IMG/VR virus record: IMGVR_UViG_3300045284_000174
Location: 1-49,475 of that record
Source of the DNA: a virus
Direction: 5' to 3' (one strand)
Length of the DNA stretch: 49,475 nt
The notes under the pieces are model-generated. The model saw only the letters and a list, made by a program, of their open reading frames with translations. It was not told the DNA's origin and did no database searches. Positions 1-49,475 of this stretch are shown piece after piece. A program made the translations under genes and the position numbers. Numbering within the stretch: position 1 is the stretch's first letter; the number at the start of each line of letters is the position of its first letter.

Positions 1-131
1 GAGAGCCCCGACGATCCCAGCCTCCGGGCAGCGGACCTGTTCCTGGCGTCGGTTCCGCCCGAGGTGCGGGCGCACATCGCTGATGTGCTGGCCCAGCACG
101 CTGGCAACGACCAGCTCAACCCCGAGCGCAT
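1..131. repeat. Terminal overlap with window end
   Basis: Bases 1-131 repeat bases 49345-49475. Bases 6-131 are identical; base 5 is G here and A at 49349, which changes a Ser codon to Asn. The same reading frame continues across the join, so this is the overlap of a circular or terminally redundant assembly, not a duplication. The length fits a large assembly k-mer better than a biological terminal repeat, but that is inference. Confidence 0.9.
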
Positions 132-357
132 CGAGCGGCCCTGGCCGGGCAACCCGGGGGCCAGCCTCGAAGAACGACGTGCCGCTGGGTGGCCTGACCC
201 CGTCAGCGCCGTCGAGGCCAACCCTGCCACCCAGGCGCAGGCCCATCGGGCGGAGGTGGCTGAGACGGAGGTACGGGCCGAGCTGGGGTTGCCACCCCGC
301 CAGCGACGCCGCTCGTCACCGGCACCGGCCGATCCCGCCCGTCGCTCGAAGCAATAG
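1..357 (+). CDS. C-terminal part of HTH DNA-binding protein (junction gene)
   Basis: This is the last 118 codons of the gene that begins at 48538 and crosses the circular join; frame and sequence agree exactly with the window end. The fragment starts mid-protein (ESPDDPSLRAADLF) and ends in a basic, Arg/Ser/Pro-rich tail (RQRRRSS...RRSKQ) at a TAG stop. No catalytic motif is visible in this part. The joined protein would be about 387 residues, with the zinc/HTH-like domain at its N-terminus. Its last 155 bases overlap the convergent minus-strand gene 203-439. Confidence 0.8.
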   Translation, partial: ESPDDPSLRAADLFLASVPPEVRAHIADVLAQHAGNDQLNPERIERPWPGNPGASLEERRAAGWPDPVSAVEANPATQAQAHRAEVAETEVRAELGLPPRQRRRSSPAPADPARRSKQ

Positions 358-439
358 CGGCGCACGCCGATGCATGCGTTTTCCACTCGGATGGGCGCAG
401 CGGGGCATCGCACACTGGGCAGGGCAGCAAATCGGCCAT
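203..439 (-). CDS. Small CxxC zinc-finger-like protein, antisense to the junction gene
   Basis: A 78-residue protein on the minus strand. The N-terminus has CPVC, then 14 residues, His, three residues and Cys (C7, C10, H25, C29), the spacing of a small zinc finger. The rest is Pro/Gly-rich without recognisable fold. It looks like a shadow because 155 bases overlap the convergent plus gene, but its start carries the phage's leaderless signature on the minus strand: hexamer TAGGCT (446-451), six bases, then ATG. The zinc-finger codons lie outside the overlap. Function unknown; the C-terminal half is the doubtful part. Confidence 0.5.
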   Translation of the reverse strand: MADLLPCPVCDAPLRPSEWKTHASACAAIASSDGRDRPVPVTSGVAGGVATPARPVPPSQPPPPDGPAPGWQGWPRRR

Positions 440-445
440 GCACAG

Positions 446-451
446 AGCCTA
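446..451 (-). promoter_or_regulatory. -10 hexamer TAGGCT, leaderless start of 203-439
   Basis: On the minus strand TAGGCT is followed by CTGTGC and the ATG at 439. The six-base gap puts the transcription start at the start codon. No -35 box is obvious. Confidence 0.5.
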
Positions 452-525
452 CCACCCGCTTCCACACAGGGCTCCGGGGGTATGGGGGCAATGATCTCCT
501 GGCCGCAAGGCGAGTGCCACCCTAC

Positions 526-554
526 CCCTCCCCCACTACCTTGTAGGGGGAGGG
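526..554. terminator. Strong GC hairpin between junction gene and helicase gene
   Basis: The left arm 526-539 (CCCTCCCC, CA bulge, CTAC) pairs with 543-554 (GTAGGGGGAGGG) around a CTT loop, giving 12 base pairs with one two-base bulge. No T-run follows on the plus strand. It separates the plus gene ending at 357 from the helicase gene at 646 and may end transcription or protect RNA. Confidence 0.45.
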
Positions 555-598
555 TGGCGGCGAGCGGGGGGTTGCTGTATGGTGGTGCTCACAGAGAC

Positions 599-619
599 GC
601 CGCCCGCCAACCGGGCGGC
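599..619 (+). promoter_or_regulatory. Leader hairpin before helicase gene
   Basis: GCCGCCCG (599-606) pairs perfectly with CGGGCGGC (612-619) around a five-base loop, just upstream of the Shine-Dalgarno-like AGGAG (630-634) and the ATG at 646. A possible -10, TATGGT, lies at 578-583. If transcription starts there, this hairpin lies in the leader and could influence translation of the helicase. Confidence 0.4.
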
Positions 620-645
620 GCTCCCGAGCAGGAGTCGTACCTCCG

Positions 646-1836
646 ATGCCCGATCTGAGCGAGTCTACAACTGGATTCACCCCCGCCGAGCTGCACGAGC
701 TGGAGGAGGAGCGCCGTGACCTGGAGTGGGCCGCTACCCACCCGGATGTCGCCCCGACCAACATCGTGCTCGTGCCACTCACCGAGGAGGAGGCCGCCGC
801 CGACTTCGGTTCCGCCGCCCCCGCCGTCAAGGCCACCCGCACCGAGCGGGCCGCCGACGCCTGGTGGGAGCACAAGACCCTCTCGCTCGAACACCTGTTC
901 GAGCAGGAAGACCCGGACTGGTTCCTCGACGGGCTGTTGCCCGAGGCCAGCATCAGCGTGCTGCACGGGCCGGGCGGGACCAAAAAGACGTTCCTGATGC
1001 TCGACTGGATGATGTGCGCAGCGCACGGGCTCCAGTGGCAGGGATATGACGTAAAGCCCGGCAAGGTGTTGTATATCGCAGGTGAGGGCAGCTCGGGACT
1101 CCGCAAAAGAATCAAAGCGTGGGGTGCCGGCCGAGGCATTGACCCAAACACCGACAACTTCCGAGTGATGCCAGAAGCATTCAACCTCTATGCGGCGACG
1201 CCCGAGCAGGTTGCGAACGTGGCGCTCGCAATCGCCCGTGCAGAAATCTCGTACATCGTCGTGGACACGCTGCACCGTTCGAGCCCCGGCGGCTCCGAGA
1301 ACGACAGCGAAGTGATCGGTCAGGTGTACGCCAACGCCGTTGCGATGGCCGGCGGCCCGGACGGTGCTGCACTGTGGTTCCTCCATCACGACACGAAGCC
1401 TTCGAAGGCGAGCAAGGCCACGTTCCGTGGTTCGTCCTCGATCCGTGACGACGCCGACGTGGTGGTGCAGATCGCAGCCGTGTCTCCGCTCGTGTCGGTC
1501 CTCGCACCCGACAAGCTGAAGGAAGCGGAGGACTTCACGCCCATCAACATCACGTTCGGTGTGATTGGTGAAGACAACCACTCGTCGCTGTTTGTGCAGA
1601 CGTTGCAGTCGGACGAGATCGTGTTGGTGCCAGAGAAGCCGGCCAAGGTGAAGGCCGCCGAAGCAATCAACCTCTTGCAGCTCGACATCACCTGGGGCGA
1701 GATACGTCTCACCGCTGCACTCAAGGAAGCCGGCTACCCGTTCGGCAAGAACACAGTGGCGGAAGCCAAGAAACTCGTGCTACAACAGCGGCACGATCTC
1801 GACCAAGCAAAGCAGGTGTCCGATGTTCGTCCGTGA
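646..1836 (+). CDS. RepA-like AAA ATPase / hexameric helicase
   Basis: A 396-residue RecA-fold ATPase of the AAA_25/RepA type, expected to unwind DNA or load the replication machinery. The Walker A is unusual, GPGGTKKT (residues 108-115), with Lys in place of the usual Gly before the catalytic Lys. The Walker B is YIVVDTLH (D207), followed by FLHHDTK near residue 245, typical of this family. The first 75 residues are acidic and probably flexible. No primase domain is fused; a separate primase-polymerase is encoded at 35292. It has a Shine-Dalgarno-like AGGAG and overlaps the next gene (HNH) by 14 bases. It lies far from the other replication genes. Confidence 0.8.
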   Translation: MPDLSESTTGFTPAELHELEEERRDLEWAATHPDVAPTNIVLVPLTEEEAAADFGSAAPAVKATRTERAADAWWEHKTLSLEHLFEQEDPDWFLDGLLPEASISVLHGPGGTKKTFLMLDWMMCAAHGLQWQGYDVKPGKVLYIAGEGSSGLRKRIKAWGAGRGIDPNTDNFRVMPEAFNLYAATPEQVANVALAIARAEISYIVVDTLHRSSPGGSENDSEVIGQVYANAVAMAGGPDGAALWFLHHDTKPSKASKATFRGSSSIRDDADVVVQIAAVSPLVSVLAPDKLKEAEDFTPINITFGVIGEDNHSSLFVQTLQSDEIVLVPEKPAKVKAAEAINLLQLDITWGEIRLTAALKEAGYPFGKNTVAEAKKLVLQQRHDLDQAKQVSDVRP

Positions 1837-2128
1837 GTACGTTCGCAATGCAGACGTGAGTGAGGAGGTGCGTGAGAAGCGACGTGCCTACGAGCGAGAG
1901 CGATACCAACGCTGCCTTGCCATCACCAATGCTGCCAAGAACATCCCGTGTATGGACTGCGGTGTGTGCTACCCGCCGTACGTGATGCAGTTCGATCATC
2001 GTGACCCAGCAACCAAGCACCGCCACGTTGCTCTGATTCGTGGCATCGCAGCGTTGAAGCGAGAGATCGAGAAGTGCGATGTCGTATGTGCCAACTGCCA
2101 CGCCGAGAGAACATGGGGCAATAAATGA
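1823..2128 (+). CDS. HNH endonuclease (free-standing)
   Basis: A 101-residue HNH-type nuclease. The zinc and active-site pattern is CMDCG (near residue 34), QFDHRD (near 53) and CDVVCANCHAERT (near 87-99). Such proteins are common selfish or packaging-related nucleases in phages. Its start lies inside the end of the helicase gene and its stop overlaps the next start by an ATGA, so it is packed tightly between neighbours. The C-terminal motif is nearly identical to that of the HNH at 40276-40581, so the two are paralogues. Confidence 0.85.
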   Translation: MFVREYVRNADVSEEVREKRRAYERERYQRCLAITNAAKNIPCMDCGVCYPPYVMQFDHRDPATKHRHVALIRGIAALKREIEKCDVVCANCHAERTWGNK

Positions 2129-2409
2129 AGTACGTCAGAGAATATCTCATCACCATGTGCGCCTTCGATGACGGCGACGTCGTACCGACGTGTCTCTTCG
2201 CTGCGATCAAGCCGCCCGACTACATCGCAGACGCCGATGTGCCTGCACACGTCGCCGACCTGATGCGCCAGATCGCAGTGGAGGTCCCCGAGTACGCCGC
2301 CGAGAAGTACGGCACGGTGCCGCCGCCGCACGCCCGCTTCTGGGAGTGCGCACCCAACCCGGTCGAGATCGAAGAGGGAGCGGTGGTGATCCCGTGGACG
2401 GCTGCGTGA
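2125..2409 (+). CDS. Hypothetical protein, 94 aa
   Basis: Starts in an ATGA overlap with the HNH gene and ends in a GTGA overlap with the next small gene, so it is translationally coupled on both sides. The protein is acidic and soluble, with a hydrophobic start (MKYVREYLITM) and a Trp near the C-terminus (VVIPWTAA). I see no known domain. Confidence 0.65.
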   Translation: MKYVREYLITMCAFDDGDVVPTCLFAAIKPPDYIADADVPAHVADLMRQIAVEVPEYAAEKYGTVPPPHARFWECAPNPVEIEEGAVVIPWTAA

Positions 2410-2498
2410 TCTTGTTCTTCGTCGTGTTCGCTGCCACAGCGATCGTCGCCGCCGGCTTCGGCAGCAAGAAAGGACCGAGCCATGCCTCCCGCAAGTGA
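2406..2498 (+). CDS. Micro membrane protein, 30 aa
   Basis: A GTG at 2406 overlaps the upstream TGA (GTGA) and opens a 30-residue reading frame: a single hydrophobic helix (ILFFVVFAATAIVAAGF) followed by a basic tail (GSKKGPSHASRK). The positive tail would stay in the cytoplasm with the N-terminus outside. No family is recognised at this size. Two other tiny membrane genes occur in this genome (30312-30377 and 45955-46017). Small holin-associated or membrane-signalling peptides are possible roles; this is inference. Confidence 0.5.
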   Translation: MILFFVVFAATAIVAAGFGSKKGPSHASRK

Positions 2499-2712
2499 CG
2501 CCTACATGGACCGACTCCGCCGGCTGCAGTCCGCAGAGCAGCGAGAGCGGGACCGTACCGTGCTCGTGGCGAAGGCCGCCGAGTACTCACGTTCGGCCAG
2601 CATCGAGTGGCTGGCACGATACGAGCGGGCCGCCGACGCCCGTCGCAAGGCATGGGAGGACTCTCCCTTCCACGAGGGCTTCTGTAGAGTATTCCCATGC
2701 CCTACGAGCTGA
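2482..2712 (+). CDS. Hypothetical helical protein, 76 aa
   Basis: Begins at ATG 2482, preceded by AAAGGA (a plausible ribosome site) inside the end of the micro membrane gene. The protein is charged and mostly helical (many Arg, Glu and Ala), with a short Cys-containing end. The last 16 bases overlap the leaderless gene starting at 2697. No domain recognised. Confidence 0.55.
   Translation: MPPASDAYMDRLRRLQSAEQRERDRTVLVAKAAEYSRSASIEWLARYERAADARRKAWEDSPFHEGFCRVFPCPTS
2685..2690 (+). promoter_or_regulatory. -10 hexamer TAGAGT, leaderless start at 2697
   Basis: TAGAGT, six bases (ATTCCC), then ATG 2697. There is no Shine-Dalgarno site, because this start lies inside the 3' end of the upstream gene. 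Confidence 0.65.
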
Positions 2713-2843
2713 AGAACTGCAAGGGCGGGATGGTCGTGGTGACCAAGGGCACCAACCGATCCCACTCGAAGAAATGTCTCCCCACAGAGACAGCCAAAGC
2801 GCAGATGCGTGCGCTGTACGCCAACGAGCCGGATGCGAGTTAA
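2697..2843 (+). CDS. Small conserved phage-type protein, 48 aa
   Basis: A leaderless 48-residue protein starting MPYELKNCKGG. It resembles the short phage proteins with the pattern 'K-x-GG...V..K....SKK.L....AKAQMRALYA', here SKKCLPTETAKAQMRALYA near the C-terminus. Such proteins are widespread in uncultured phages and have no known function that I can name. The promoter hexamer 6 bases upstream of the ATG makes it more than a chance reading frame. The gene has its own stop TAA at 2841. Confidence 0.65.
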   Translation: MPYELKNCKGGMVVVTKGTNRSHSKKCLPTETAKAQMRALYANEPDAS

Positions 2844-2846
2844 CCC

Positions 2847-3035
2847 ATGTCACAACGAAGTGCACTCGCTCGTACGCAGGCCGGCACCGCCGCTGCACTG
2901 CTATCCACGCTGAACATCGCTCCAGCGCCGGGCAACACGCTGCCGGCGCTCAACGTCGCCATCGCCCAGGTCTACGCCACCCTCGCTCTGGCGAACGCCA
3001 CCCTCTCCCGCTTCGACAACGACATGGTGCCGTGA
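2847..3035 (+). CDS. Hypothetical Ala-rich helical protein, 62 aa
   Basis: Starts three bases after the previous TAA and ends in a TGATG overlap with the next gene, so coupling is likely. The protein is rich in Ala, Leu and Thr (AGTAAALLSTL, LALANATLSRF), amphipathic rather than clearly membrane-spanning. No domain recognised. Confidence 0.55.
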   Translation: MSQRSALARTQAGTAAALLSTLNIAPAPGNTLPALNVAIAQVYATLALANATLSRFDNDMVP

Positions 3036-3310
3036 TGGAAACCCCCGAACAGACGTTCGATGACCACATCAACGGCCACGGTCTGCTGTGCGCCGGGCGC
3101 AAGGCCTGCCCGTACTGCCGGCGCTGTACGTCGTGCAGCTTCATCTACCCGGGCCGCCCACACGCCGACGTGTGCTCCACGCCCCGAGACTGCATGGAGC
3201 CGATCTGCGACGACTGCGCTCGGTGGCTGAAGTCGATCGAGGCGCTGAAGGCCACGAGCCCGAGCGTTGAGCAACCGAAGCGCAGCCGTCGGTCTACGCT
3301 GGCCCCATGA
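3035..3310 (+). CDS. Cys-rich zinc-binding-like protein, 91 aa
   Basis: Start ATG 3035 overlaps the upstream TGA (TGATG). The middle of the protein has several Cys pairs: LLCAGRKACPYCRRCTSC, then VCSTPRDC and ICDDC, with His nearby, which suggests two or more zinc sites. The tail is basic (PKRSRRSTLAP). It could bind nucleic acid or protein; no named family is recognised. The final codons contain the promoter and leaderless start of the next gene at 3307. Confidence 0.65.
   Translation: METPEQTFDDHINGHGLLCAGRKACPYCRRCTSCSFIYPGRPHADVCSTPRDCMEPICDDCARWLKSIEALKATSPSVEQPKRSRRSTLAP
3295..3300 (+). promoter_or_regulatory. -10 hexamer TACGCT, leaderless start at 3307
   Basis: TACGCT, six bases (GGCCCC), then ATG 3307. 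The hexamer lies in the final codons of the upstream gene. Confidence 0.7.
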
Positions 3311-3822
3311 CGCTCGCATACACCACCAAGCCCAACCCGATCGCCGGGACCGTCGAGACGCACGGCACCATCACGTTCGACTCCTCGTACCCCTCGGGCG
3401 GAGAGGCCATCGCCGCCTCCGACGTCGGGCTGCCGTTCATCGACCGCATGGAGATCATCTCCCGCACGGCCGGCTTCCGGGTCACGTACGACAAGACCAA
3501 CAAGAAGTTGCTCGTGTCGTACTCCAGCCCCGTCGCCAAGATCGGGACCGGCGCCGCAGCGGGCAACGTCACCGTCACCGGCATCCGCACCACCGACACG
3601 CTGCAGTCGGTGATTCTGCTCTGCGACTCGGCGACCGTCGCACTCGACCTCACGTCCGAGTTCGCCGTCTGCGCCGCCGACACGATCGGTAACGCCGCCG
3701 GCACGACCACGGCCGGCGGGAAGGTGCTCGTCCTCACCCGCAACAACGAGGTCGGGAGTGCCGTGTCGCTAGCTACCCTCGTAGCCGACTACAAGGCGAC
3801 CTACTTCGAGAACGGTGTCTAA
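3307..3822 (+). CDS. Putative virion structural protein, 171 aa (paralogue of 6561-7094)
   Basis: A 171-residue beta-rich, Thr/Ala/Gly-rich protein of the kind found in phage heads and appendages. It contains the pattern TVTGIRTTDTLQSV and, near the C-terminus, DLTSEF followed by IGNAAGTTTAGGKVLVL. The protein at 6561-7094 has the matching segments VTVSGMTAAATIVSV, DLTAEF and NTGGTSSLGKTLIV, so the two are probably paralogues. It opens the structural region and has its own leaderless promoter. The exact role (decoration protein, appendage or fibre base) cannot be told. Confidence 0.65.
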   Translation: MTLAYTTKPNPIAGTVETHGTITFDSSYPSGGEAIAASDVGLPFIDRMEIISRTAGFRVTYDKTNKKLLVSYSSPVAKIGTGAAAGNVTVTGIRTTDTLQSVILLCDSATVALDLTSEFAVCAADTIGNAAGTTTAGGKVLVLTRNNEVGSAVSLATLVADYKATYFENGV

Positions 3823-3824
3823 GC

Positions 3825-4127
3825 ATGGCAATCTCCTCCACGGCCATCACGGTCACAATCACGGTCAAGGGCTACGCCGCAGCGGACGCCCCGATGGCGG
3901 GCTTCGACAAGAACGCCCTGAAGAAGGTCGTGATCGACTACATCCATTCGCACTTCCCGACCCGCACACCGCACCTGACCAGCAACAGCAACAGCTCGAA
4001 CCAGTACCCCGACACCAACGAGGTGCACTCGGCAGTGTCGGCAACGCCCGACCTCGCTGCGCAACCGGCGGGCGACTTGACCACCGAGCAGGTCGAGCCC
4101 GTGACCGTCACCGTGTCGCTCGCCTAG
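3825..4127 (+). CDS. Putative structural protein, 100 aa
   Basis: Starts two bases after the upstream TAA, with no Shine-Dalgarno site, so re-initiation after the stop is likely. The protein is Thr/Val-rich at both ends (AITVTITVKGY, PVTVTVSLA), with an acidic, Asn/Ser-rich middle. No domain recognised; position suggests a virion component. Confidence 0.55.
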   Translation: MAISSTAITVTITVKGYAAADAPMAGFDKNALKKVVIDYIHSHFPTRTPHLTSNSNSSNQYPDTNEVHSAVSATPDLAAQPAGDLTTEQVEPVTVTVSLA

Positions 4128-4133
4128 TACGCT
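4128..4133 (+). promoter_or_regulatory. -10 hexamer TACGCT, leaderless start at 4140
   Basis: TACGCT directly follows the TAG stop (4125-4127) of the upstream gene. Six bases (CGCCAT) separate it from ATG 4140. Confidence 0.7.
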
Positions 4134-4139
4134 CGCCAT

Positions 4140-5078
4140 ATGGCGAAGTCGAAGGCACGACCGAACAAGAACGCCGATGGCCAAGCGAAAAAGCCGTCCG
4201 CAAATCCTGATGGCGGCTCTGCGCCGTCGGCTGCCGCAGGTGCAGCGGCCGGTGCCGCTGCAGCGAACGCTGCAGTCGATCCCGCTGTTGCTGGTCGAGC
4301 CGCCGCCCCTTCGATGGTGCCCCCGGGCGGGCCGCCCGGCGCAGCTCCGCCGGCCCCTGCGCCCGTACCCGGTGCACCCACCGACGTTCCCGGCGCCGCA
4401 CCCGGGCCCACCACGCCCGGAGCACCCCTAGCTCAAGGTGTGCCTGGTGCAGCACCGCCCGCACCGGCCCAACCTGCCGGGCCGCAGGGCGCATTCGCCT
4501 CGCAGCCGCCCGGCTCGATGGGCGCCCGCAGCGACGCACGCTCGAACATCAACTTCAAGGACCTCCCGCCGCTTGGGCAAGCGCAGGCGATGGGTCAGGC
4601 CGGGCTCGACCCGATGGCCGGCAACAAGATGGCGCAGCAGCAGCTCAGCTCGACGCTCGCCGCCCCGCCGACCGACGCCAACGGTGCGCCCAACGCCTTC
4701 AGCGGTCCCGGCGTCCCGCCCGGCCTGGAGAACCTCCCGCACGACTTCGCCGCCCTGCACGGGATGGTCAAGCCGCTGACGGACACGATGGCCCGTGGCT
4801 TCTCACCGGGCTCGTCCAGCATGGAGCACCAGCAGGCGCTCAATGCTGCGGCGCTCGCACGGGCGCACGCCTCCGAGGCCGGCTCACGAGCGACGGCGCA
4901 GATCGAGCACCACCGGAACAAGACCAAGCTCGCCGAGCACCTGCACGCCATGCACCAGGCCGGCCAGCTCCCAACGCCCGAGATGATCGCTCAGCACGCC
5001 GCCGCTGCGCAACCGCAGGGCCCGCCGCAACTGCAGTCGATGCTCGGCGCACCGCCGGCACCGCAACCGGGGTACTAG
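4140..5078 (+). CDS. Ala/Pro-rich low-complexity virion-associated protein, 312 aa
   Basis: Residues 1-20 are basic, residues about 25-135 are almost entirely Ala, Pro and Gly, and the C-terminal half (about 140-312) is helical, with Gln-, His- and Ala-rich segments such as MEHQQALNAAALARAH. Low-complexity Pro/Ala linkers are common in virion and scaffold-like proteins, but no family is recognised. The gene is leaderless. Its last four bases overlap the convergent minus gene 5075-5302. Confidence 0.6.
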   Translation: MAKSKARPNKNADGQAKKPSANPDGGSAPSAAAGAAAGAAAANAAVDPAVAGRAAAPSMVPPGGPPGAAPPAPAPVPGAPTDVPGAAPGPTTPGAPLAQGVPGAAPPAPAQPAGPQGAFASQPPGSMGARSDARSNINFKDLPPLGQAQAMGQAGLDPMAGNKMAQQQLSSTLAAPPTDANGAPNAFSGPGVPPGLENLPHDFAALHGMVKPLTDTMARGFSPGSSSMEHQQALNAAALARAHASEAGSRATAQIEHHRNKTKLAEHLHAMHQAGQLPTPEMIAQHAAAAQPQGPPQLQSMLGAPPAPQPGY

Positions 5079-5302
5079 ACCTCGTCGGACCACTCGTTGC
5101 GGACGTCGCCCTCGCCGCCGCCGGCCTCGACGTCGTCGTCATTGTCGAGCACGACCTCAACCTGCGGGGCGAGCAGGTTGCGGATCGCTGCGGCCGCACC
5201 GTATAGCTCCTCCAGCGCCTGCTCCTCAGGGAGCGTACGGGAGAGCTGGGCAGCGGCGTTCCAGGTGCGGCGTGCCTTGAGGATGAGCTGCGCTTTGGTC
5301 AT
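5075..5302 (-). CDS. Small helical protein divergent from the metallopeptidase, 75 aa
   Basis: One of only two isolated minus-strand genes. The protein has a basic helical N-terminal half (MTKAQLILKARRTWNAAAQL) and an acidic tail (LDNDDDVEAGGGEGD...EWSDEV). A minus-strand leaderless promoter (TACGCT, seven bases, ATG 5302) supports it. Its -10 hexamer lies only ten bases from that of the divergent gene 5339, so the two are probably controlled together. Because ImmA/IrrE peptidases often act with a small partner protein, this could be a partner or inhibitor; that is inference from context only. Confidence 0.6.
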   Translation of the reverse strand: MTKAQLILKARRTWNAAAQLSRTLPEEQALEELYGAAAAIRNLLAPQVEVVLDNDDDVEAGGGEGDVRNEWSDEV

Positions 5303-5309
5303 GCCCGAG

Positions 5310-5331
5310 AGCGTAGTGATCCGAGTAAGCT
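5310..5331. promoter_or_regulatory. Back-to-back divergent leaderless promoters
   Basis: Minus strand: TACGCT at 5310-5315, seven bases before ATG 5302. Plus strand: TAAGCT at 5326-5331, seven bases before ATG 5339. The start codons of the two genes are only 36 bases apart, so RNA polymerase cannot easily bind both at once and expression may be mutually exclusive. Confidence 0.65.
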
Positions 5332-5338
5332 CTTGTCA

Positions 5339-5758
5339 ATGGCCGTCCGCTTCTCCCGCACCGCAGCGTACGTGCACATCAAGACGATCCTGGCGATCGA
5401 GGGGATCACGGTGCGCTGGCTCACGGGCCGCAACTGGCTGGCCAAAGCCCAGGCGTATGAGTCGGCGTGGACCGTGTCGATCCCGAAGCCGAACAGTCGC
5501 CGGCAGTACCTCGTCGGACTGCACGAGCTGGGGCACCTCCTCGGCGAGGTGCGCCCGAAGCACAAGCTCCCGATCTCGGTCGGCGTGAGCAACGTCATCG
5601 AGGAGACGTCGGCGTGGTACTGGGCGCTCTCGCACATCCCGCCCGAGCTAGACGCCTCGATCGAGGTGGGCACCGTGCAACTGCTGCTGGCCCAAACCCT
5701 GAACGTCCACATCTGGCACGCCGCACTGCTGGCCGGCGGGCAATCGGTCCCAGAGTGA
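5339..5758 (+). CDS. ImmA/IrrE-like zinc metallopeptidase, 139 aa
   Basis: The motif HELGH (residues 62-66, within GLHELGHLLGE) is the zinc-binding HExxH of gluzincin peptidases. A downstream EE pair (88-89) in VIEETSAWYWAL can supply the third ligand, the arrangement of ImmA/IrrE-type proteases. In known members these cut DNA-binding repressors or act as toxins of toxin-antitoxin pairs. A TTG six bases upstream is in frame, but ATG 5339 fits the leaderless promoter (seven-base gap). The gene sits among virion genes with its own divergent promoter, as expected of an accessory 'moron'. Confidence 0.7.
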   Translation: MAVRFSRTAAYVHIKTILAIEGITVRWLTGRNWLAKAQAYESAWTVSIPKPNSRRQYLVGLHELGHLLGEVRPKHKLPISVGVSNVIEETSAWYWALSHIPPELDASIEVGTVQLLLAQTLNVHIWHAALLAGGQSVPE

Positions 5759-5763
5759 CCTGT

Positions 5764-5769
5764 TAGCTT
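5764..5769 (+). promoter_or_regulatory. -10 hexamer TAGCTT, leaderless start at 5776
   Basis: Extended -10 (TG, T, TAGCTT), then six bases (GGACTC) and ATG 5776. Confidence 0.7.
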
Positions 5770-5775
5770 GGACTC

Positions 5776-6132
5776 ATGACCGCAGCTTCAGTAACCATCA
5801 CGTCGCCCGCCGCCTCGGGAAGCTCGCCGGCCTCGGGCCGAAACGTCTTCGCCGTCGGCAACCGCATGGTCGGCAAGTTCAAGGTGGCCATCAACGACTC
5901 GTACGCAACGGGCGGGGTGGCAGCGGACTTCCGCACCTACTTCCCGTACCCGATCGCCGAGGTGATATTCACGCCCCACGTCCTCGTGGCGAACGTGCTG
6001 CTCACGAAGTACGCCCCCGGGTATGACTTCGTGAACCGCAAGATCACCCTCGTCAATGCCGACGGTGCCGCCGAAGCGAACGGCACCGACGTCACCGGGC
6101 TCGTCTACGACGTCACGCTCTGGAGCGAGTAA
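5776..6132 (+). CDS. Putative structural protein, 118 aa
   Basis: A 118-residue protein with a Ser/Ala/Thr-rich start (ASVTITSPAASGSS) and a beta-rich body (VGKFKVAINDSY, ITLVNADGAAEANG). The composition matches the neighbouring virion genes. It is leaderless and is followed after two bases by the GTG of the next gene, so both are probably on one transcript. No named domain. Confidence 0.6.
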   Translation: MTAASVTITSPAASGSSPASGRNVFAVGNRMVGKFKVAINDSYATGGVAADFRTYFPYPIAEVIFTPHVLVANVLLTKYAPGYDFVNRKITLVNADGAAEANGTDVTGLVYDVTLWSE

Positions 6133-6134
6133 TC

Positions 6135-6554
6135 GTGGCCGGCTTCATCAAGAGCACCACTGCGCAGTACCTGTCGGGCGAGGGGCCGCTGTCCTCAGCG
6201 ATCGTCGCACTCGGCTGCTACACGGCGACAGCTTCCGCCGAGTTCGGCGCCGGGCCCAATGTGGGCGCAGTCGAGGCCGTCCTCGTGCAGACCGAAGGCA
6301 CCTCTGGCCAGAGCATCAAGCTCGGCATCGAGGGCTACAACCCGGCCGCCGACTCGTGGGAGTGCCTCATCGAGAGCGCTGCCAGCGCATCGGCCACGAC
6401 GTGCACGCTCGTTGTGCAGGTCGACCCGAGCGCCGCACCGATCACCAACGCCTCGGCGCAGCGGGTCATCCGTCGGCGAATGCGGGTCATCGTCAACCAC
6501 GCTGACACCAAGAACGTCGCTTACTCGATCAGCCTGCACGGCGCCGACACGTAG
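6135..6554 (+). CDS. Putative structural protein, 139 aa
   Basis: Starts at GTG 6135, two bases after the upstream TAA and without a clear ribosome site, so translation probably re-initiates. The body is beta-rich and small-residue-rich (CYTATASAEFGAGPNVGA), with a basic stretch RVIRRRMRVIV near residue 115. No family recognised; virion component by position. Confidence 0.6.
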   Translation: MAGFIKSTTAQYLSGEGPLSSAIVALGCYTATASAEFGAGPNVGAVEAVLVQTEGTSGQSIKLGIEGYNPAADSWECLIESAASASATTCTLVVQVDPSAAPITNASAQRVIRRRMRVIVNHADTKNVAYSISLHGADT

Positions 6555-6560
6555 GCCGTC

Positions 6561-7094
6561 ATGACCGACGGTCCCGATCCCTTTGCCACCACGCCAGCCG
6601 GTGGCGGCGGTGGCGTGAAGCACACTGCCACCGTGGCCGGCGCTGTCGCTGGCGACGTCACCGTGAGCGGCATGACCGCCGCAGCGACGATTGTCTCGGT
6701 GGTGGCCGTCGCTACGCCGACGCACCACTACGGTGGCACGATCGGCACCAATCAAGCGCTGCCGTTCGAGATGACCGTCACCCCCCTCTCGGGTGAGCCC
6801 GCCCTCGGGGTCACCGACGTCGTGGAAGCGGTGCACCTCGGGAACGCAGCCGGTACCCGTATCGACTACACGTCGAACTTCAACCTGACGCCGACCGGCA
6901 CCAACAAGATCACGCAGACCGGCGGCGGTGCCACCAACACCTTCGACGTGTGGGTCTACTGGCGCACGCTGGGAGCCGCCGGGTCCACCGACCTGACCGC
7001 CGAGTTCACGGCAGCGTCGGGCAAGATCAATAACACGGGAGGTACGTCGAGCCTCGGCAAGACGCTCATCGTGAGCTGGACAGCCGCCACGTAG
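6561..7094 (+). CDS. Putative virion structural protein, 177 aa (paralogue of 3307-3822)
   Basis: Residues 1-20 are a Gly-rich tip; the body has VSGMTAAATIVSV near residue 35 and DLTAEF, then NTGGTSSLGKTLIVSW at the end, which match segments of the 3307-3822 protein in the same order. Two diverged copies of one virion fold are therefore likely. Its TAG stop doubles as the start of the -10 hexamer for the next gene. Confidence 0.65.
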   Translation: MTDGPDPFATTPAGGGGGVKHTATVAGAVAGDVTVSGMTAAATIVSVVAVATPTHHYGGTIGTNQALPFEMTVTPLSGEPALGVTDVVEAVHLGNAAGTRIDYTSNFNLTPTGTNKITQTGGGATNTFDVWVYWRTLGAAGSTDLTAEFTAASGKINNTGGTSSLGKTLIVSWTAAT

Positions 7095-7097
7095 ACT
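7092..7097 (+). promoter_or_regulatory. -10 hexamer TAGACT containing the upstream stop codon
   Basis: TAG at 7092-7094 ends the upstream gene and is also the first half of TAGACT. Six bases (GTCGCA) lead to ATG 7104. Confidence 0.7.
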
Positions 7098-7103
7098 GTC
7101 GCA

Positions 7104-7562
7104 ATGGCACAGCGGCCGAACCACCGGGTCCCCTTCCCGTACATCCACGGCCTCTCGAAGACCGACCAGTTCCAGCTTGAAGAGGACTTCGAGTACATCG
7201 TCGGCCTCATCCCCGAACCGACGGCGGCGCTGTTCGACGCCATCATCGACCCGACGCTCACGGCCAGCGACCCGACCCAGCACGAGTACGTGAACCTCAC
7301 CGAGCTGCTGGCCAATGAGACGTGGACCGGCTTGTTCAACGTCGGCGTGCGCCAGAGCGCAGAGGTCCCCATCGTGGAGCCACTGAACGGCCTCTCGCTC
7401 GCCGGCAAAGGTGATCTTTCCCTGTTCGGGCTCGGTGCCTTCATCGCCGACGTCACCCACCACGCATGGGACTGGTCGACCATCACCGTCCCGCAGGGCC
7501 AGCAGCTCTTCCTCCAGAACCTCGCCATCGGCGGTCGCACCACGAGCGGCGGGAGCACCTAA
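7104..7562 (+). CDS. Tail fibre-associated protein, 152 aa
   Basis: A leaderless gene directly upstream of the tail fibre, joined to it by a TAATG overlap, so the two proteins are probably made together. Residues 1-45 contain a charged helical segment ([18 protein letters not shown]), as in many fibre-base proteins. The rest is beta-rich and ends in Gly/Ser/Thr. It could be the fibre's N-terminal adaptor; no named family is recognised. Confidence 0.6.
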
Positions 7563-9268
7563 TGTCCGCTGACGCAGGGGCCACACGCATCGTAGGTGGC
7601 GAGGACGGCGTCGTCGTCATGCTCGGCTGCTCGGTCAATGGCAACATCTCGCAGGTTGGTGGCCGTACCGCACGAGTGTGGTCGACGCACTTCACCGACC
7701 TCAACATGGCCGGCTCGATCACCAACGACGTCTCGATGGATTTCGTCGGCTGCACCGTCTCGGGGCAGAACAGCATCGGCGGCCACGTCACCCTGAAGTG
7801 GCTCGGCGGCTCGTTCTCCTCGTTCGGCACGAGCAGTATCTTCGGTACCGGCGGATCGGCTGTCTTCGTGCAGGCCGCCATCGGCGCCTCGCTCGACATC
7901 TCCTCGTCCATCACGGGCGGCATCACCGTGCACAACACTGGCATCGCCACCGGCAGCCTGTCAGTGTCCACCACGTCATGCCAGGTCGACATCACTGGCG
8001 ACTGGCAGACGGTCACGTTCTCGGGCGCCTCGGCGTTCGGCCGGCGCATCAACGGCTCGGGCGAGTTCCTCGACGTCACCGGCCCATGCGACGTGCGCTG
8101 GCAGAACACCTCGAACGCATTCGGCAACCACGTCACGCTCCAGGGCAGCAGCATCTTCGCCGAGCTGAACATGCACAAGGGTCGGCTCGTCACCACCGGG
8201 CTCATCCACTCGCTCGTCACCGCCAACTTCGAGAACAACCAGGGCGGCTTCTACAACCTCGACTCCGCCACCGACCACTGCATCTTCGTGTTCGCCGGCA
8301 CGCACGGCACCTCGTTTGGCACGGCCGTCAACAACAGCACGAACAGCCGCATCATCACTGAGGACGGCGACACGCTCATCACCACGCTCGTGCGAGGCGG
8401 GCAGCTCACCGGCCCGCCCGGCCCCCCAGGCGATGACGGCGATGACGGGCCGCCAGGTAGCCCGGGACCGCCCGGCGCTGCCGGCGCCGCAGGTGCGCCC
8501 GGCGCACCCGGAGCGACGGGTGCAACTGGACCGCCCGGCACTGGCGCGCAAGGCACGCCGGGCCCGCCCGGTGAGGATGGCGAAGACGGGCCCCCCGGCC
8601 CGCCCGGACCTACAGGTGCCCGGGGCCCACAAGGCGACGTCGGCTCGATGGGCCCGCCCGGTGCCGACGGCGAGGATGGGATCGACGGCGCAACGCTGCA
8701 GCTCCCCATCCCCGAGAGCGGCGTGAGCGGCCTCATCGCCGACTTGGCACTCAAGGCAGCGCTTGCATCACCTGCGTTCACTGGCAATCCAACGGCACCA
8801 ACACCTTCGGCCGGCGACAACGACACCTCGGTCGCAACGTCAGCTTTCGTTACAGCGGCCATCGCTGCGGCCGGTGCGCATGCCACGTACGTGCCTGGTG
8901 TGTCACAGTTCACCGTCCCGACGCAGTCAGTCGGTGAGGGGCGGTACATCCAGATTGGCAAGCGCATCATTGGCAACGCCACCGTCAACATCGGCACGCC
9001 CACAACAGGCACCGCCGGCAACGCCGTTGCCATCTCGCTACCCGCCGCCCCGTCCTCGACGGGCATCATCGGCACGATGCTGATCTATGACTCCTCCGCT
9101 GGCCTGATCTACCAGGGCCTCATCACGTTCATCTCTGGCTCGTCGGTGGTGGCCTACCCGATGACGATGGGCGTCGCCGTGACCGCCCGCCTCGGTGTGG
9201 TCGGCTTCACCGCTGCCCTAGCCAACGGCGACGTCATCCAGATCAACTTCGACTACGAGACGCCGTAG
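7562..9268 (+). CDS. Tail fibre with collagen-like repeats, 568 aa
   Basis: Start ATG 7562 overlaps the previous TAA. Residues 1-280 are rich in Ser, Thr, Gly and Asn with regular short strands, as in a beta-helix. Residues about 284-376 are collagen-like Gly-X-Y triplets ([16 protein letters not shown] and similar), about 30 in all, broken once at GTGAQG. This is followed by [19 protein letters not shown] and [11 protein letters not shown], a motif shared by many phage tail fibres, then a beta-rich tip. It probably forms a trimer that binds the host surface. The tip is the likely receptor-binding part. Confidence 0.85.
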
Positions 9269-9276
9269 GCCCCTGA

Positions 9277-9282
9277 TACGCT
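9277..9282 (+). promoter_or_regulatory. -10 hexamer TACGCT, leaderless start at 9290
   Basis: Extended -10 (TG, A, TACGCT), then seven bases (CGGGTCC) and ATG 9290. Confidence 0.7.
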
Positions 9283-9289
9283 CGGGTCC

Positions 9290-9625
9290 ATGAAGAAGAC
9301 CGTCCGAATCGCCGGCCCGGCCAACGTGCCCGTCGCCGCCTCCAGCGCCTCCATCTGCAACCCAGCCACCGGCCGGCGTGCGGTGATCCGCTACATCAAG
9401 GCGACCAACTGCGACACCTCCGCCACGCACTACCTCTGCCTCTCGGTCGGCGCCATTGCCACCGTGGCCAACCGCTTCGTGGACCAGATCCCGATCGTGG
9501 CCAACGGCGAGTACGGTGTGTTCGTACAGGTCCCCATCGAAGCCGGTGAAGACCTGTGTTCTGCCGCAGACACCACGGGCAAGATTGCCCTCACGGTGAC
9601 CGGCGAAATCGAATCCCTGCTGTAA
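9290..9625 (+). CDS. Small virion-associated protein, 111 aa
   Basis: A leaderless gene after the tail fibre. The protein is compact and beta-rich with four Cys (SICNPATG, TNCDTSATHYLCL, EDLCSAADT). Its pattern (attachment-like N-terminus, VFVQVPIEAGEDL in the middle, KIALTVTGEIE at the end) resembles small phage appendage or capsid-decoration proteins, but no family can be named. Confidence 0.6.
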   Translation: MKKTVRIAGPANVPVAASSASICNPATGRRAVIRYIKATNCDTSATHYLCLSVGAIATVANRFVDQIPIVANGEYGVFVQVPIEAGEDLCSAADTTGKIALTVTGEIESLL

Positions 9626-9642
9626 CGACCGGAGGCATCCAC

Positions 9643-10419
9643 ATGCACACAGAGCCGAGAAACGGTGCGGAGATTCAGAGAATCTACCTGCACACGAACG
9701 AAGGCTCCGAGGAATGGGGTGGTGCTGCTGGCCTCGCCCACTACCTGGAGAACAACGGCCCCGACGGTGGTGGGTACCACGTCATCTCGGGCGACACGCT
9801 GGAGCGCATCGCCTCCGACGACACGATCGTCTGGGGAGCCGGTGGTGACAACGAGCACTCGCTGCACATCGTGTTCGAGGGCTTCGCTAACCAGACGCCC
9901 GAGCAGTGGGCCGATGCCTTCAGCCAGAAGGAAATCGTCAACGCAGTTTCCGTCGTCGCACAGTGGTGCAAGGACCACGGCATTCCGGCCGTGCGTGCAC
10001 GAGCGGGAGCGCCCGGCAAGGCACCCACCGATCGAGGCATCGTCCGCCACGCCGACAACCATGACCCACGCAGCCAGGGCCACACCGACCCCGGCGACAA
10101 CTTCCCGATGGACGATTTCGTCAAGCTCGTTGCCGCCAAGGTCAGCCCGCCAGTCGACTGGGCAGCGCTCAAGAAACTCTCCGACTGGAAGCGCCGGGTC
10201 AGCCGCAAGCCGCTCCTCCAAGGGCAGACGAGCCCAGATGTCACGACGCTCAAGCAGCTCCTCGCCGTCAAGGGCTACCCGGTCGGGAACACCGAGCCGT
10301 TCTATGGACCCGACCTCGTCAACGTGGTGCTCAAGTTCAAGCACGACCGGCTCTCGCATCAGGCACACATCGACCCGACTAGGTTCGGCGCCGCTGCCGC
10401 TGCTGCGCTGCTCTCGTAG
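9643..10419 (+). CDS. Endolysin: N-acetylmuramoyl-L-alanine amidase with C-terminal binding domain
   Basis: A 258-residue amidase_2/PGRP-type enzyme, expected to cut the bond between MurNAc and L-Ala of peptidoglycan. Zinc-ligand candidates are H17 (IYLHTNEG), H46 (GYHVISGD) and H147, with D149, in GHTDPGDNFP. Residues about 195-258 look like a peptidoglycan-binding repeat (LLQGQTSPDVTTLKQLL, then FYGPDLVNVVLKFK). The start is ATG 9643, preceded by a clear GGAGG, so unlike its neighbours it uses a Shine-Dalgarno site. It lies 20 kb from the membrane-protein group at 29546-30377. Confidence 0.88.
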   Translation: MHTEPRNGAEIQRIYLHTNEGSEEWGGAAGLAHYLENNGPDGGGYHVISGDTLERIASDDTIVWGAGGDNEHSLHIVFEGFANQTPEQWADAFSQKEIVNAVSVVAQWCKDHGIPAVRARAGAPGKAPTDRGIVRHADNHDPRSQGHTDPGDNFPMDDFVKLVAAKVSPPVDWAALKKLSDWKRRVSRKPLLQGQTSPDVTTLKQLLAVKGYPVGNTEPFYGPDLVNVVLKFKHDRLSHQAHIDPTRFGAAAAAALLS

Positions 10420-10421
10420 TC

Positions 10422-12023
10422 ATGGACGCCCGTGACGGGCTCCGAGTCCTCGGGCAACGTAACCTTGGCGTATGGGTCGAAGCGGCGACGGGCAACGAGC
10501 TGTGGAAGAAGCAGCATGAGATCCTCACGGCGCTGTCGGCAATACGTGCGAAGGTCGCTGTACCGTCGTGCAACGCCTCGGGCAAGACATTCCTGGCCGC
10601 CCGTGCGGCTCTGGCGTTTTACGACGCTTACACTCCGGGCGCACCTTGCATGCAGTGCGATCCAACGGGCACTAAAGGTGGTTGCCGAGGGGCGAAAATC
10701 CTCACCACCTCGTCCAAGGAAACCCACCTAAAGGACAACCTCTGGGGCGAGATCCGCATGGCGCTCGCCATGATCGCCAATCGAGGCATCATCATCCCCG
10801 GCTACCTCCCGCCGGCCGATACGTTCCTCGATGGCGTGCCGGGCCAGCACTTCATCCGAGGGCAAGTCGCCACGAAGGAAGAGGGCTTCCAGGGCTACCA
10901 CGCTGCGCACAAGCTCATCATCGGCGACGAGGCAACGTCGGTGAGCGAGGACGTGGCGAAGGGCATCACGTCACTGATGGCCACCGCCGACACACGGCTG
11001 CTGCTCATCTTCAACCCCACCACCGATGACACCTACGCAGCGCAGATGACCCGCAGCTCGAAGGTGAAGACGATCAAGATCACTGCCTACGACACGCCGT
11101 GGTTCACTGGCGAGCACGTCCCCGAGGGCTCAAACCTCGTGCAGAAGTCGTACCTCGAAGACCTGATTGACCAGGGCGACGGGCCGGGCTCGTACCTCTG
11201 GACCACTCGTGTGTGCGCTGACTTCTGGGACATGGGCGAGGACACGCTCATCCCTAAGGTGTGGGTTGAGGCAGCGAAGCAACGCCAGCCGTACAACATC
11301 GGCTCGATCGCAATGGGCGTCGACCTCGCACCGTACGGCGACGCCGAGTCCGTCATCGCCGTGCGCCGTGGTGAGAACGTCGTCGCCACGCAGGGCTTCC
11401 CCGCCGGCCGCACCGACTACTTCATCAACGGCGACCCCAACTCGCCGATCCTCTCGCCCGTGCGCCGCATGGTGCAAGACTTCGGCCCGTTCTTCATCAT
11501 CTACGACGCCGACGGCGTGGGTGCCGGCGCCATCGGCGAGTTCGAGCGCCTGCGGGAGTGGGGCATCAAGCACCGCTTCATGCACCCCGAGTCACAGATC
11601 ATTGGCTTCCGAGGCGGCACGCACAACGGCAACCAGTACACCAACGACCGCTCAGCATGGTGGTATGCACTGCGCCGACGCTTCGAGCGTGAGGGCATCA
11701 CCATCCAGGTGCGTGACCACAAGCTCGATGAGCAGCTCTCGCAGATCCGCTACTCGTACACCAACACTGGGCAGATCCGGGTGGAGACGAAGGCCGAGAT
11801 GCGCAAGCGGGGGCTTGCCTCGCCCGACCGTGCGGACGCCGTCATGTACGCCTTCGCCTTCAGCGAGGAGCTACCCGACCCCACCCTGCGCCCAAAGCAG
11901 TTCATCGTGGCGCCCGAATATGGGGTAGAACCCATAAACGCCCACGCCGAGCCAGACTGGGACCGCATCAAACGGGGCCGGCCACTAAGCTCGCCTGTGA
12001 CCGGCCTCCCCGACGAGCTTTGA
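10422..12023 (+). CDS. terL: Terminase large subunit
   Basis: A 533-residue packaging motor. The ATPase part has Walker A SCNASGKT (49-56) and Walker B IIGDEATS (D169, E170). The RNase H-like nuclease part has acidic residues at D301 (GVDLAPYGD), D362/D364 (YDADGVGAG) and D469/D472 (SPDRADAVMYAF). Between the two ATPase motifs there is a Cys-rich insertion, PCMQCDPTGTKGGC (C76, C79, C88), that could bind zinc. It starts two bases after the endolysin stop. No small terminase gene is adjacent; the HTH protein at the circular join is a candidate. Confidence 0.92.
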   Translation: MDARDGLRVLGQRNLGVWVEAATGNELWKKQHEILTALSAIRAKVAVPSCNASGKTFLAARAALAFYDAYTPGAPCMQCDPTGTKGGCRGAKILTTSSKETHLKDNLWGEIRMALAMIANRGIIIPGYLPPADTFLDGVPGQHFIRGQVATKEEGFQGYHAAHKLIIGDEATSVSEDVAKGITSLMATADTRLLLIFNPTTDDTYAAQMTRSSKVKTIKITAYDTPWFTGEHVPEGSNLVQKSYLEDLIDQGDGPGSYLWTTRVCADFWDMGEDTLIPKVWVEAAKQRQPYNIGSIAMGVDLAPYGDAESVIAVRRGENVVATQGFPAGRTDYFINGDPNSPILSPVRRMVQDFGPFFIIYDADGVGAGAIGEFERLREWGIKHRFMHPESQIIGFRGGTHNGNQYTNDRSAWWYALRRRFEREGITIQVRDHKLDEQLSQIRYSYTNTGQIRVETKAEMRKRGLASPDRADAVMYAFAFSEELPDPTLRPKQFIVAPEYGVEPINAHAEPDWDRIKRGRPLSSPVTGLPDEL

Positions 12024-12030
12024 GGTTCCC

Positions 12031-12363
12031 ATGCCTATCCGAGATCACGCTCTCTACCGGCTCCTCCCCCAACCCCCTGGCGACGCAGCGCAGGGCGCCT
12101 GCTACCTCACTGGCAGCGGAGGCGAGTGCGTCGACACGGGCGTCAACATCTGGAATGAGGGCACCCTCGTCATCTCGAAGGGCGCTGTGCGTGAGCTGGC
12201 CGAGGTGGCTGGCTACGACGTGGTCGACGGCCTGGAGCTGGAGACACGCAACGCCGAACTGGTGAAGGAGAACGCCGAGCTGGCGCAGCGGATCAACGAC
12301 CTCGAAGACGAGCTGGACATCGCCGCTCGCCTGCAGGCCCGCAAGCAGAAGGCCGCACGGTGA
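12031..12363 (+). CDS. Coiled-coil protein between terminase and portal, 110 aa
   Basis: Residues 1-60 form a compact part with the pattern GACYLTGSGGECVDTG. Residues 68-105 are a heptad-like coiled coil (LELETRNAELVKENAEL). A -10 hexamer TAAGCT at 11986-11991 would give a leader of about 33 bases containing GAGG before ATG 12031, so here the promoter is not leaderless. It overlaps the next gene by GTGA. Head assembly role is possible by position. Confidence 0.6.
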   Translation: MPIRDHALYRLLPQPPGDAAQGACYLTGSGGECVDTGVNIWNEGTLVISKGAVRELAEVAGYDVVDGLELETRNAELVKENAELAQRINDLEDELDIAARLQARKQKAAR

Positions 12364-12659
12364 TTAGCCAGAAGCTCCACGACGCCATCGTGTACCGACT
12401 CGATGCGCAGATCAGTGACCTGCAGGCCGCTAACCGTGACCTGCTCGATCGCCTCGCCAAGCAGGAGCGCTTCTACGTCGACCGCATCCGAGAGCTGGAG
12501 GACAGCACCCGAGCGCTCTCGCTCGACCAGCTCCGGGGGATGCACCCCACCGCAGCGATGGAGCTGATGCCGCCCGAGTTGCCACAGAAGCTGTACGCTC
12601 ACGACGTCACCGGCCTGATCTCCGTCGAGGTCGATCCCCGGGACCATGAGCTAACGTAG
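12360..12659 (+). CDS. Coiled-coil protein upstream of portal, 99 aa
   Basis: Starts at GTG 12360 overlapping the previous TGA. The first 55 residues are a likely coiled coil (LDAQISDLQAANRDLLDRL). The C-terminal part is Pro-rich (MELMPPELPQKLY). It forms a translationally coupled pair with the preceding coiled-coil gene; the two may interact. Its TAG stop overlaps the promoter of the portal gene. Confidence 0.6.
   Translation: MISQKLHDAIVYRLDAQISDLQAANRDLLDRLAKQERFYVDRIRELEDSTRALSLDQLRGMHPTAAMELMPPELPQKLYAHDVTGLISVEVDPRDHELT
12652..12657 (+). promoter_or_regulatory. -10 hexamer TAACGT, leaderless start at 12664
   Basis: TAACGT, six bases (AGCCGC), then ATG 12664. The final T of the hexamer is the first base of the upstream TAG stop. 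Confidence 0.65.
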
Positions 12660-12663
12660 CCGC

Positions 12664-14763
12664 ATGGCGAGCAACGACATGCTGGCTGGGGGGACAGGTT
12701 CCGCCCAGCCCCTGAAGGCGCCGGTCGGGAACGACGACGAGCTGATCGCCTGGGCGAATCACAAGCGCCGCATCGGCCGAGCGGCCGTATCCGACTACCA
12801 GTTCCGGCTGAACCTCGCCTTCGTGCTGTCGTACCAGTGGGTGTCCTGGGACATCCAGAAGCGGGCCTTCGCCATGCCGAAGACCACGCTCACCGACGAC
12901 CCGAACGCCCCGGTGCGCCTCACCTCGAACAAGATAGCCCCCGCCCTCGAACGGTGGGTGGCGAAGATGACGAAGAACCTTCCCGAGCCTGAGTGCCGCC
13001 CCGTCTCCGACAACGACGACGACCTCGGCGCCGCAAAGGTCGGCACCCGCACGCTGCTCTCTGAGCTGAACCGCCTCGCCTGGGAGGCGTGGTTGCAGCG
13101 CTTCCTCTTCAAGGTCGGCACGTACGGCATGTCGTACGCCCACATCTACTGGAACCCGAAGGCCGGTAGCGCCGTCGGTAAGGACCCCAACCCGGACGCC
13201 GACGACGACACGCTGTTCGAGGGGCAGATCGAATGGGAGCAGGTGCCGGCGTATGAGCTGGCCGTTGCGCCCAGTGCCGACGAGCTGCGCAAAGCGAAGT
13301 GGGCCGTGCGCACCACGACGATGCTTCGTGAAGACGTGTGGGAACGCTGGGGCGTCGAGCTGCCGGGAGGCACCGCCACACGCACGATCGCTCAAGAGGT
13401 GATGGCGCTCGGCAACGAGTCGCACACCGAGCAGGCCATTGGCGAGTGGGTCGAGGTGCACCAGATGTGGATGCTCCCCTCGAAGGCGGCGCCCAAGGGC
13501 TTCGTGCTGACGTGGAGCGGCCAGAAGGTGTTGGAGTTCAAGGGCAAGTACCCGTACGACCACGGCGTGCTCCCGTTCGAGCAGTGCGACCAGCTCCCCG
13601 GGCTTGTCGGCCGTGACGGCCGCACCTGGGTCAGCGACATGATCCCGCTGCAGATCGACTACAACGACCTGCTCTCCCGCAGCGCCACCATCCGCCGGCA
13701 GCTCGTGCCGAAATGGATCGGCCCCGTCGGCTCCATCGACCCCGCCCGGGTTACCAACCGAGTCGAAGTGATGCTCTACCGTCAGGTCGGCGAGAAGCCC
13801 GAGCTGATGATGCCGAACGCCGGTTGGGCGCAAGGCTTCATGGAGGGCATGGAGAAGGACGAAAACGACATGGCCGAGCGGGCCGGCATCAACGATGCCT
13901 CCGCCGGCCGTGCAGCGTCCACTGCGCCGGCAGCGTCGATCCTCGCACTGCAGGACGCCGACGACACCAAGCTCGCCATCAGCGTCACCTCGCTCTCAAA
14001 GTTCATCGCCGGCATCGGCTGGCAAATCCTGATGCTGGCCCGACAGTTCTGGGACGAAGAGCGCACCGTACGGGTTTGGTCCGACGAGGACATCCTGCAG
14101 GTCGAGCGCTACCTCGGCTCCGACATTGACGAGCAGCTCGACGTGCACGTCAGCGCCGAGAGCGGCATGCCCAAGAGCAAGGCCGCCCAGGTGCAGATGG
14201 TCATGGAGCTGGCGAAGATGTACCCGCACGACATCGGCATCCAAGACGTCGTGCGCATGCTCGAACTGCCCGGCTTCGACTTCACCGTGCGCTCGCTCGA
14301 CGCCCAGACACGCAAGCAGTACCGTGAGATCGGTCAGATGATCGCCGGCATGGACTGCCCCGTCGAGGCGTTCGACAACCACGTCGTGTCGCTCAAGGTC
14401 ATCAACGACTTCCGTTCGACACGGGAGTACGAACTGCTGCCCGTCGAGACGAAGGCCCGCATCGACGCACACGCAGCAATCCACGAATCGCTCGTGCTTC
14501 ACCAGATGGGTATCGCTGTGCCCACACCGGACCAGACGCAGAACCCCGAGGCACTCGCACAAGGCCAGCGTGCCCAGGCAGGACCTGGCGCTGGTGGCGG
14601 AGGCAACCCCGGAGCGGGCGGCGGGCAACCCCCGTCGCCTCAACCGCCGCCGCAGACACCGAGCGTGCAGCAGCTCGGCGGATTTGGGCAGGGCGCCGCA
14701 GGGCAACCCGGTCAGATCCCGGGCGTTCCGCCCGACCAACAAGCAGCGAGCATGGGCTCGTAA
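12664..14763 (+). CDS. Portal protein, P22-like podovirus type
   Basis: A 699-residue head-tail connector through which DNA enters and leaves. Its length and order after the terminase fit the long portals of podoviruses. Features seen: an N-terminal segment with RLTSNKIAPALERWVAK (near 85-100), a central VQQ-like body with PFEQCDQLPGLVGRDG, a helical region SILALQDADDTKLAIS (stem and wing), and a Gly/Pro/Gln-rich tail from about residue 630. The gene is leaderless with its own promoter. Confidence 0.82.
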   Translation: MASNDMLAGGTGSAQPLKAPVGNDDELIAWANHKRRIGRAAVSDYQFRLNLAFVLSYQWVSWDIQKRAFAMPKTTLTDDPNAPVRLTSNKIAPALERWVAKMTKNLPEPECRPVSDNDDDLGAAKVGTRTLLSELNRLAWEAWLQRFLFKVGTYGMSYAHIYWNPKAGSAVGKDPNPDADDDTLFEGQIEWEQVPAYELAVAPSADELRKAKWAVRTTTMLREDVWERWGVELPGGTATRTIAQEVMALGNESHTEQAIGEWVEVHQMWMLPSKAAPKGFVLTWSGQKVLEFKGKYPYDHGVLPFEQCDQLPGLVGRDGRTWVSDMIPLQIDYNDLLSRSATIRRQLVPKWIGPVGSIDPARVTNRVEVMLYRQVGEKPELMMPNAGWAQGFMEGMEKDENDMAERAGINDASAGRAASTAPAASILALQDADDTKLAISVTSLSKFIAGIGWQILMLARQFWDEERTVRVWSDEDILQVERYLGSDIDEQLDVHVSAESGMPKSKAAQVQMVMELAKMYPHDIGIQDVVRMLELPGFDFTVRSLDAQTRKQYREIGQMIAGMDCPVEAFDNHVVSLKVINDFRSTREYELLPVETKARIDAHAAIHESLVLHQMGIAVPTPDQTQNPEALAQGQRAQAGPGAGGGGNPGAGGGQPPSPQPPPQTPSVQQLGGFGQGAAGQPGQIPGVPPDQQAASMGS

Positions 14764-14765
14764 GC

Positions 14766-14771
14766 TACGCT
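14766..14771 (+). promoter_or_regulatory. -10 hexamer TACGCT with short leader before scaffold gene
   Basis: TACGCT lies 41 bases before ATG 14813. Transcription would start near 14778 and give a leader of about 35 bases with a CCGAGG ribosome site. This is one of the few structural genes that is not leaderless. Confidence 0.5.
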
Positions 14772-14812
14772 GACGCAGTAACACCGTCCTCCGATAACAC
14801 CCGAGGTTCATC

Positions 14813-15820
14813 ATGGGCACCGAAGCAGAGCCGCAGTCCGTAGAGGAAGCCGGCGCCGCACTCGCAGCCGTTGGCTTCGACGCCGACGCACTCGCCGCAG
14901 GCGCACCGCCTGTCGAGAAGGAACCGATCGTCTCCCCGGCCACCATCGCCGAGCGGCAGCAAGCAACGTGGATCGGCGCACCCGTGTCGCCCGCAACCCC
15001 ACCGGCAGGCGGGACCGGCGCAGTCACGCCGACACCCGATGCCGGGACCACCGACCCGTTCGACAAGTACGCCTACACCGACATCAACGGTCGGCAGGTC
15101 AGTGGACGGGACGCAGTCGAGGAGGCCGCTGCGATTCGCCACGGGCTCACGACCGAATCTGGCGTGCGACTGATCGTTGCGCAGGGCCTCACGGCGCTGG
15201 GCAAGGACCCCGAGCACGTACGGGCGTTCATGGAAGGACGCCTCACTGAACAGCAGGTGCTACAGACTCCTGGGATCGCACCAGCCGTGATTCCGCAGGC
15301 GCCAGCCAGCCCGTGGGATGCGCTCGGTGAAGACGACCTCATCGACGGCGAACAGTTCAAGGCGTACGCCGCCGAGGTGCAACGCCAAGCGCTCTCCGCC
15401 GCTCGTGAAGAGATCATGCGTGCGCAACAGCCGCTGCAAACTGCCGTCGAGGCGGAGCAGAAAGTGCGTGCTGGCCACGTCACTGACTCCACGCTCACCG
15501 AGCTGCTCGGTGAGGACGGCGACCCCAACTCGGTCGACAAGGACCTCGCCCGCAAGGTGCTCACCGAGGCCGCCAAGTACGTGCAGGACAACAACTGGGA
15601 CTCGTCCCACATCCGGGCCGCCATCATTCAGGGCCACCACGACGTCGTGAAGATCGCCGAGGCGGCGCAGCGTGCGTACCTCGGGAAGAAATCCCTCGTG
15701 GCGGCCGGCGTGCCGCAGACCACAGGGGGCGCCCAGGCCGCCGGTTCTGAGGAACCGCCCGAGCCGAAGAGCGTCGCTGAGGCCAGTAAACTCGCCCGTG
15801 AAATGGGCCTCATCGTGTGA
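14813..15820 (+). CDS. Scaffolding protein, 335 aa
   Basis: Placed between portal and major capsid protein, the usual site for the scaffold. The protein is acidic and helical: residues 1-85 are Ala/Pro-rich and disordered, residues about 95-150 and 175-300 are charged helices (EVQRQALSAAREEIMRAQ), and the end is helical (SVAEASKLAREMGLIV). It would guide procapsid assembly and then leave. A ribosome site (CCGAGG) precedes the ATG, and an intrinsic terminator follows. Confidence 0.75.
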   Translation: MGTEAEPQSVEEAGAALAAVGFDADALAAGAPPVEKEPIVSPATIAERQQATWIGAPVSPATPPAGGTGAVTPTPDAGTTDPFDKYAYTDINGRQVSGRDAVEEAAAIRHGLTTESGVRLIVAQGLTALGKDPEHVRAFMEGRLTEQQVLQTPGIAPAVIPQAPASPWDALGEDDLIDGEQFKAYAAEVQRQALSAAREEIMRAQQPLQTAVEAEQKVRAGHVTDSTLTELLGEDGDPNSVDKDLARKVLTEAAKYVQDNNWDSSHIRAAIIQGHHDVVKIAEAAQRAYLGKKSLVAAGVPQTTGGAQAAGSEEPPEPKSVAEASKLAREMGLIV

Positions 15821-15839
15821 CCGTGGGTTTCGAGCGAAG

Positions 15840-15878
15840 CGCCCCAGGACTCCTCCGGTCGGGGGGCGTTTTCGTTTT
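15840..15878 (+). terminator. Intrinsic terminator between scaffold and capsid genes
   Basis: CGCCCC (15840-15845) pairs with GGGGCG (15863-15868), followed by TTTTCGTTTT. The loop is long (about 17 bases) and may pair further inside. It separates scaffold and capsid transcription, so capsid protein is made from its own promoter. Confidence 0.75.
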
Positions 15879-15904
15879 GAGCATTCAGCGCCAGGGCCGG
15901 GTGT

Positions 15905-15910
15905 TAGCGT
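15905..15910 (+). promoter_or_regulatory. -10 hexamer TAGCGT, leaderless start of capsid gene
   Basis: Extended -10 (TG, T, TAGCGT), then seven bases (GATCTGC) and ATG 15918. It comes directly after an intrinsic terminator, so the capsid gene depends on it. Confidence 0.75.
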
Positions 15911-15917
15911 GATCTGC

Positions 15918-17156
15918 ATGGCACAGTCACTCGTGAACTTCGATGCAGCGCTCAAGAACCTTTACGGCCCCGGCCTGAAGAATGCGCTCAACAACTCCAA
16001 CCCGGTACTGACCGAGGTCGTGCACGACACGCTCAACGTCTCCGGGCGAAAGTGCATCTGGAACGTCCACTCGGGTCGCTCGGCATCGACCGGCGCCCGC
16101 TCCGAAGGCGCTGCGTTGCCGGTCGCTGACCGCCAGCGTTACATCGCACCCGAAGAGACGCTGGCGTACCTGTACCACACCATCAAGGTGACCGGACAGG
16201 CGCTGAACCTCACCCAGAACAACGCAGGTGCGTTCGGCAAGGCGCTCGACCAGGAAATGAAGGGCGCCGAGAAGGACATCAAGGTCGACCTCGCCCGCCA
16301 GATGTTCAACGACGTCGTGACGATCAACTCGACGCTGGTCAACGGTGCGATCGCACTCGCTCACTCCAGCACCTCGACCGTCATCACACTCGGCGAGCTG
16401 GGCGCTGGCACCACAGCACCGGACCCCACCCGCCTGCGGTACTTCTTCGTCGGCCAGACCCTCGACGCTGTCACCGCCTCAACCGGCGTGGTCACCGTCT
16501 CGGGCATGACCATCACCGCCGTCGGGACCACCACGATCACGGTGGATGACACGACCGGCATCCAAGTAGACGACGTGCTGTTCCGCCACGGCAACTTCAA
16601 GGCGACCACCACCGAGAACGAGATCAACGGCCTCGGGTTCCTCACGGGCACGAACAACTACGCTGGCATCACGGCGTCCTCGAACCCGGTGTGGAACGGC
16701 CTCGCCGTCGGCGGCACCACCGTCGGCATCTCCGAGGACCTGCTCGAATCCGCCAAGGAAGCCGTCCTCGTGGACGGCGACGGGTCGGACCCCGAGCTGG
16801 CGCTCGGCCAGTTCAAGCAGGGGCGCAAGCTCGCCGGCATCGTGCAGCAACAGAAGCGGTACCAGCCGCCCAAGGTGACGCTCGAAGCCGGATGGAAGGG
16901 CATCGAGGTCGCTGGCCTCAACTTCGTCTTCGACCGCTTCGCCCCCGAGCGCAAAATCTTCGTCCTGACCCCAAGCGAGCTGGCGTGGTTCGTCGGCCTC
17001 GACTGGAGCTGGAACGACGACGCCGGGTACACGCTCGGCAAGGCGCTGGACGGGACGGACGCCATCGAGGCGAACTACCGGGCGTACGTACAGCTCAACA
17101 CGTACACCCGCAACGCCCACGCCGTGGTCACACTCGCATCGCCGGTCTTCAGCTAA
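15918..17156 (+). CDS. Major capsid protein
   Basis: A 412-residue protein with the features of an HK97-type capsid subunit: a helical N-terminal arm (LVNFDAALKNLYGPGLKN), a long segment around GARSEGAALPVADRQ, a helical spine near QALDQ/EMKGAEKDIKVDLARQ, an inserted Thr/Val-rich domain (residues about 165-205) and a C-terminal P-domain-like end. The frame is open well upstream, but ATG 15918 is the start because the leaderless promoter lies seven bases before it and a terminator lies upstream. Position after scaffold supports the call. Two hairpins follow the stop. Confidence 0.85.
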   Translation: MAQSLVNFDAALKNLYGPGLKNALNNSNPVLTEVVHDTLNVSGRKCIWNVHSGRSASTGARSEGAALPVADRQRYIAPEETLAYLYHTIKVTGQALNLTQNNAGAFGKALDQEMKGAEKDIKVDLARQMFNDVVTINSTLVNGAIALAHSSTSTVITLGELGAGTTAPDPTRLRYFFVGQTLDAVTASTGVVTVSGMTITAVGTTTITVDDTTGIQVDDVLFRHGNFKATTTENEINGLGFLTGTNNYAGITASSNPVWNGLAVGGTTVGISEDLLESAKEAVLVDGDGSDPELALGQFKQGRKLAGIVQQQKRYQPPKVTLEAGWKGIEVAGLNFVFDRFAPERKIFVLTPSELAWFVGLDWSWNDDAGYTLGKALDGTDAIEANYRAYVQLNTYTRNAHAVVTLASPVFS

Positions 17157-17170
17157 GCCGGCGGTCACCA

Positions 17171-17208
17171 TCGGGGGGGAGCCGCATTTGGATGGCGGAG
17201 CCCCCCGA
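17171..17208 (+). terminator. First hairpin after capsid gene
   Basis: TCGGGGGG (17171-17178) pairs with CCCCCCGA (17201-17208); an inner CCGC/GCGG pairing extends it. No T-run follows. It may protect the 3' end of the capsid transcript or act together with the next hairpin. Confidence 0.5.
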
Positions 17209-17218
17209 ACCATCACTG

Positions 17219-17245
17219 GAACGCCCACCGAACAGGTGGGCGTTC
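17219..17245 (+). terminator. Second hairpin after capsid gene
   Basis: GAACGCCCACC (17219-17229) and GGTGGGCGTTC (17235-17245) form a perfect 11-bp stem around GAACA. The sequence after it is only weakly T-rich (TGCTGT). With the hairpin at 17171 it forms a tandem 3' structure just ahead of the next promoter. Confidence 0.65.
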
Positions 17246-17257
17246 TGCTGTCCCGGG

Positions 17258-17263
17258 TAGGAT
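17258..17263 (+). promoter_or_regulatory. -10 hexamer TAGGAT, leaderless start at 17270
   Basis: TAGGAT, six bases (GAGCCC), then ATG 17270. It follows the tandem hairpins, so it restarts transcription after the capsid unit. Confidence 0.7.
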
Positions 17264-17269
17264 GAGCCC

Positions 17270-17764
17270 ATGCCGACAGACGCAGCGATCTCCCTGCACG
17301 ACGCCCCCGAGGAAGCCCGCATGGTGGCCACCTGGCTGCAGAACGGGAAGCCCGAGCTGGGCTGGCGTGGCGACCCCCGCCTCTTCCTCGTGATCGGCCA
17401 GGTCATCGCCGCCAAGGCGCAGTTCAAGAACGGCAAGTCTTGGCGCAAGGGTGACATCATGGGCGTCGTGTTCGAGGTGCGCCGATGGAACGAGGACGGC
17501 ACCGACAAGCAGATCCTCGTCAAGCCCGTGCAGAAGTGGATGGAGATCATTCCGGCGCTCATCAACGCCGACCCCCGCACGCCAGGCTTCGAGCCCGTCA
17601 TGGACCAAGTAGAGCGAGAGGCCGACAAGCTCGAAGCGCAGAAGTCGACCGAGTTTCAAGAGCACTACGGCGAGATGTACACGCACATGCACAACGTCGT
17701 CACCGAGCGCATGAACGGCAAGAGCTTCTTCCCCGTCGCCGACACCCGCCCGAAGCAGGACTAA
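17270..17764 (+). CDS. Hypothetical head-region protein, 164 aa
   Basis: A leaderless 164-residue protein with several Trp (TWLQNGKPELGWRGDP, KSWRKGDIMG) and a charged helical C-terminal half (VMDQVEREADKLEAQKS). It is followed after three bases by the next structural gene. No family recognised; a head-completion or accessory virion role is likely by position. Confidence 0.6.
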   Translation: MPTDAAISLHDAPEEARMVATWLQNGKPELGWRGDPRLFLVIGQVIAAKAQFKNGKSWRKGDIMGVVFEVRRWNEDGTDKQILVKPVQKWMEIIPALINADPRTPGFEPVMDQVEREADKLEAQKSTEFQEHYGEMYTHMHNVVTERMNGKSFFPVADTRPKQD

Positions 17765-17767
17765 GCC

Positions 17768-19309
17768 ATGCCGGCGAACCGACACCTCAACTGGTTCGAG
17801 ATCACTGACTTCACGCCTGGCCTGTTCGGCGAGACGGTCGTGTCAGCCAACCAGTTGCTCATGCCCGTCAACGGCTTCGCACGCCTGCTCAACTACGTGC
17901 CAATGAAGCAGGGCGGCGTGCGTGCGTTCTACAAGATCGCCGGCACGATGGCCTGCACCGGCCGCACCTCAGGCTCGCACGGCTCGAACAACGAAGCGCC
18001 CGTTGGGCTGCTGGCCCACGCAGCGCTCGGCGGCGACAACATCATCCTCATCACGCATAACTCGAACGACCACAAGGACCGGGTGTACCTGTGGAAGGGC
18101 AACGCCGGGGCCTCGTCGTGGTGCGTCGCCGGCTCCTGCACCGCCGGCTCAACCGACAGCGTGCAGCCACCCGACTTCGTGTTCTTCCTCGACAACAATG
18201 GCATCCAGTACTACGTCTTCGTGATGCGAGGAGTCGGCGATGCGCAGGGCGTGTACTCCATCACGTACAAGCCCGACGGCACCACGAGCCCGAGCGGCGT
18301 CACCGCCAACGGGTACTTTCAACGAGTCGACACGTACACCGGCCCGCTCGGCATCAACGGCGCACGCATCCTCGTGGGCGACGGCACCATCGGCGCCAAG
18401 CTCCGCTGGACCGACGAAGGCGAGCTGTCGTTCAGCGTCGACAACAACGGAATCTTTTCGCCCAACGACGAGGGCGCCGGCTTCCGGGGCATCGTCTCGA
18501 TCCAGCCAGACAGCTTCCTCGTCATGCGAGGCGGCGCACCGTGGCTGCAGTTCAACGGCGATGTCGGCACCAACGGCACCAACCGGGACATGGCCGACGA
18601 CCACGGCGGGCGTGGCGGCTTCCAACAGCCGGTGCGTGTTCCGAGCGGCATCGCCTTCATCGAGCCCGGCGGCAACATCTACGTCACCGACGGCAACACG
18701 TTCACGAACATCTCCCCGCAGCTCCCGGCGTTCAGTGCGCAGGTCCTCGGAGCGCAGGCGTCGAGCACCGTCACGGCGCCCGGCCAGCTCACGTTCATCA
18801 ACGGGTTTCTGTTCGCCCCCGACGGCAAGGTGCTGCACTGGGACACGATGTCGTGGTTCCAGATTGACGACAGCACAGCGCAGACCGCCGCCACGAGCGA
18901 CCGCCTGTACTACACAATCCGCACCGACGGCACGCCCGTGAAGTGGATCGACATGTTCCAGGGTGACAACGCCACCCGGGCCTCGACGGGCACGATCCAG
19001 ACGGCGCCGTTCGCCGACAAGAACGGGCGCAACGTCGAGATCCGAGAGATTCAGGTGTTCCTCGAAAGCTACGCCTCGGGCGCCACGATCCAGTGCGACC
19101 TCGTGGATGGAGACGACAATGTCGTGTCGACCCGCAACAGCGACACGATCGGCGCCGGCCGGGACGTCGTGCGGTTCCTGTTCCCGAGCCCCAAGGCCCA
19201 CTACCTGTCGGCCCGCTTCACGATCGCAGGTGGCGGCTCCAACGAGGCGCCCACGATCGAGCGCATCCGCATCGGCTTCGGCCAAAACAACGACATCGTC
19301 GGTGCCTAG
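17768..19309 (+). CDS. Large virion structural protein, 513 aa
   Basis: Begins NRHLNWFEITDFTPGLFGE, an opening often seen in podovirus tail or hub proteins of uncultured phages. The body is beta-rich with repeated Gly/Asp/Asn turns (IEPGGNIYVTDGNTF, FINGFLFAPDGKVL) that look like beta-propeller blades, and the C-terminal third contains a jelly-roll-like segment (VQIREIQVFLESYASG-type). It could be the tail needle, hub or tubular protein; I cannot decide which. It starts three bases after the upstream stop. Confidence 0.6.
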   Translation: MPANRHLNWFEITDFTPGLFGETVVSANQLLMPVNGFARLLNYVPMKQGGVRAFYKIAGTMACTGRTSGSHGSNNEAPVGLLAHAALGGDNIILITHNSNDHKDRVYLWKGNAGASSWCVAGSCTAGSTDSVQPPDFVFFLDNNGIQYYVFVMRGVGDAQGVYSITYKPDGTTSPSGVTANGYFQRVDTYTGPLGINGARILVGDGTIGAKLRWTDEGELSFSVDNNGIFSPNDEGAGFRGIVSIQPDSFLVMRGGAPWLQFNGDVGTNGTNRDMADDHGGRGGFQQPVRVPSGIAFIEPGGNIYVTDGNTFTNISPQLPAFSAQVLGAQASSTVTAPGQLTFINGFLFAPDGKVLHWDTMSWFQIDDSTAQTAATSDRLYYTIRTDGTPVKWIDMFQGDNATRASTGTIQTAPFADKNGRNVEIREIQVFLESYASGATIQCDLVDGDDNVVSTRNSDTIGAGRDVVRFLFPSPKAHYLSARFTIAGGGSNEAPTIERIRIGFGQNNDIVGA

Positions 19310-19315
19310 TAGGCT
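19310..19315 (+). promoter_or_regulatory. -10 hexamer TAGGCT, leaderless GTG start at 19322
   Basis: TAGGCT directly follows the TAG stop (19307-19309). Six bases (GGCCCA) lead to GTG 19322, the only GTG among the leaderless starts. Confidence 0.7.
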
Positions 19316-19321
19316 GGCCCA

Positions 19322-19996
19322 GTGAACCTCTGCCAGCTCGTCACCCAGGCCGGAAGCCGCTTCCGAGACACTGCGTTCAACGTGGTGAGCACCGACCAGT
19401 GGTGCGACTACATCAACACGGCCATGCGCACGATCCAGGGCCGCACCCCGCAATGGCCGTGGCTCGAATCAGCGAAGGCCTCGATCTCGCTCGTCGCTGG
19501 CCAGGCGTCAGCCGACCTGCCGAATAACACCTACACCGTCAACTGGGTGTACAACGTCACGACCAACGCCCCGATGTATAACGACGCCGGCCGGGGGGCA
19601 CAGTGGCACAGCGCCCGTCAGCTCATCGACACGACTGGCAATCCGATGACGTACAAGGTGCGGGGCGCCCCCGGCACAGGCGAGGCGTCCACGGCGAACC
19701 ACGGGTGCATCGACTTCTTCCCGCTGCCCGACGGGTCATACACCATCAAGCTCGAAGGCCAGACGTACAACCCGAAGCTCGACGCTGCCGTCAACTGCAT
19801 CCCGCCGTTTCCCGACATCTTCCACGACCTCGTGGTCGAGGGAGCACTGTCGCTGGCCTACTTGGACGATGACAACATGCAGCAGCACAAGGCGCACGAG
19901 GACCTGTTCCGCCAGGGCATCGCCGAGCTGGAGTGGGCCATGCTCGCTGCACGCAACGAGACGAACCAGCCCGTGCGGGATACATTTTTCCTCTAA
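19322..19996 (+). CDS. Head-tail adaptor protein, SU10-type
   Basis: A 224-residue protein with an opening typical of podovirus adaptor proteins of the SU10 type: an N-terminal helix (QLVTQAGSRFRDTAF), then WCDYINTAMRTIQ and PQWPWLE, followed by a beta domain (ASISLVAGQASADLPNN) and a long C-terminal helix that would contact the portal (AHEDLFRQGIAELEWAM). In related phages the adaptor ring sits below the portal. The call rests on motif pattern and order. Its TAA stop is part of the next promoter. Confidence 0.65.
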   Translation: MNLCQLVTQAGSRFRDTAFNVVSTDQWCDYINTAMRTIQGRTPQWPWLESAKASISLVAGQASADLPNNTYTVNWVYNVTTNAPMYNDAGRGAQWHSARQLIDTTGNPMTYKVRGAPGTGEASTANHGCIDFFPLPDGSYTIKLEGQTYNPKLDAAVNCIPPFPDIFHDLVVEGALSLAYLDDDNMQQHKAHEDLFRQGIAELEWAMLAARNETNQPVRDTFFL

Positions 19997-19999
19997 GCT
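19994..19999 (+). promoter_or_regulatory. -10 hexamer TAAGCT containing the upstream stop codon
   Basis: TAA 19994-19996 ends the adaptor gene and begins TAAGCT. Six bases (GCAGTC) lead to ATG 20006. Confidence 0.7.
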
Positions 20000-20005
20000 G
20001 CAGTC

Positions 20006-20353
20006 ATGGCCGTCGCCCCCGCATTCGATCCCACTGTCGCAGCCCCGCCCACCGACAAGCAGTCGGGCTACTTCAAGACGCTGTCCGACACGGGCGTCGA
20101 GGCGGCCAACACACGCACCGACTACGCCACGCAGAGTGGGCGCATGGAGGACAAGTACAACGACGTCCTCAAGCCGCAGCTCCAGGGCTCCATCGCCACC
20201 TCGGGCAACTGGTACTCGAACCCCGGCCAGGACCAGCTCGGACAGCAGGCCGTCGACTACACCAACGCCCAGTCGGACCTGCGCTCCACGGTGCAGCGCC
20301 ACCTCGATTCGCTGACCTCGCAGCGGAACTGGGCCAGCGTGGGCCTCGTCTAG
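20006..20353 (+). CDS. Putative internal or connector virion protein, 115 aa
   Basis: A leaderless 115-residue protein, Gln/Asp/Ser-rich and probably helical (ANTRTDYATQSGRMEDKYND). It lies between the adaptor and the internal virion proteins. No named family; its TAG stop forms the next -10 hexamer. Confidence 0.6.
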   Translation: MAVAPAFDPTVAAPPTDKQSGYFKTLSDTGVEAANTRTDYATQSGRMEDKYNDVLKPQLQGSIATSGNWYSNPGQDQLGQQAVDYTNAQSDLRSTVQRHLDSLTSQRNWASVGLV

Positions 20354-20356
20354 AGT
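20351..20356 (+). promoter_or_regulatory. -10 hexamer TAGAGT containing the upstream stop codon
   Basis: TAG 20351-20353 is both the stop of the upstream gene and the first half of TAGAGT. Six bases (GGGGCC) lead to ATG 20363. Confidence 0.7.
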
Positions 20357-20362
20357 GGGGCC

Positions 20363-21571
20363 ATGCCCGTAGCTGCCCCGCCCACCGTCACTGGCGTCTC
20401 TAACGGCCAGATCCAGCTCTCGAACGGGACCATTGCGGCCGCCGACGGCACGGCGCCCGCCGGCCAGAAGGGCGTTGCCTACCCTGCCACTCGCCTCGGG
20501 GACGCCAACGACATCACGCACGGGCAGGTCCCCGGCATGGGCGACCGCCCGGCGACGCTCTCGCCCAACGGCGACTACTTCACCGACAACAGCCCCGTCG
20601 GCGCCAAGCCGGCGAAGACCGTCACCGACAAGCCCCCGTCCTCGGCGGTCACCGACTACTGGAACGAGATGGCCGCCATTGCCGGCCCCGAGACGCTGCC
20701 CGGCGTCGACATGAGCCAGTACATTGGCGCATACAACCAGGCGTACAACACGCAGATGGCCAACATCAAGGCCGGTCTGCAGCAGTCGCTCGGGCAGGTG
20801 CAGGTGCGCCGGGACCAGGCCGCCGGCATCGTCGCCAAGATGCCAGGCCAGCTCGACACCAACTATGGCACCGTCGCCAACGACGAGGCCGCACAGAACG
20901 CCGACGTCACCGCCGGCCTCACCGGCCGTGCCGCACAGGACGTCGCCGGGGCGCAGGTACGGGGCGCCGACGTGCTGCAGGAGAACCGCCAAGCGCAGAA
21001 GGACACCACGCCCTACATGCAGCTCGGCATCACCGCCAACCAGCAGGCTGACGAGGCGGCGCTCAACGCCTCCGCCAACAATGCCGAGGCTGGCGCCGAA
21101 GCACAACGGGCGCAAGCCGAAGAGGCCATGTACATGCAGCAGGCGCAAGCGGCGACGAGCTACGCCCAGTCACGCCAGGACCGCATCGCCCAGTTCACCG
21201 CCTCGCAGATCGCACAGAACAACGCAACGAAGCTCGCCAACGAGACGCAGCCGGCACGCAACCCGGCGCTCGCAGCGCAGGGCTTCACGCAGGGACAGGT
21301 CGACAAGGCAATGGCCGACCCGGCGTACAAGTGGTTCGAGAACCAGATCGTCAACCACACCGACCAGAAGACGAAGGACTACCTGCTGTGGATGACGAAG
21401 CAGCCCGGCAACGAGGTGCTCGGCCCGCTCGTCATTGCGCAGAACCCCGACTACTTCAAGGGCGCCAACACCGCCACCGGCTCGAAGTCGTTCGACTGGG
21501 GTCTGCCCCACTCGATCGCCGACTGGGCCTCCCGCCCAACTCCCCTCCCGGGACCCAACTGGAAGATTTAA
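20363..21571 (+). CDS. Alpha-helical internal virion protein, 402 aa
   Basis: Residues 1-110 are low-complexity with Gly, Pro and Thr. Residues about 130-330 are a long Ala/Gln-rich helical region (MANIKAGLQQSLGQVQVRRD, EAGAEAQRAQAEEAMYMQQA), the composition of DNA-ejection or internal head proteins of podoviruses. The end is a compact Trp-containing tail (FDWGLPHSIADWASRPTP). It precedes the giant polyvalent protein and may be ejected with it. Role inferred from composition and position. Confidence 0.65.
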   Translation: MPVAAPPTVTGVSNGQIQLSNGTIAAADGTAPAGQKGVAYPATRLGDANDITHGQVPGMGDRPATLSPNGDYFTDNSPVGAKPAKTVTDKPPSSAVTDYWNEMAAIAGPETLPGVDMSQYIGAYNQAYNTQMANIKAGLQQSLGQVQVRRDQAAGIVAKMPGQLDTNYGTVANDEAAQNADVTAGLTGRAAQDVAGAQVRGADVLQENRQAQKDTTPYMQLGITANQQADEAALNASANNAEAGAEAQRAQAEEAMYMQQAQAATSYAQSRQDRIAQFTASQIAQNNATKLANETQPARNPALAAQGFTQGQVDKAMADPAYKWFENQIVNHTDQKTKDYLLWMTKQPGNEVLGPLVIAQNPDYFKGANTATGSKSFDWGLPHSIADWASRPTPLPGPNWKI

Positions 21572-21574
21572 GCC

Positions 21575-24500
21575 GTGGCTGAGTACGTCCCGTACACGCC
21601 ACCGACACCGGGTGGAACGACCGCAACTGAGAATGCTCCGAGCATCTTCGGTTGGCATCCCTCCATGCCCAACCTCGGTGGCTTCAAGGCCCTAGGGCAA
21701 CTGGCGCAGGGCATCATTGCGCTGCCCGAGATCGCCTACTCGGCGCTGCCCGGCGGCCCGAAGTCGCAGCTCCCGCAGGTCGGCAAGGGACTCGTCGCTG
21801 GCCTCGGCGGAGTGGCCAGCACCCTCGCCTCACCGATCGGTATCCCCGGAAAGTGGAACCTCGGCGAGAACGTGATCGAGCCCGGCGTCGAAGCGCTCAC
21901 GGGCAAGGACAGCGTCAAAGACTTCTGGCAGATGTCGAAGGAGAACGGCCCGCTCTACGGAGCGATTAACACCGTGCTCAACGCACTGCCCGTCACCGGC
22001 CCCCTCGCAGGCGTAGCCGGCGCAGCCGCCGACGTCGCCGACACCGCAGCGCTCACCGCCGAAGCGTCGGCCGCCGCTGAGGGCGCCACCGCTGCCAGCG
22101 TCGGTGAGGCCGCCGCTGCCGACGCCCTCACCAAGACCGAGATGATCGGCAACAAGGGCCTGGGCGTGCACCCGTTCAAGGGCTTCGGCGCCGACAGCGG
22201 ACTCGCCTCCGTCAAGAACCTGGAGGTCACCGGCAGCGCCGAGGACTACGCCGCCAGCGTGCAGAAGATGGCCGACGCACTGCGCACCAAGGCCACGATC
22301 TACCACGCCATCGCCCACCCCGTTGGCGGGCTGTTCCACGGCATCTCCGAGCAGGCCGCTGCGTCGTTCGCCAAGCTCAACCCGTTCGAGACGACGTCGC
22401 CCGAGCCCGTGCCCGGCGCCGCCGACCTCATCCCGCAGGCCGACAAGGACGCTGCTATTGCTGCCACCAAGGCGACCGCCGCCCAGTCCGAGTTCGAGGC
22501 CGGCGGGCTCTACGAGGGCGACAGCGAACCGATGGAGTCGGCACTGCGTGCACTGCAGGCGCCCGAGAAGGCGGCCTCCGAGGTCATGTCCAAGACCGAG
22601 CACGCTGGCATCCGCACGCCTTCGACCTTCGATGAGACGACAGGAGAGGCAACGAACATCACCAAGGAAGAGAAGGCGGCCACAAGAGAAGAGATTGCCG
22701 GCCACGTCGAAGAGGCCAAGGCCAACATCGAGCAGCCCGGCACGGGTGAGGGCTCGAAGCTCGGCGAGATCGAGAAGCGGATCTCGCAGCCCGCAGCTGC
22801 GTGGGCTGTGCGTATGGCCGAGCGTCTGCCCGACAGCGTCAACCAGGTGCTGGCCCAGATGAAGGGCACCATCGACAAGTTCCACCTCAACCAGGCAGCA
22901 CGCTCCCTCGAACAGTGGGTGGAAGTGCAGCAGCGACAGGTGCAACATGGCGCCGCTGTCACTACGTCTGTCATGGCCGGCATGGCACTGAAGGACGCTG
23001 TGCGTGCAGCCGGCGGAAAAATCACTGACTTCCAAGCGTCCCAGGCCATCGGCGAAGAGCTGAACGCCATGATGCGAGGCAACAAGTGGGTGTCGGAGAT
23101 GCTCCGCACCGACGGCGACCCTGCGCTCGTGCAGGCCATGCGTGCTGCAGCACGCCGTGGCTACCCGGGGCTGGAGCCGTGGCTCAAGTACATGGACGAG
23201 CCGCAGCTCGCCGAGGTGATGCGCCACCTTCACGACGCCCAGGAAATCTGGACCACCGAGATGCAGAAGCGCATGCAGGTGCTGCTCGCCTCACGGCCCG
23301 GAGCGAAGGGCCTCGAAGCCGCCGTGCTCGGCCTCGACCAACCGCCGATGTCCGCATCGCAGCTCAAGGAATACCGCAAGGCCAAGCTGTTCCTGCGCAT
23401 GAAGGCGAAGCTCGAAGCACGCATCAGCGACGACCCCATCAAGGCCGACCCACGCTACCGTGACCTCAACCGCCTCGACCTCGCCACCGAGAAGGCCGCC
23501 AACGAAGCGCAGGCGTTGCGGGAACGCAGCGGCATCCTCCAGCGCAACATGGAGGACCTGCGCACGGCACCGCCGAAGGCGTCACTGCCCGAGCACGTCT
23601 CCCGCCTCGCCGCCGAGCTGCGTGACCAACTCGATGACCAGAACCCCGACGCAACCGGCGGCATCACGTTCGATCCCGGCAGCGCAAAGGTCGGCTTCAG
23701 CGACGGAGCCACGCAGGTGGTTGGCCTCGCCGAGCAGGCCACGTACGACGTCGACTTCCTGCGCAAGCCCGGCGAGGCAGAGAAGGCCATCCTCGAAGCG
23801 GTGACCAAACCCGTCAACGCAACCGGCGGTGCACTGCCCCCCGGCATCTGGGGCAACAACCTCAAGATCGGCTTCTGGAACGACAACGGCACGGTGTACG
23901 TCGACATCAGCGCCGACACGCACTACGACGGCACGCCGTTCACGCCGCTCGAAGCGGACCTGCTCGGCATGGCGCACGGCCAGCTCGCCGTGTTCGATGC
24001 ACGAGACTTCACCAGCCGTGCGCTCTCGCAGGCCAGCAGCGATCAGAACCTGTGGGCCCACTACATCGCCGACCTGATGGACCGCAAGAGCAACCTCTCC
24101 AAGTTCCTCGCCGAGCAGGCCAGCATCGAGCAGGGCAGCTCCATCCTCACCGAGGGCGACAGCACCCGAGCGCTCACCGTGTTCGCAACGTGGGACTACT
24201 CGCTCGCACGTAGCAACCCCGCCGAGCACGCCATCGGCGACATCTGGTCACGCCTCTCATACGACGAGTCAGGCCGCATCGTTCCCAACGACGAACAGCT
24301 CCTCCACCAGACCGTGCTGCGCATGCTCCCCGGCACCGAAGCGGACGCCATCGAGGGCATGGACGTCGACAACCTGCACAAGGCCCTCAAGTGGTACTAC
24401 GACTCGCACGAATACATCGAGGGCAAGTACCGGGGCAAGCAGATACAGCTCCTCAACGGCGAGTGGCGTGACGCCGCCGATGTCTTCTACGACCTCATCG

Positions 24501-27500
24501 CCGTCACGTCAGTGCAGGCATCGCCGACACAGAACTTCGGTCGTGCGCTCGTCGGACTCGCCAACTGGGACGACTTCCTCCAGGGCCGCTACACCGCCAT
24601 GAAGTCAGCGCAGGAGTTGATGGACCACCTCGAAGCCACGCCGCCCGGCACCGTCAACATTGTCGGCCCCTACTGGACGTACGGCGAGGGCGCCACCGTC
24701 AACCCGGCGACTGGCGAAGTTGAGCGCATCGCCGGCCCAGGCGACACGAAGTACACCAAGCTCAGCCGGCGCTTCATGTCGGACGAGGTACGCAACCTCA
24801 CCAGCGGCACCAACATGACCAACGACGCCAAGTACAAGGTCATGGACGTGATGCGTGGCGACCTCAAGCTGGAGTCCTCGAAGGCCGGCGACATCCAACA
24901 CAACGCCGAGTGGTGGTCGAGCAACAAGGGTGCCAGCGCCGAGTCGATGGACCGCCTGCAGGTCGTGAAGGAACTGGACCGAAACAACGTGCACACGCCG
25001 GCCAGCGAGGCGTACCGCCAGTGGGTAGTCGAGCGCAACCGGGTGAAGGTCATCGCCGACGAGATGAGCGCCGCCAACCGTGACCCACTCATGCGCCAGA
25101 CCCCCGGACAGACGTTCGCATCGCACCCAGAGTGGGTGCAGGAGTTCGGCACCAAGGCCGGCTTCGACCGCTACCGCAAGGGCGTGCTCGCCGACGAGGA
25201 AGCGTTCCTCACCGACGCCGAGATCAACGACGCACACGACCAGGCGCTCATGGAGCACCAGGGTTCGTCGCTGCTGGCCAAGCTGCGCTCCTTCCGAGAC
25301 AACCTCGCCAACCCGCACACGTCGCTCGCCGTCACGCTCGACTCGGTCATGGGACGGCTGTGGGGATTCAACTCGCAGCAGTGGGACAAGGTCGGGTTCT
25401 ACGCCAAGTACGCCGACAAGATCCGAGACATCGCCGCCGAGCTATCGAAGCGGTGGGGCTACGACGTCAAGCCGCACGAGGTACAGGCAGCGCTCTGGGT
25501 GCACGCCAAGCTGGAGATCGGACGCCAGGACTGGGGCCGGCTGCTGGCCCACCACGACGTGGCGATGAACCAGATCGACGCATGGGAGCAGGGCGCACCC
25601 ATCGAGCCCCGCATCGTGCAGGGACACCTCAAGCCAGTGCAACCCGAGGACCTGCTCGCCGACTACAAGAAAGAGGAGATCGGATACAGCGAGGCCGCAC
25701 AGGTCACCCGCTCCGACCGCAAGTACCTCCTCGACAAAAAGAACGCCGACCGCCTCTCGCCCGCACAGGAAGAGCAAGCGGCACAGATGCGCATCGACTT
25801 CGAGGACTACAAGGACCTCAACAACCAAGTCGCTCGTGGCGACATCACGCCGGCCGACACAAACCAGTGGGCCGAGTATGAGTCACTCCGACAGAAAGTT
25901 GGTGAGGGGCAGACCACTGACGTAACCACCGCACCGAACCGGGAGAACATCCGAGAGGGCGCCACCGAGCCGACACGGCAGGAGACACGCTACGAGATCG
26001 CCTACGACGCCAACAAGCTCAAGGCACAGAAGGTCCGCTTCGGCGGCTACGACGCCGTCGTCGCACAGCTCAAGGACGCACTCGACGCACGAGACTTCCA
26101 GAAGGCACGAGAGCTGGTCACGGCGTGGGTCATCTCGCAGCGTGACTCGGTGATGGGGCAGGGCGGCTCGTCGTTCGGTGTGACCGCCGAGGGCCAGCTC
26201 ATCAAGGACGAGCTGGCACGCCCCGGCGATCTCCGCAACGCCACTGCCGAGGGCACCGAGCGTCTGCAGAACGCCAAGACTATCCCGGCGCCGAACGACA
26301 TGAGCCGCAGCCGCTTCCGCATCGAGGCGCTGCACGAGCTGCTGAGGAATGGACAGATCAGCCAAGAGCAGTTCGACGTGCGGGCCGCCCAGTTCGAGCG
26401 CTCGCTCTCCAACGAAGAGCCCGGCCTCAACCAGCTCGGCCCCGCCGACACACCGCACCCCGACCCCGGCATGACCCGTGTGTACCGGGGCTCCGACTAC
26501 CCCGAGCCCGTCGGCATGCAGGGCATGTGGTGGACCGACCATCAGCCATACGGCCGTGGCGGTTACGAGCACTGGCAGCAGACCGACATGCCGTCCGACA
26601 CCGTCGAACGGCTCAAGGCGCAGGTGCTCTCCGACCGTGACCGCCTCGACCCCGCCGGCACACCCGTCGTCGGCCGGGACCTGATGCTCGACCCCAACGA
26701 GCCGGCGCACGCCTCGGCGATGGACCGGGCCGTCCGCTACATGCACGACGCCGTCAACCGTGGCGACGTGGACGCACTGCACCAGAGCTTCGAGCACGAG
26801 GTGCGAGGCGCACTGCTCGACCACCCCACGCCCGACGGCCACCTCGTCATGCGCATGTTCAAGAACGCCGCCTTCGACACGATCATGCACGAGGGCGCCC
26901 ACCTGCTGCGTCGCATCCTGCCGTCCGACATGCTCAAGGCACTCGAAGAGAAGTACCCGCACATCCTTGATGAGGACGTAGCGGCTGGCCTCGGTGAGAA
27001 CACCAAGGCCAACCCGCTGCGTGTCGCCGCCGAGGAGAAGTTCGTCGCCGACCTGATGGTCTGGATTCGCAACAAGACGCACGGTAACTGGGCGGCCGGT
27101 GGGCTCTCCGGTGAGCTACCCGAGCAGGCAGGCGCAGGCGCCGGCACACTCGTCGGCGAAGCGCTCGCCCGCACCGTGTCGATGGAGAACGTGTACGGCC
27201 AGATCGCCGCCGTGATCGAAGACAATGTGCTGCAGACCGTCGGCTCACCCGTCGGCCCGCAACAGCTCGACGTCAACGCATTCTGGACCCGGCTGTTCTT
27301 CCCCGAGATCGACAAGCCCGACGTCATCCACGACCCGATCTCCTCCGCCAGCTTGGAGCAGGGCCGAGAGCTGCGGAAGTTCCGCTACGAAACGGACACG
27401 CAGTACGCACGCCGAGTGCGCCAGTACGGCGAGGCACGCCAGGCGCTCAAGCAGACGCAGCTCCTCGCCGACAAAGCCGAGCGTCGAGCCGTGCAAGCGG

Positions 27501-29467
27501 AGACGGCCGCCAAGAAAATGCACGTCCTCATCACCAACACGCCGTCCGACCTACAGAAGCGGGCGACCGAGCTGGGCGTCAAGGCCGACAAGATCCTCGA
27601 CCGCCTCGCCCGACAACTGGAGAGCCCCGACCCGTCGAAGGTGCCGATGCAGTGGCGCTCGCTGTGGGAGGGCGTGGTCGACATGCAGGAGCAGGCGAAG
27701 GCCGACCCGACCGGCCGCCTCGCCGAGATCATGGCCGACGTTCCGCAGACGTTCCAAGACGTGCTGCGTGAGGCAGCGCAGCGTGGCTTCGACCCGCAGT
27801 TCCTCCCCGACATGACGTGGGAGATGGCGAACCGCTCACTGTTCGGCCACATCCGCATCGCTGCCGACACCGAGCTGCTCGACTCCACCCGCAAGGCGAA
27901 CCGTGGCGTGCTGCACAACAGCGGCATCGCCAACCAATCGATCGAGCAACTCGGCGCTGGCCTGATCGCCGCCACGAAAGAGCTGTACTCCAACACGCTC
28001 GTGACGCACATCGAGGACTACTACGCCAAGCCGCTCGCTCCCGGCGCTGCCATCCCCAAGGGCTGGGTCCCGTGGTCACCCGAGCGTGAGTACATCATGA
28101 CCGGCACCCGCCCCTCGGGCGAGATCGCTGCCACGGGCGGCAACATGATCGTGCCCGAGCACGTCGCCCGAGCGCTCGACTCGATGTCGAAGCGCTACGA
28201 CCACTGGACGTTCCACACCCTGACGAAGGCCAACAGCGTGTGGCGCACCTGGCAGCTCACGCTCTCACCCCGGTACTACATCCACATCTTCGTCGCCAAC
28301 ATGGTCCGGGCGATGATGGCCGGCGCTATGCCGAAGGACTTCCTTGAGACGATCAAGGGATGGAAGGCTGGCACACTTCCCGATGAACTGATTGGCCTCG
28401 ACCAGGTGTCGGCCTACCGTCAGCTCACGGGCGAGGACATGCCGAATCGGGCCATGCCCTCGGTGTTCGCCCAAGGACCCGACCGGCTGCTCGACCGCTC
28501 GCACTTCGCCGAGAACAATGCCGAGGCAGAGGGCAAGGTCGACAAGGTCAAGGCCGCCATCCACAGCGCCAAGCAATCACTGGAGAAGGCGCACGCCAAC
28601 ATTGACATGTTCGCCCGCTCTGTCGTGTTCGAGAGCAAGCTCCGCACGGGTGCCTCCCGGGAGGCCGCCCTCGCTGCGTCGCTCGAAGCGCTCGGCGACT
28701 ACGGCTCCCTGTCCCCATTCGAGCGGGCCGTCACCCGGGCCGTCATGCCGTTCTATCCGTACTACAAAGGGCTCGTGAAGCTGCTGATGCGGATGCCGGC
28801 CGACCACCCTGGCGCTGCCGTGGCGTTGATGCAGGCTGGCAAGATCCATCAGGAGTACATGGAGGACCTCCTCAACGGGCCCGTCCCCCAGTCGCTCGAC
28901 TCGACCTTCAACATCTTCGGCTTCCACCAGATGACGATCCTCGACCCGTTCATCAACGCCGTCCACGCCGTCGAGCCCCTGAACCTGGCCACCAGCCTGA
29001 GCCCCTTCGTGTCCCTGCTGATGCGCACGGCCTACAACGCCCCCACCAAGGGCACCTCGGTCCAGGGCCCCGGGCCCACCGGCAAGCGGCAAGCCAACTA
29101 CGACCCCCTGAGAGGCGCCCTACAGCTCGCTGAGGGGGCGCCGCCCGTTCTGGCAGCGCAGGGCGCTCTGGGCACAGACAACGCCTACAACCAGAATCCG
29201 GGGCTCCAGACGGCCATTGCGAAGTACGTCGGCGTACCCCAGCCGACGGCCGTGGCCGACGTCCAGGCCCAGCTCCACCCCACCCCCACCCAGCAGATCG
29301 AGCAGAAGGCCACGAAGAAGGCCGCCGCCGAGGCCAAGCGCAAGGCGAAGAAGCTCGCCGCCGGCCCCAGTCTGAAGCCGAAGAAGGCCCACGCCGGCAA
29401 CGCCAAGGGCCGCCGGATCGCTACGCACTTCACACGCAAGGCCGCTAGGCGGAAGAAGCCGTTCTGA
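21575..29467 (+). CDS. Giant polyvalent internal virion protein, 2630 aa, with HExxH peptidase motif
   Basis: By far the largest gene. Seen in order: a hydrophobic/Ala-rich N-terminus (residues 1-170); helical regions; a block near 900-1010 with ALKWYYDSHEYIEGKYRGK, then AVTSVQASPTQNFGRA, and near 1260-1315 WGFNSQQWDKVGFYAKY with VQAALWVHAKLE, which resemble DUF7178-type phage segments; RVYRGSDYPEPVGMQGMWW near 1635, similar to ADP-ribosyltransferase-like folds; a zinc-peptidase motif HEGAHLLRR (H1772-H1776); and near 2345-2400 YGSLSPFERAVTRAVMPFYP, like the LPD38 domain of large polyvalent proteins. The tail is Lys-rich. Such proteins are packed in the capsid and injected with the DNA. It starts at GTG, four bases after the upstream stop. 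Confidence 0.75.
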   Translation: MAEYVPYTPPTPGGTTATENAPSIFGWHPSMPNLGGFKALGQLAQGIIALPEIAYSALPGGPKSQLPQVGKGLVAGLGGVASTLASPIGIPGKWNLGENVIEPGVEALTGKDSVKDFWQMSKENGPLYGAINTVLNALPVTGPLAGVAGAAADVADTAALTAEASAAAEGATAASVGEAAAADALTKTEMIGNKGLGVHPFKGFGADSGLASVKNLEVTGSAEDYAASVQKMADALRTKATIYHAIAHPVGGLFHGISEQAAASFAKLNPFETTSPEPVPGAADLIPQADKDAAIAATKATAAQSEFEAGGLYEGDSEPMESALRALQAPEKAASEVMSKTEHAGIRTPSTFDETTGEATNITKEEKAATREEIAGHVEEAKANIEQPGTGEGSKLGEIEKRISQPAAAWAVRMAERLPDSVNQVLAQMKGTIDKFHLNQAARSLEQWVEVQQRQVQHGAAVTTSVMAGMALKDAVRAAGGKITDFQASQAIGEELNAMMRGNKWVSEMLRTDGDPALVQAMRAAARRGYPGLEPWLKYMDEPQLAEVMRHLHDAQEIWTTEMQKRMQVLLASRPGAKGLEAAVLGLDQPPMSASQLKEYRKAKLFLRMKAKLEARISDDPIKADPRYRDLNRLDLATEKAANEAQALRERSGILQRNMEDLRTAPPKASLPEHVSRLAAELRDQLDDQNPDATGGITFDPGSAKVGFSDGATQVVGLAEQATYDVDFLRKPGEAEKAILEAVTKPVNATGGALPPGIWGNNLKIGFWNDNGTVYVDISADTHYDGTPFTPLEADLLGMAHGQLAVFDARDFTSRALSQASSDQNLWAHYIADLMDRKSNLSKFLAEQASIEQGSSILTEGDSTRALTVFATWDYSLARSNPAEHAIGDIWSRLSYDESGRIVPNDEQLLHQTVLRMLPGTEADAIEGMDVDNLHKALKWYYDSHEYIEGKYRGKQIQLLNGEWRDAADVFYDLIAVTSVQASPTQNFGRALVGLANWDDFLQGRYTAMKSAQELMDHLEATPPGTVNIVGPYWTYGEGATVNPATGEVERIAGPGDTKYTKLSRRFMSDEVRNLTSGTNMTNDAKYKVMDVMRGDLKLESSKAGDIQHNAEWWSSNKGASAESMDRLQVVKELDRNNVHTPASEAYRQWVVERNRVKVIADEMSAANRDPLMRQTPGQTFASHPEWVQEFGTKAGFDRYRKGVLADEEAFLTDAEINDAHDQALMEHQGSSLLAKLRSFRDNLANPHTSLAVTLDSVMGRLWGFNSQQWDKVGFYAKYADKIRDIAAELSKRWGYDVKPHEVQAALWVHAKLEIGRQDWGRLLAHHDVAMNQIDAWEQGAPIEPRIVQGHLKPVQPEDLLADYKKEEIGYSEAAQVTRSDRKYLLDKKNADRLSPAQEEQAAQMRIDFEDYKDLNNQVARGDITPADTNQWAEYESLRQKVGEGQTTDVTTAPNRENIREGATEPTRQETRYEIAYDANKLKAQKVRFGGYDAVVAQLKDALDARDFQKARELVTAWVISQRDSVMGQGGSSFGVTAEGQLIKDELARPGDLRNATAEGTERLQNAKTIPAPNDMSRSRFRIEALHELLRNGQISQEQFDVRAAQFERSLSNEEPGLNQLGPADTPHPDPGMTRVYRGSDYPEPVGMQGMWWTDHQPYGRGGYEHWQQTDMPSDTVERLKAQVLSDRDRLDPAGTPVVGRDLMLDPNEPAHASAMDRAVRYMHDAVNRGDVDALHQSFEHEVRGALLDHPTPDGHLVMRMFKNAAFDTIMHEGAHLLRRILPSDMLKALEEKYPHILDEDVAAGLGENTKANPLRVAAEEKFVADLMVWIRNKTHGNWAAGGLSGELPEQAGAGAGTLVGEALARTVSMENVYGQIAAVIEDNVLQTVGSPVGPQQLDVNAFWTRLFFPEIDKPDVIHDPISSASLEQGRELRKFRYETDTQYARRVRQYGEARQALKQTQLLADKAERRAVQAETAAKKMHVLITNTPSDLQKRATELGVKADKILDRLARQLESPDPSKVPMQWRSLWEGVVDMQEQAKADPTGRLAEIMADVPQTFQDVLREAAQRGFDPQFLPDMTWEMANRSLFGHIRIAADTELLDSTRKANRGVLHNSGIANQSIEQLGAGLIAATKELYSNTLVTHIEDYYAKPLAPGAAIPKGWVPWSPEREYIMTGTRPSGEIAATGGNMIVPEHVARALDSMSKRYDHWTFHTLTKANSVWRTWQLTLSPRYYIHIFVANMVRAMMAGAMPKDFLETIKGWKAGTLPDELIGLDQVSAYRQLTGEDMPNRAMPSVFAQGPDRLLDRSHFAENNAEAEGKVDKVKAAIHSAKQSLEKAHANIDMFARSVVFESKLRTGASREAALAASLEALGDYGSLSPFERAVTRAVMPFYPYYKGLVKLLMRMPADHPGAAVALMQAGKIHQEYMEDLLNGPVPQSLDSTFNIFGFHQMTILDPFINAVHAVEPLNLATSLSPFVSLLMRTAYNAPTKGTSVQGPGPTGKRQANYDPLRGALQLAEGAPPVLAAQGALGTDNAYNQNPGLQTAIAKYVGVPQPTAVADVQAQLHPTPTQQIEQKATKKAAAEAKRKAKKLAAGPSLKPKKAHAGNAKGRRIATHFTRKAARRKKPF

Positions 29468-29532
29468 TACGGTGAGTGAGCTGCCCAAGACCCCGGCCGC
29501 CGAGAAGGAGGACGGGGTGGGAACGGCACAAG

Positions 29533-29538
29533 TAGACT
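29533..29538 (+). promoter_or_regulatory. -10 hexamer TAGACT, leaderless start at 29546
   Basis: TAGACT, seven bases (CAGGCGC), then ATG 29546. It opens the membrane-protein group. Confidence 0.7.
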
Positions 29539-29545
29539 CAGGCGC

Positions 29546-29752
29546 ATGGCTACCGCTATCGCACGCTCCCAGGCACGAGCGACCTTCACCGATACGGTGC
29601 GCATCCAGCTCCTTGAGAGCGACATGGACGAGTCCGACAACAAGGTCGACCGCATCCTCGCCGGCCAGAACCGGCTCATGTGGTGGGCGATGGGCCTCGT
29701 CGCCTCGCTGACCACCACGTCGATCCTCCTGTTCGTTAACCTGGTGAAATGA
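29546..29752 (+). CDS. XhlA/holin-like membrane protein, 68 aa
   Basis: Residues 1-42 are a charged amphipathic helix (TVRIQLLESDMDESDNKVDR) and residues about 44-67 a single membrane helix (MWWAMGLVASLTTTSILLFV). This layout matches haemolysin XhlA-type holin partners. It is leaderless and overlaps the next gene by ATGA. Together with three further membrane genes it probably forms the lysis group. Confidence 0.6.
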   Translation: MATAIARSQARATFTDTVRIQLLESDMDESDNKVDRILAGQNRLMWWAMGLVASLTTTSILLFVNLVK

Positions 29753-30108
29753 TGCTTCCCGACCTGCCGGCGGATGGGCACCGGCCGGCGCTCCGCTCAT
29801 TCGACCGTACGAAGTCAGCGCTCGTGGCGCTCGTGTTCGCCCTCTCGATCGTCGTGCCCATGCTGATGGGCTACGCCTTCATCCACGTCAACAACGAGCT
29901 GGCGTCCACGCAGCGCCACGAGGGTGCCGTCGCTCTCTGCCAGGCCATCAACAAGACCGACGAGAACATCCAGGGCTTCGTGCTCGACCTCTCGGGCAAG
30001 GCCCCGACACAGCCCACCGTCGAGCAGACGCTGGCGCTGCAGGCCGAGCTGGACAAGCGGTTCCCGCAGTACGACTGCACGGTGTACCCGCTGCGGGCGA
30101 AGCGATAG
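29749..30108 (+). CDS. Membrane-anchored protein of the lysis group, 119 aa
   Basis: Start ATG 29749 overlaps the upstream TGA; a second ATG follows at once (29752). Residues about 24-46 form one membrane helix (LVALVFALSIVVPMLMGYAF). The rest (about 47-119) is a soluble domain with two Cys (ALCQAINK, YDCTVYPL). One helix plus an external domain is the layout of a spanin-like or holin-control protein, but the family is not recognised. Confidence 0.6.
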   Translation: MMLPDLPADGHRPALRSFDRTKSALVALVFALSIVVPMLMGYAFIHVNNELASTQRHEGAVALCQAINKTDENIQGFVLDLSGKAPTQPTVEQTLALQAELDKRFPQYDCTVYPLRAKR

Positions 30109-30111
30109 GCT
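30106..30111 (+). promoter_or_regulatory. -10 hexamer TAGGCT containing the upstream stop codon
   Basis: TAG 30106-30108 ends the upstream gene and begins TAGGCT. Six bases (GGACTC) lead to ATG 30118. Confidence 0.7.
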
Positions 30112-30117
30112 GGACTC

Positions 30118-30312
30118 ATGACCACCATCGCTGCCATCGCCACCAAGATCGCCGAGGTCCGCAAGGCCCTCGTCTCCGCTGCCCTCGTGGCCAGCACCCT
30201 CGCCACCACCGAGGGCGTCCCGGCCGACATCAAGGCCTGGGCCGCCGAGGTGCTGATCGTGCTCGCCGCCGCCGGCATCACCTGGACCGTCTCGAACAAG
30301 CCGGCCGCCTGA
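30118..30312 (+). CDS. Holin-like protein, 64 aa
   Basis: Two moderately hydrophobic segments: about residues 17-31 (ALVSAALVASTLATT) and 44-58 (EVLIVLAAAGITWTV), with a short basic N-terminal helix (KIAEVRK). Size and layout fit a small holin that would open the membrane for the endolysin encoded at 9643. Leaderless; it overlaps the micro gene downstream by TGATG. Which of the four membrane genes is the holin cannot be decided from sequence. Confidence 0.55.
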   Translation: MTTIAAIATKIAEVRKALVSAALVASTLATTEGVPADIKAWAAEVLIVLAAAGITWTVSNKPAA

Positions 30313-30377
30313 TGTACATCTCCGTCGGCCTCCTCGTTCTCATCCTCGTGATCGTGCTCATCGTCAAGATCCTCTGA
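30312..30377 (+). CDS. Micro membrane protein, 21 aa
   Basis: ATG 30312 overlaps the upstream TGA (TGATG). The 21 residues are almost one uninterrupted membrane helix of Leu, Ile and Val (VGLLVLILVIVLIVKIL). The only polar features are Tyr-2, Ser-4 and Lys-19. The strict overlap with a holin-like gene suggests it is translated and acts in or near the lysis system. No homologue can be recognised at this length. Confidence 0.55.
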   Translation: MYISVGLLVLILVIVLIVKIL

Positions 30378-30380
30378 TCC

Positions 30381-30409
30381 TTGACTTCTGCGTGAGGGGC
30401 AACTACCGT
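30381..30409 (+). promoter_or_regulatory. Full -35/-10 promoter for SNF2 helicase gene
   Basis: TTGACT (30381-30386), a 17-base spacer and TACCGT (30404-30409), then seven bases (CCCCTGC) to ATG 30417. This is the best match to a host housekeeping-sigma promoter seen here, and the only leaderless start with a clear -35 box. It opens the replication region, as expected of an early promoter. Confidence 0.75.
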
Positions 30410-30416
30410 CCCCTGC

Positions 30417-31859
30417 ATGCGAGCTTTGGATAGTTTTCAACACGACGTCCTGCGGTTCTTCACCGCAACCAATGGGCGTGCCATCTACGCCGACGACATG
30501 GGCGGCCGCAAGACGGCCACCACGCTGACTTGGCTGTCCGACAATCCCGACATCCACCGTGTGCTCGTGATTGTCCCGAAATCCGTACACGTCGACCACT
30601 GGCTCGCCGAGGCAGAGGTGTGGGCTCCTCGCCTCGCACGGCGCCGGGGCATGGGCCCGAAGCGGCTCGGCGTGTTGCACTCTAACGTCGAGGGCCCGTC
30701 TCTGTACGTCACCACGTACGCCTCTGCCCGCATAGACGAGATCGACCTGCGGATGCAGAAGTTCGACACCGTCGTCTTCGATGAGGGCCACGCCCTCAAG
30801 GGACGCACGACGCAAGTGGCGAAGATGGCGAACCAGCTCGCCAAGGCGCAGCGCTGCCTCATCGTCACCGGCACGCCCGTGATGAACGCACCCGAGGAGA
30901 TGTGGCAGTACCTCCACATGCTGCACCCCAAAGACTTCCGCTCGTACTGGCAGTGGGTCGAGGAACACTTCGTCATCTCGTTCGCCACCTTCAACCGGGA
31001 GCGCCCGTGGGAGCAGACCAAGGTGGTCGGCGGCTACCTCGAAGGGCACGAGAACATCGTACGTGCGCAGCTCTCGGGCGTCATCATCCAGCGAGAGATC
31101 AGTGAGCTGTTCCCTGGCGAGGTGTGGGTGGAGGAGCCGCACTTCACCACCTACCCCGTCGAGATGGCACCGGATGAGCGCAAGCTGTACGACCACCTCG
31201 TGGAGAAGGGCTGGGGCGTCGTGCCCAACGGCGTCATCCTCACCAAGAACGCCATCAGCGTGCAGACCAGGCTGCGGCAGCTCTCGTCCGACTGGTCCTC
31301 GCTGGACGAGGACCTCGGGCCCGGAGCCAAGGCCATCTTCGCCGCCGAGGACATCTACCGCTGGTTCGATAACGACGGCAAGCCCGTCATCGTGTTCACC
31401 GCCTTCCGTCGCACCGCCGAGGTCATGGCCAAGCTGCTCGCTGATGCTGGCCTGCGTGTTGCCAAGTACACGGGCGAGGAGTCCGGGCTCGCACGCAGCC
31501 TCACGCTCACCGAGTACAACAAGGGCCGGCTCGACATCATCGTCGGCACGATCGCTGCGATGGGCGAAGGCCTCGACGGCCTGCAGTACCGCACCCACAA
31601 GATGGCCTTCATGGACCTCGACTGGGTGCCAGGCATCAACGACCAGTGCATCGGCCGGTTGAAGCGTAGCGGCCAGAAGCTGCGAGTCGAGGTGCGCATC
31701 TACTTCTACAAGGACAGCCTGGAGCAGGCCGTCGTCGCCGCCAACCGCCGCAAGCAATCGCTCGTGGCGTTCCTGCGTGGCAAAGACGTCGGGAAGGTGG
31801 TGTACGGCCATGTCGATGAAACCGCAGGAGACATCGAGCTTGTCGAAGGCTGGGTATAA
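30417..31859 (+). CDS. SNF2-family DEAD/DEAH helicase
   Basis: A 480-residue two-domain superfamily 2 helicase/translocase. Motifs: DDMGGRKTATT (Walker A, near 26-36; most relatives have GLGKT), DEGH (122-125), TGTP (151-154), and IGRLKRSGQ (motif VI, near 405). An ATP-driven role in replication or recombination is expected. Leaderless, with the strongest promoter in the window; it is the first gene of the replication block. The next gene, an HNH nuclease, begins inside its 3' end. Confidence 0.88.
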   Translation: MRALDSFQHDVLRFFTATNGRAIYADDMGGRKTATTLTWLSDNPDIHRVLVIVPKSVHVDHWLAEAEVWAPRLARRRGMGPKRLGVLHSNVEGPSLYVTTYASARIDEIDLRMQKFDTVVFDEGHALKGRTTQVAKMANQLAKAQRCLIVTGTPVMNAPEEMWQYLHMLHPKDFRSYWQWVEEHFVISFATFNRERPWEQTKVVGGYLEGHENIVRAQLSGVIIQREISELFPGEVWVEEPHFTTYPVEMAPDERKLYDHLVEKGWGVVPNGVILTKNAISVQTRLRQLSSDWSSLDEDLGPGAKAIFAAEDIYRWFDNDGKPVIVFTAFRRTAEVMAKLLADAGLRVAKYTGEESGLARSLTLTEYNKGRLDIIVGTIAAMGEGLDGLQYRTHKMAFMDLDWVPGINDQCIGRLKRSGQKLRVEVRIYFYKDSLEQAVVAANRRKQSLVAFLRGKDVGKVVYGHVDETAGDIELVEGWV

Positions 31860-32172
31860 GTCGGTTCACAACCGGCTGCGCTACCGACAGGGACCAGCGA
31901 GTAACTATCTCTGCATCAAGTGTGGCAAGCAGGCAATGCACTGGGCACACATCGGCGAGGGCTGGTATAGCGGGAACCTTACTGAGTACGTGCCGATGTG
32001 CGTACGCTGTCATCGCAACCATGACCCCAACGCCAACCGCAACAAGACGACGTGCCCAGCAGGGCACCCGTACAACTACATCAGACCATCGGACGGTGCT
32101 CGCATGTGCAGTCGCTGCGCTAGCGAATCCCGCCCACGTAGAAGGCAGGCACAACGTGACCAAGCGCATTGA
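31810..32172 (+). CDS. HNH homing-type endonuclease, 120 aa
   Basis: Start chosen at ATG 31810 (MSMKPQETSSLSKAGYKSVH); the frame is open further upstream only inside the helicase gene. It has the HNH pattern LCIKCGKQAMHWAHIGEGW, then MCVRCHRNHDPNANRNKTTC and a second zinc pair (CPAGH...MCSRC). It overlaps the helicase by 50 bases and the next gene by 17, a tight fit between neighbours. Family differs from the other two HNH genes. Confidence 0.8.
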   Translation: MSMKPQETSSLSKAGYKSVHNRLRYRQGPASNYLCIKCGKQAMHWAHIGEGWYSGNLTEYVPMCVRCHRNHDPNANRNKTTCPAGHPYNYIRPSDGARMCSRCASESRPRRRQAQRDQAH

Positions 32173-33154
32173 AGTCATCAACTGGTCGGAGTTTTCGACG
32201 CTGGCAAACTGCGAGACGCAGTGGGGCTACGCCTACCTGCTCGGCGCCGTCGAGCCGGGCGACAAGCTCCCGCTCCACAAGGGCACGCTGCTCCACCTCG
32301 GACTGGATCGCTGGACCCTCGGGCTCGGCGCTACGCTTCCAGAGGTATGGACCGACGACATAAATACGGGTGGCAAGCCGGGCGAGGTGCGCACGCTGCA
32401 TCTCTCGGACTTCGATCCGCAGCTCGTGGAGGACGTGCGCTGGTTGCTGGCTCGCTACGAGCTGGTGTACGGCTCGCAGCCTCCTTCGTCTTGGAACGTC
32501 ATCTCGACCGAGGAGTGGCTTACCGGCACGATCAAGGTCGGCGCCCGTAAGGTCCGCATCGTAGGCCGGCACGACGGGCTGATCGAGATCCCCGAGCTGG
32601 ACCAGCTCTGGCTCATCGAGCGCAAGAGTTACGGCCAGCGTGGCCGGCTCGACACCGTGCAGGCCGAGCTGCAGTCGGTGATATACGACTACCTCATCCA
32701 GACGAAGTACAAGCGCAAGCTCACTGGCATCCTGTACGACGGCATATACACGCACCGCTTCGTGCCGAAGGTGCCAACGCAGAAGTTCCTCATCGAGGCC
32801 GAGCTGGCACGCCGACCTAACAACGGCTTCGAGCTGCTGTCCAAGGCACGCCAGACCGAGTGGGCACGAGAGCAGGTCGCACTGCACCCCGGCGTCGAGC
32901 GTGACGCAGCCGACTCGTTCGAGCGGCAGTGGATCGACCACACACAGCAGCAGATCGACATGTCGCACGTCGTGCTCGGGGCCACCATCAAGCGGCGTGG
33001 CGTGCTCAAGACCCTGGACGACACCATCCCCCACGTCGGCCGGCAGTGCTCGTGGTGCGGCTTTAAGGACCGCTGCTGGGCCCGCCTCACCGGAGTGAAC
33101 CAGGACATCGAGCTGGTCGGTGGCTATTTCGATGAAGGGGATGAGCCGGTATGA
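32156..33154 (+). CDS. RecB/Cas4-like PD-(D/E)XK exonuclease with Fe-S cysteines
   Basis: A 332-residue nuclease. Start GTG 32156 lies inside the HNH end; the frame is open upstream but the protein pattern begins here (VTKRIEVINWSEF). The active site is GRHDGL (D140) and LIERKSYG (E155, K157), followed by QAELQSVIYDYL (Q169). One Cys near the N-terminus (C19) and three at the C-terminus (CSWCGFKDRC) match the four-Cys 4Fe-4S site of Cas4/AddB nucleases. It would process DNA ends in recombination. It overlaps the WhiB gene by ATGA. Confidence 0.82.
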   Translation: MTKRIEVINWSEFSTLANCETQWGYAYLLGAVEPGDKLPLHKGTLLHLGLDRWTLGLGATLPEVWTDDINTGGKPGEVRTLHLSDFDPQLVEDVRWLLARYELVYGSQPPSSWNVISTEEWLTGTIKVGARKVRIVGRHDGLIEIPELDQLWLIERKSYGQRGRLDTVQAELQSVIYDYLIQTKYKRKLTGILYDGIYTHRFVPKVPTQKFLIEAELARRPNNGFELLSKARQTEWAREQVALHPGVERDAADSFERQWIDHTQQQIDMSHVVLGATIKRRGVLKTLDDTIPHVGRQCSWCGFKDRCWARLTGVNQDIELVGGYFDEGDEPV

Positions 33155-33822
33155 GTCAGTTCGACTTAAGCGATCTCCCCGCCGACAGGCCGGCGGCCTC
33201 GTTCGTGGTGCGCAAGCTGCCGTGGATGGCCGACGCCCAGTGCAAGGCCAGCGACGCCAAGCTGTTCTTCGACCAGGTCGAGGACACGCACGCCACGATC
33301 CGAGAGCCGGCGATCGAGCGAGCGCAGGACATCTGCGCCGTGTGCCCCGTGCGCAAAGAGTGCGGCGCCTACGTGATGGAGACGGAGGGCGGCGCCGACG
33401 AGGCGATGCGCTTCGGGTTCTGGGCATACATGACTCCGCAGCAGCGAGTGAGCATCCACCGCCGGGGCGGCCTGCTCGGGCGTGACCCGATGCACATGGT
33501 AAAGGGGCGGGACGGCGAGCGCCAGGTCATGCCCGTGCCGATCGAGGGCGACCGCTGGTCCCGGCACCACACGACGCTGGCCCGTCGTGTCGTCACACTG
33601 ATTCAGGACACGCTCGTGGACGGCGAGGCGCTGCCGTCCACCGATGCGCTCGCAGAGCTGCTGGAGTGCCACCCGAGCCCGCTGCGCCGAGTGCTCGATG
33701 CGCTCGTGCAGGACGGCACGCTCGACATGGTTGGCACGCAGCGTCGGCGCATGTACACTGTCCGAGGCGCAGCGAGAGCAACCCCGTCAACGTGGCTCCC
33801 GCTCCACCTGCGCTCAACCTAA
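33151..33822 (+). CDS. WhiB-like [Fe-S] protein fused to a winged helix
   Basis: Residues 1-105 are WhiB-like: four Cys (C31, C62, C65, C71) with the spacing C-x30-C-x2-C-x5-C, and FGFWAYMT in place of the usual G-[IV]-W-G-G turn. WhiB proteins bind a 4Fe-4S cluster and contact the host sigma factor; they are restricted to actinobacteria and their phages. Residues about 145-205 look like a winged-helix domain (ALAELLECHPSPLRRVLDAL, then RRRMYTV). The WhiB-plus-winged-helix fusion is unusual. It is coupled to the upstream nuclease by ATGA. Confidence 0.8.
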   Translation: MSQFDLSDLPADRPAASFVVRKLPWMADAQCKASDAKLFFDQVEDTHATIREPAIERAQDICAVCPVRKECGAYVMETEGGADEAMRFGFWAYMTPQQRVSIHRRGGLLGRDPMHMVKGRDGERQVMPVPIEGDRWSRHHTTLARRVVTLIQDTLVDGEALPSTDALAELLECHPSPLRRVLDALVQDGTLDMVGTQRRRMYTVRGAARATPSTWLPLHLRST

Positions 33823-33844
33823 CCCAGCCTACGAGGAGATTCCT

Positions 33845-34732
33845 GTGGCACAGCAAGCTGAGGTACCGAAGCTCGGGCATTTGCCCCAGCCCATCAAGGT
33901 CGAAGTCCCGCCCATCCGCCTCGCCGTGTACGGTGAGCCCGGCGCCGGCAAGACGACGCTCGCTCTCTCGTTCCCGAAGCCGCTCGTCGTGAGCGTCGAC
34001 AATGGGCTCGAAGGTGGCGCCCTCGAAGCGCTCGAAGAGGAGGGTGAAGAGTGGACGCCGACCGACTGGCGTGACCTGAACGCCCTGTACTTCTGGCTGA
34101 AGACGCAGGTCGACAAGCGTGACTACGGCACCGTCGTCATCGACTCGATCACCTCGCTGTCCACGCTCATCCGCCACGAGGCGATGCGTCAGCCGGCGCA
34201 GGGGCGTGCCGCTGGCCAAGCCGACACCGAGCTGGTGCAGGCGACGCAGCCAGACTACGGGCGGGTGGCGTACGCCCTGGAGAACTTCCTACTGAAGCTC
34301 ACACAGCTCAGCCAGCTCACGGGTGTGCACGTCGTGCTCACCTCTAACGTGCGGGAGCCCGACCCCGAGAAGGGGCAGACCCGCCGCACGTTCGACCTGC
34401 AGCCAGCCGTCGAGCGCATCGTGCTGCAGTGGGCCAACATCTACGGCGAGCTTGTCGCCGACGAGATCGTGGACCCCGACGACAAGTCGGAGCCTGCGGG
34501 TAAGCGCCGCAAGATAGAGCGGCGGGTGCTATGGACTAGGGTGCAAGACCCTCGTCGTAAGAACAAAACTCGGTTCGCAGCGTTGACACCGGGCGTCGTA
34601 TCGCCTACGTTCGACCGCATCAACGAGCTGATCGAGGAGTCGATAACCCCAACGCCCGAGCCGGTACCGGCGGAGGTCAAGGCAACGAAGACCACGAACA
34701 AGGGAGTCTCCCGTGGCAGCAAGAACACGTAA
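33845..34732 (+). CDS. Sak4-like RecA-fold ATPase (single-strand annealing/recombination)
   Basis: A 295-residue P-loop ATPase with Walker A GEPGAGKTT (30-38) and Walker B VVIDSITS (D100). The pattern matches Sak4-type phage recombinases, which promote strand annealing. The ribosome site ACGAGGAG precedes GTG 33845. Its 3' end overlaps by 20 bases the gene for a ssDNA-binding protein, the usual partner of Sak4. Confidence 0.78.
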   Translation: MAQQAEVPKLGHLPQPIKVEVPPIRLAVYGEPGAGKTTLALSFPKPLVVSVDNGLEGGALEALEEEGEEWTPTDWRDLNALYFWLKTQVDKRDYGTVVIDSITSLSTLIRHEAMRQPAQGRAAGQADTELVQATQPDYGRVAYALENFLLKLTQLSQLTGVHVVLTSNVREPDPEKGQTRRTFDLQPAVERIVLQWANIYGELVADEIVDPDDKSEPAGKRRKIERRVLWTRVQDPRRKNKTRFAALTPGVVSPTFDRINELIEESITPTPEPVPAEVKATKTTNKGVSRGSKNT

Positions 34733-35201
34733 GCCTTCAGGCAAGTCAGAGCAAGACGCCCTCCTCGCCGAGGCCGAGGCCGGCGCCGACAACTTCATCG
34801 ACCTGAGCGGCGTCACTGCCGTTCGTGGCGGTGCAGTGCCGGCCGGTCGCTACCTCACCGAGATCACGGCTGTCAAGCGTGGCGTCACTAGCGCCAACGC
34901 CAAGAACCCCGGTGCGCCCAAGCTGGGCATCACCTTCAAGGTGCTGGAGAACAGCGAGGGTGAGCCGGCGAGCGGCACCATCTTCCTCCACCCGGTCCTC
35001 ACTGGGGAGCAGGCGGGCCGTGCCCGTGGCTACCTCGAAGACCTCGGGGCGGATCTCAACCAACCCTTCGACCCCGACGACCTGATCGGTACCCTCGTGT
35101 ACCTGACGGTCACGGTGCAGAAGGACAACAGCAACTTCAACAACGTCGACAAGATCGAGCTGGCCGATTCATCGGATGCCGGCGACGTCGAGCTGGCGTA
35201 G
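34713..35201 (+). CDS. DUF669-like single-strand DNA-binding protein
   Basis: A 162-residue protein with the opening VPAGRYLTEITAVKRG and the core LGITFKVLENSEGEPASGT, an OB-fold pattern like DUF669 phage proteins. The C-terminus is acidic (ADSSDAGDVELA), as in many SSB proteins. GTG 34713 lies inside the end of the Sak4 gene, so expression is linked. It would coat single-stranded DNA and stimulate the annealase. Confidence 0.72.
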   Translation: MAARTRKPSGKSEQDALLAEAEAGADNFIDLSGVTAVRGGAVPAGRYLTEITAVKRGVTSANAKNPGAPKLGITFKVLENSEGEPASGTIFLHPVLTGEQAGRARGYLEDLGADLNQPFDPDDLIGTLVYLTVTVQKDNSNFNNVDKIELADSSDAGDVELA

Positions 35202-35214
35202 TTGCACGTTCGAG

Positions 35215-35267
35215 GGGGCCGGCGGGGGATACCCCCGGTCAATGCGTGACGGTGTACCGCCGGCCCC
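35215..35267 (+). ncRNA. Branched RNA structure between SSB and primase genes
   Basis: An outer stem of 11 perfect pairs (35215-35225 GGGGCCGGCGG with 35257-35267 CCGCCGGCCCC) encloses two small hairpins: GGG-ATA-CCC (35226-35234) and one with GTCA (35238-35241) pairing TGAC (35247-35250) around ATGCG. No T-run follows. It sits 25 bases before the GTG of the primase gene and could be a terminator, an RNA-stability element or a protein-binding leader. Confidence 0.5.
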
Positions 35268-35291
35268 TTCACCAACACGATCGGAGGACTC

Positions 35292-35990
35292 GTGGGAAAC
35301 ATCTACTTGAAGCTCGGCGGGCCCGGCTCCGACAAGCCGAAGGCACCTGCCTCGTACGGCTGGCAGTCGCCAGGCTTCCAAGGCCTCGGCGCTCCCGCCG
35401 TGCGCCGCATCCTCGATGCCGGCGGCTGGATTGGTATGCGCTGCGACCCGTACGTCGTGATCGACTGCGACGACGAGCACGCCGCCAACTACTGGCTGGA
35501 CCGTGGCCCCGACGCAACGTGGACCCGCAGCACGCCGCACGGCATGCACTTCATCTACCACCGCACCGCCGACTCGCCCGACGCCTCACTCATCCGCCCC
35601 ATCAAGGGCGTGAACCTCGATGTGCTCGCCGGCAGCGGACGACAGATCGTGCTGTGGGCCGACGGCTACGAGACGATCTCGCCCGACCAGACGACGGCGC
35701 CGTTCAACCTCGACTGGCTGCCGGCCACTGCGTTCCTGCGTAAGGACCACTCCGAAGAGGCGTGGGATGAGATGCCCGAGGGCCGGGGCAACGACACGCT
35801 CACGGCCATCGGCGGAGTGATGCGCCGCCACGGCGCCAGCTACGAGGTCATCCTCAAAGCGCTCGCCGGCATCAACAAGCTGACCATGACGACGGACCCC
35901 ATGCCGATCGAGCAGATCGATCAGATAGCCCGTTCCGTATGCCGGTACTCGCCGGCCTCGATGCAGGACATCGTCCTGGTGGAGAAGTGA
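35292..35990 (+). CDS. Primase-polymerase (AEP/Prim-Pol), 232 aa
   Basis: Archaeo-eukaryotic-type primase. The catalytic acids lie in YVVIDCDDEH (D58, D60), and STPHGMHFIY supplies the conserved His (H83/H86). The C-terminal part has GNDTLTAIGGVMRRHG and IARSVCRYSP, like PriCT domains. It would make primers for the DNA polymerase at 36624 and probably works with the RepA-like helicase at 646. It is short for a Prim-Pol because no helicase is fused. Ribosome site CGGAGGA precedes GTG 35292. Confidence 0.82.
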   Translation: MGNIYLKLGGPGSDKPKAPASYGWQSPGFQGLGAPAVRRILDAGGWIGMRCDPYVVIDCDDEHAANYWLDRGPDATWTRSTPHGMHFIYHRTADSPDASLIRPIKGVNLDVLAGSGRQIVLWADGYETISPDQTTAPFNLDWLPATAFLRKDHSEEAWDEMPEGRGNDTLTAIGGVMRRHGASYEVILKALAGINKLTMTTDPMPIEQIDQIARSVCRYSPASMQDIVLVEK

Positions 35991-35991
35991 C

Positions 35992-36393
35992 ATGCAACCC
36001 ATTGAAGTGTTCTACATCGCCATCGTCAACTGGCTGGTCGTGACCATCCTCGTGGAGTCGACGCTGTTCGACCCGTGGCGGCAGTTTGTGCTGCGCCTCG
36101 GTGCGCACATCACCCTCGCTGACGGGACCAAGCTCCCGCCGTCTGGCAAGATCCCCGAGGGCGTGACGCAACAGCAGATCGAGCAGGCGCACGTCACCAA
36201 GGCAGCGTGGTCGATCAAGCTGGCGCAGCTCGTGACCTGTCACATGTGCCTGGGCGTGTGGGTTGGCTTCGCCGAGGCGTTGTACTTCGGCGGCCCGTTC
36301 CACGGGTGGGCGGCGATCGTCGCCAACGGCCTGCTGTTCAAGGCCGGTGGTCACCTCGTGTTGGAGCTGCGCAGTCGGGTGGCGAAGCCGTGA
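35992..36393 (+). CDS. DUF1360-like membrane protein, 133 aa
   Basis: Begins one base after the primase stop. A first membrane helix covers about residues 5-22 (EVFYIAIVNWLVVTILV); a second and third follow the Cys pair LVTCHMCLGVWVGF (C80, C83), the signature of DUF1360 proteins, which are common in actinobacteria and actinophages. Function unknown; the two Cys may bind metal at the membrane. It overlaps the next gene by GTGA. Confidence 0.65.
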   Translation: MQPIEVFYIAIVNWLVVTILVESTLFDPWRQFVLRLGAHITLADGTKLPPSGKIPEGVTQQQIEQAHVTKAAWSIKLAQLVTCHMCLGVWVGFAEALYFGGPFHGWAAIVANGLLFKAGGHLVLELRSRVAKP

Positions 36394-36557
36394 AGCGGCG
36401 GCCGTACTTCGCCTTCGGTCGCAGGCAACTGCGCATCGGATGGAAGTGGCAGGTGCAGGTGCCCGCAGCGTCGTGCCCGCAGCACGAGGTGTGCGGTCGC
36501 ACGCACTCAGCGTTCACCGACTGGCGGTACCGCTGGATCGGCCTCACCTGGCAGTGA
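36390..36557 (+). CDS. Basic Trp-rich hypothetical protein, 55 aa
   Basis: GTG 36390 overlaps the upstream TGA. The 55-residue protein is Arg-rich with several Trp (RRPYFAFGRRQLRIGWKWQVQ) and two Cys (SCPQHEVCGR). No family recognised. Its TGA overlaps an ATG (TGATG) that opens a reading frame through the AT-rich leader of the polymerase gene. Confidence 0.55.
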   Translation: MKRRPYFAFGRRQLRIGWKWQVQVPAASCPQHEVCGRTHSAFTDWRYRWIGLTWQ

Positions 36558-36560
36558 TGC

Positions 36561-36582
36561 CCAAAAGGGAAAACCCTTTTGG
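36561..36582 (+). promoter_or_regulatory. AT-rich hairpin in polymerase leader
   Basis: CCAAAAGGG (36561-36569) and CCCTTTTGG (36574-36582) form a perfect nine-pair stem with an AAAA loop. It is followed by A6 (36583-36588) and A7 (36602-36608) tracts, exceptional in this GC-rich genome. It lies just before the ribosome site and GTG 36624 of the DNA polymerase gene and may control its translation. Confidence 0.5.
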
Positions 36583-36623
36583 AAAAAATCTGCGCCGGGC
36601 TAAAAAAATCCCCGAGGAACCCC

Positions 36624-38570
36624 GTGAACCGTACACACCACGAGCTGATGTTGACCGACCGGCGAGAGCTGCTGGCACTCGCCGGTCGGATCGCAATGCT
36701 CGACTCCAAGGGCATCGTGGCGTACGACACCGAGACGGGCGCCTCGGGCGAGACGAAGGCCCGGTGGAAGGACAAGGCCGAGTTTCTCCCGTATGCCGGC
36801 GCCTACATCACGGGCGTATCGCTGCACGTCTCCACGTCGGGCCGTGCACGCAAGCTGCAGGGCGTGTACATCCCAGTTGGCCACAAGTACGGCAACGCCG
36901 ACCCGATCGGCGTGCAGGCCGTGCTCACGGCGATGAAGGCCTCGCCGGCTCTGCACCTGCTGCACCACTGCACGTTCGATGTGCCGTTCATCAACCAGCT
37001 CGACCCGCACTGGGGCTTCCCTAAGCGCATCCTCGACACCCAAGTGATCCAGTGGCTCGAAGACGAGAACCAGTGGAAGGGCCTCAAGGACATGGGCGAC
37101 ATGTACCTCAACGAGGACGCCTCGAAAGAGAAGCGGGAGCTGGGCGAGTACCGCACCTCGCCGTGGGAGAACCAGACGCACGCCTACCGGGCAGTGCGAG
37201 AGGCATACCCCGAGGTCCCAGTGCCCGACGCACGAGCGATGGCCCGGCGCATGCGCACCTCGATCGACTTCGGCTCGATCCCGCCGGCCGTGATGACACC
37301 CTACGCCGGCCGGGACGCCACGCTCACCTACGAGGTGGCGCTCGCCAAGATGTCACGCCGGCTGCTGCTGGCCCCGCCGGCACCGCTGCAGCGGGAGATG
37401 GAGCTGCAGCCCGTGCTGTACCACATGACCCACAAGGGGATCTCGGTCGACGTCGAGCAACTGCACGCTGCTGGCGAGGGCTACGCTCGCCGTGCCGAAG
37501 AGCTGGAGACGTACTTCAAGCGGGAGTACGGCGTCAAAGGGATGACCGATGCGTCTAAGCGCATCGTGGTCTACGACAAGTTGGGACTGCCATGTCTGAT
37601 GCGCACACCGAAGGGCGAACGCAGCGTCGCCAAGGAAGCACTCGAACAGCTCCAGGGGCACCCCGAGGTGGCCAAGGTGATGGAGTACGGCGGGCTGGTG
37701 AAGGCCCGCACCGCATACGCCGAGCCGTTCGCATGGTTCGCCGAGCACTCCACCGACGGCCGCATACACGGCAAGTTCTCCTCGGATCGGACGGTGACTG
37801 GTCGACTGGCTGCCTCTGGCCCTAACGTCATGACGCTGCCGAAGGACAACAAGCTGCCCGACATCCGTCGTGCGTTCTACTCGACACCGGCCGGCATCAC
37901 CCGCTACGGCTTCGACCTGAAGTCTGCGGAGCTGTGGGTGATGGCCAGCATCACGGGGGACAAGAACCTCACCGACATCCTCCTGCAGGAGCGCAACATG
38001 CACCTGGAGATGATGCTGGAGGTCTTCGGCGGCGACGCTGACAAGGAACGCCCCGAGTACACGGTCGCCAAGAACGTGAACTACAGCATGGCCTACGAGG
38101 CCGGCCTCGAACCGCTGAAGATTTACGCAGCGAAGGGTGGCTTCCCGCCGTCGCAGGTGCACGACATCGCCGTGCGCTGCCTCAACGGGCACCGCAAGCT
38201 GTTCCCACGCCAGCACCAGATGAGCGAGTGGCTAGCTGTGCAGGCCGAGCTGAGAGGCAAGCTCCCGTTGCACGTACCGGGCCGCTACCGGCACTTCACG
38301 TACGGCGTGGCGTTCTACACGGCACTGAACGCCCTCGTGCAGGGCGGCATCGGCGAGTTCATGAAGGACGTGATGCTGGAGATTTGGCGTAACGGATACG
38401 GGGAAATGCTTGTGTTGCAGGTGCACGATGAGTTAGTCTTCGACGGCCCCGATGGCATCGAACAGGAGCTACACGACCTGCTCGAAGCGATCGCCGCCGA
38501 CATCAACCCGTTCAAGTTCCCGATGCACTGGGATGCCAAGCGCTGGAGTGAAGATGAAGCTGCTGCGTAA
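36624..38570 (+). CDS. polA: DNA polymerase A family, with 3'-5' exonuclease domain
   Basis: A 648-residue replicative polymerase. Exonuclease motifs: YDTETG (D35, E37), HHCTFD (D119) and YAGRD (Y227, D231). Polymerase motifs: A, DLKSAELW (D431, E436); B, AKNVNYSMAYEAG (K483, Y487, Y491); C, QVHDELVF (H601-D602-E603). Y487 aligns with Phe762 of E. coli Pol I; Tyr here is known from T7-type enzymes. GTG 36624 is chosen because GAGG lies six bases upstream; an open frame continues to TTG 36579. It overlaps the next gene by 17 bases. Confidence 0.88.
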   Translation: MNRTHHELMLTDRRELLALAGRIAMLDSKGIVAYDTETGASGETKARWKDKAEFLPYAGAYITGVSLHVSTSGRARKLQGVYIPVGHKYGNADPIGVQAVLTAMKASPALHLLHHCTFDVPFINQLDPHWGFPKRILDTQVIQWLEDENQWKGLKDMGDMYLNEDASKEKRELGEYRTSPWENQTHAYRAVREAYPEVPVPDARAMARRMRTSIDFGSIPPAVMTPYAGRDATLTYEVALAKMSRRLLLAPPAPLQREMELQPVLYHMTHKGISVDVEQLHAAGEGYARRAEELETYFKREYGVKGMTDASKRIVVYDKLGLPCLMRTPKGERSVAKEALEQLQGHPEVAKVMEYGGLVKARTAYAEPFAWFAEHSTDGRIHGKFSSDRTVTGRLAASGPNVMTLPKDNKLPDIRRAFYSTPAGITRYGFDLKSAELWVMASITGDKNLTDILLQERNMHLEMMLEVFGGDADKERPEYTVAKNVNYSMAYEAGLEPLKIYAAKGGFPPSQVHDIAVRCLNGHRKLFPRQHQMSEWLAVQAELRGKLPLHVPGRYRHFTYGVAFYTALNALVQGGIGEFMKDVMLEIWRNGYGEMLVLQVHDELVFDGPDGIEQELHDLLEAIAADINPFKFPMHWDAKRWSEDEAAA

Positions 38571-39357
38571 GTACGTCTACGTCGACACCGACGACTTTGA
38601 CGACAAGCACCTGCGCATTGACCTGTGGGACCTCAAGCACGACGTCCTCGCTTGGATCGAGCGGAAGCGTAAGAGCGACCACGACCGTGCGTGGGACGCC
38701 TTCCAGATGCGTGTGCGCTGGTGGGCCGAGGCAACCGAACGCTGGGACCGCTGGCAGGATCTCGAACAGCGCCGCATCACGGGAGAGGGCCAGCACCTCA
38801 CGTTCTCCGACCACCTCGACCTACAGATGTACCGGGCCGAGGCCGGCATCAAGCGGGACATGAACCACCAGATGTTCGGCGGCAGCCGGCAGAACGGCAA
38901 GCTCACCAGGTTCACCGGGCTCGCTGGCCTCCTCAAGGGCTCGAACGACGTGCAGAACTTCTTGCGCCTGCAGCAGCCGAAGCTCATCCGCTCGATGCAG
39001 GAGACACTGAACCGCCCGAACAAGTTGTGGGAGCGCATCCAGCCGACGACCAGTTCGATGTTCGTCATCAACCCCGACGAGTTCCTGTCGTTCGACGCCA
39101 ACCCCAACTGGGATCAGCTCGCTACCGACGACGCCGGCCCGCTCACGGCGAAGATGCTGAGCTACGGCCAGTTCATGATCGGCGAGAAGCGCCGCATCGG
39201 CAAGCTCACGCCGGTCGACCACGTCGTCGCCTGGTACCCCGAGGGCTCACCCGAAGAGCGGGTGCACCTCCGCCAGGCCGACGTGTACGACTGGGGATTC
39301 GAGCAGCGCTACGATCACCGCTACGAAGAGTGGCACGACATGGGCGGTGATGCGTGA
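38554..39357 (+). CDS. Hypothetical protein downstream of DNA polymerase, 267 aa
   Basis: ATG 38554 follows GGAG by seven bases, inside the end of the polymerase gene, and the stop overlaps the next gene by GTGA. The protein is highly charged and Trp-rich (MRVRWWAEATERWDRWQDLE), with a basic middle (GGSRQNGKLTRFTGLAGLLK) and an acidic, Tyr-rich end (FEQRYDHRYEEWHDMG). No family recognised. Position suggests a DNA-replication accessory. Confidence 0.65.
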   Translation: MKLLRKYVYVDTDDFDDKHLRIDLWDLKHDVLAWIERKRKSDHDRAWDAFQMRVRWWAEATERWDRWQDLEQRRITGEGQHLTFSDHLDLQMYRAEAGIKRDMNHQMFGGSRQNGKLTRFTGLAGLLKGSNDVQNFLRLQQPKLIRSMQETLNRPNKLWERIQPTTSSMFVINPDEFLSFDANPNWDQLATDDAGPLTAKMLSYGQFMIGEKRRIGKLTPVDHVVAWYPEGSPEERVHLRQADVYDWGFEQRYDHRYEEWHDMGGDA

Positions 39358-39698
39358 CCAGCCCCTACCAGCTCAAGGTGCAGTACGGCCTCACGCCCGA
39401 GATGGTGGCCGAGCAGCTCGTGCGCCAGGGCGGGAAATGCGTGCTGTGCTGCCGCTTGTTCACCCGTGGCCGGCCGTACGCTGTCGACCACAACCACGAG
39501 ACGGGCCTGTGGAGAGGGCTGCTCTGCGTTCCCTGTAATCACGAGCTAGGCTTCCGCCACGACGACGCCGACTGGTTCCGCCGTGCGGCCGACTACCTCG
39601 ACTACCCGCCCACCTTGCACGATGCAGTTGTCCATTACGTCCCCGGCAGTGCCGGCGAAGCAGGAGTACTCGATGAGCCTCAGCCAAGAAGACATTGA
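39354..39698 (+). CDS. Endonuclease VII-like Holliday-junction resolvase, 114 aa
   Basis: Matches recombination endonuclease VII (T4 gp49 type): zinc Cys C29 and C32 (KCVLCC), the active site DHNHETG (D45, H46, H48), RGLLCVPCN (C58, C61, N62) and ELGFRHDDADWFRRAADYL. Such enzymes cut branched DNA before packaging. GTG 39354 overlaps the previous TGA; the 3' end overlaps the next gene by 26 bases. Confidence 0.85.
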   Translation: MTSPYQLKVQYGLTPEMVAEQLVRQGGKCVLCCRLFTRGRPYAVDHNHETGLWRGLLCVPCNHELGFRHDDADWFRRAADYLDYPPTLHDAVVHYVPGSAGEAGVLDEPQPRRH

Positions 39699-40059
39699 CG
39701 CAATCGTGGACATCGTCGGCGACTACCTTGCCCGCTCGGCGATGGTCATGTACATGCACACGCCGACCACGTCCGAGCACGAGCACAAGGAGCTGCTGGG
39801 CGTCCCCGTGTGCATCCACCGCTACACGGCCTCGAACGGCCGCAGCGTGGCGCTCTACGTCAACCCCATGTCGACTCGCACGCTCACGCTGACGATCAGC
39901 CTCGGGCCGAAAGAGGACACGAGCGAGACGCAGTACGCCCTCGATGACCTGCGGGCCAAGGCCGTGGTCGACACGCTCGAAGCCATCCACCAGCTCCCCG
40001 ACGCTACGCCGGGTGCGCACACACGGGACTGCCACTGCGACAAGTGCGGCCCGCTGTGA
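39673..40059 (+). CDS. Hypothetical protein, 128 aa
   Basis: ATG 39673 is preceded by GGAG. The N-terminal half is helical and acidic (LSQEDIDAIVDIVGDYL); the middle has VPVCIHRYTASNGRSVALYV; the end has a Cys/His cluster (HTRDCHCDKCGPL) that could bind zinc. No family recognised. It overlaps neighbours at both ends (26 bases with the nuclease, GTGA with the membrane gene). Confidence 0.6.
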   Translation: MSLSQEDIDAIVDIVGDYLARSAMVMYMHTPTTSEHEHKELLGVPVCIHRYTASNGRSVALYVNPMSTRTLTLTISLGPKEDTSETQYALDDLRAKAVVDTLEAIHQLPDATPGAHTRDCHCDKCGPL

Positions 40060-40295
40060 TCCTCTCGCTGCTCGTCTACATCAGCGACGCCTTCGTGCTC
40101 GGCACGTACGGCCTGCTGGCCTTCGGCAAGATCAAGCCTCGCCCGTTCCACTGGGCGAACGCACTCGGTGGCGTGCCGACACTCACCTTCGAGGTGCTCG
40201 TGCACGCCTGGCCGGTAATGCCGCTGACGCTGGTCTTCTGCGTCGTCGGTTGGATCGGAGTATGGCGAACGAGACATGACGAACGTACACACTAA
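40056..40295 (+). CDS. Small two-helix membrane protein, 79 aa
   Basis: GTG 40056 overlaps the upstream TGA. Two hydrophobic segments (ILSLLVYISDAFVLGTYGLL and MPLTLVFCVVGWIGVW) flank a short basic loop. Such membrane proteins are common in actinophage replication regions with unknown function. It overlaps the HNH gene by 20 bases. Confidence 0.55.
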   Translation: MILSLLVYISDAFVLGTYGLLAFGKIKPRPFHWANALGGVPTLTFEVLVHAWPVMPLTLVFCVVGWIGVWRTRHDERTH

Positions 40296-40581
40296 GGAGC
40301 AGCGTGCTCGGTACGAGCGTACGAAACGGGCGAAGCACATTGCTATGCTGCGTGCTTATAAGTCCGAGCGTGGCTGCGTCGACTGTGGGTACAACGAGAA
40401 TCCCGTGGCACTACAGTTCGATCATGTACCGGAGCGTGGTGAGAAGCTGTTTCAACTGAGTCTCAGCTTCCGGTACAACAAAGAGAAGGTTGCAGCAGAG
40501 ATCCTGAAGTGTGACGTGGTGTGCGCAAACTGCCACGCCATACGCACCGCCGAAAGAAGGGTGTATAGCAATGGAAACTGA
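40276..40581 (+). CDS. HNH endonuclease, paralogue of 1823-2128
   Basis: A 101-residue HNH nuclease with GCVDCGYNENPVALQFDHV (near 34-52) and KCDVVCANCHAIRT at the end. The C-terminal block differs from that of the 1823 protein by only a residue or two, and the lengths are equal. It overlaps the upstream membrane gene by 20 bases and the HD gene by 11, the same nested arrangement as the other HNH genes. A mobile origin is likely; a host-like packaging nuclease role is less so. Confidence 0.85.
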   Translation: MTNVHTKEQRARYERTKRAKHIAMLRAYKSERGCVDCGYNENPVALQFDHVPERGEKLFQLSLSFRYNKEKVAAEILKCDVVCANCHAIRTAERRVYSNGN

Positions 40582-41125
40582 CGCCGACGCCGGCCTCGAT
40601 AGTGAGGGCCTGTTCATCAGCAACCCCAACGCCATGCGGACGTGGACGCAGAAGCGCATCGACCCCTTCGTGATGACCGCCGCCGCCGTCGATCCCATCG
40701 ACATTGCGCACGCCCTCGCACGGCAGTGCCGCTACAACGGCCACACGTACGGCCACCTTTCGGTCGCACGCCATAGCCTGTGGGTGGCAGAGTACCTCGG
40801 CGACCGTGGCTATCCGTACGTGGTGCGCCTCACGGGACTGTTGCACGATGCGTCGGAAACGTACATCGGCGACATGATCCGCCCGCTGAAGCACAACCCG
40901 AAGCTTGGCACGGCGTTCGCCGAGGTCGAGGCCCACGTCGAGGCGATGATCGCCATGCGCTTCGGGCTGCCCTATCCGTTCCCGACGGTCATCAAGACCG
41001 CCGACGACTATGTCCTCACTGACCTGGAGCTTGGCGGGCCCGAGCACCGCTGGCACTGGGAGGGCAACTACGACGACGACGAGTACGAATGGCTTGAGGC
41101 CTTCGTGGACCTTGGAGGTAAGTGA
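40571..41125 (+). CDS. HD-domain phosphohydrolase, YfbR-like
   Basis: A 184-residue HD hydrolase: HLSVARHSLWVA (H62, H68), LLHDASETYIGDM (H92, D93, D101) are the metal ligands of YfbR/5'-nucleotidase-type enzymes. It may adjust nucleotide pools, consistent with the dNMP kinase next to it. The start lies within the HNH gene. Its stop overlaps the kinase start by TGATG. Confidence 0.78.
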   Translation: METDADAGLDSEGLFISNPNAMRTWTQKRIDPFVMTAAAVDPIDIAHALARQCRYNGHTYGHLSVARHSLWVAEYLGDRGYPYVVRLTGLLHDASETYIGDMIRPLKHNPKLGTAFAEVEAHVEAMIAMRFGLPYPFPTVIKTADDYVLTDLELGGPEHRWHWEGNYDDDEYEWLEAFVDLGGK

Positions 41126-42453
41126 TGTTGGTTGGTATCACCGGCTTCGCCGGCAGCGGCAAGGACACTGCAGCGCAGGCGCTGCTCAACCAGGGCTACG
41201 AGCGCCGTGCGTTCGCCGATCCGCTGCGCATCGGGCTGCTCGGTGTCGACCCGTGGGTGCCCGTCACCCGCCGGGAGTACATCGACCTGCTGCAGGCCAA
41301 GCACGGCCACGAGGACGCACGCCGCACGTTCTTCGAGCGGGGCAACCCCGGCGAGACGTGGTGGAAGCTCTCCGAGCTAATCAACGAGTTTGGGTGGGAC
41401 AGCGCCAAGCGCATCGTGCCCGAGGTGCGCAGGCTGCAGCAGACGTATGGCACCGAGGGCGGCCGTGACGTGCACGGGCAGCTCTGTTGGATCAACAACG
41501 CCGAGCGCAGCGTTTCGCCGGCCGACGACTACGTCTTCACCGACCTGCGGTTCCCGAACGAGCGTGACTGGATTCACGACCACGGCGGGATCACGATCCG
41601 CATCACCCGGCCCGGCATCGGCGCAGCGAACGGGCACAGCTCCGAGCAGGTGCTCGACGGCCTCGACTTCGAGGTCATCAACGACGGCTTGACCAAGCTG
41701 CTGCACGAGCGGGTGCTGGCCCGAGTGCACGAAGCGACGCACCGCATCACCTGGCAGGCCATCCGCTCGAACCGCACGCAGGACGACGCTTGGCAGCCGC
41801 CCGAGGTGCCACAGCCGGTGCTCGATGTGACCGCCGGCATCGCTGAGTCGCTCGAACAGGCGGCCCGCACCCTCGACGCCTTCAACGAGGTGGACGAATA
41901 CGTGCCCCCGCTCGGTAAGCCGTTGGGCTCGGCGCCCGTGCCCCGCACTCACCTGCAAGACATGATGCTCGAAGCGGCCGAGCGGGCCGGCGAGGTGCCC
42001 TCCGAGTACCTGATGCGCACCGTGGATGCCAATCAGGCCGTGCAGGCGTTTGAGCGTGCCCGTACGGCCGACGAGGCAGCGACGCTGCGCCGCCGGCTCA
42101 ACGAGGTCCAGGGAGCCACAGAGGGCGAGCTGGAGGCCGCCTACGACGACCTGCTGGAGTGGTTCAAGGGCCAGTCGGCCGCCCGGCGGGAGTACCTGCG
42201 CAATCTGTCCACCACGGGCCCCTCGTACCTCGAGGTGAAGCCGGCGCCCCGCACGGCCGAGACGGTCGAGGAGGAGGCGAAGCGGCTGGCCGCACGAGCC
42301 GCTGACGTCGCCCACGAGGCCCGCCTGAGGCGCTACGCCGAGGACCACGGCGTCGAGTGGCCGAACACCCCCGAGGGCGAGGCAGCGCTGCTCAAGGCCG
42401 GTCAGCGGCACCCGCTGGAGACATGGGTAGGCGACTGGGACGTGACGCCATGA
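41125..42453 (+). CDS. Deoxynucleoside monophosphate kinase with long C-terminal extension
   Basis: The first 200 residues match phage dNMP kinases: P-loop GFAGSGKDT (7-15), the segment VFTDLRFPNE, then ITIRITRPG and NGHSSEQ. It would convert dNMPs to dNDPs for DNA synthesis. ATG 41125 overlaps the upstream TGA; GTG 41122 is a possible alternative. From about residue 235 to 442 there is an extra acidic, helical region (AAERAGEVPSEYLM, LEAAYDDLLEWFKG, EEEAKRLAARAAD) not found in T4-type kinases. Its role is unknown; it may bind another replication protein. Confidence 0.78.
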   Translation: MLVGITGFAGSGKDTAAQALLNQGYERRAFADPLRIGLLGVDPWVPVTRREYIDLLQAKHGHEDARRTFFERGNPGETWWKLSELINEFGWDSAKRIVPEVRRLQQTYGTEGGRDVHGQLCWINNAERSVSPADDYVFTDLRFPNERDWIHDHGGITIRITRPGIGAANGHSSEQVLDGLDFEVINDGLTKLLHERVLARVHEATHRITWQAIRSNRTQDDAWQPPEVPQPVLDVTAGIAESLEQAARTLDAFNEVDEYVPPLGKPLGSAPVPRTHLQDMMLEAAERAGEVPSEYLMRTVDANQAVQAFERARTADEAATLRRRLNEVQGATEGELEAAYDDLLEWFKGQSAARREYLRNLSTTGPSYLEVKPAPRTAETVEEEAKRLAARAADVAHEARLRRYAEDHGVEWPNTPEGEAALLKAGQRHPLETWVGDWDVTP

Positions 42454-42662
42454 GCCGGCGCCGCTCGAAGCAGCACACCGCCGAGTCCATCAGCCGGCGC
42501 TACGCCCTCGAACACAACCTCTGGGGCGAGCACCCGGTGCGCAACCGCTTCGAGAAGCGGGTACGCATCAAGGCGATGCCCCGGGAGTTCCGCATCCACG
42601 TCCACGGCATGGGCCAGTGGGTACGCAAGGTCATCAAGAACGGGGAGCTGACCAGGCCATGA
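42450..42662 (+). CDS. Small basic hypothetical protein, 70 aa
   Basis: ATG 42450 overlaps the upstream TGA and the stop overlaps the next ATG, so it is coupled on both sides. The protein is strongly basic (SRRRSKQHTAESISRRY, NRFEKRVRIKAMPREF), as in small nucleic-acid-binding proteins. No family recognised. Confidence 0.6.
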   Translation: MSRRRSKQHTAESISRRYALEHNLWGEHPVRNRFEKRVRIKAMPREFRIHVHGMGQWVRKVIKNGELTRP

Positions 42663-43555
42663 CGAACACACGTTCGAGCCGTAAGCTGGTCGGCACCATG
42701 CCGGCACCCCGTCACCTCCAAAACGACACCATCCACGTCATCATCCCCGACACGCAGAACAAGTACGGGGCGCCAACCGACCACCTCCGCTGGGCCGGGC
42801 TATATATCGGGGAGAAGTTCGCCGGCCGGCCCAACGTCAAGCTCGTGCAGCTCATGGACTGGTACGACATGCCGTCGCTCAGCTCCTACGACCGCAAGGG
42901 CGGATCGCTGATGGAGGGCCGGCGCTACACGACCGACGTGAAGTACGGCAACATCGCCTGGGAGGTATTCCACGATGCCGTCACCGAGGGCGCCACATCA
43001 GTGCGCCTAGCGCCGGCCGAGCGCACCAAGCTCTGGTTCCCTGAGGCGCATGCCACGCTCGGCAACCACGAGGAGCGCATCGTTCGAGCGGGCCAGCAGG
43101 ACGCCCAGCTCGACGGGCTCGTGACACTCGATGACCTCGCCGTGATGCACGACGACCGCTACACGGTGCACCCGTTCCTCAAACCCGTCACGCTCGACGG
43201 CGTCATGTACGCCCACTACTTCGCCAACCGCATGACCGGGAGGGCCCTCAGTGGTCAAAGTATGGACGCACGCATCAAAACGATTGGTCGCTCGTTTACG
43301 ATGGGGCACCAACAAGGGCTTTGGTTCGGCCGTCGGGAGATTGTGGGCGGAGGTGCACATCTCGGGCTCGTGGCCGGTTCCTTTTACATTCACGACGAAG
43401 ACTACCTGGGTGCGCAAGGGAACGACCATTGGCGGGGAATCATCATCGCCTACGATGTGAGGCGGGGCGACTATGACCCCAAGTTCGTTTCGCTCAACAG
43501 CCTCTGTAAGCGCTACACAGGTCGGTCACTGGGCGTCTTCAAGGGACGGCACTGA
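42659..43555 (+). CDS. Calcineurin-like metallophosphoesterase, 298 aa
   Basis: A 298-residue metallophosphatase/nuclease. Motifs: IPDTQNKYG (D31), VQLMDWYDMPSLSSYD (D67; Met replaces the usual Gly of the GD motif), TLGNHEERI (N136, H137), YAHYF and MGHQQGL (metal His). Similar proteins in phages may process DNA or nucleotides. ATG 42659 overlaps the preceding TGA; a second in-frame ATG at 42698 is possible. Confidence 0.78.
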   Translation: MTNTRSSRKLVGTMPAPRHLQNDTIHVIIPDTQNKYGAPTDHLRWAGLYIGEKFAGRPNVKLVQLMDWYDMPSLSSYDRKGGSLMEGRRYTTDVKYGNIAWEVFHDAVTEGATSVRLAPAERTKLWFPEAHATLGNHEERIVRAGQQDAQLDGLVTLDDLAVMHDDRYTVHPFLKPVTLDGVMYAHYFANRMTGRALSGQSMDARIKTIGRSFTMGHQQGLWFGRREIVGGGAHLGLVAGSFYIHDEDYLGAQGNDHWRGIIIAYDVRRGDYDPKFVSLNSLCKRYTGRSLGVFKGRH

Positions 43556-43566
43556 TTCACTGAATC
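43554..43566. promoter_or_regulatory. Perfect short palindrome at end of phosphoesterase gene
   Basis: GATTCA (43554-43559), C, TGAATC (43561-43566). It covers the stop codon of the phosphoesterase gene and precedes the Cys-rich mini gene at 43592. It could be an operator; too short for a terminator. Confidence 0.4.
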
Positions 43567-43591
43567 GGCCTTATTCACAGGAGAAGTGAAA

Positions 43592-43699
43592 ATGAAGCTC
43601 GAATGGAGGCGGCGCCGCCGCACCCGATCCGCCGTGTGCATGCACGGCGACGTCTGCAGTTACGGTCCATGCGACTGTGGTTGCCACTACGGAGGTTGA
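43592..43699 (+). CDS. Cys-rich mini protein, 35 aa
   Basis: A good ribosome site (CAGGAGAAG) precedes ATG 43592. The first half is Arg-rich (WRRRRRTRS) and the second holds five Cys and two His (CMHGDVCSYGPCDCGCH), enough for one or two zinc sites. The basic end suggests RNA or DNA contact. No homologue recognised. It starts a row of four short genes with clear ribosome sites or stop-start overlaps. Confidence 0.6.
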   Translation: MKLEWRRRRRTRSAVCMHGDVCSYGPCDCGCHYGG

Positions 43700-43700
43700 G

Positions 43701-43892
43701 ATGCCCAGACATTGCACCTACCGGCAGGAGAGCTTGAAGCTCACCCCGACCGGCCAGACCGACGACCTGATCCTCGAAGACGGTGAAGAGATCATCGACG
43801 TCGTTGACCTGTTCGACAGTCGAACGTACGTTCTCATCCAGCGGTGCGTCCCGATTGAGGACGCACTCGACGCATCGGAGGTGGGGGCGTGA
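43701..43892 (+). CDS. Small hypothetical protein, 63 aa
   Basis: ATG 43701 is preceded by a strong GGAGG in the end of the mini gene. The protein is acidic (DDLILEDGEEIIDVVDLFD), probably a compact soluble fold with one Cys near each end. It overlaps the next gene by GTGA. No family recognised. Confidence 0.6.
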   Translation: MPRHCTYRQESLKLTPTGQTDDLILEDGEEIIDVVDLFDSRTYVLIQRCVPIEDALDASEVGA

Positions 43893-44080
43893 TCGTCACC
43901 TACAACAAGCACCGATACTCCATCATCGCCCGAGAGCGGTGCGTCAACGGCATGTGCACGCTGGTCGAGGTCGACACCACGGTGCCCCGCACCAAGGTCG
44001 TGCCGTGCCGCAACATCGACTGGCTCGAGCCGGCGGCCGTGACCGACAACAAACTCGGTCTTCAGCCAAGTGGCGCATGA
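43889..44080 (+). CDS. Small hypothetical protein, 63 aa
   Basis: GTG 43889 overlaps the previous TGA. A beta-rich small protein (MIVTYNKHRYSIIARERC, KVVPCRNIDWLEPAAV) with three Cys. It overlaps the next gene by ATGATG. No family recognised. Confidence 0.6.
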   Translation: MIVTYNKHRYSIIARERCVNGMCTLVEVDTTVPRTKVVPCRNIDWLEPAAVTDNKLGLQPSGA

Positions 44081-44280
44081 TGGGCTGGGCCTGCGAGGAC
44101 TGCGGCCACGCACCGCACAAGGGTACCGGGCTCGGCTGCCTACGTGAGGACGCCAACGGCCGATGCGGGTGCATGACCGCCCGAGACAAGAACGCAGAGA
44201 TGCGTGCAGTGGCCGGCGCCCATGCGGCGCCCGACCGTAATGACCAGTACAACCACAACGTCTCCCGCTTGGAGGACTGA
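44077..44280 (+). CDS. Zinc-finger-like small protein, 67 aa
   Basis: Starts at ATG 44077 (a second ATG follows at 44080), overlapping the previous TGA. Zinc pattern: ACEDCGHAPHKG, then GLGCLRED and RCGCMTARD. The C-terminal half is charged and probably disordered. Similar small zinc proteins occur in many phages; function unknown. Confidence 0.6.
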   Translation: MMGWACEDCGHAPHKGTGLGCLREDANGRCGCMTARDKNAEMRAVAGAHAAPDRNDQYNHNVSRLED

Positions 44281-44281
44281 C

Positions 44282-44905
44282 ATGCGACGCATAGGTATCC
44301 GGGGCAACACCCGACATGAGGGCACCGAGGTGCCGCAGTACACGCCTGAGTTCGAGGGCCCGTTCGCACGAGCTGACCGGCTGCGATCCGAGGCGCAGGC
44401 CCGCCGTGATGAGCTGCACGCCGCTCGCCTCGACGTCACGCACGCCTCGTACGATGCGATGCGTCAGGAGTTGGCACGGCGGGATCTCCACACCGTGTAC
44501 GCCATCGAGCGGTGGACACCTGTCGACCAGAACGCCTGTGACCTGTTCGAGGACGAGCTTGACATCGTCTGGGAGCACTCCGAGGCCGGCTGGCATTGGG
44601 ACTACGCCTCCGCCGTGCAGGCGATCGAGCTGCTGGCCCAAGAGCCGGCACACAAAGGCTACGGGCCCAACGAGGCGCCGGCCGGCACGCCGCAGGACAT
44701 CGGCACGTACTTCACAATCGAGAAGCGGTACGTGCACACGTCGGGCGCACCGCACAACGGGCCGCAGCCTGAGCGCATTGCGCACACGGCCACCGCACGG
44801 GCCATCATTCCCGACTGGACGTCGGAGGCCTCGCCCCGTGAGCAGGCGGTACGTGACAACATCTCACTGCGGGCCGCCGGCATCTACACATCGTTCCCGC
44901 CGTAG
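44282..44905 (+). CDS. Hypothetical protein, 207 aa, last plus-strand gene
   Basis: ATG 44282 follows the previous TGA by one base. Residues 30-60 are a charged helix (ARADRLRSEAQARRDELHAA); the middle is acidic and Trp-containing (DIVWEHSEAGWHWDYASAV); the rest is polar. No family recognised. It ends just before the terminator at 44931, where plus- and minus-strand transcription meet. Confidence 0.65.
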   Translation: MRRIGIRGNTRHEGTEVPQYTPEFEGPFARADRLRSEAQARRDELHAARLDVTHASYDAMRQELARRDLHTVYAIERWTPVDQNACDLFEDELDIVWEHSEAGWHWDYASAVQAIELLAQEPAHKGYGPNEAPAGTPQDIGTYFTIEKRYVHTSGAPHNGPQPERIAHTATARAIIPDWTSEASPREQAVRDNISLRAAGIYTSFPP

Positions 44906-44930
44906 TTGCGTGTTGCGTTGTAACGCAAAA

Positions 44931-44956
44931 GAGCCCCGGCCAAGCGGCCGGGGCTC
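44931..44956. terminator. Terminator between convergent transcription blocks
   Basis: GAGCCCCGGCC (44931-44941), AAGC loop, GGCCGGGGCTC (44946-44956): 11 perfect pairs. On the minus strand a TTTT run follows the stem, so it mainly ends the minus-strand block; it may also stop plus transcription from 44905. Confidence 0.8.
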
Positions 44957-44966
44957 TCTCGTATTG

Positions 44967-45194
44967 CTAGACGGACGCCGAGGCGAGCTGCTGCTCGACC
45001 GGGACGCTCACGGCACCGCCCACGAGGGCACGGTACTTCGACGTCGAGGCCGCAATGAAGCGGGCCCCCAGGCCGATGCCGTTGTGGATGGTGTACCCGT
45101 AGACCCGACGGCCGTTGGCGTACACGTATTGCGAGCCGGCCACGCCGTGCACCGTGCGCTGTTGACCATCCTGGCAGGTTGCTTTGCTGTCCAT
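44967..45194 (-). CDS. Small hypothetical protein, 75 aa (minus block, last gene)
   Basis: Ribosome site AGGAGG lies before ATG 45194, within a small hairpin (45198-45210). The protein is Gly/Ala/Val-rich with a likely amphipathic pattern (YVYANGRRVYGYTIHNGIG). No family recognised. It shares its transcript with the gene at 45326 and the tRNA-like element between them, and ends at the shared terminator. Confidence 0.65.
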   Translation of the reverse strand: MDSKATCQDGQQRTVHGVAGSQYVYANGRRVYGYTIHNGIGLGARFIAASTSKYRALVGGAVSVPVEQQLASASV

Positions 45195-45197
45195 TGT

Positions 45198-45210
45198 GCC
45201 CTCCTAGGGC
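45198..45210 (-). promoter_or_regulatory. Shine-Dalgarno hairpin of gene 44967-45194
   Basis: On the minus strand GCCCT-AGG-AGGGC folds so that the AGGAGG ribosome site is partly paired. The same sequence precedes the gene at 45709. Confidence 0.55.
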
Positions 45211-45239
45211 TTTGGTTGGCGTGCCTGATTGCACGCAGC

Positions 45240-45313
45240 GTCCCGAGCAGGAGTCGAACCTGCTGTCTGCCGGCGGAAAGGAAAACGCTCAGCAGCATTG
45301 AGCCAACCGGGAC
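45240..45313 (-). tRNA. Degenerate tRNA-like element (acceptor and T-arm intact)
   Basis: Seven acceptor pairs (5' GTCCCGG with 3' TCGGGAC, one G-T wobble), a perfect T-arm GCAGG-TTCGACT-CCTGC with the conserved TTCGA, and a four-pair D-stem GCTC/GAGC. But the D-loop lacks GG, the 17 bases at the anticodon position do not pair, and no register gives T33 with a purine at 37, so no anticodon can be read. CCA is not encoded. It lies inside a minus-strand transcript between two protein genes. Likely a decayed tRNA or a tRNA-shaped RNA signal. Confidence 0.5.
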
Positions 45314-45325
45314 CCCTCGCATGAC

Positions 45326-45709
45326 CTAGATCAGGTCCGGGTCACCCCCAGCGGCGCTGCGTGCGGCCGTGAGGGCCACGATCAGCTCGGTGACCTCACT
45401 GGGGTTGAGCCAGAGCACCGGATCGCTCGACCACAACGAGACACGCCCGGGGTCCGCCACGTCGATGTGCAGCTCGGTGCCCGTGCCGTTCGTCTCCCGC
45501 AGCACGAACGCAAACTCGGGCGACGGATGGCCGGCCGGCTCAACCTTGGGCAGCGGGTACTTCACCGGGTCGTGATCGTACAACGCCTCGGCGGCCGTGC
45601 CGACCACGACGGGCGCCGGGCCCGCCGCTTTGGCTGCGTCAAGCGCAGCGAACGCCTCACGGGAGCTAGTCCCCTTATCGAGCGGATTGACTGAACGTAT
45701 TGCGTGCAT
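45326..45709 (-). CDS. Hypothetical protein, 127 aa (minus block)
   Basis: Ribosome site AGGAGG within the repeated hairpin precedes ATG 45709. The protein has an acidic, beta-rich second half (TGTELHIDVADPGRVSLWSS) and ends in a helix (EVTELIVALTAARSAAGG). No family recognised. A -10 like TAAGCT lies at 45741-45746. Confidence 0.65.
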   Translation of the reverse strand: MHAIRSVNPLDKGTSSREAFAALDAAKAAGPAPVVVGTAAEALYDHDPVKYPLPKVEPAGHPSPEFAFVLRETNGTGTELHIDVADPGRVSLWSSDPVLWLNPSEVTELIVALTAARSAAGGDPDLI

Positions 45710-45712
45710 GTT

Positions 45713-45725
45713 GCCCTCCTAGGGC
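45713..45725 (-). promoter_or_regulatory. Shine-Dalgarno hairpin of gene 45326-45709
   Basis: Same GCCCT-AGG-AGGGC element as at 45198-45210, a few bases before the ATG. Its repetition at two genes of one unit suggests shared translational control. Confidence 0.55.
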
Positions 45726-45740
45726 TGTGGTGAATGACTG

Positions 45741-45746
45741 AGCTTA
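45741..45746 (-). promoter_or_regulatory. -10 hexamer TAAGCT for unit 45709-44967
   Basis: On the minus strand TAAGCT lies just downstream of the previous terminator's T-run. Transcription would start near 45734 and give a leader of about 25 bases containing the ribosome-site hairpin. Confidence 0.45.
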
Positions 45747-45756
45747 CACGCCCAAA

Positions 45757-45782
45757 AGCCCCCGCACCGAAGTGCGAGGGCT
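45757..45782 (-). terminator. Terminator with UUCG loop after gene 45789-45947
   Basis: Minus strand: AGCCCTCGCAC, TTCG loop, GTGCGGGGGCT, then TTTT. The TTCG tetraloop is exceptionally stable. Confidence 0.8.
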
Positions 45783-45788
45783 AAGGGG

Positions 45789-45947
45789 TTATTCGGCCGC
45801 CGCCGGCTTGTCGTCGGCGAACGGGTCGTGATTCTTGAAGTACGCCAACGAGTGCATCGTGGGCGCCTTCGAGAGGCCACGGGCTTCGAGGCGACGCCGG
45901 TATGCACCGTGCGTGCGCCCCTTCTTGGAAACGGTGTAGCGGGACAT
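45789..45947 (-). CDS. Small basic protein, 52 aa (minus block)
   Basis: ATG 45947 is preceded by AGGAGCG. The 52 residues begin SRYTVSKKGRTHGAYRRRLE, strongly basic, continue RGLSKAPTMHSLAYFKNHDP and end acidic (FADDKPAAAE). It may bind nucleic acid; no family recognised. It lies in a three-gene unit with the micro membrane gene and 46017-46253. Confidence 0.6.
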   Translation of the reverse strand: MSRYTVSKKGRTHGAYRRRLEARGLSKAPTMHSLAYFKNHDPFADDKPAAAE

Positions 45948-45954
45948 TGCGCTC

Positions 45955-46017
45955 CTATTGGTTGGTGATGGCAGCCCACAGCATTGTGGCGCTGATGATG
46001 ATGCCGATGAGCAGCAT
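45955..46017 (-). CDS. Micro membrane protein, 20 aa (minus block)
   Basis: ATG 46017 overlaps the upstream TGA (TGATG) and the TAG stop lies seven bases before the next ATG. The 20 residues are a short hydrophobic helix (MLLIGIIISATMLWAAITNQ). The exact stop-start overlap makes translation plausible despite the size. No homologue recognised. Confidence 0.5.
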   Translation of the reverse strand: MLLIGIIISATMLWAAITNQ

Positions 46018-46253
46018 CAGATGTTCGCTGACTCGGCGATCGCACGCAGCGCCGCCGCTCTGGTGCGGAGGCTACGAGCGGTCAGGATGAAGTGCGACTC
46101 GATACCGTCGGCGTGAGCTTCGAGCGTGCCGGCAATGCCGACCAGTTCGAGAACCAAGCCCGTCGGCAACGACACGGCCGGCGCACGGCGCCGATCGGTG
46201 ATGGGTCGGGCGTCACGACGATCGACAATGAGGCCGGCGTCTTGAATATCCAT
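46017..46253 (-). CDS. Hypothetical protein, 78 aa (minus block)
   Basis: AGGAGA precedes ATG 46253. The N-terminal part is basic (DRRDARPITDRRRAPA), the middle is hydrophobic (LPTGLVLELVGIAGTLEA) and the end is a basic helix (ARSLRTRAAALRAIAE). No family recognised. Confidence 0.6.
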   Translation of the reverse strand: MDIQDAGLIVDRRDARPITDRRRAPAVSLPTGLVLELVGIAGTLEAHADGIESHFILTARSLRTRAAALRAIAESANI

Positions 46254-46366
46254 GTTCGTCTCCTGATGTTGAGTTGGCTTGAGGTGCCGGGCCTCCAGAG
46301 GCCACGGTTGCGGCCCGGCTGGCCTGTTCTCACGGCGTGTGAGGCGTGGCAGGCGTTAACCCCAAA

Positions 46367-46390
46367 AGCCCGTGCCAAGCGGCACGGGCT
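46367..46390 (-). terminator. Terminator after gene 46412-46747
   Basis: Minus strand: AGCCCGTGCC, GCTT loop, GGCACGGGCT, then TTTT. Ten perfect pairs. Confidence 0.8.
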
Positions 46391-46411
46391 GATGGTGGTG
46401 GGGGCCGAGGG

Positions 46412-46747
46412 CTAGTCGGCGCTGCTCGTGGTGCCATCTTGCGCCACAAACTGCGTGGCGCCACGAGTCAGTGCTATCGAGTCCTGCTCAAACTCGACGG
46501 CGAGCACGGCGAGGCCCCGCTCCAGTGTGTCGATCGTAAAATCGTCGTCACTGGCAGCGAAAGTGATTGAGCCCGCCGGCTCGGTCTGGCCCTCGTAGAT
46601 CCCGGTGCCCGTGCCGGCGAAGTACACCTCGCCGTCGACAGAGTCGATCAGCACGGTGAGCTTGTCGAAGAACAGGTTCCGGTCGGTTTGGTTGAGGTCG
46701 ACGCCCAGGTTGGTGCGCAGGCCGTATCCGATTACGAACGTGGTCAT
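46412..46747 (-). CDS. Hypothetical beta-rich protein, 111 aa (minus block)
   Basis: Start ATG 46747 is chosen for its strong AGGAGG; an open frame extends further upstream to 46828 but lacks a ribosome site. The protein is acidic and beta-rich (MTTFVIGYGLRTNLGVD, EVYFAGTGTGIYEG, DDDFTIDTLERG). No family recognised. Its leader holds a long inverted repeat (46800-46853). Confidence 0.65.
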   Translation of the reverse strand: MTTFVIGYGLRTNLGVDLNQTDRNLFFDKLTVLIDSVDGEVYFAGTGTGIYEGQTEPAGSITFAASDDDFTIDTLERGLAVLAVEFEQDSIALTRGATQFVAQDGTTSSAD

Positions 46748-46799
46748 TTCGTCCTCCTGGGTTGCGTGCAGTGTTTTATTGACGTTTTGGGTTGCGTGA

Positions 46800-46853
46800 G
46801 AGCATCGGCACGGTTCGTACGGGTGCAATACCCTGCGGGTTGCACCGATGCTC
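46800..46853 (-). promoter_or_regulatory. Inverted-repeat RNA element in leader of gene 46412
   Basis: GAGCATCGG (46800-46808) is the exact inverse of CCGATGCTC (46845-46853). Inside, GTGCA and ACCC pair with GGGT and TGCAC around a TGC loop, so the whole 54 bases can form one branched or bulged hairpin. It lies 53 bases upstream of the start codon. Candidate riboswitch-like, attenuator or protein-binding leader. Confidence 0.5.
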
Positions 46854-46865
46854 CCACACGCCGAA

Positions 46866-46889
46866 AGCCCCAGCCAAGCGGCTGGGGTT
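46866..46889 (-). terminator. Terminator after gene 46900-47106
   Basis: Minus strand: AACCCCAGCC, GCTT loop, GGCTGGGGCT, then TTCGG. Nine to ten pairs; short T-run. Confidence 0.75.
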
Positions 46890-46899
46890 CGGGGCGAGC

Positions 46900-47106
46900 C
46901 TAACGGTTGGGGTGAACGTAACGTGCCGGGATCTCCCAGAACGTCACCTCGACCAGTTCCCGGCCCGTGCCGGCGATCGTGGCGAGGGCCTTGGAGATGG
47001 CCTTACGAAACCCGCTGTTGATGTCCCGAGCTTCGACGGTGACCGTGCCGATCACGGTGGCGCCGTCGGGCGCCTGCGTCACGACCCGGTAGGTGATGGC
47101 CTGCAT
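46900..47106 (-). CDS. Small hypothetical protein, 68 aa (minus block)
   Basis: AGGAGG five bases before ATG 47106 makes this the start rather than the ATG at 47139. The protein begins MQAITYRVVTQAPDGATVIG and ends EVTFWEIPARYVHPNR; it is mainly beta-strand with one helix. No family recognised. Only 28 bases separate it from the terminator hairpin upstream. Confidence 0.65.
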   Translation of the reverse strand: MQAITYRVVTQAPDGATVIGTVTVEARDINSGFRKAISKALATIAGTGRELVEVTFWEIPARYVHPNR

Positions 47107-47134
47107 GATGTCCTCCTGATAGGGGTTGTACGCA

Positions 47135-47165
47135 CTCAAGCCCGCACCAAGCGGTGCGGGTTGAG
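47135..47165 (-). terminator. Terminator hairpin after gene 47182-47415
   Basis: GGTGCGGGTTGAG with CTCAA(G)CCCGCACC: 13 pairs with one bulged G, AAGC/GCTT loop. It lacks a T-run, so it is the weakest of the set and may let transcription through to the gene at 47106. Confidence 0.6.
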
Positions 47166-47181
47166 ATGCGGCGCCGTGCGC

Positions 47182-47415
47182 CTAGTACTTCGAGTGCGGG
47201 CCCACCAACGTAGCGCCGGCCGCACCGCATGCCGCAATGAAGCGGCGGCGGTCGAAACGCTCGTTGGCGAGTGCGCACGCATCGGCGATGACGGCAACAT
47301 CGTTGTTCCACTGGCCGATGCGGCCGTAAAAGTGATCCTCGGACTCGCCGTCGACACGCTCAGGCTGGCTGAGTGCGAGGTGATCGGCAAGAAGCTGGAA
47401 GTGCTTACGTGACAT
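47182..47415 (-). CDS. Conserved small phage protein, 77 aa (SRKHFQ...FDRRRF family)
   Basis: AGGAGG precedes ATG 47415. The pattern MSRKHFQLLADHLA...W...VAVIADACALANERFDRRRFIAACG matches a widespread small phage protein family of unknown function that begins with (S/T)RKHF and ends FDR-RF-x-ACG. Here it ends at GATLVGPHSKY. It is the only minus-block protein I recognise as conserved. Confidence 0.75.
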   Translation of the reverse strand: MSRKHFQLLADHLALSQPERVDGESEDHFYGRIGQWNNDVAVIADACALANERFDRRRFIAACGAAGATLVGPHSKY

Positions 47416-47524
47416 GGGATTTCCTCCTGATGGTGGTTGGATATTGCGGTTGGCATCCCCCGCCGTCCAATGTTGCCCGCCTGATGGAAAGCTCAGGGTA
47501 TCGAGCGGGGGATATACGCCCAAA

Positions 47525-47549
47525 AGCCCGCCCCTAGGCGGGGCGGGCT
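47525..47549 (-). terminator. Terminator after gene 47557-47718
   Basis: Minus strand: AGCCCGCCCC, five-base loop, GGGGCGGGCT, then TTTT. Confidence 0.8.
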
Positions 47550-47556
47550 CGAGGAT

Positions 47557-47718
47557 TTAGGCAGTGAAGTTGCCCGACTCATACGGCAGAATGCCGCCGG
47601 CTCGGAGCAGTTCGACAAGGTAGTTGGCCGCAATAGTTGCGTCCCGATCCTTGCCGCATTCCTTCTTGGAGAGTGCGGTGGCGAGTGCCCGGCATGCCTC
47701 ACGGCGATCGACGTTCAT
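47557..47718 (-). CDS. Small hypothetical protein, 53 aa (first gene of minus block)
   Basis: AGGAGG precedes ATG 47718; an upstream ATG at 47793 has no ribosome site. The protein is charged and helical (NVDRREACRALATALSKKE, then TIAANYLVELLRAGGILPY). No family recognised. The control region 47719-48537 lies upstream. Confidence 0.65.
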   Translation of the reverse strand: MNVDRREACRALATALSKKECGKDRDATIAANYLVELLRAGGILPYESGNFTA

Positions 47719-47745
47719 AGGTCCTCCTGTAGCAGGTGTGATTGT

Positions 47746-47839
47746 TGCTCTGAGCGCACTGGGTGCGGTATTGCCGGGCGGATTGGCCGCCACCTACCGT
47801 CACGACCCCGTGGGGCCGCTATCCAGTGCGCTCGGAGCA
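47746..47839. repeat. Long inverted repeat with 17-base arms
   Basis: 47746-47762 is the inverse of 47823-47839, with a single G-T mismatch that pairs as G-U in RNA. The arms enclose 60 bases. It lies 28 bases upstream of the first minus-block start codon, so it could bind a regulator or fold in the leader. Confidence 0.6.
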
Positions 47840-48473
47840 GCGCACCACCTCGGAAGTGCAACGGGTTGAGAGCCCCAAAACTCGGGTGAACCTGCAGTGC
47901 CATAACGCTGTTGTTCTGCACATCTCAACGCCCACCATCTCGACCACCTGGCGTCTGTTGTCCGACATTGTCTGGCGTGGGGCGCCTGCGTCGGCCGGCC
48001 GTCGCTTTGCGAAAACTGGGTGCGGGTGTTTGTTGCACTCCCGAGGCGGTGAGCCGCTTCAGGAGTGAGATGCACAGCGCCGTTCGGGGGGTCCTGTGTC
48101 GGTGGCCGCTAGGCCCCGTCGTGAACTTGCCCCGGACTAAGCCGTGCACCTAGGTTGCGTATCTCGGCCCACCACCAGCCCGACCCACTCCGCCGGGACT
48201 GCACTCTCCGATGCGGTTGGTGGCCCAGGCCCGATCTCGCCGGCCGTAGTCCCCCTTGATGTGGCGTTGTGCTGCAACCACCCAGGGGCACCGCTTGAGA
48301 TCGGATACCCGGCACGCCGACGGAGTGCCTATGTGTAGCGCAACCGGATCGGACCCCCTTGTCTGCCGTGAGGCCGCGGGGCCGGCGAGCCGGTGTTGCG
48401 CTGAGATGAGTATCGCCACCTCGGGAGCGGAACTCAAGCCCCTAGGCGATTTGTTTCCCTGCCGTTCACCTGG

Positions 48474-48496
48474 TGTTCGATCGGCTGTTCGATCGG
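48474..48496. repeat. Tandem 11-bp repeat TGTTCGATCGG
   Basis: TGTTCGATCGG at 48474-48484 and again at 48486-48496, one base apart. Each copy contains the palindrome CGATCG. It lies 30-50 bases upstream of the junction-gene promoter, where an operator would be expected. Confidence 0.6.
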
Positions 48497-48525
48497 GAGT
48501 GCGGGACCCCGCATAGCTACTGGGA

Positions 48526-48531
48526 TAGCGT
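48526..48531 (+). promoter_or_regulatory. -10 hexamer TAGCGT, leaderless start at 48538
   Basis: TAGCGT, six bases (GGTCGA), then ATG 48538, which is in frame with the junction gene. This makes the leaderless start more likely than the later GTG 48577. Confidence 0.65.
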
Positions 48532-48537
48532 GGTCGA

Positions 48538-49475
48538 ATGCGAACATCCGTTCGCCCAAGTCCACAGGAGATTCCCGTGCCTAAACCGTGCGCAGTGTGC
48601 TCCCATCCCAGCAGGTCCGAGATCGACCGGCAGCTGTCCCAGCAGGCGATCAACGTCTCCGCCCTCGCACGGCACTACGGCCTCAAGCGGGACTCGGTGA
48701 TGAACCACCGCTCCAAGCACCTGCCTGACTTTCTGCCGGCGTTCGAGGCCACGGCGTCGGCACCTGCCGGCGGCGAGGTGAACGCTGAGACGCAGCGGCT
48801 GTATGCGCTGGCACTGGATGCGCTGGCCACGGCGCAGGCCGGCGTGCTAGTTCAAGTCGGCAAGACTGATGCCAAGACGGGCGAGCGGCACTTCGAGCGC
48901 ATCGTCTCGCCCACCTCGATCGTCAAGGCCATTGGGGAGGCGAGAAAGATATTGGGGATGATCTCCGCCCTCGCCGCTGCGCCCCGTAAAGAACAAGCTA
49001 CTGCTGATTCAATGGGCACCGCACTGGAGTCGGCGATGTCTCGTGCGCTAGCCCGCTTCGAGGAGCGGGTAGGGGGCCAGCAGCCAGCGCTGGGTATGAG
49101 TCACGACGACGCATACGTGGACGCTGAGGTAATAGTCACGCCGACTCATACCTCGGGTGAATCGGTATCAGTCGGTCAGACCCAAAGGGGCGAACAGGTG
49201 TTCGGGTTTGAGTCAGTTCGACTTGACTCCGGGCATGCGGAGCCCACCACGCCGGGGCCGGGTGCGGGCAGCGGCCCCCCGCTGGTATCTGCATCTGCAG
49301 GGGCCCCAAATCCTGACGGCCCTCCAAAAATCCCCGTGGACGCCGAGAACCCCGACGATCCCAGCCTCCGGGCAGCGGACCTGTTCCTGGCGTCGGTTCC
49401 GCCCGAGGTGCGGGCGCACATCGCTGATGTGCTGGCCCAGCACGCTGGCAACGACCAGCTCAACCCCGAGCGCAT
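48538..49475 (+). CDS. HTH DNA-binding protein, candidate small terminase (5' part of junction gene)
   Basis: From ATG 48538 the frame runs to the window end and continues at base 1-357 (about 387 residues joined). An alternative GTG start at 48577 has an AGGAG ribosome site. Near the start is KPCAVCSHPSRSEIDRQL, a CxxC-containing segment, followed by a helix-turn-helix-like stretch (INVSALARHYGLKRDSVMNH). This combination is frequent in phage DNA-recognition proteins; it could be the missing small terminase or a transcription regulator. Residues about 75-160 are helical; the rest is Gly/Pro-rich and disordered. Confidence 0.7.
   Translation, partial: MRTSVRPSPQEIPVPKPCAVCSHPSRSEIDRQLSQQAINVSALARHYGLKRDSVMNHRSKHLPDFLPAFEATASAPAGGEVNAETQRLYALALDALATAQAGVLVQVGKTDAKTGERHFERIVSPTSIVKAIGEARKILGMISALAAAPRKEQATADSMGTALESAMSRALARFEERVGGQQPALGMSHDDAYVDAEVIVTPTHTSGESVSVGQTQRGEQVFGFESVRLDSGHAEPTTPGPGAGSGPPLVSASAGAPNPDGPPKIPVDAENPDDPSLRAADLFLASVPPEVRAHIADVLAQHAGNDQLNPER

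What the first reader, a model, noticed from the sequence alone, without database searches (positions are those of the whole stretch)
5075..5758. Divergent cassette: IrrE-like metallopeptidase and small partner with back-to-back leaderless promoters
A HELGH metallopeptidase and a 75-aa protein are divergently transcribed from overlapping control DNA (start codons 36 bp apart) in the middle of the structural region. ImmA/IrrE peptidases act on DNA-binding repressors or as toxins, so this may be a phage-encoded regulatory or anti-defence pair. The shared promoter region would make their expression mutually exclusive. The small partner has no recognised family.
Basis: partly seen in the sequence, partly recalled or inferred. 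Interest (0 to 1): 0.7.

Follow-up and report, generated by a model that had tools for sequence, protein, structure and literature searches.

The report
Divergent phage metallopeptidase and acidic partner
A phage that probably infects actinobacteria carries, among its virion genes, a small zinc peptidase and a short acidic protein read in opposite directions from one shared 36-base promoter; the pair is real and conserved in a close relative, but it is an optional accessory whose target is unknown.

Summary
At 5075-5302 (-) and 5339-5758 (+) there are two coding genes with 36 bp between their start codons. A close relative (L002) keeps both proteins (52% and 44% identity), the same 36-bp gap and all promoter hexamers. 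The peptidase carries HELGH and an invariant downstream Glu (HEXXH...E). Its predicted fold is a minimal zincin whose nearest, weak matches are IrrE-like phage proteins and minigluzincins. No family profile recognises it confidently, so "IrrE-like" describes the fold and is not shown membership. The partner is a predicted helical hairpin with an acidic tail, not a helix-turn-helix repressor.

"Leaderless" is well supported: TANNNT-N6/7-start is a genome-wide signature of this phage's structural-half genes. The partner has the genome's best promoter (TTGACA-N18-TACGCT-N7-ATG). The peptidase has only a -10, like the other structural-half genes. I therefore read this as an early/late divergent pair. 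Mutual exclusion is plausible but not shown.

The obligate-pair idea is weakened. L007 has a distant peptidase beside the same structural gene but divergent from an endolysin, with no partner. L008 has neither gene. The locus is accessory. Its target, and any link between the two proteins, are unknown.

The parts
5075..5302 (-). Small partner protein, 75 aa, pI about 4.25: predicted helical hairpin (residues 3-21 and 26-47) plus a low-confidence acidic tail
   Evidence: ORF and codon usage; 52% identical protein in L002; AlphaFold model; charge and pI
5339..5758 (+). Minimal zincin metallopeptidase, 139 aa, HELGH (62-66) and Glu89; predicted order helix, three strands, HEXXH helix, Glu helix, C-terminal helix
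   Evidence: conserved in L002, L007 and L010; model pLDDT 78; fold matches
5334..5339 (-). -35 box TTGACA of the partner promoter; its first base (minus strand) is the complement of the A of the peptidase ATG
   Evidence: identical in L002
5310..5315 (-). -10 TACGCT of the partner, N18 from the -35 and N7 from the ATG (leaderless geometry)
   Evidence: TAAGGT in L002
5326..5331 (+). -10 TAAGCT of the peptidase, N7 before the ATG; no -35 box (best 3 of 6)
   Evidence: TAGGGT in L002
5303..5338 (.). 36-bp shared intergenic promoter DNA
   Evidence: 36 bp in both window and L002
5776..6132 (+). Next gene downstream: small protein of unknown function in the structural block, with its own TAGCTT-N6-ATG; its homologue directly follows the peptidase in L002 and L007 too
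4140..5078 (+). Upstream gene, convergent with the partner (stop codons overlap by 4 bp); its homologue in L008 is followed directly by the 5776 homologue, with no cassette between

Best explanation
This is an accessory ('moron'-like) locus between two structural-block genes. Shown: two real genes, a peptidase with an intact HEXXH...E motif and an IrrE/polyvalent-MPTase-like predicted fold, a small acidic partner predicted to be helical, and a shared 36-bp control region conserved in one relative. Inferred mechanism: the partner is made early or basally by host sigma-A RNA polymerase from a consensus-like promoter. That polymerase covers the peptidase start, so the peptidase is favoured only when the late, -10-only leaderless promoters of the structural block switch on. 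The peptidase then cleaves a specific host or virion protein late in infection. The partner's acidic hairpin most likely binds a protein, either the peptidase or a host factor, and does not bind DNA.
For: Coding and conservation. Active site His62, Glu63, His66 and Glu89 invariant in four sequences; fold. Leaderless class: TANNNT-N6/7-ATG occurs 21 times against 6.05 (sd 2.6) in shuffles, with a sharp spike at spacing 6-7; it precedes structural-half genes, while right-half genes mostly show Shine-Dalgarno-like motifs. The same pattern occurs in L008 and L002, and in published work TANNNT about 12 bp before the start marks leaderless genes, especially in Actinobacteria (PMC3160421). Partner promoter distinct: of 17 such promoters only the partner (TTGACA 6/6) and the SNF2 helicase gene (TTGACT 5/6) have a -35; in L002 the partner alone has 6/6. 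Accessory status: no match to either protein in the whole L008 record. Only minus-strand gene predicted among the plus genes from 0.06 to 44.9 kb.
Against: No expression data; early and late classes are inferred from sequence only. No evidence that the two proteins interact. No substrate identified. No HTH repressor next to the peptidase. The peptidase protein diverges fast (window/L002 dN about 0.60, dS about 0.65, both rough), so purifying selection is visible mainly at the active-site and core residues. The pair is seen in only two phages. L008 shows no TTGAC-N17-20-TANNNT site at all, so the -35 rule for early genes cannot be general in the group.
Confidence: 0.4

Rival explanations
1. Virion-maturation or polyvalent-type protease: the peptidase processes a phage structural or injected protein (for example the 2630-aa giant protein or a fibre), and the divergent partner is unrelated.
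For: It lies in the structural block and shares the structural genes' promoter type. The peptidase-5776 adjacency persists in L002 and L007 while the divergent partner changes. In L010 the same domain is part of a 718-aa protein. MPTase domains are proposed to process large phage proteins (PMC5512222). The giant protein has a partial homologue in L008.
Against: L008 has the giant-protein homologue but no peptidase homologue, so this peptidase cannot be generally required for it. No cleavage site or substrate is known.
Confidence: 0.25
2. Anti-repressor switch of ImmA/MpaR type: the peptidase cleaves a host, prophage or phage repressor, and the partner is its regulator.
For: Fold similarity to IrrE-like phage proteins. 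MpaR and ImmA are metalloprotease anti-repressors that act on CI-like repressors, in a module with opposed promoters (PMC6872733).
Against: No profile match to M78. No XRE/CI repressor gene beside it; the partner is not predicted to be a helix-turn-helix protein. No integrase turned up among the genes scanned, so a lysogenic switch is unsupported. Late-class promoter.
Confidence: 0.15
3. Toxin-antitoxin-like pair: the peptidase is toxic and the acidic partner inhibits it.
For: The partner is small and acidic, has the strongest promoter and would be made first. A zinc metalloproteinase/HTH-Xre pair in Brucella has been proposed as a TA system (PMC10538038, abstract).
Against: Divergent rather than one operon; no DNA-binding domain predicted in the partner; L007 keeps a peptidase homologue without the partner.
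Confidence: 0.12

Closest known systems
ImmA/IrrE (Peptidase M78, DUF955) metallopeptidases, e.g. ImmA, IrrE/PprI, MpaR
   Same: HEXXH helix plus downstream Glu, minimal zincin fold; nearest predicted-structure match is an 'IrrE N-terminal-like domain' phage protein (E 1.4e-3, TMq 0.57)
   Different: No M78 profile match; no adjacent XRE/CI repressor; no accessory DNA-binding domain
Zincin-like MPTase domains of polyvalent proteins (including ArdC C-terminal domain)
   Same: N-terminal helix, three strands, HEXXH helix, Glu helix, as described in PMC5512222; in relative L010 the domain sits in a 718-aa protein
   Different: Stand-alone 139-aa protein here; no ArdC-N domain; no PolyVal profile match
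Minigluzincins (abylysin, jannalysin, selecase)
   Same: Small single-domain zincins; best solved-structure matches (E 0.04-0.23)
   Different: TM-score only about 0.3-0.4 and 12-17% identity; phage gene with a different C-terminal part
Bacterial bidirectional or overlapping divergent promoters (Warman, Grainger and colleagues)
   Same: Two promoters whose polymerase sites cannot be filled at once
   Different: Separate -10 elements 10 bp apart with starts 37 bp apart, not one shared -10 with the common 10/18/23-bp spacing (PMC12825309); leaderless; one side has a -35 and the other does not

Membership tests
ImmA/IrrE (Peptidase M78) | HEXXH plus downstream Glu zinc ligand | tested here: met
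   H62, E63, H66 and E89 invariant in 4 sequences; metal binding itself not tested
ImmA/IrrE (Peptidase M78) | Match to the family profile | tested here: not met
   No M78 hit in Pfam or NCBIfam up to E 1; PHROG metallo-protease phrog_87 only at 0.0062-0.31
ImmA/IrrE (Peptidase M78) | Same fold | tested here: inconclusive
   IrrE-like phage proteins E 1.4e-3 to 0.03, TMq 0.4-0.57; Deinococcus PprI only E 1.3
ImmA/IrrE (Peptidase M78) | Cognate HTH repressor substrate next door | tested here: not met
   Partner predicted as a helical hairpin, no family match; other neighbours are structural-block genes
Polyvalent-protein MPTase / ArdC | Helix, three strands, HEXXH helix, Glu helix core | tested here: met
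   Secondary structure of the model against the published description
Polyvalent-protein MPTase / ArdC | Part of a multidomain protein (ArdC-N or other domains) | tested here: not met
   139-aa stand-alone protein; only L010 shows a 718-aa protein
Metzincin (M10 matrixin; weak profile hit) | HEXXHxxGxxH third histidine | tested here: not met
   Position is Arg in the window and Gly in L002; profile hits below threshold
Type II toxin-antitoxin | Two genes co-transcribed in one operon | tested here: not met
   Divergent genes
Type II toxin-antitoxin | Toxicity neutralised by the partner | not testable with these tools
   Needs co-expression
Phage moron | Extra genes between genes that are adjacent in relatives | tested here: met
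   Absent in L008, where the 4140 and 5776 homologues are adjacent
Phage moron | Own promoter and terminator | tested here: inconclusive
   Promoters. Terminator-like hairpins without a T-run only in L002; none found in the window

The most novel reading that the evidence does not exclude
The 36-bp region is a compact early/late switch. The partner side reads through a -35 box and the peptidase side through a -10 only, so a phage factor that changes sigma region 4 (-35) recognition, such as the WhiB-domain protein at 33151-33822, would flip transcription from partner to peptidase and turn on the leaderless -10-only structural genes in the same step.
Probability: 0.12. Interest if true: 0.75.

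Novelty: new variant of a known kind. Interest (0 to 1): 0.42.

Why it matters
If the reading is right, the locus shows how a phage of probable actinobacterial host can time a protease with 36 bp of DNA and no leader RNA. It also points to a testable rule for this phage group: structural genes carry -10-only leaderless promoters. The peptidase would be one more phage zincin outside the catalogued IrrE/ImmA families, with an unknown target.

Tried and rejected
Annotated phage records and a plasmid collection (tblastn) gave no homologue for the peptidases searched from the window, L002 (phages and plasmids) or L007, nor for the L002 partner in phages; the L010 domain had one marginal phage hit. 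Two genome-contig scans (peptidase alignment, partner alignment) found none. Viral scans with each protein, with alignments, and with the portal and the 5776 protein added only L010 beyond the relatives found by terminase. Matrix metalloprotease matches rejected: they cover only the HELGH stretch and the third His is missing. Other reading frames at the locus rejected by codon usage. The simple sigma-70 scan found nothing because its rule demands 4 of 6 in the -10, which TANNNT sites need not reach. A complex model was not possible with the tools. The fold search for the partner gave no significant match.

Full report
What is there. The window is a 49,475-bp virus record; its two ends repeat the same roughly 130 bp almost exactly, so it is probably near complete. 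Portal (P22-like), terminase and major head protein are recognisable. The finding's two ORFs are where stated. The partner is 5075-5302 (-), 75 aa. The peptidase is 5339-5758 (+), 139 aa from ATG (a TTG at 5333 is an alternative). Between the start codons lie 36 bp. Codon usage trained on the phage's large genes scores both as coding and three competing frames as non-coding; the partner is the only minus-strand gene predicted between about 0.06 and 44.9 kb.

Conservation. The nearest relative, L002 (terminase 91% identical), has the same layout: peptidase 44% and partner 52% identical, 36 bp between starts. Twenty-three of the 36 intergenic bases are identical and the promoter hexamer positions are all kept. 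The proteins diverge much faster than the terminase, as do the neighbouring fibre and decoration genes. L008 (terminase 63%, 49 kb record) has neither gene anywhere in the record, and its 4140 and 5776 homologues are adjacent. L007 (terminase about 53%) has a 27% identical peptidase directly upstream of a 5776-like gene. There the divergent neighbour is an endolysin-like gene (Rv2525c-type domain), whose likely GTG start at L007:664 lies 33 bp from the peptidase GTG. No partner is found in that 7.6-kb fragment. So the locus is accessory, and the peptidase is tied more closely to its downstream neighbour than to the small partner, although this rests on one distant homologue in a fragment.

The peptidase. 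HELGH (62-66) and Glu89 are invariant in four sequences, along with Trp93 and Trp95 after the third ligand. The AlphaFold model (mean pLDDT 78, four-sequence alignment) gives helix, three strands, HEXXH helix, Glu helix, C-terminal helix. The best predicted-structure match is a phage protein named IrrE-like (E 1.4e-3, TMq 0.57). The best solved structures are minigluzincins (E 0.04, TMq about 0.4), then ArdC and the M. tuberculosis regulator 6d2s. None reaches E 0.001. Pfam and NCBIfam give no M78 or polyvalent-MPTase match. I therefore call it a minimal zincin that resembles IrrE and polyvalent MPTase domains, not a member of either. The metzincin third histidine is absent. In L010 the same domain lies in the C-terminal half of a 718-aa protein.

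The partner. It is strongly acidic (pI 4.25; 4.28 in L002). The conserved core is KAR[RK]TWNAAAQxSRxL. The model is a helical hairpin with an acidic, low-confidence tail, without significant fold matches. It does not look like a helix-turn-helix DNA-binding protein.

The promoters. TANNNT placed 6-7 bases before an ATG occurs 21 times in the window against 6.05 (sd 2.6, maximum 14 of 100) in dinucleotide shuffles, and neighbouring spacings show no such excess. These sites precede the starts of genes of the structural half (for example 3307, 4140, 5339, 5776, 7104, 9290, 12664, 17270, 20006, 20363, 29749, 30118). Genes of the right half mostly show Shine-Dalgarno-like motifs instead. L008 (15 genes) and L002 (8 genes) show the same. 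TANNNT about 12 bp before the start is the published sign of leaderless genes, especially in Actinobacteria (PMC3160421). Of 17 such promoters in the window only two have a -35: the partner (TTGACA, N18) and the SNF2-helicase gene at 30417 (TTGACT, N17). In L002 the partner promoter again is the only one with TTGACA. A TTGACA-N16-19-TANNNT followed by a start codon is expected 0.01 times by chance, and the back-to-back geometry 0.02 times. The partner's -35 lies on the peptidase's start codon and the two -10s are 10 bp apart, so two polymerases could hardly sit there at once.

How it most likely works (inference). Host polymerase with sigma-A can use the partner promoter from the start of infection. 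The peptidase promoter is of the -10-only type shared with the structural genes and would follow their timing. Competition would then favour partner early and peptidase late. In E. coli, promoters sharing a -10 compete only when one direction is strongly activated (PMC12825309), so mutual exclusion is possible but must be measured. L008 has no TTGAC-type promoter, so early expression in this group need not depend on that box. The phage's WhiB-domain protein (33151-33822) has a homologue in L008. Wbl proteins contact sigma-A region 4, which reads the -35 (PMC6282962), so it is a candidate, and only a candidate, for the switch. The Wbl family is described there as confined to Actinobacteria, which together with the leaderless signature and the weak Arthrobacter/Streptomyces phage terminase matches suggests an actinobacterial host.

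What the peptidase cuts is unknown. A late host target or a virion protein is favoured by its position and promoter class. An ImmA/MpaR-type anti-repressor is less likely because no repressor gene is near and no integrase turned up among the genes scanned. A toxin-antitoxin pair is weakened by the divergent layout and by L007.

Verdict.

Noticed in passing
window, 2.7-30.4 kb; also the L008 and L002 records: Genome-wide class of leaderless, -10-only promoters (TANNNT-N6/7-ATG) before structural-half genes, while right-half genes mostly show Shine-Dalgarno-like motifs; seen in three related phages.
   Followed up: partly
33151-33822 (+): WhiB-domain protein with a weak GntR-like winged-helix match in its C-terminal half; homologue in L008. 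Candidate regulator of the early-to-late switch.
   Followed up: partly
21575-29467 (+): 2630-aa protein without a confident known domain, with partial homology in L008; possible internal virion protein.
   Followed up: no
45238-45313 (-): ARAGORN reports a tRNA-like gene with a four-base anticodon (tccg), identity unassigned; could be a false positive or an unusual tRNA.
   Followed up: no
L002:4883-4940: 13-bp perfect hairpin followed by a second hairpin between the convergent ends of the 4140 homologue and the partner (z about -3.9); no T-run, and nothing similar in the window, where the two stop codons overlap.
   Followed up: partly
L007:664 (-): Endolysin-like gene with its own TAGGGT-N7-GTG, divergent from the peptidase homologue over 33 bp: same layout with a different partner.
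   Followed up: partly
L010:4582-6738: 718-aa protein with the same metallopeptidase domain in its C-terminal half and a weak nucleotidyltransferase match (E 0.23) in its N-terminal half.
   Followed up: no
window 1-130 and about 49346-49475: Terminal repeat of roughly 130 bp, almost exact by eye (one mismatch near its start), suggesting a near-complete genome.
   Followed up: partly
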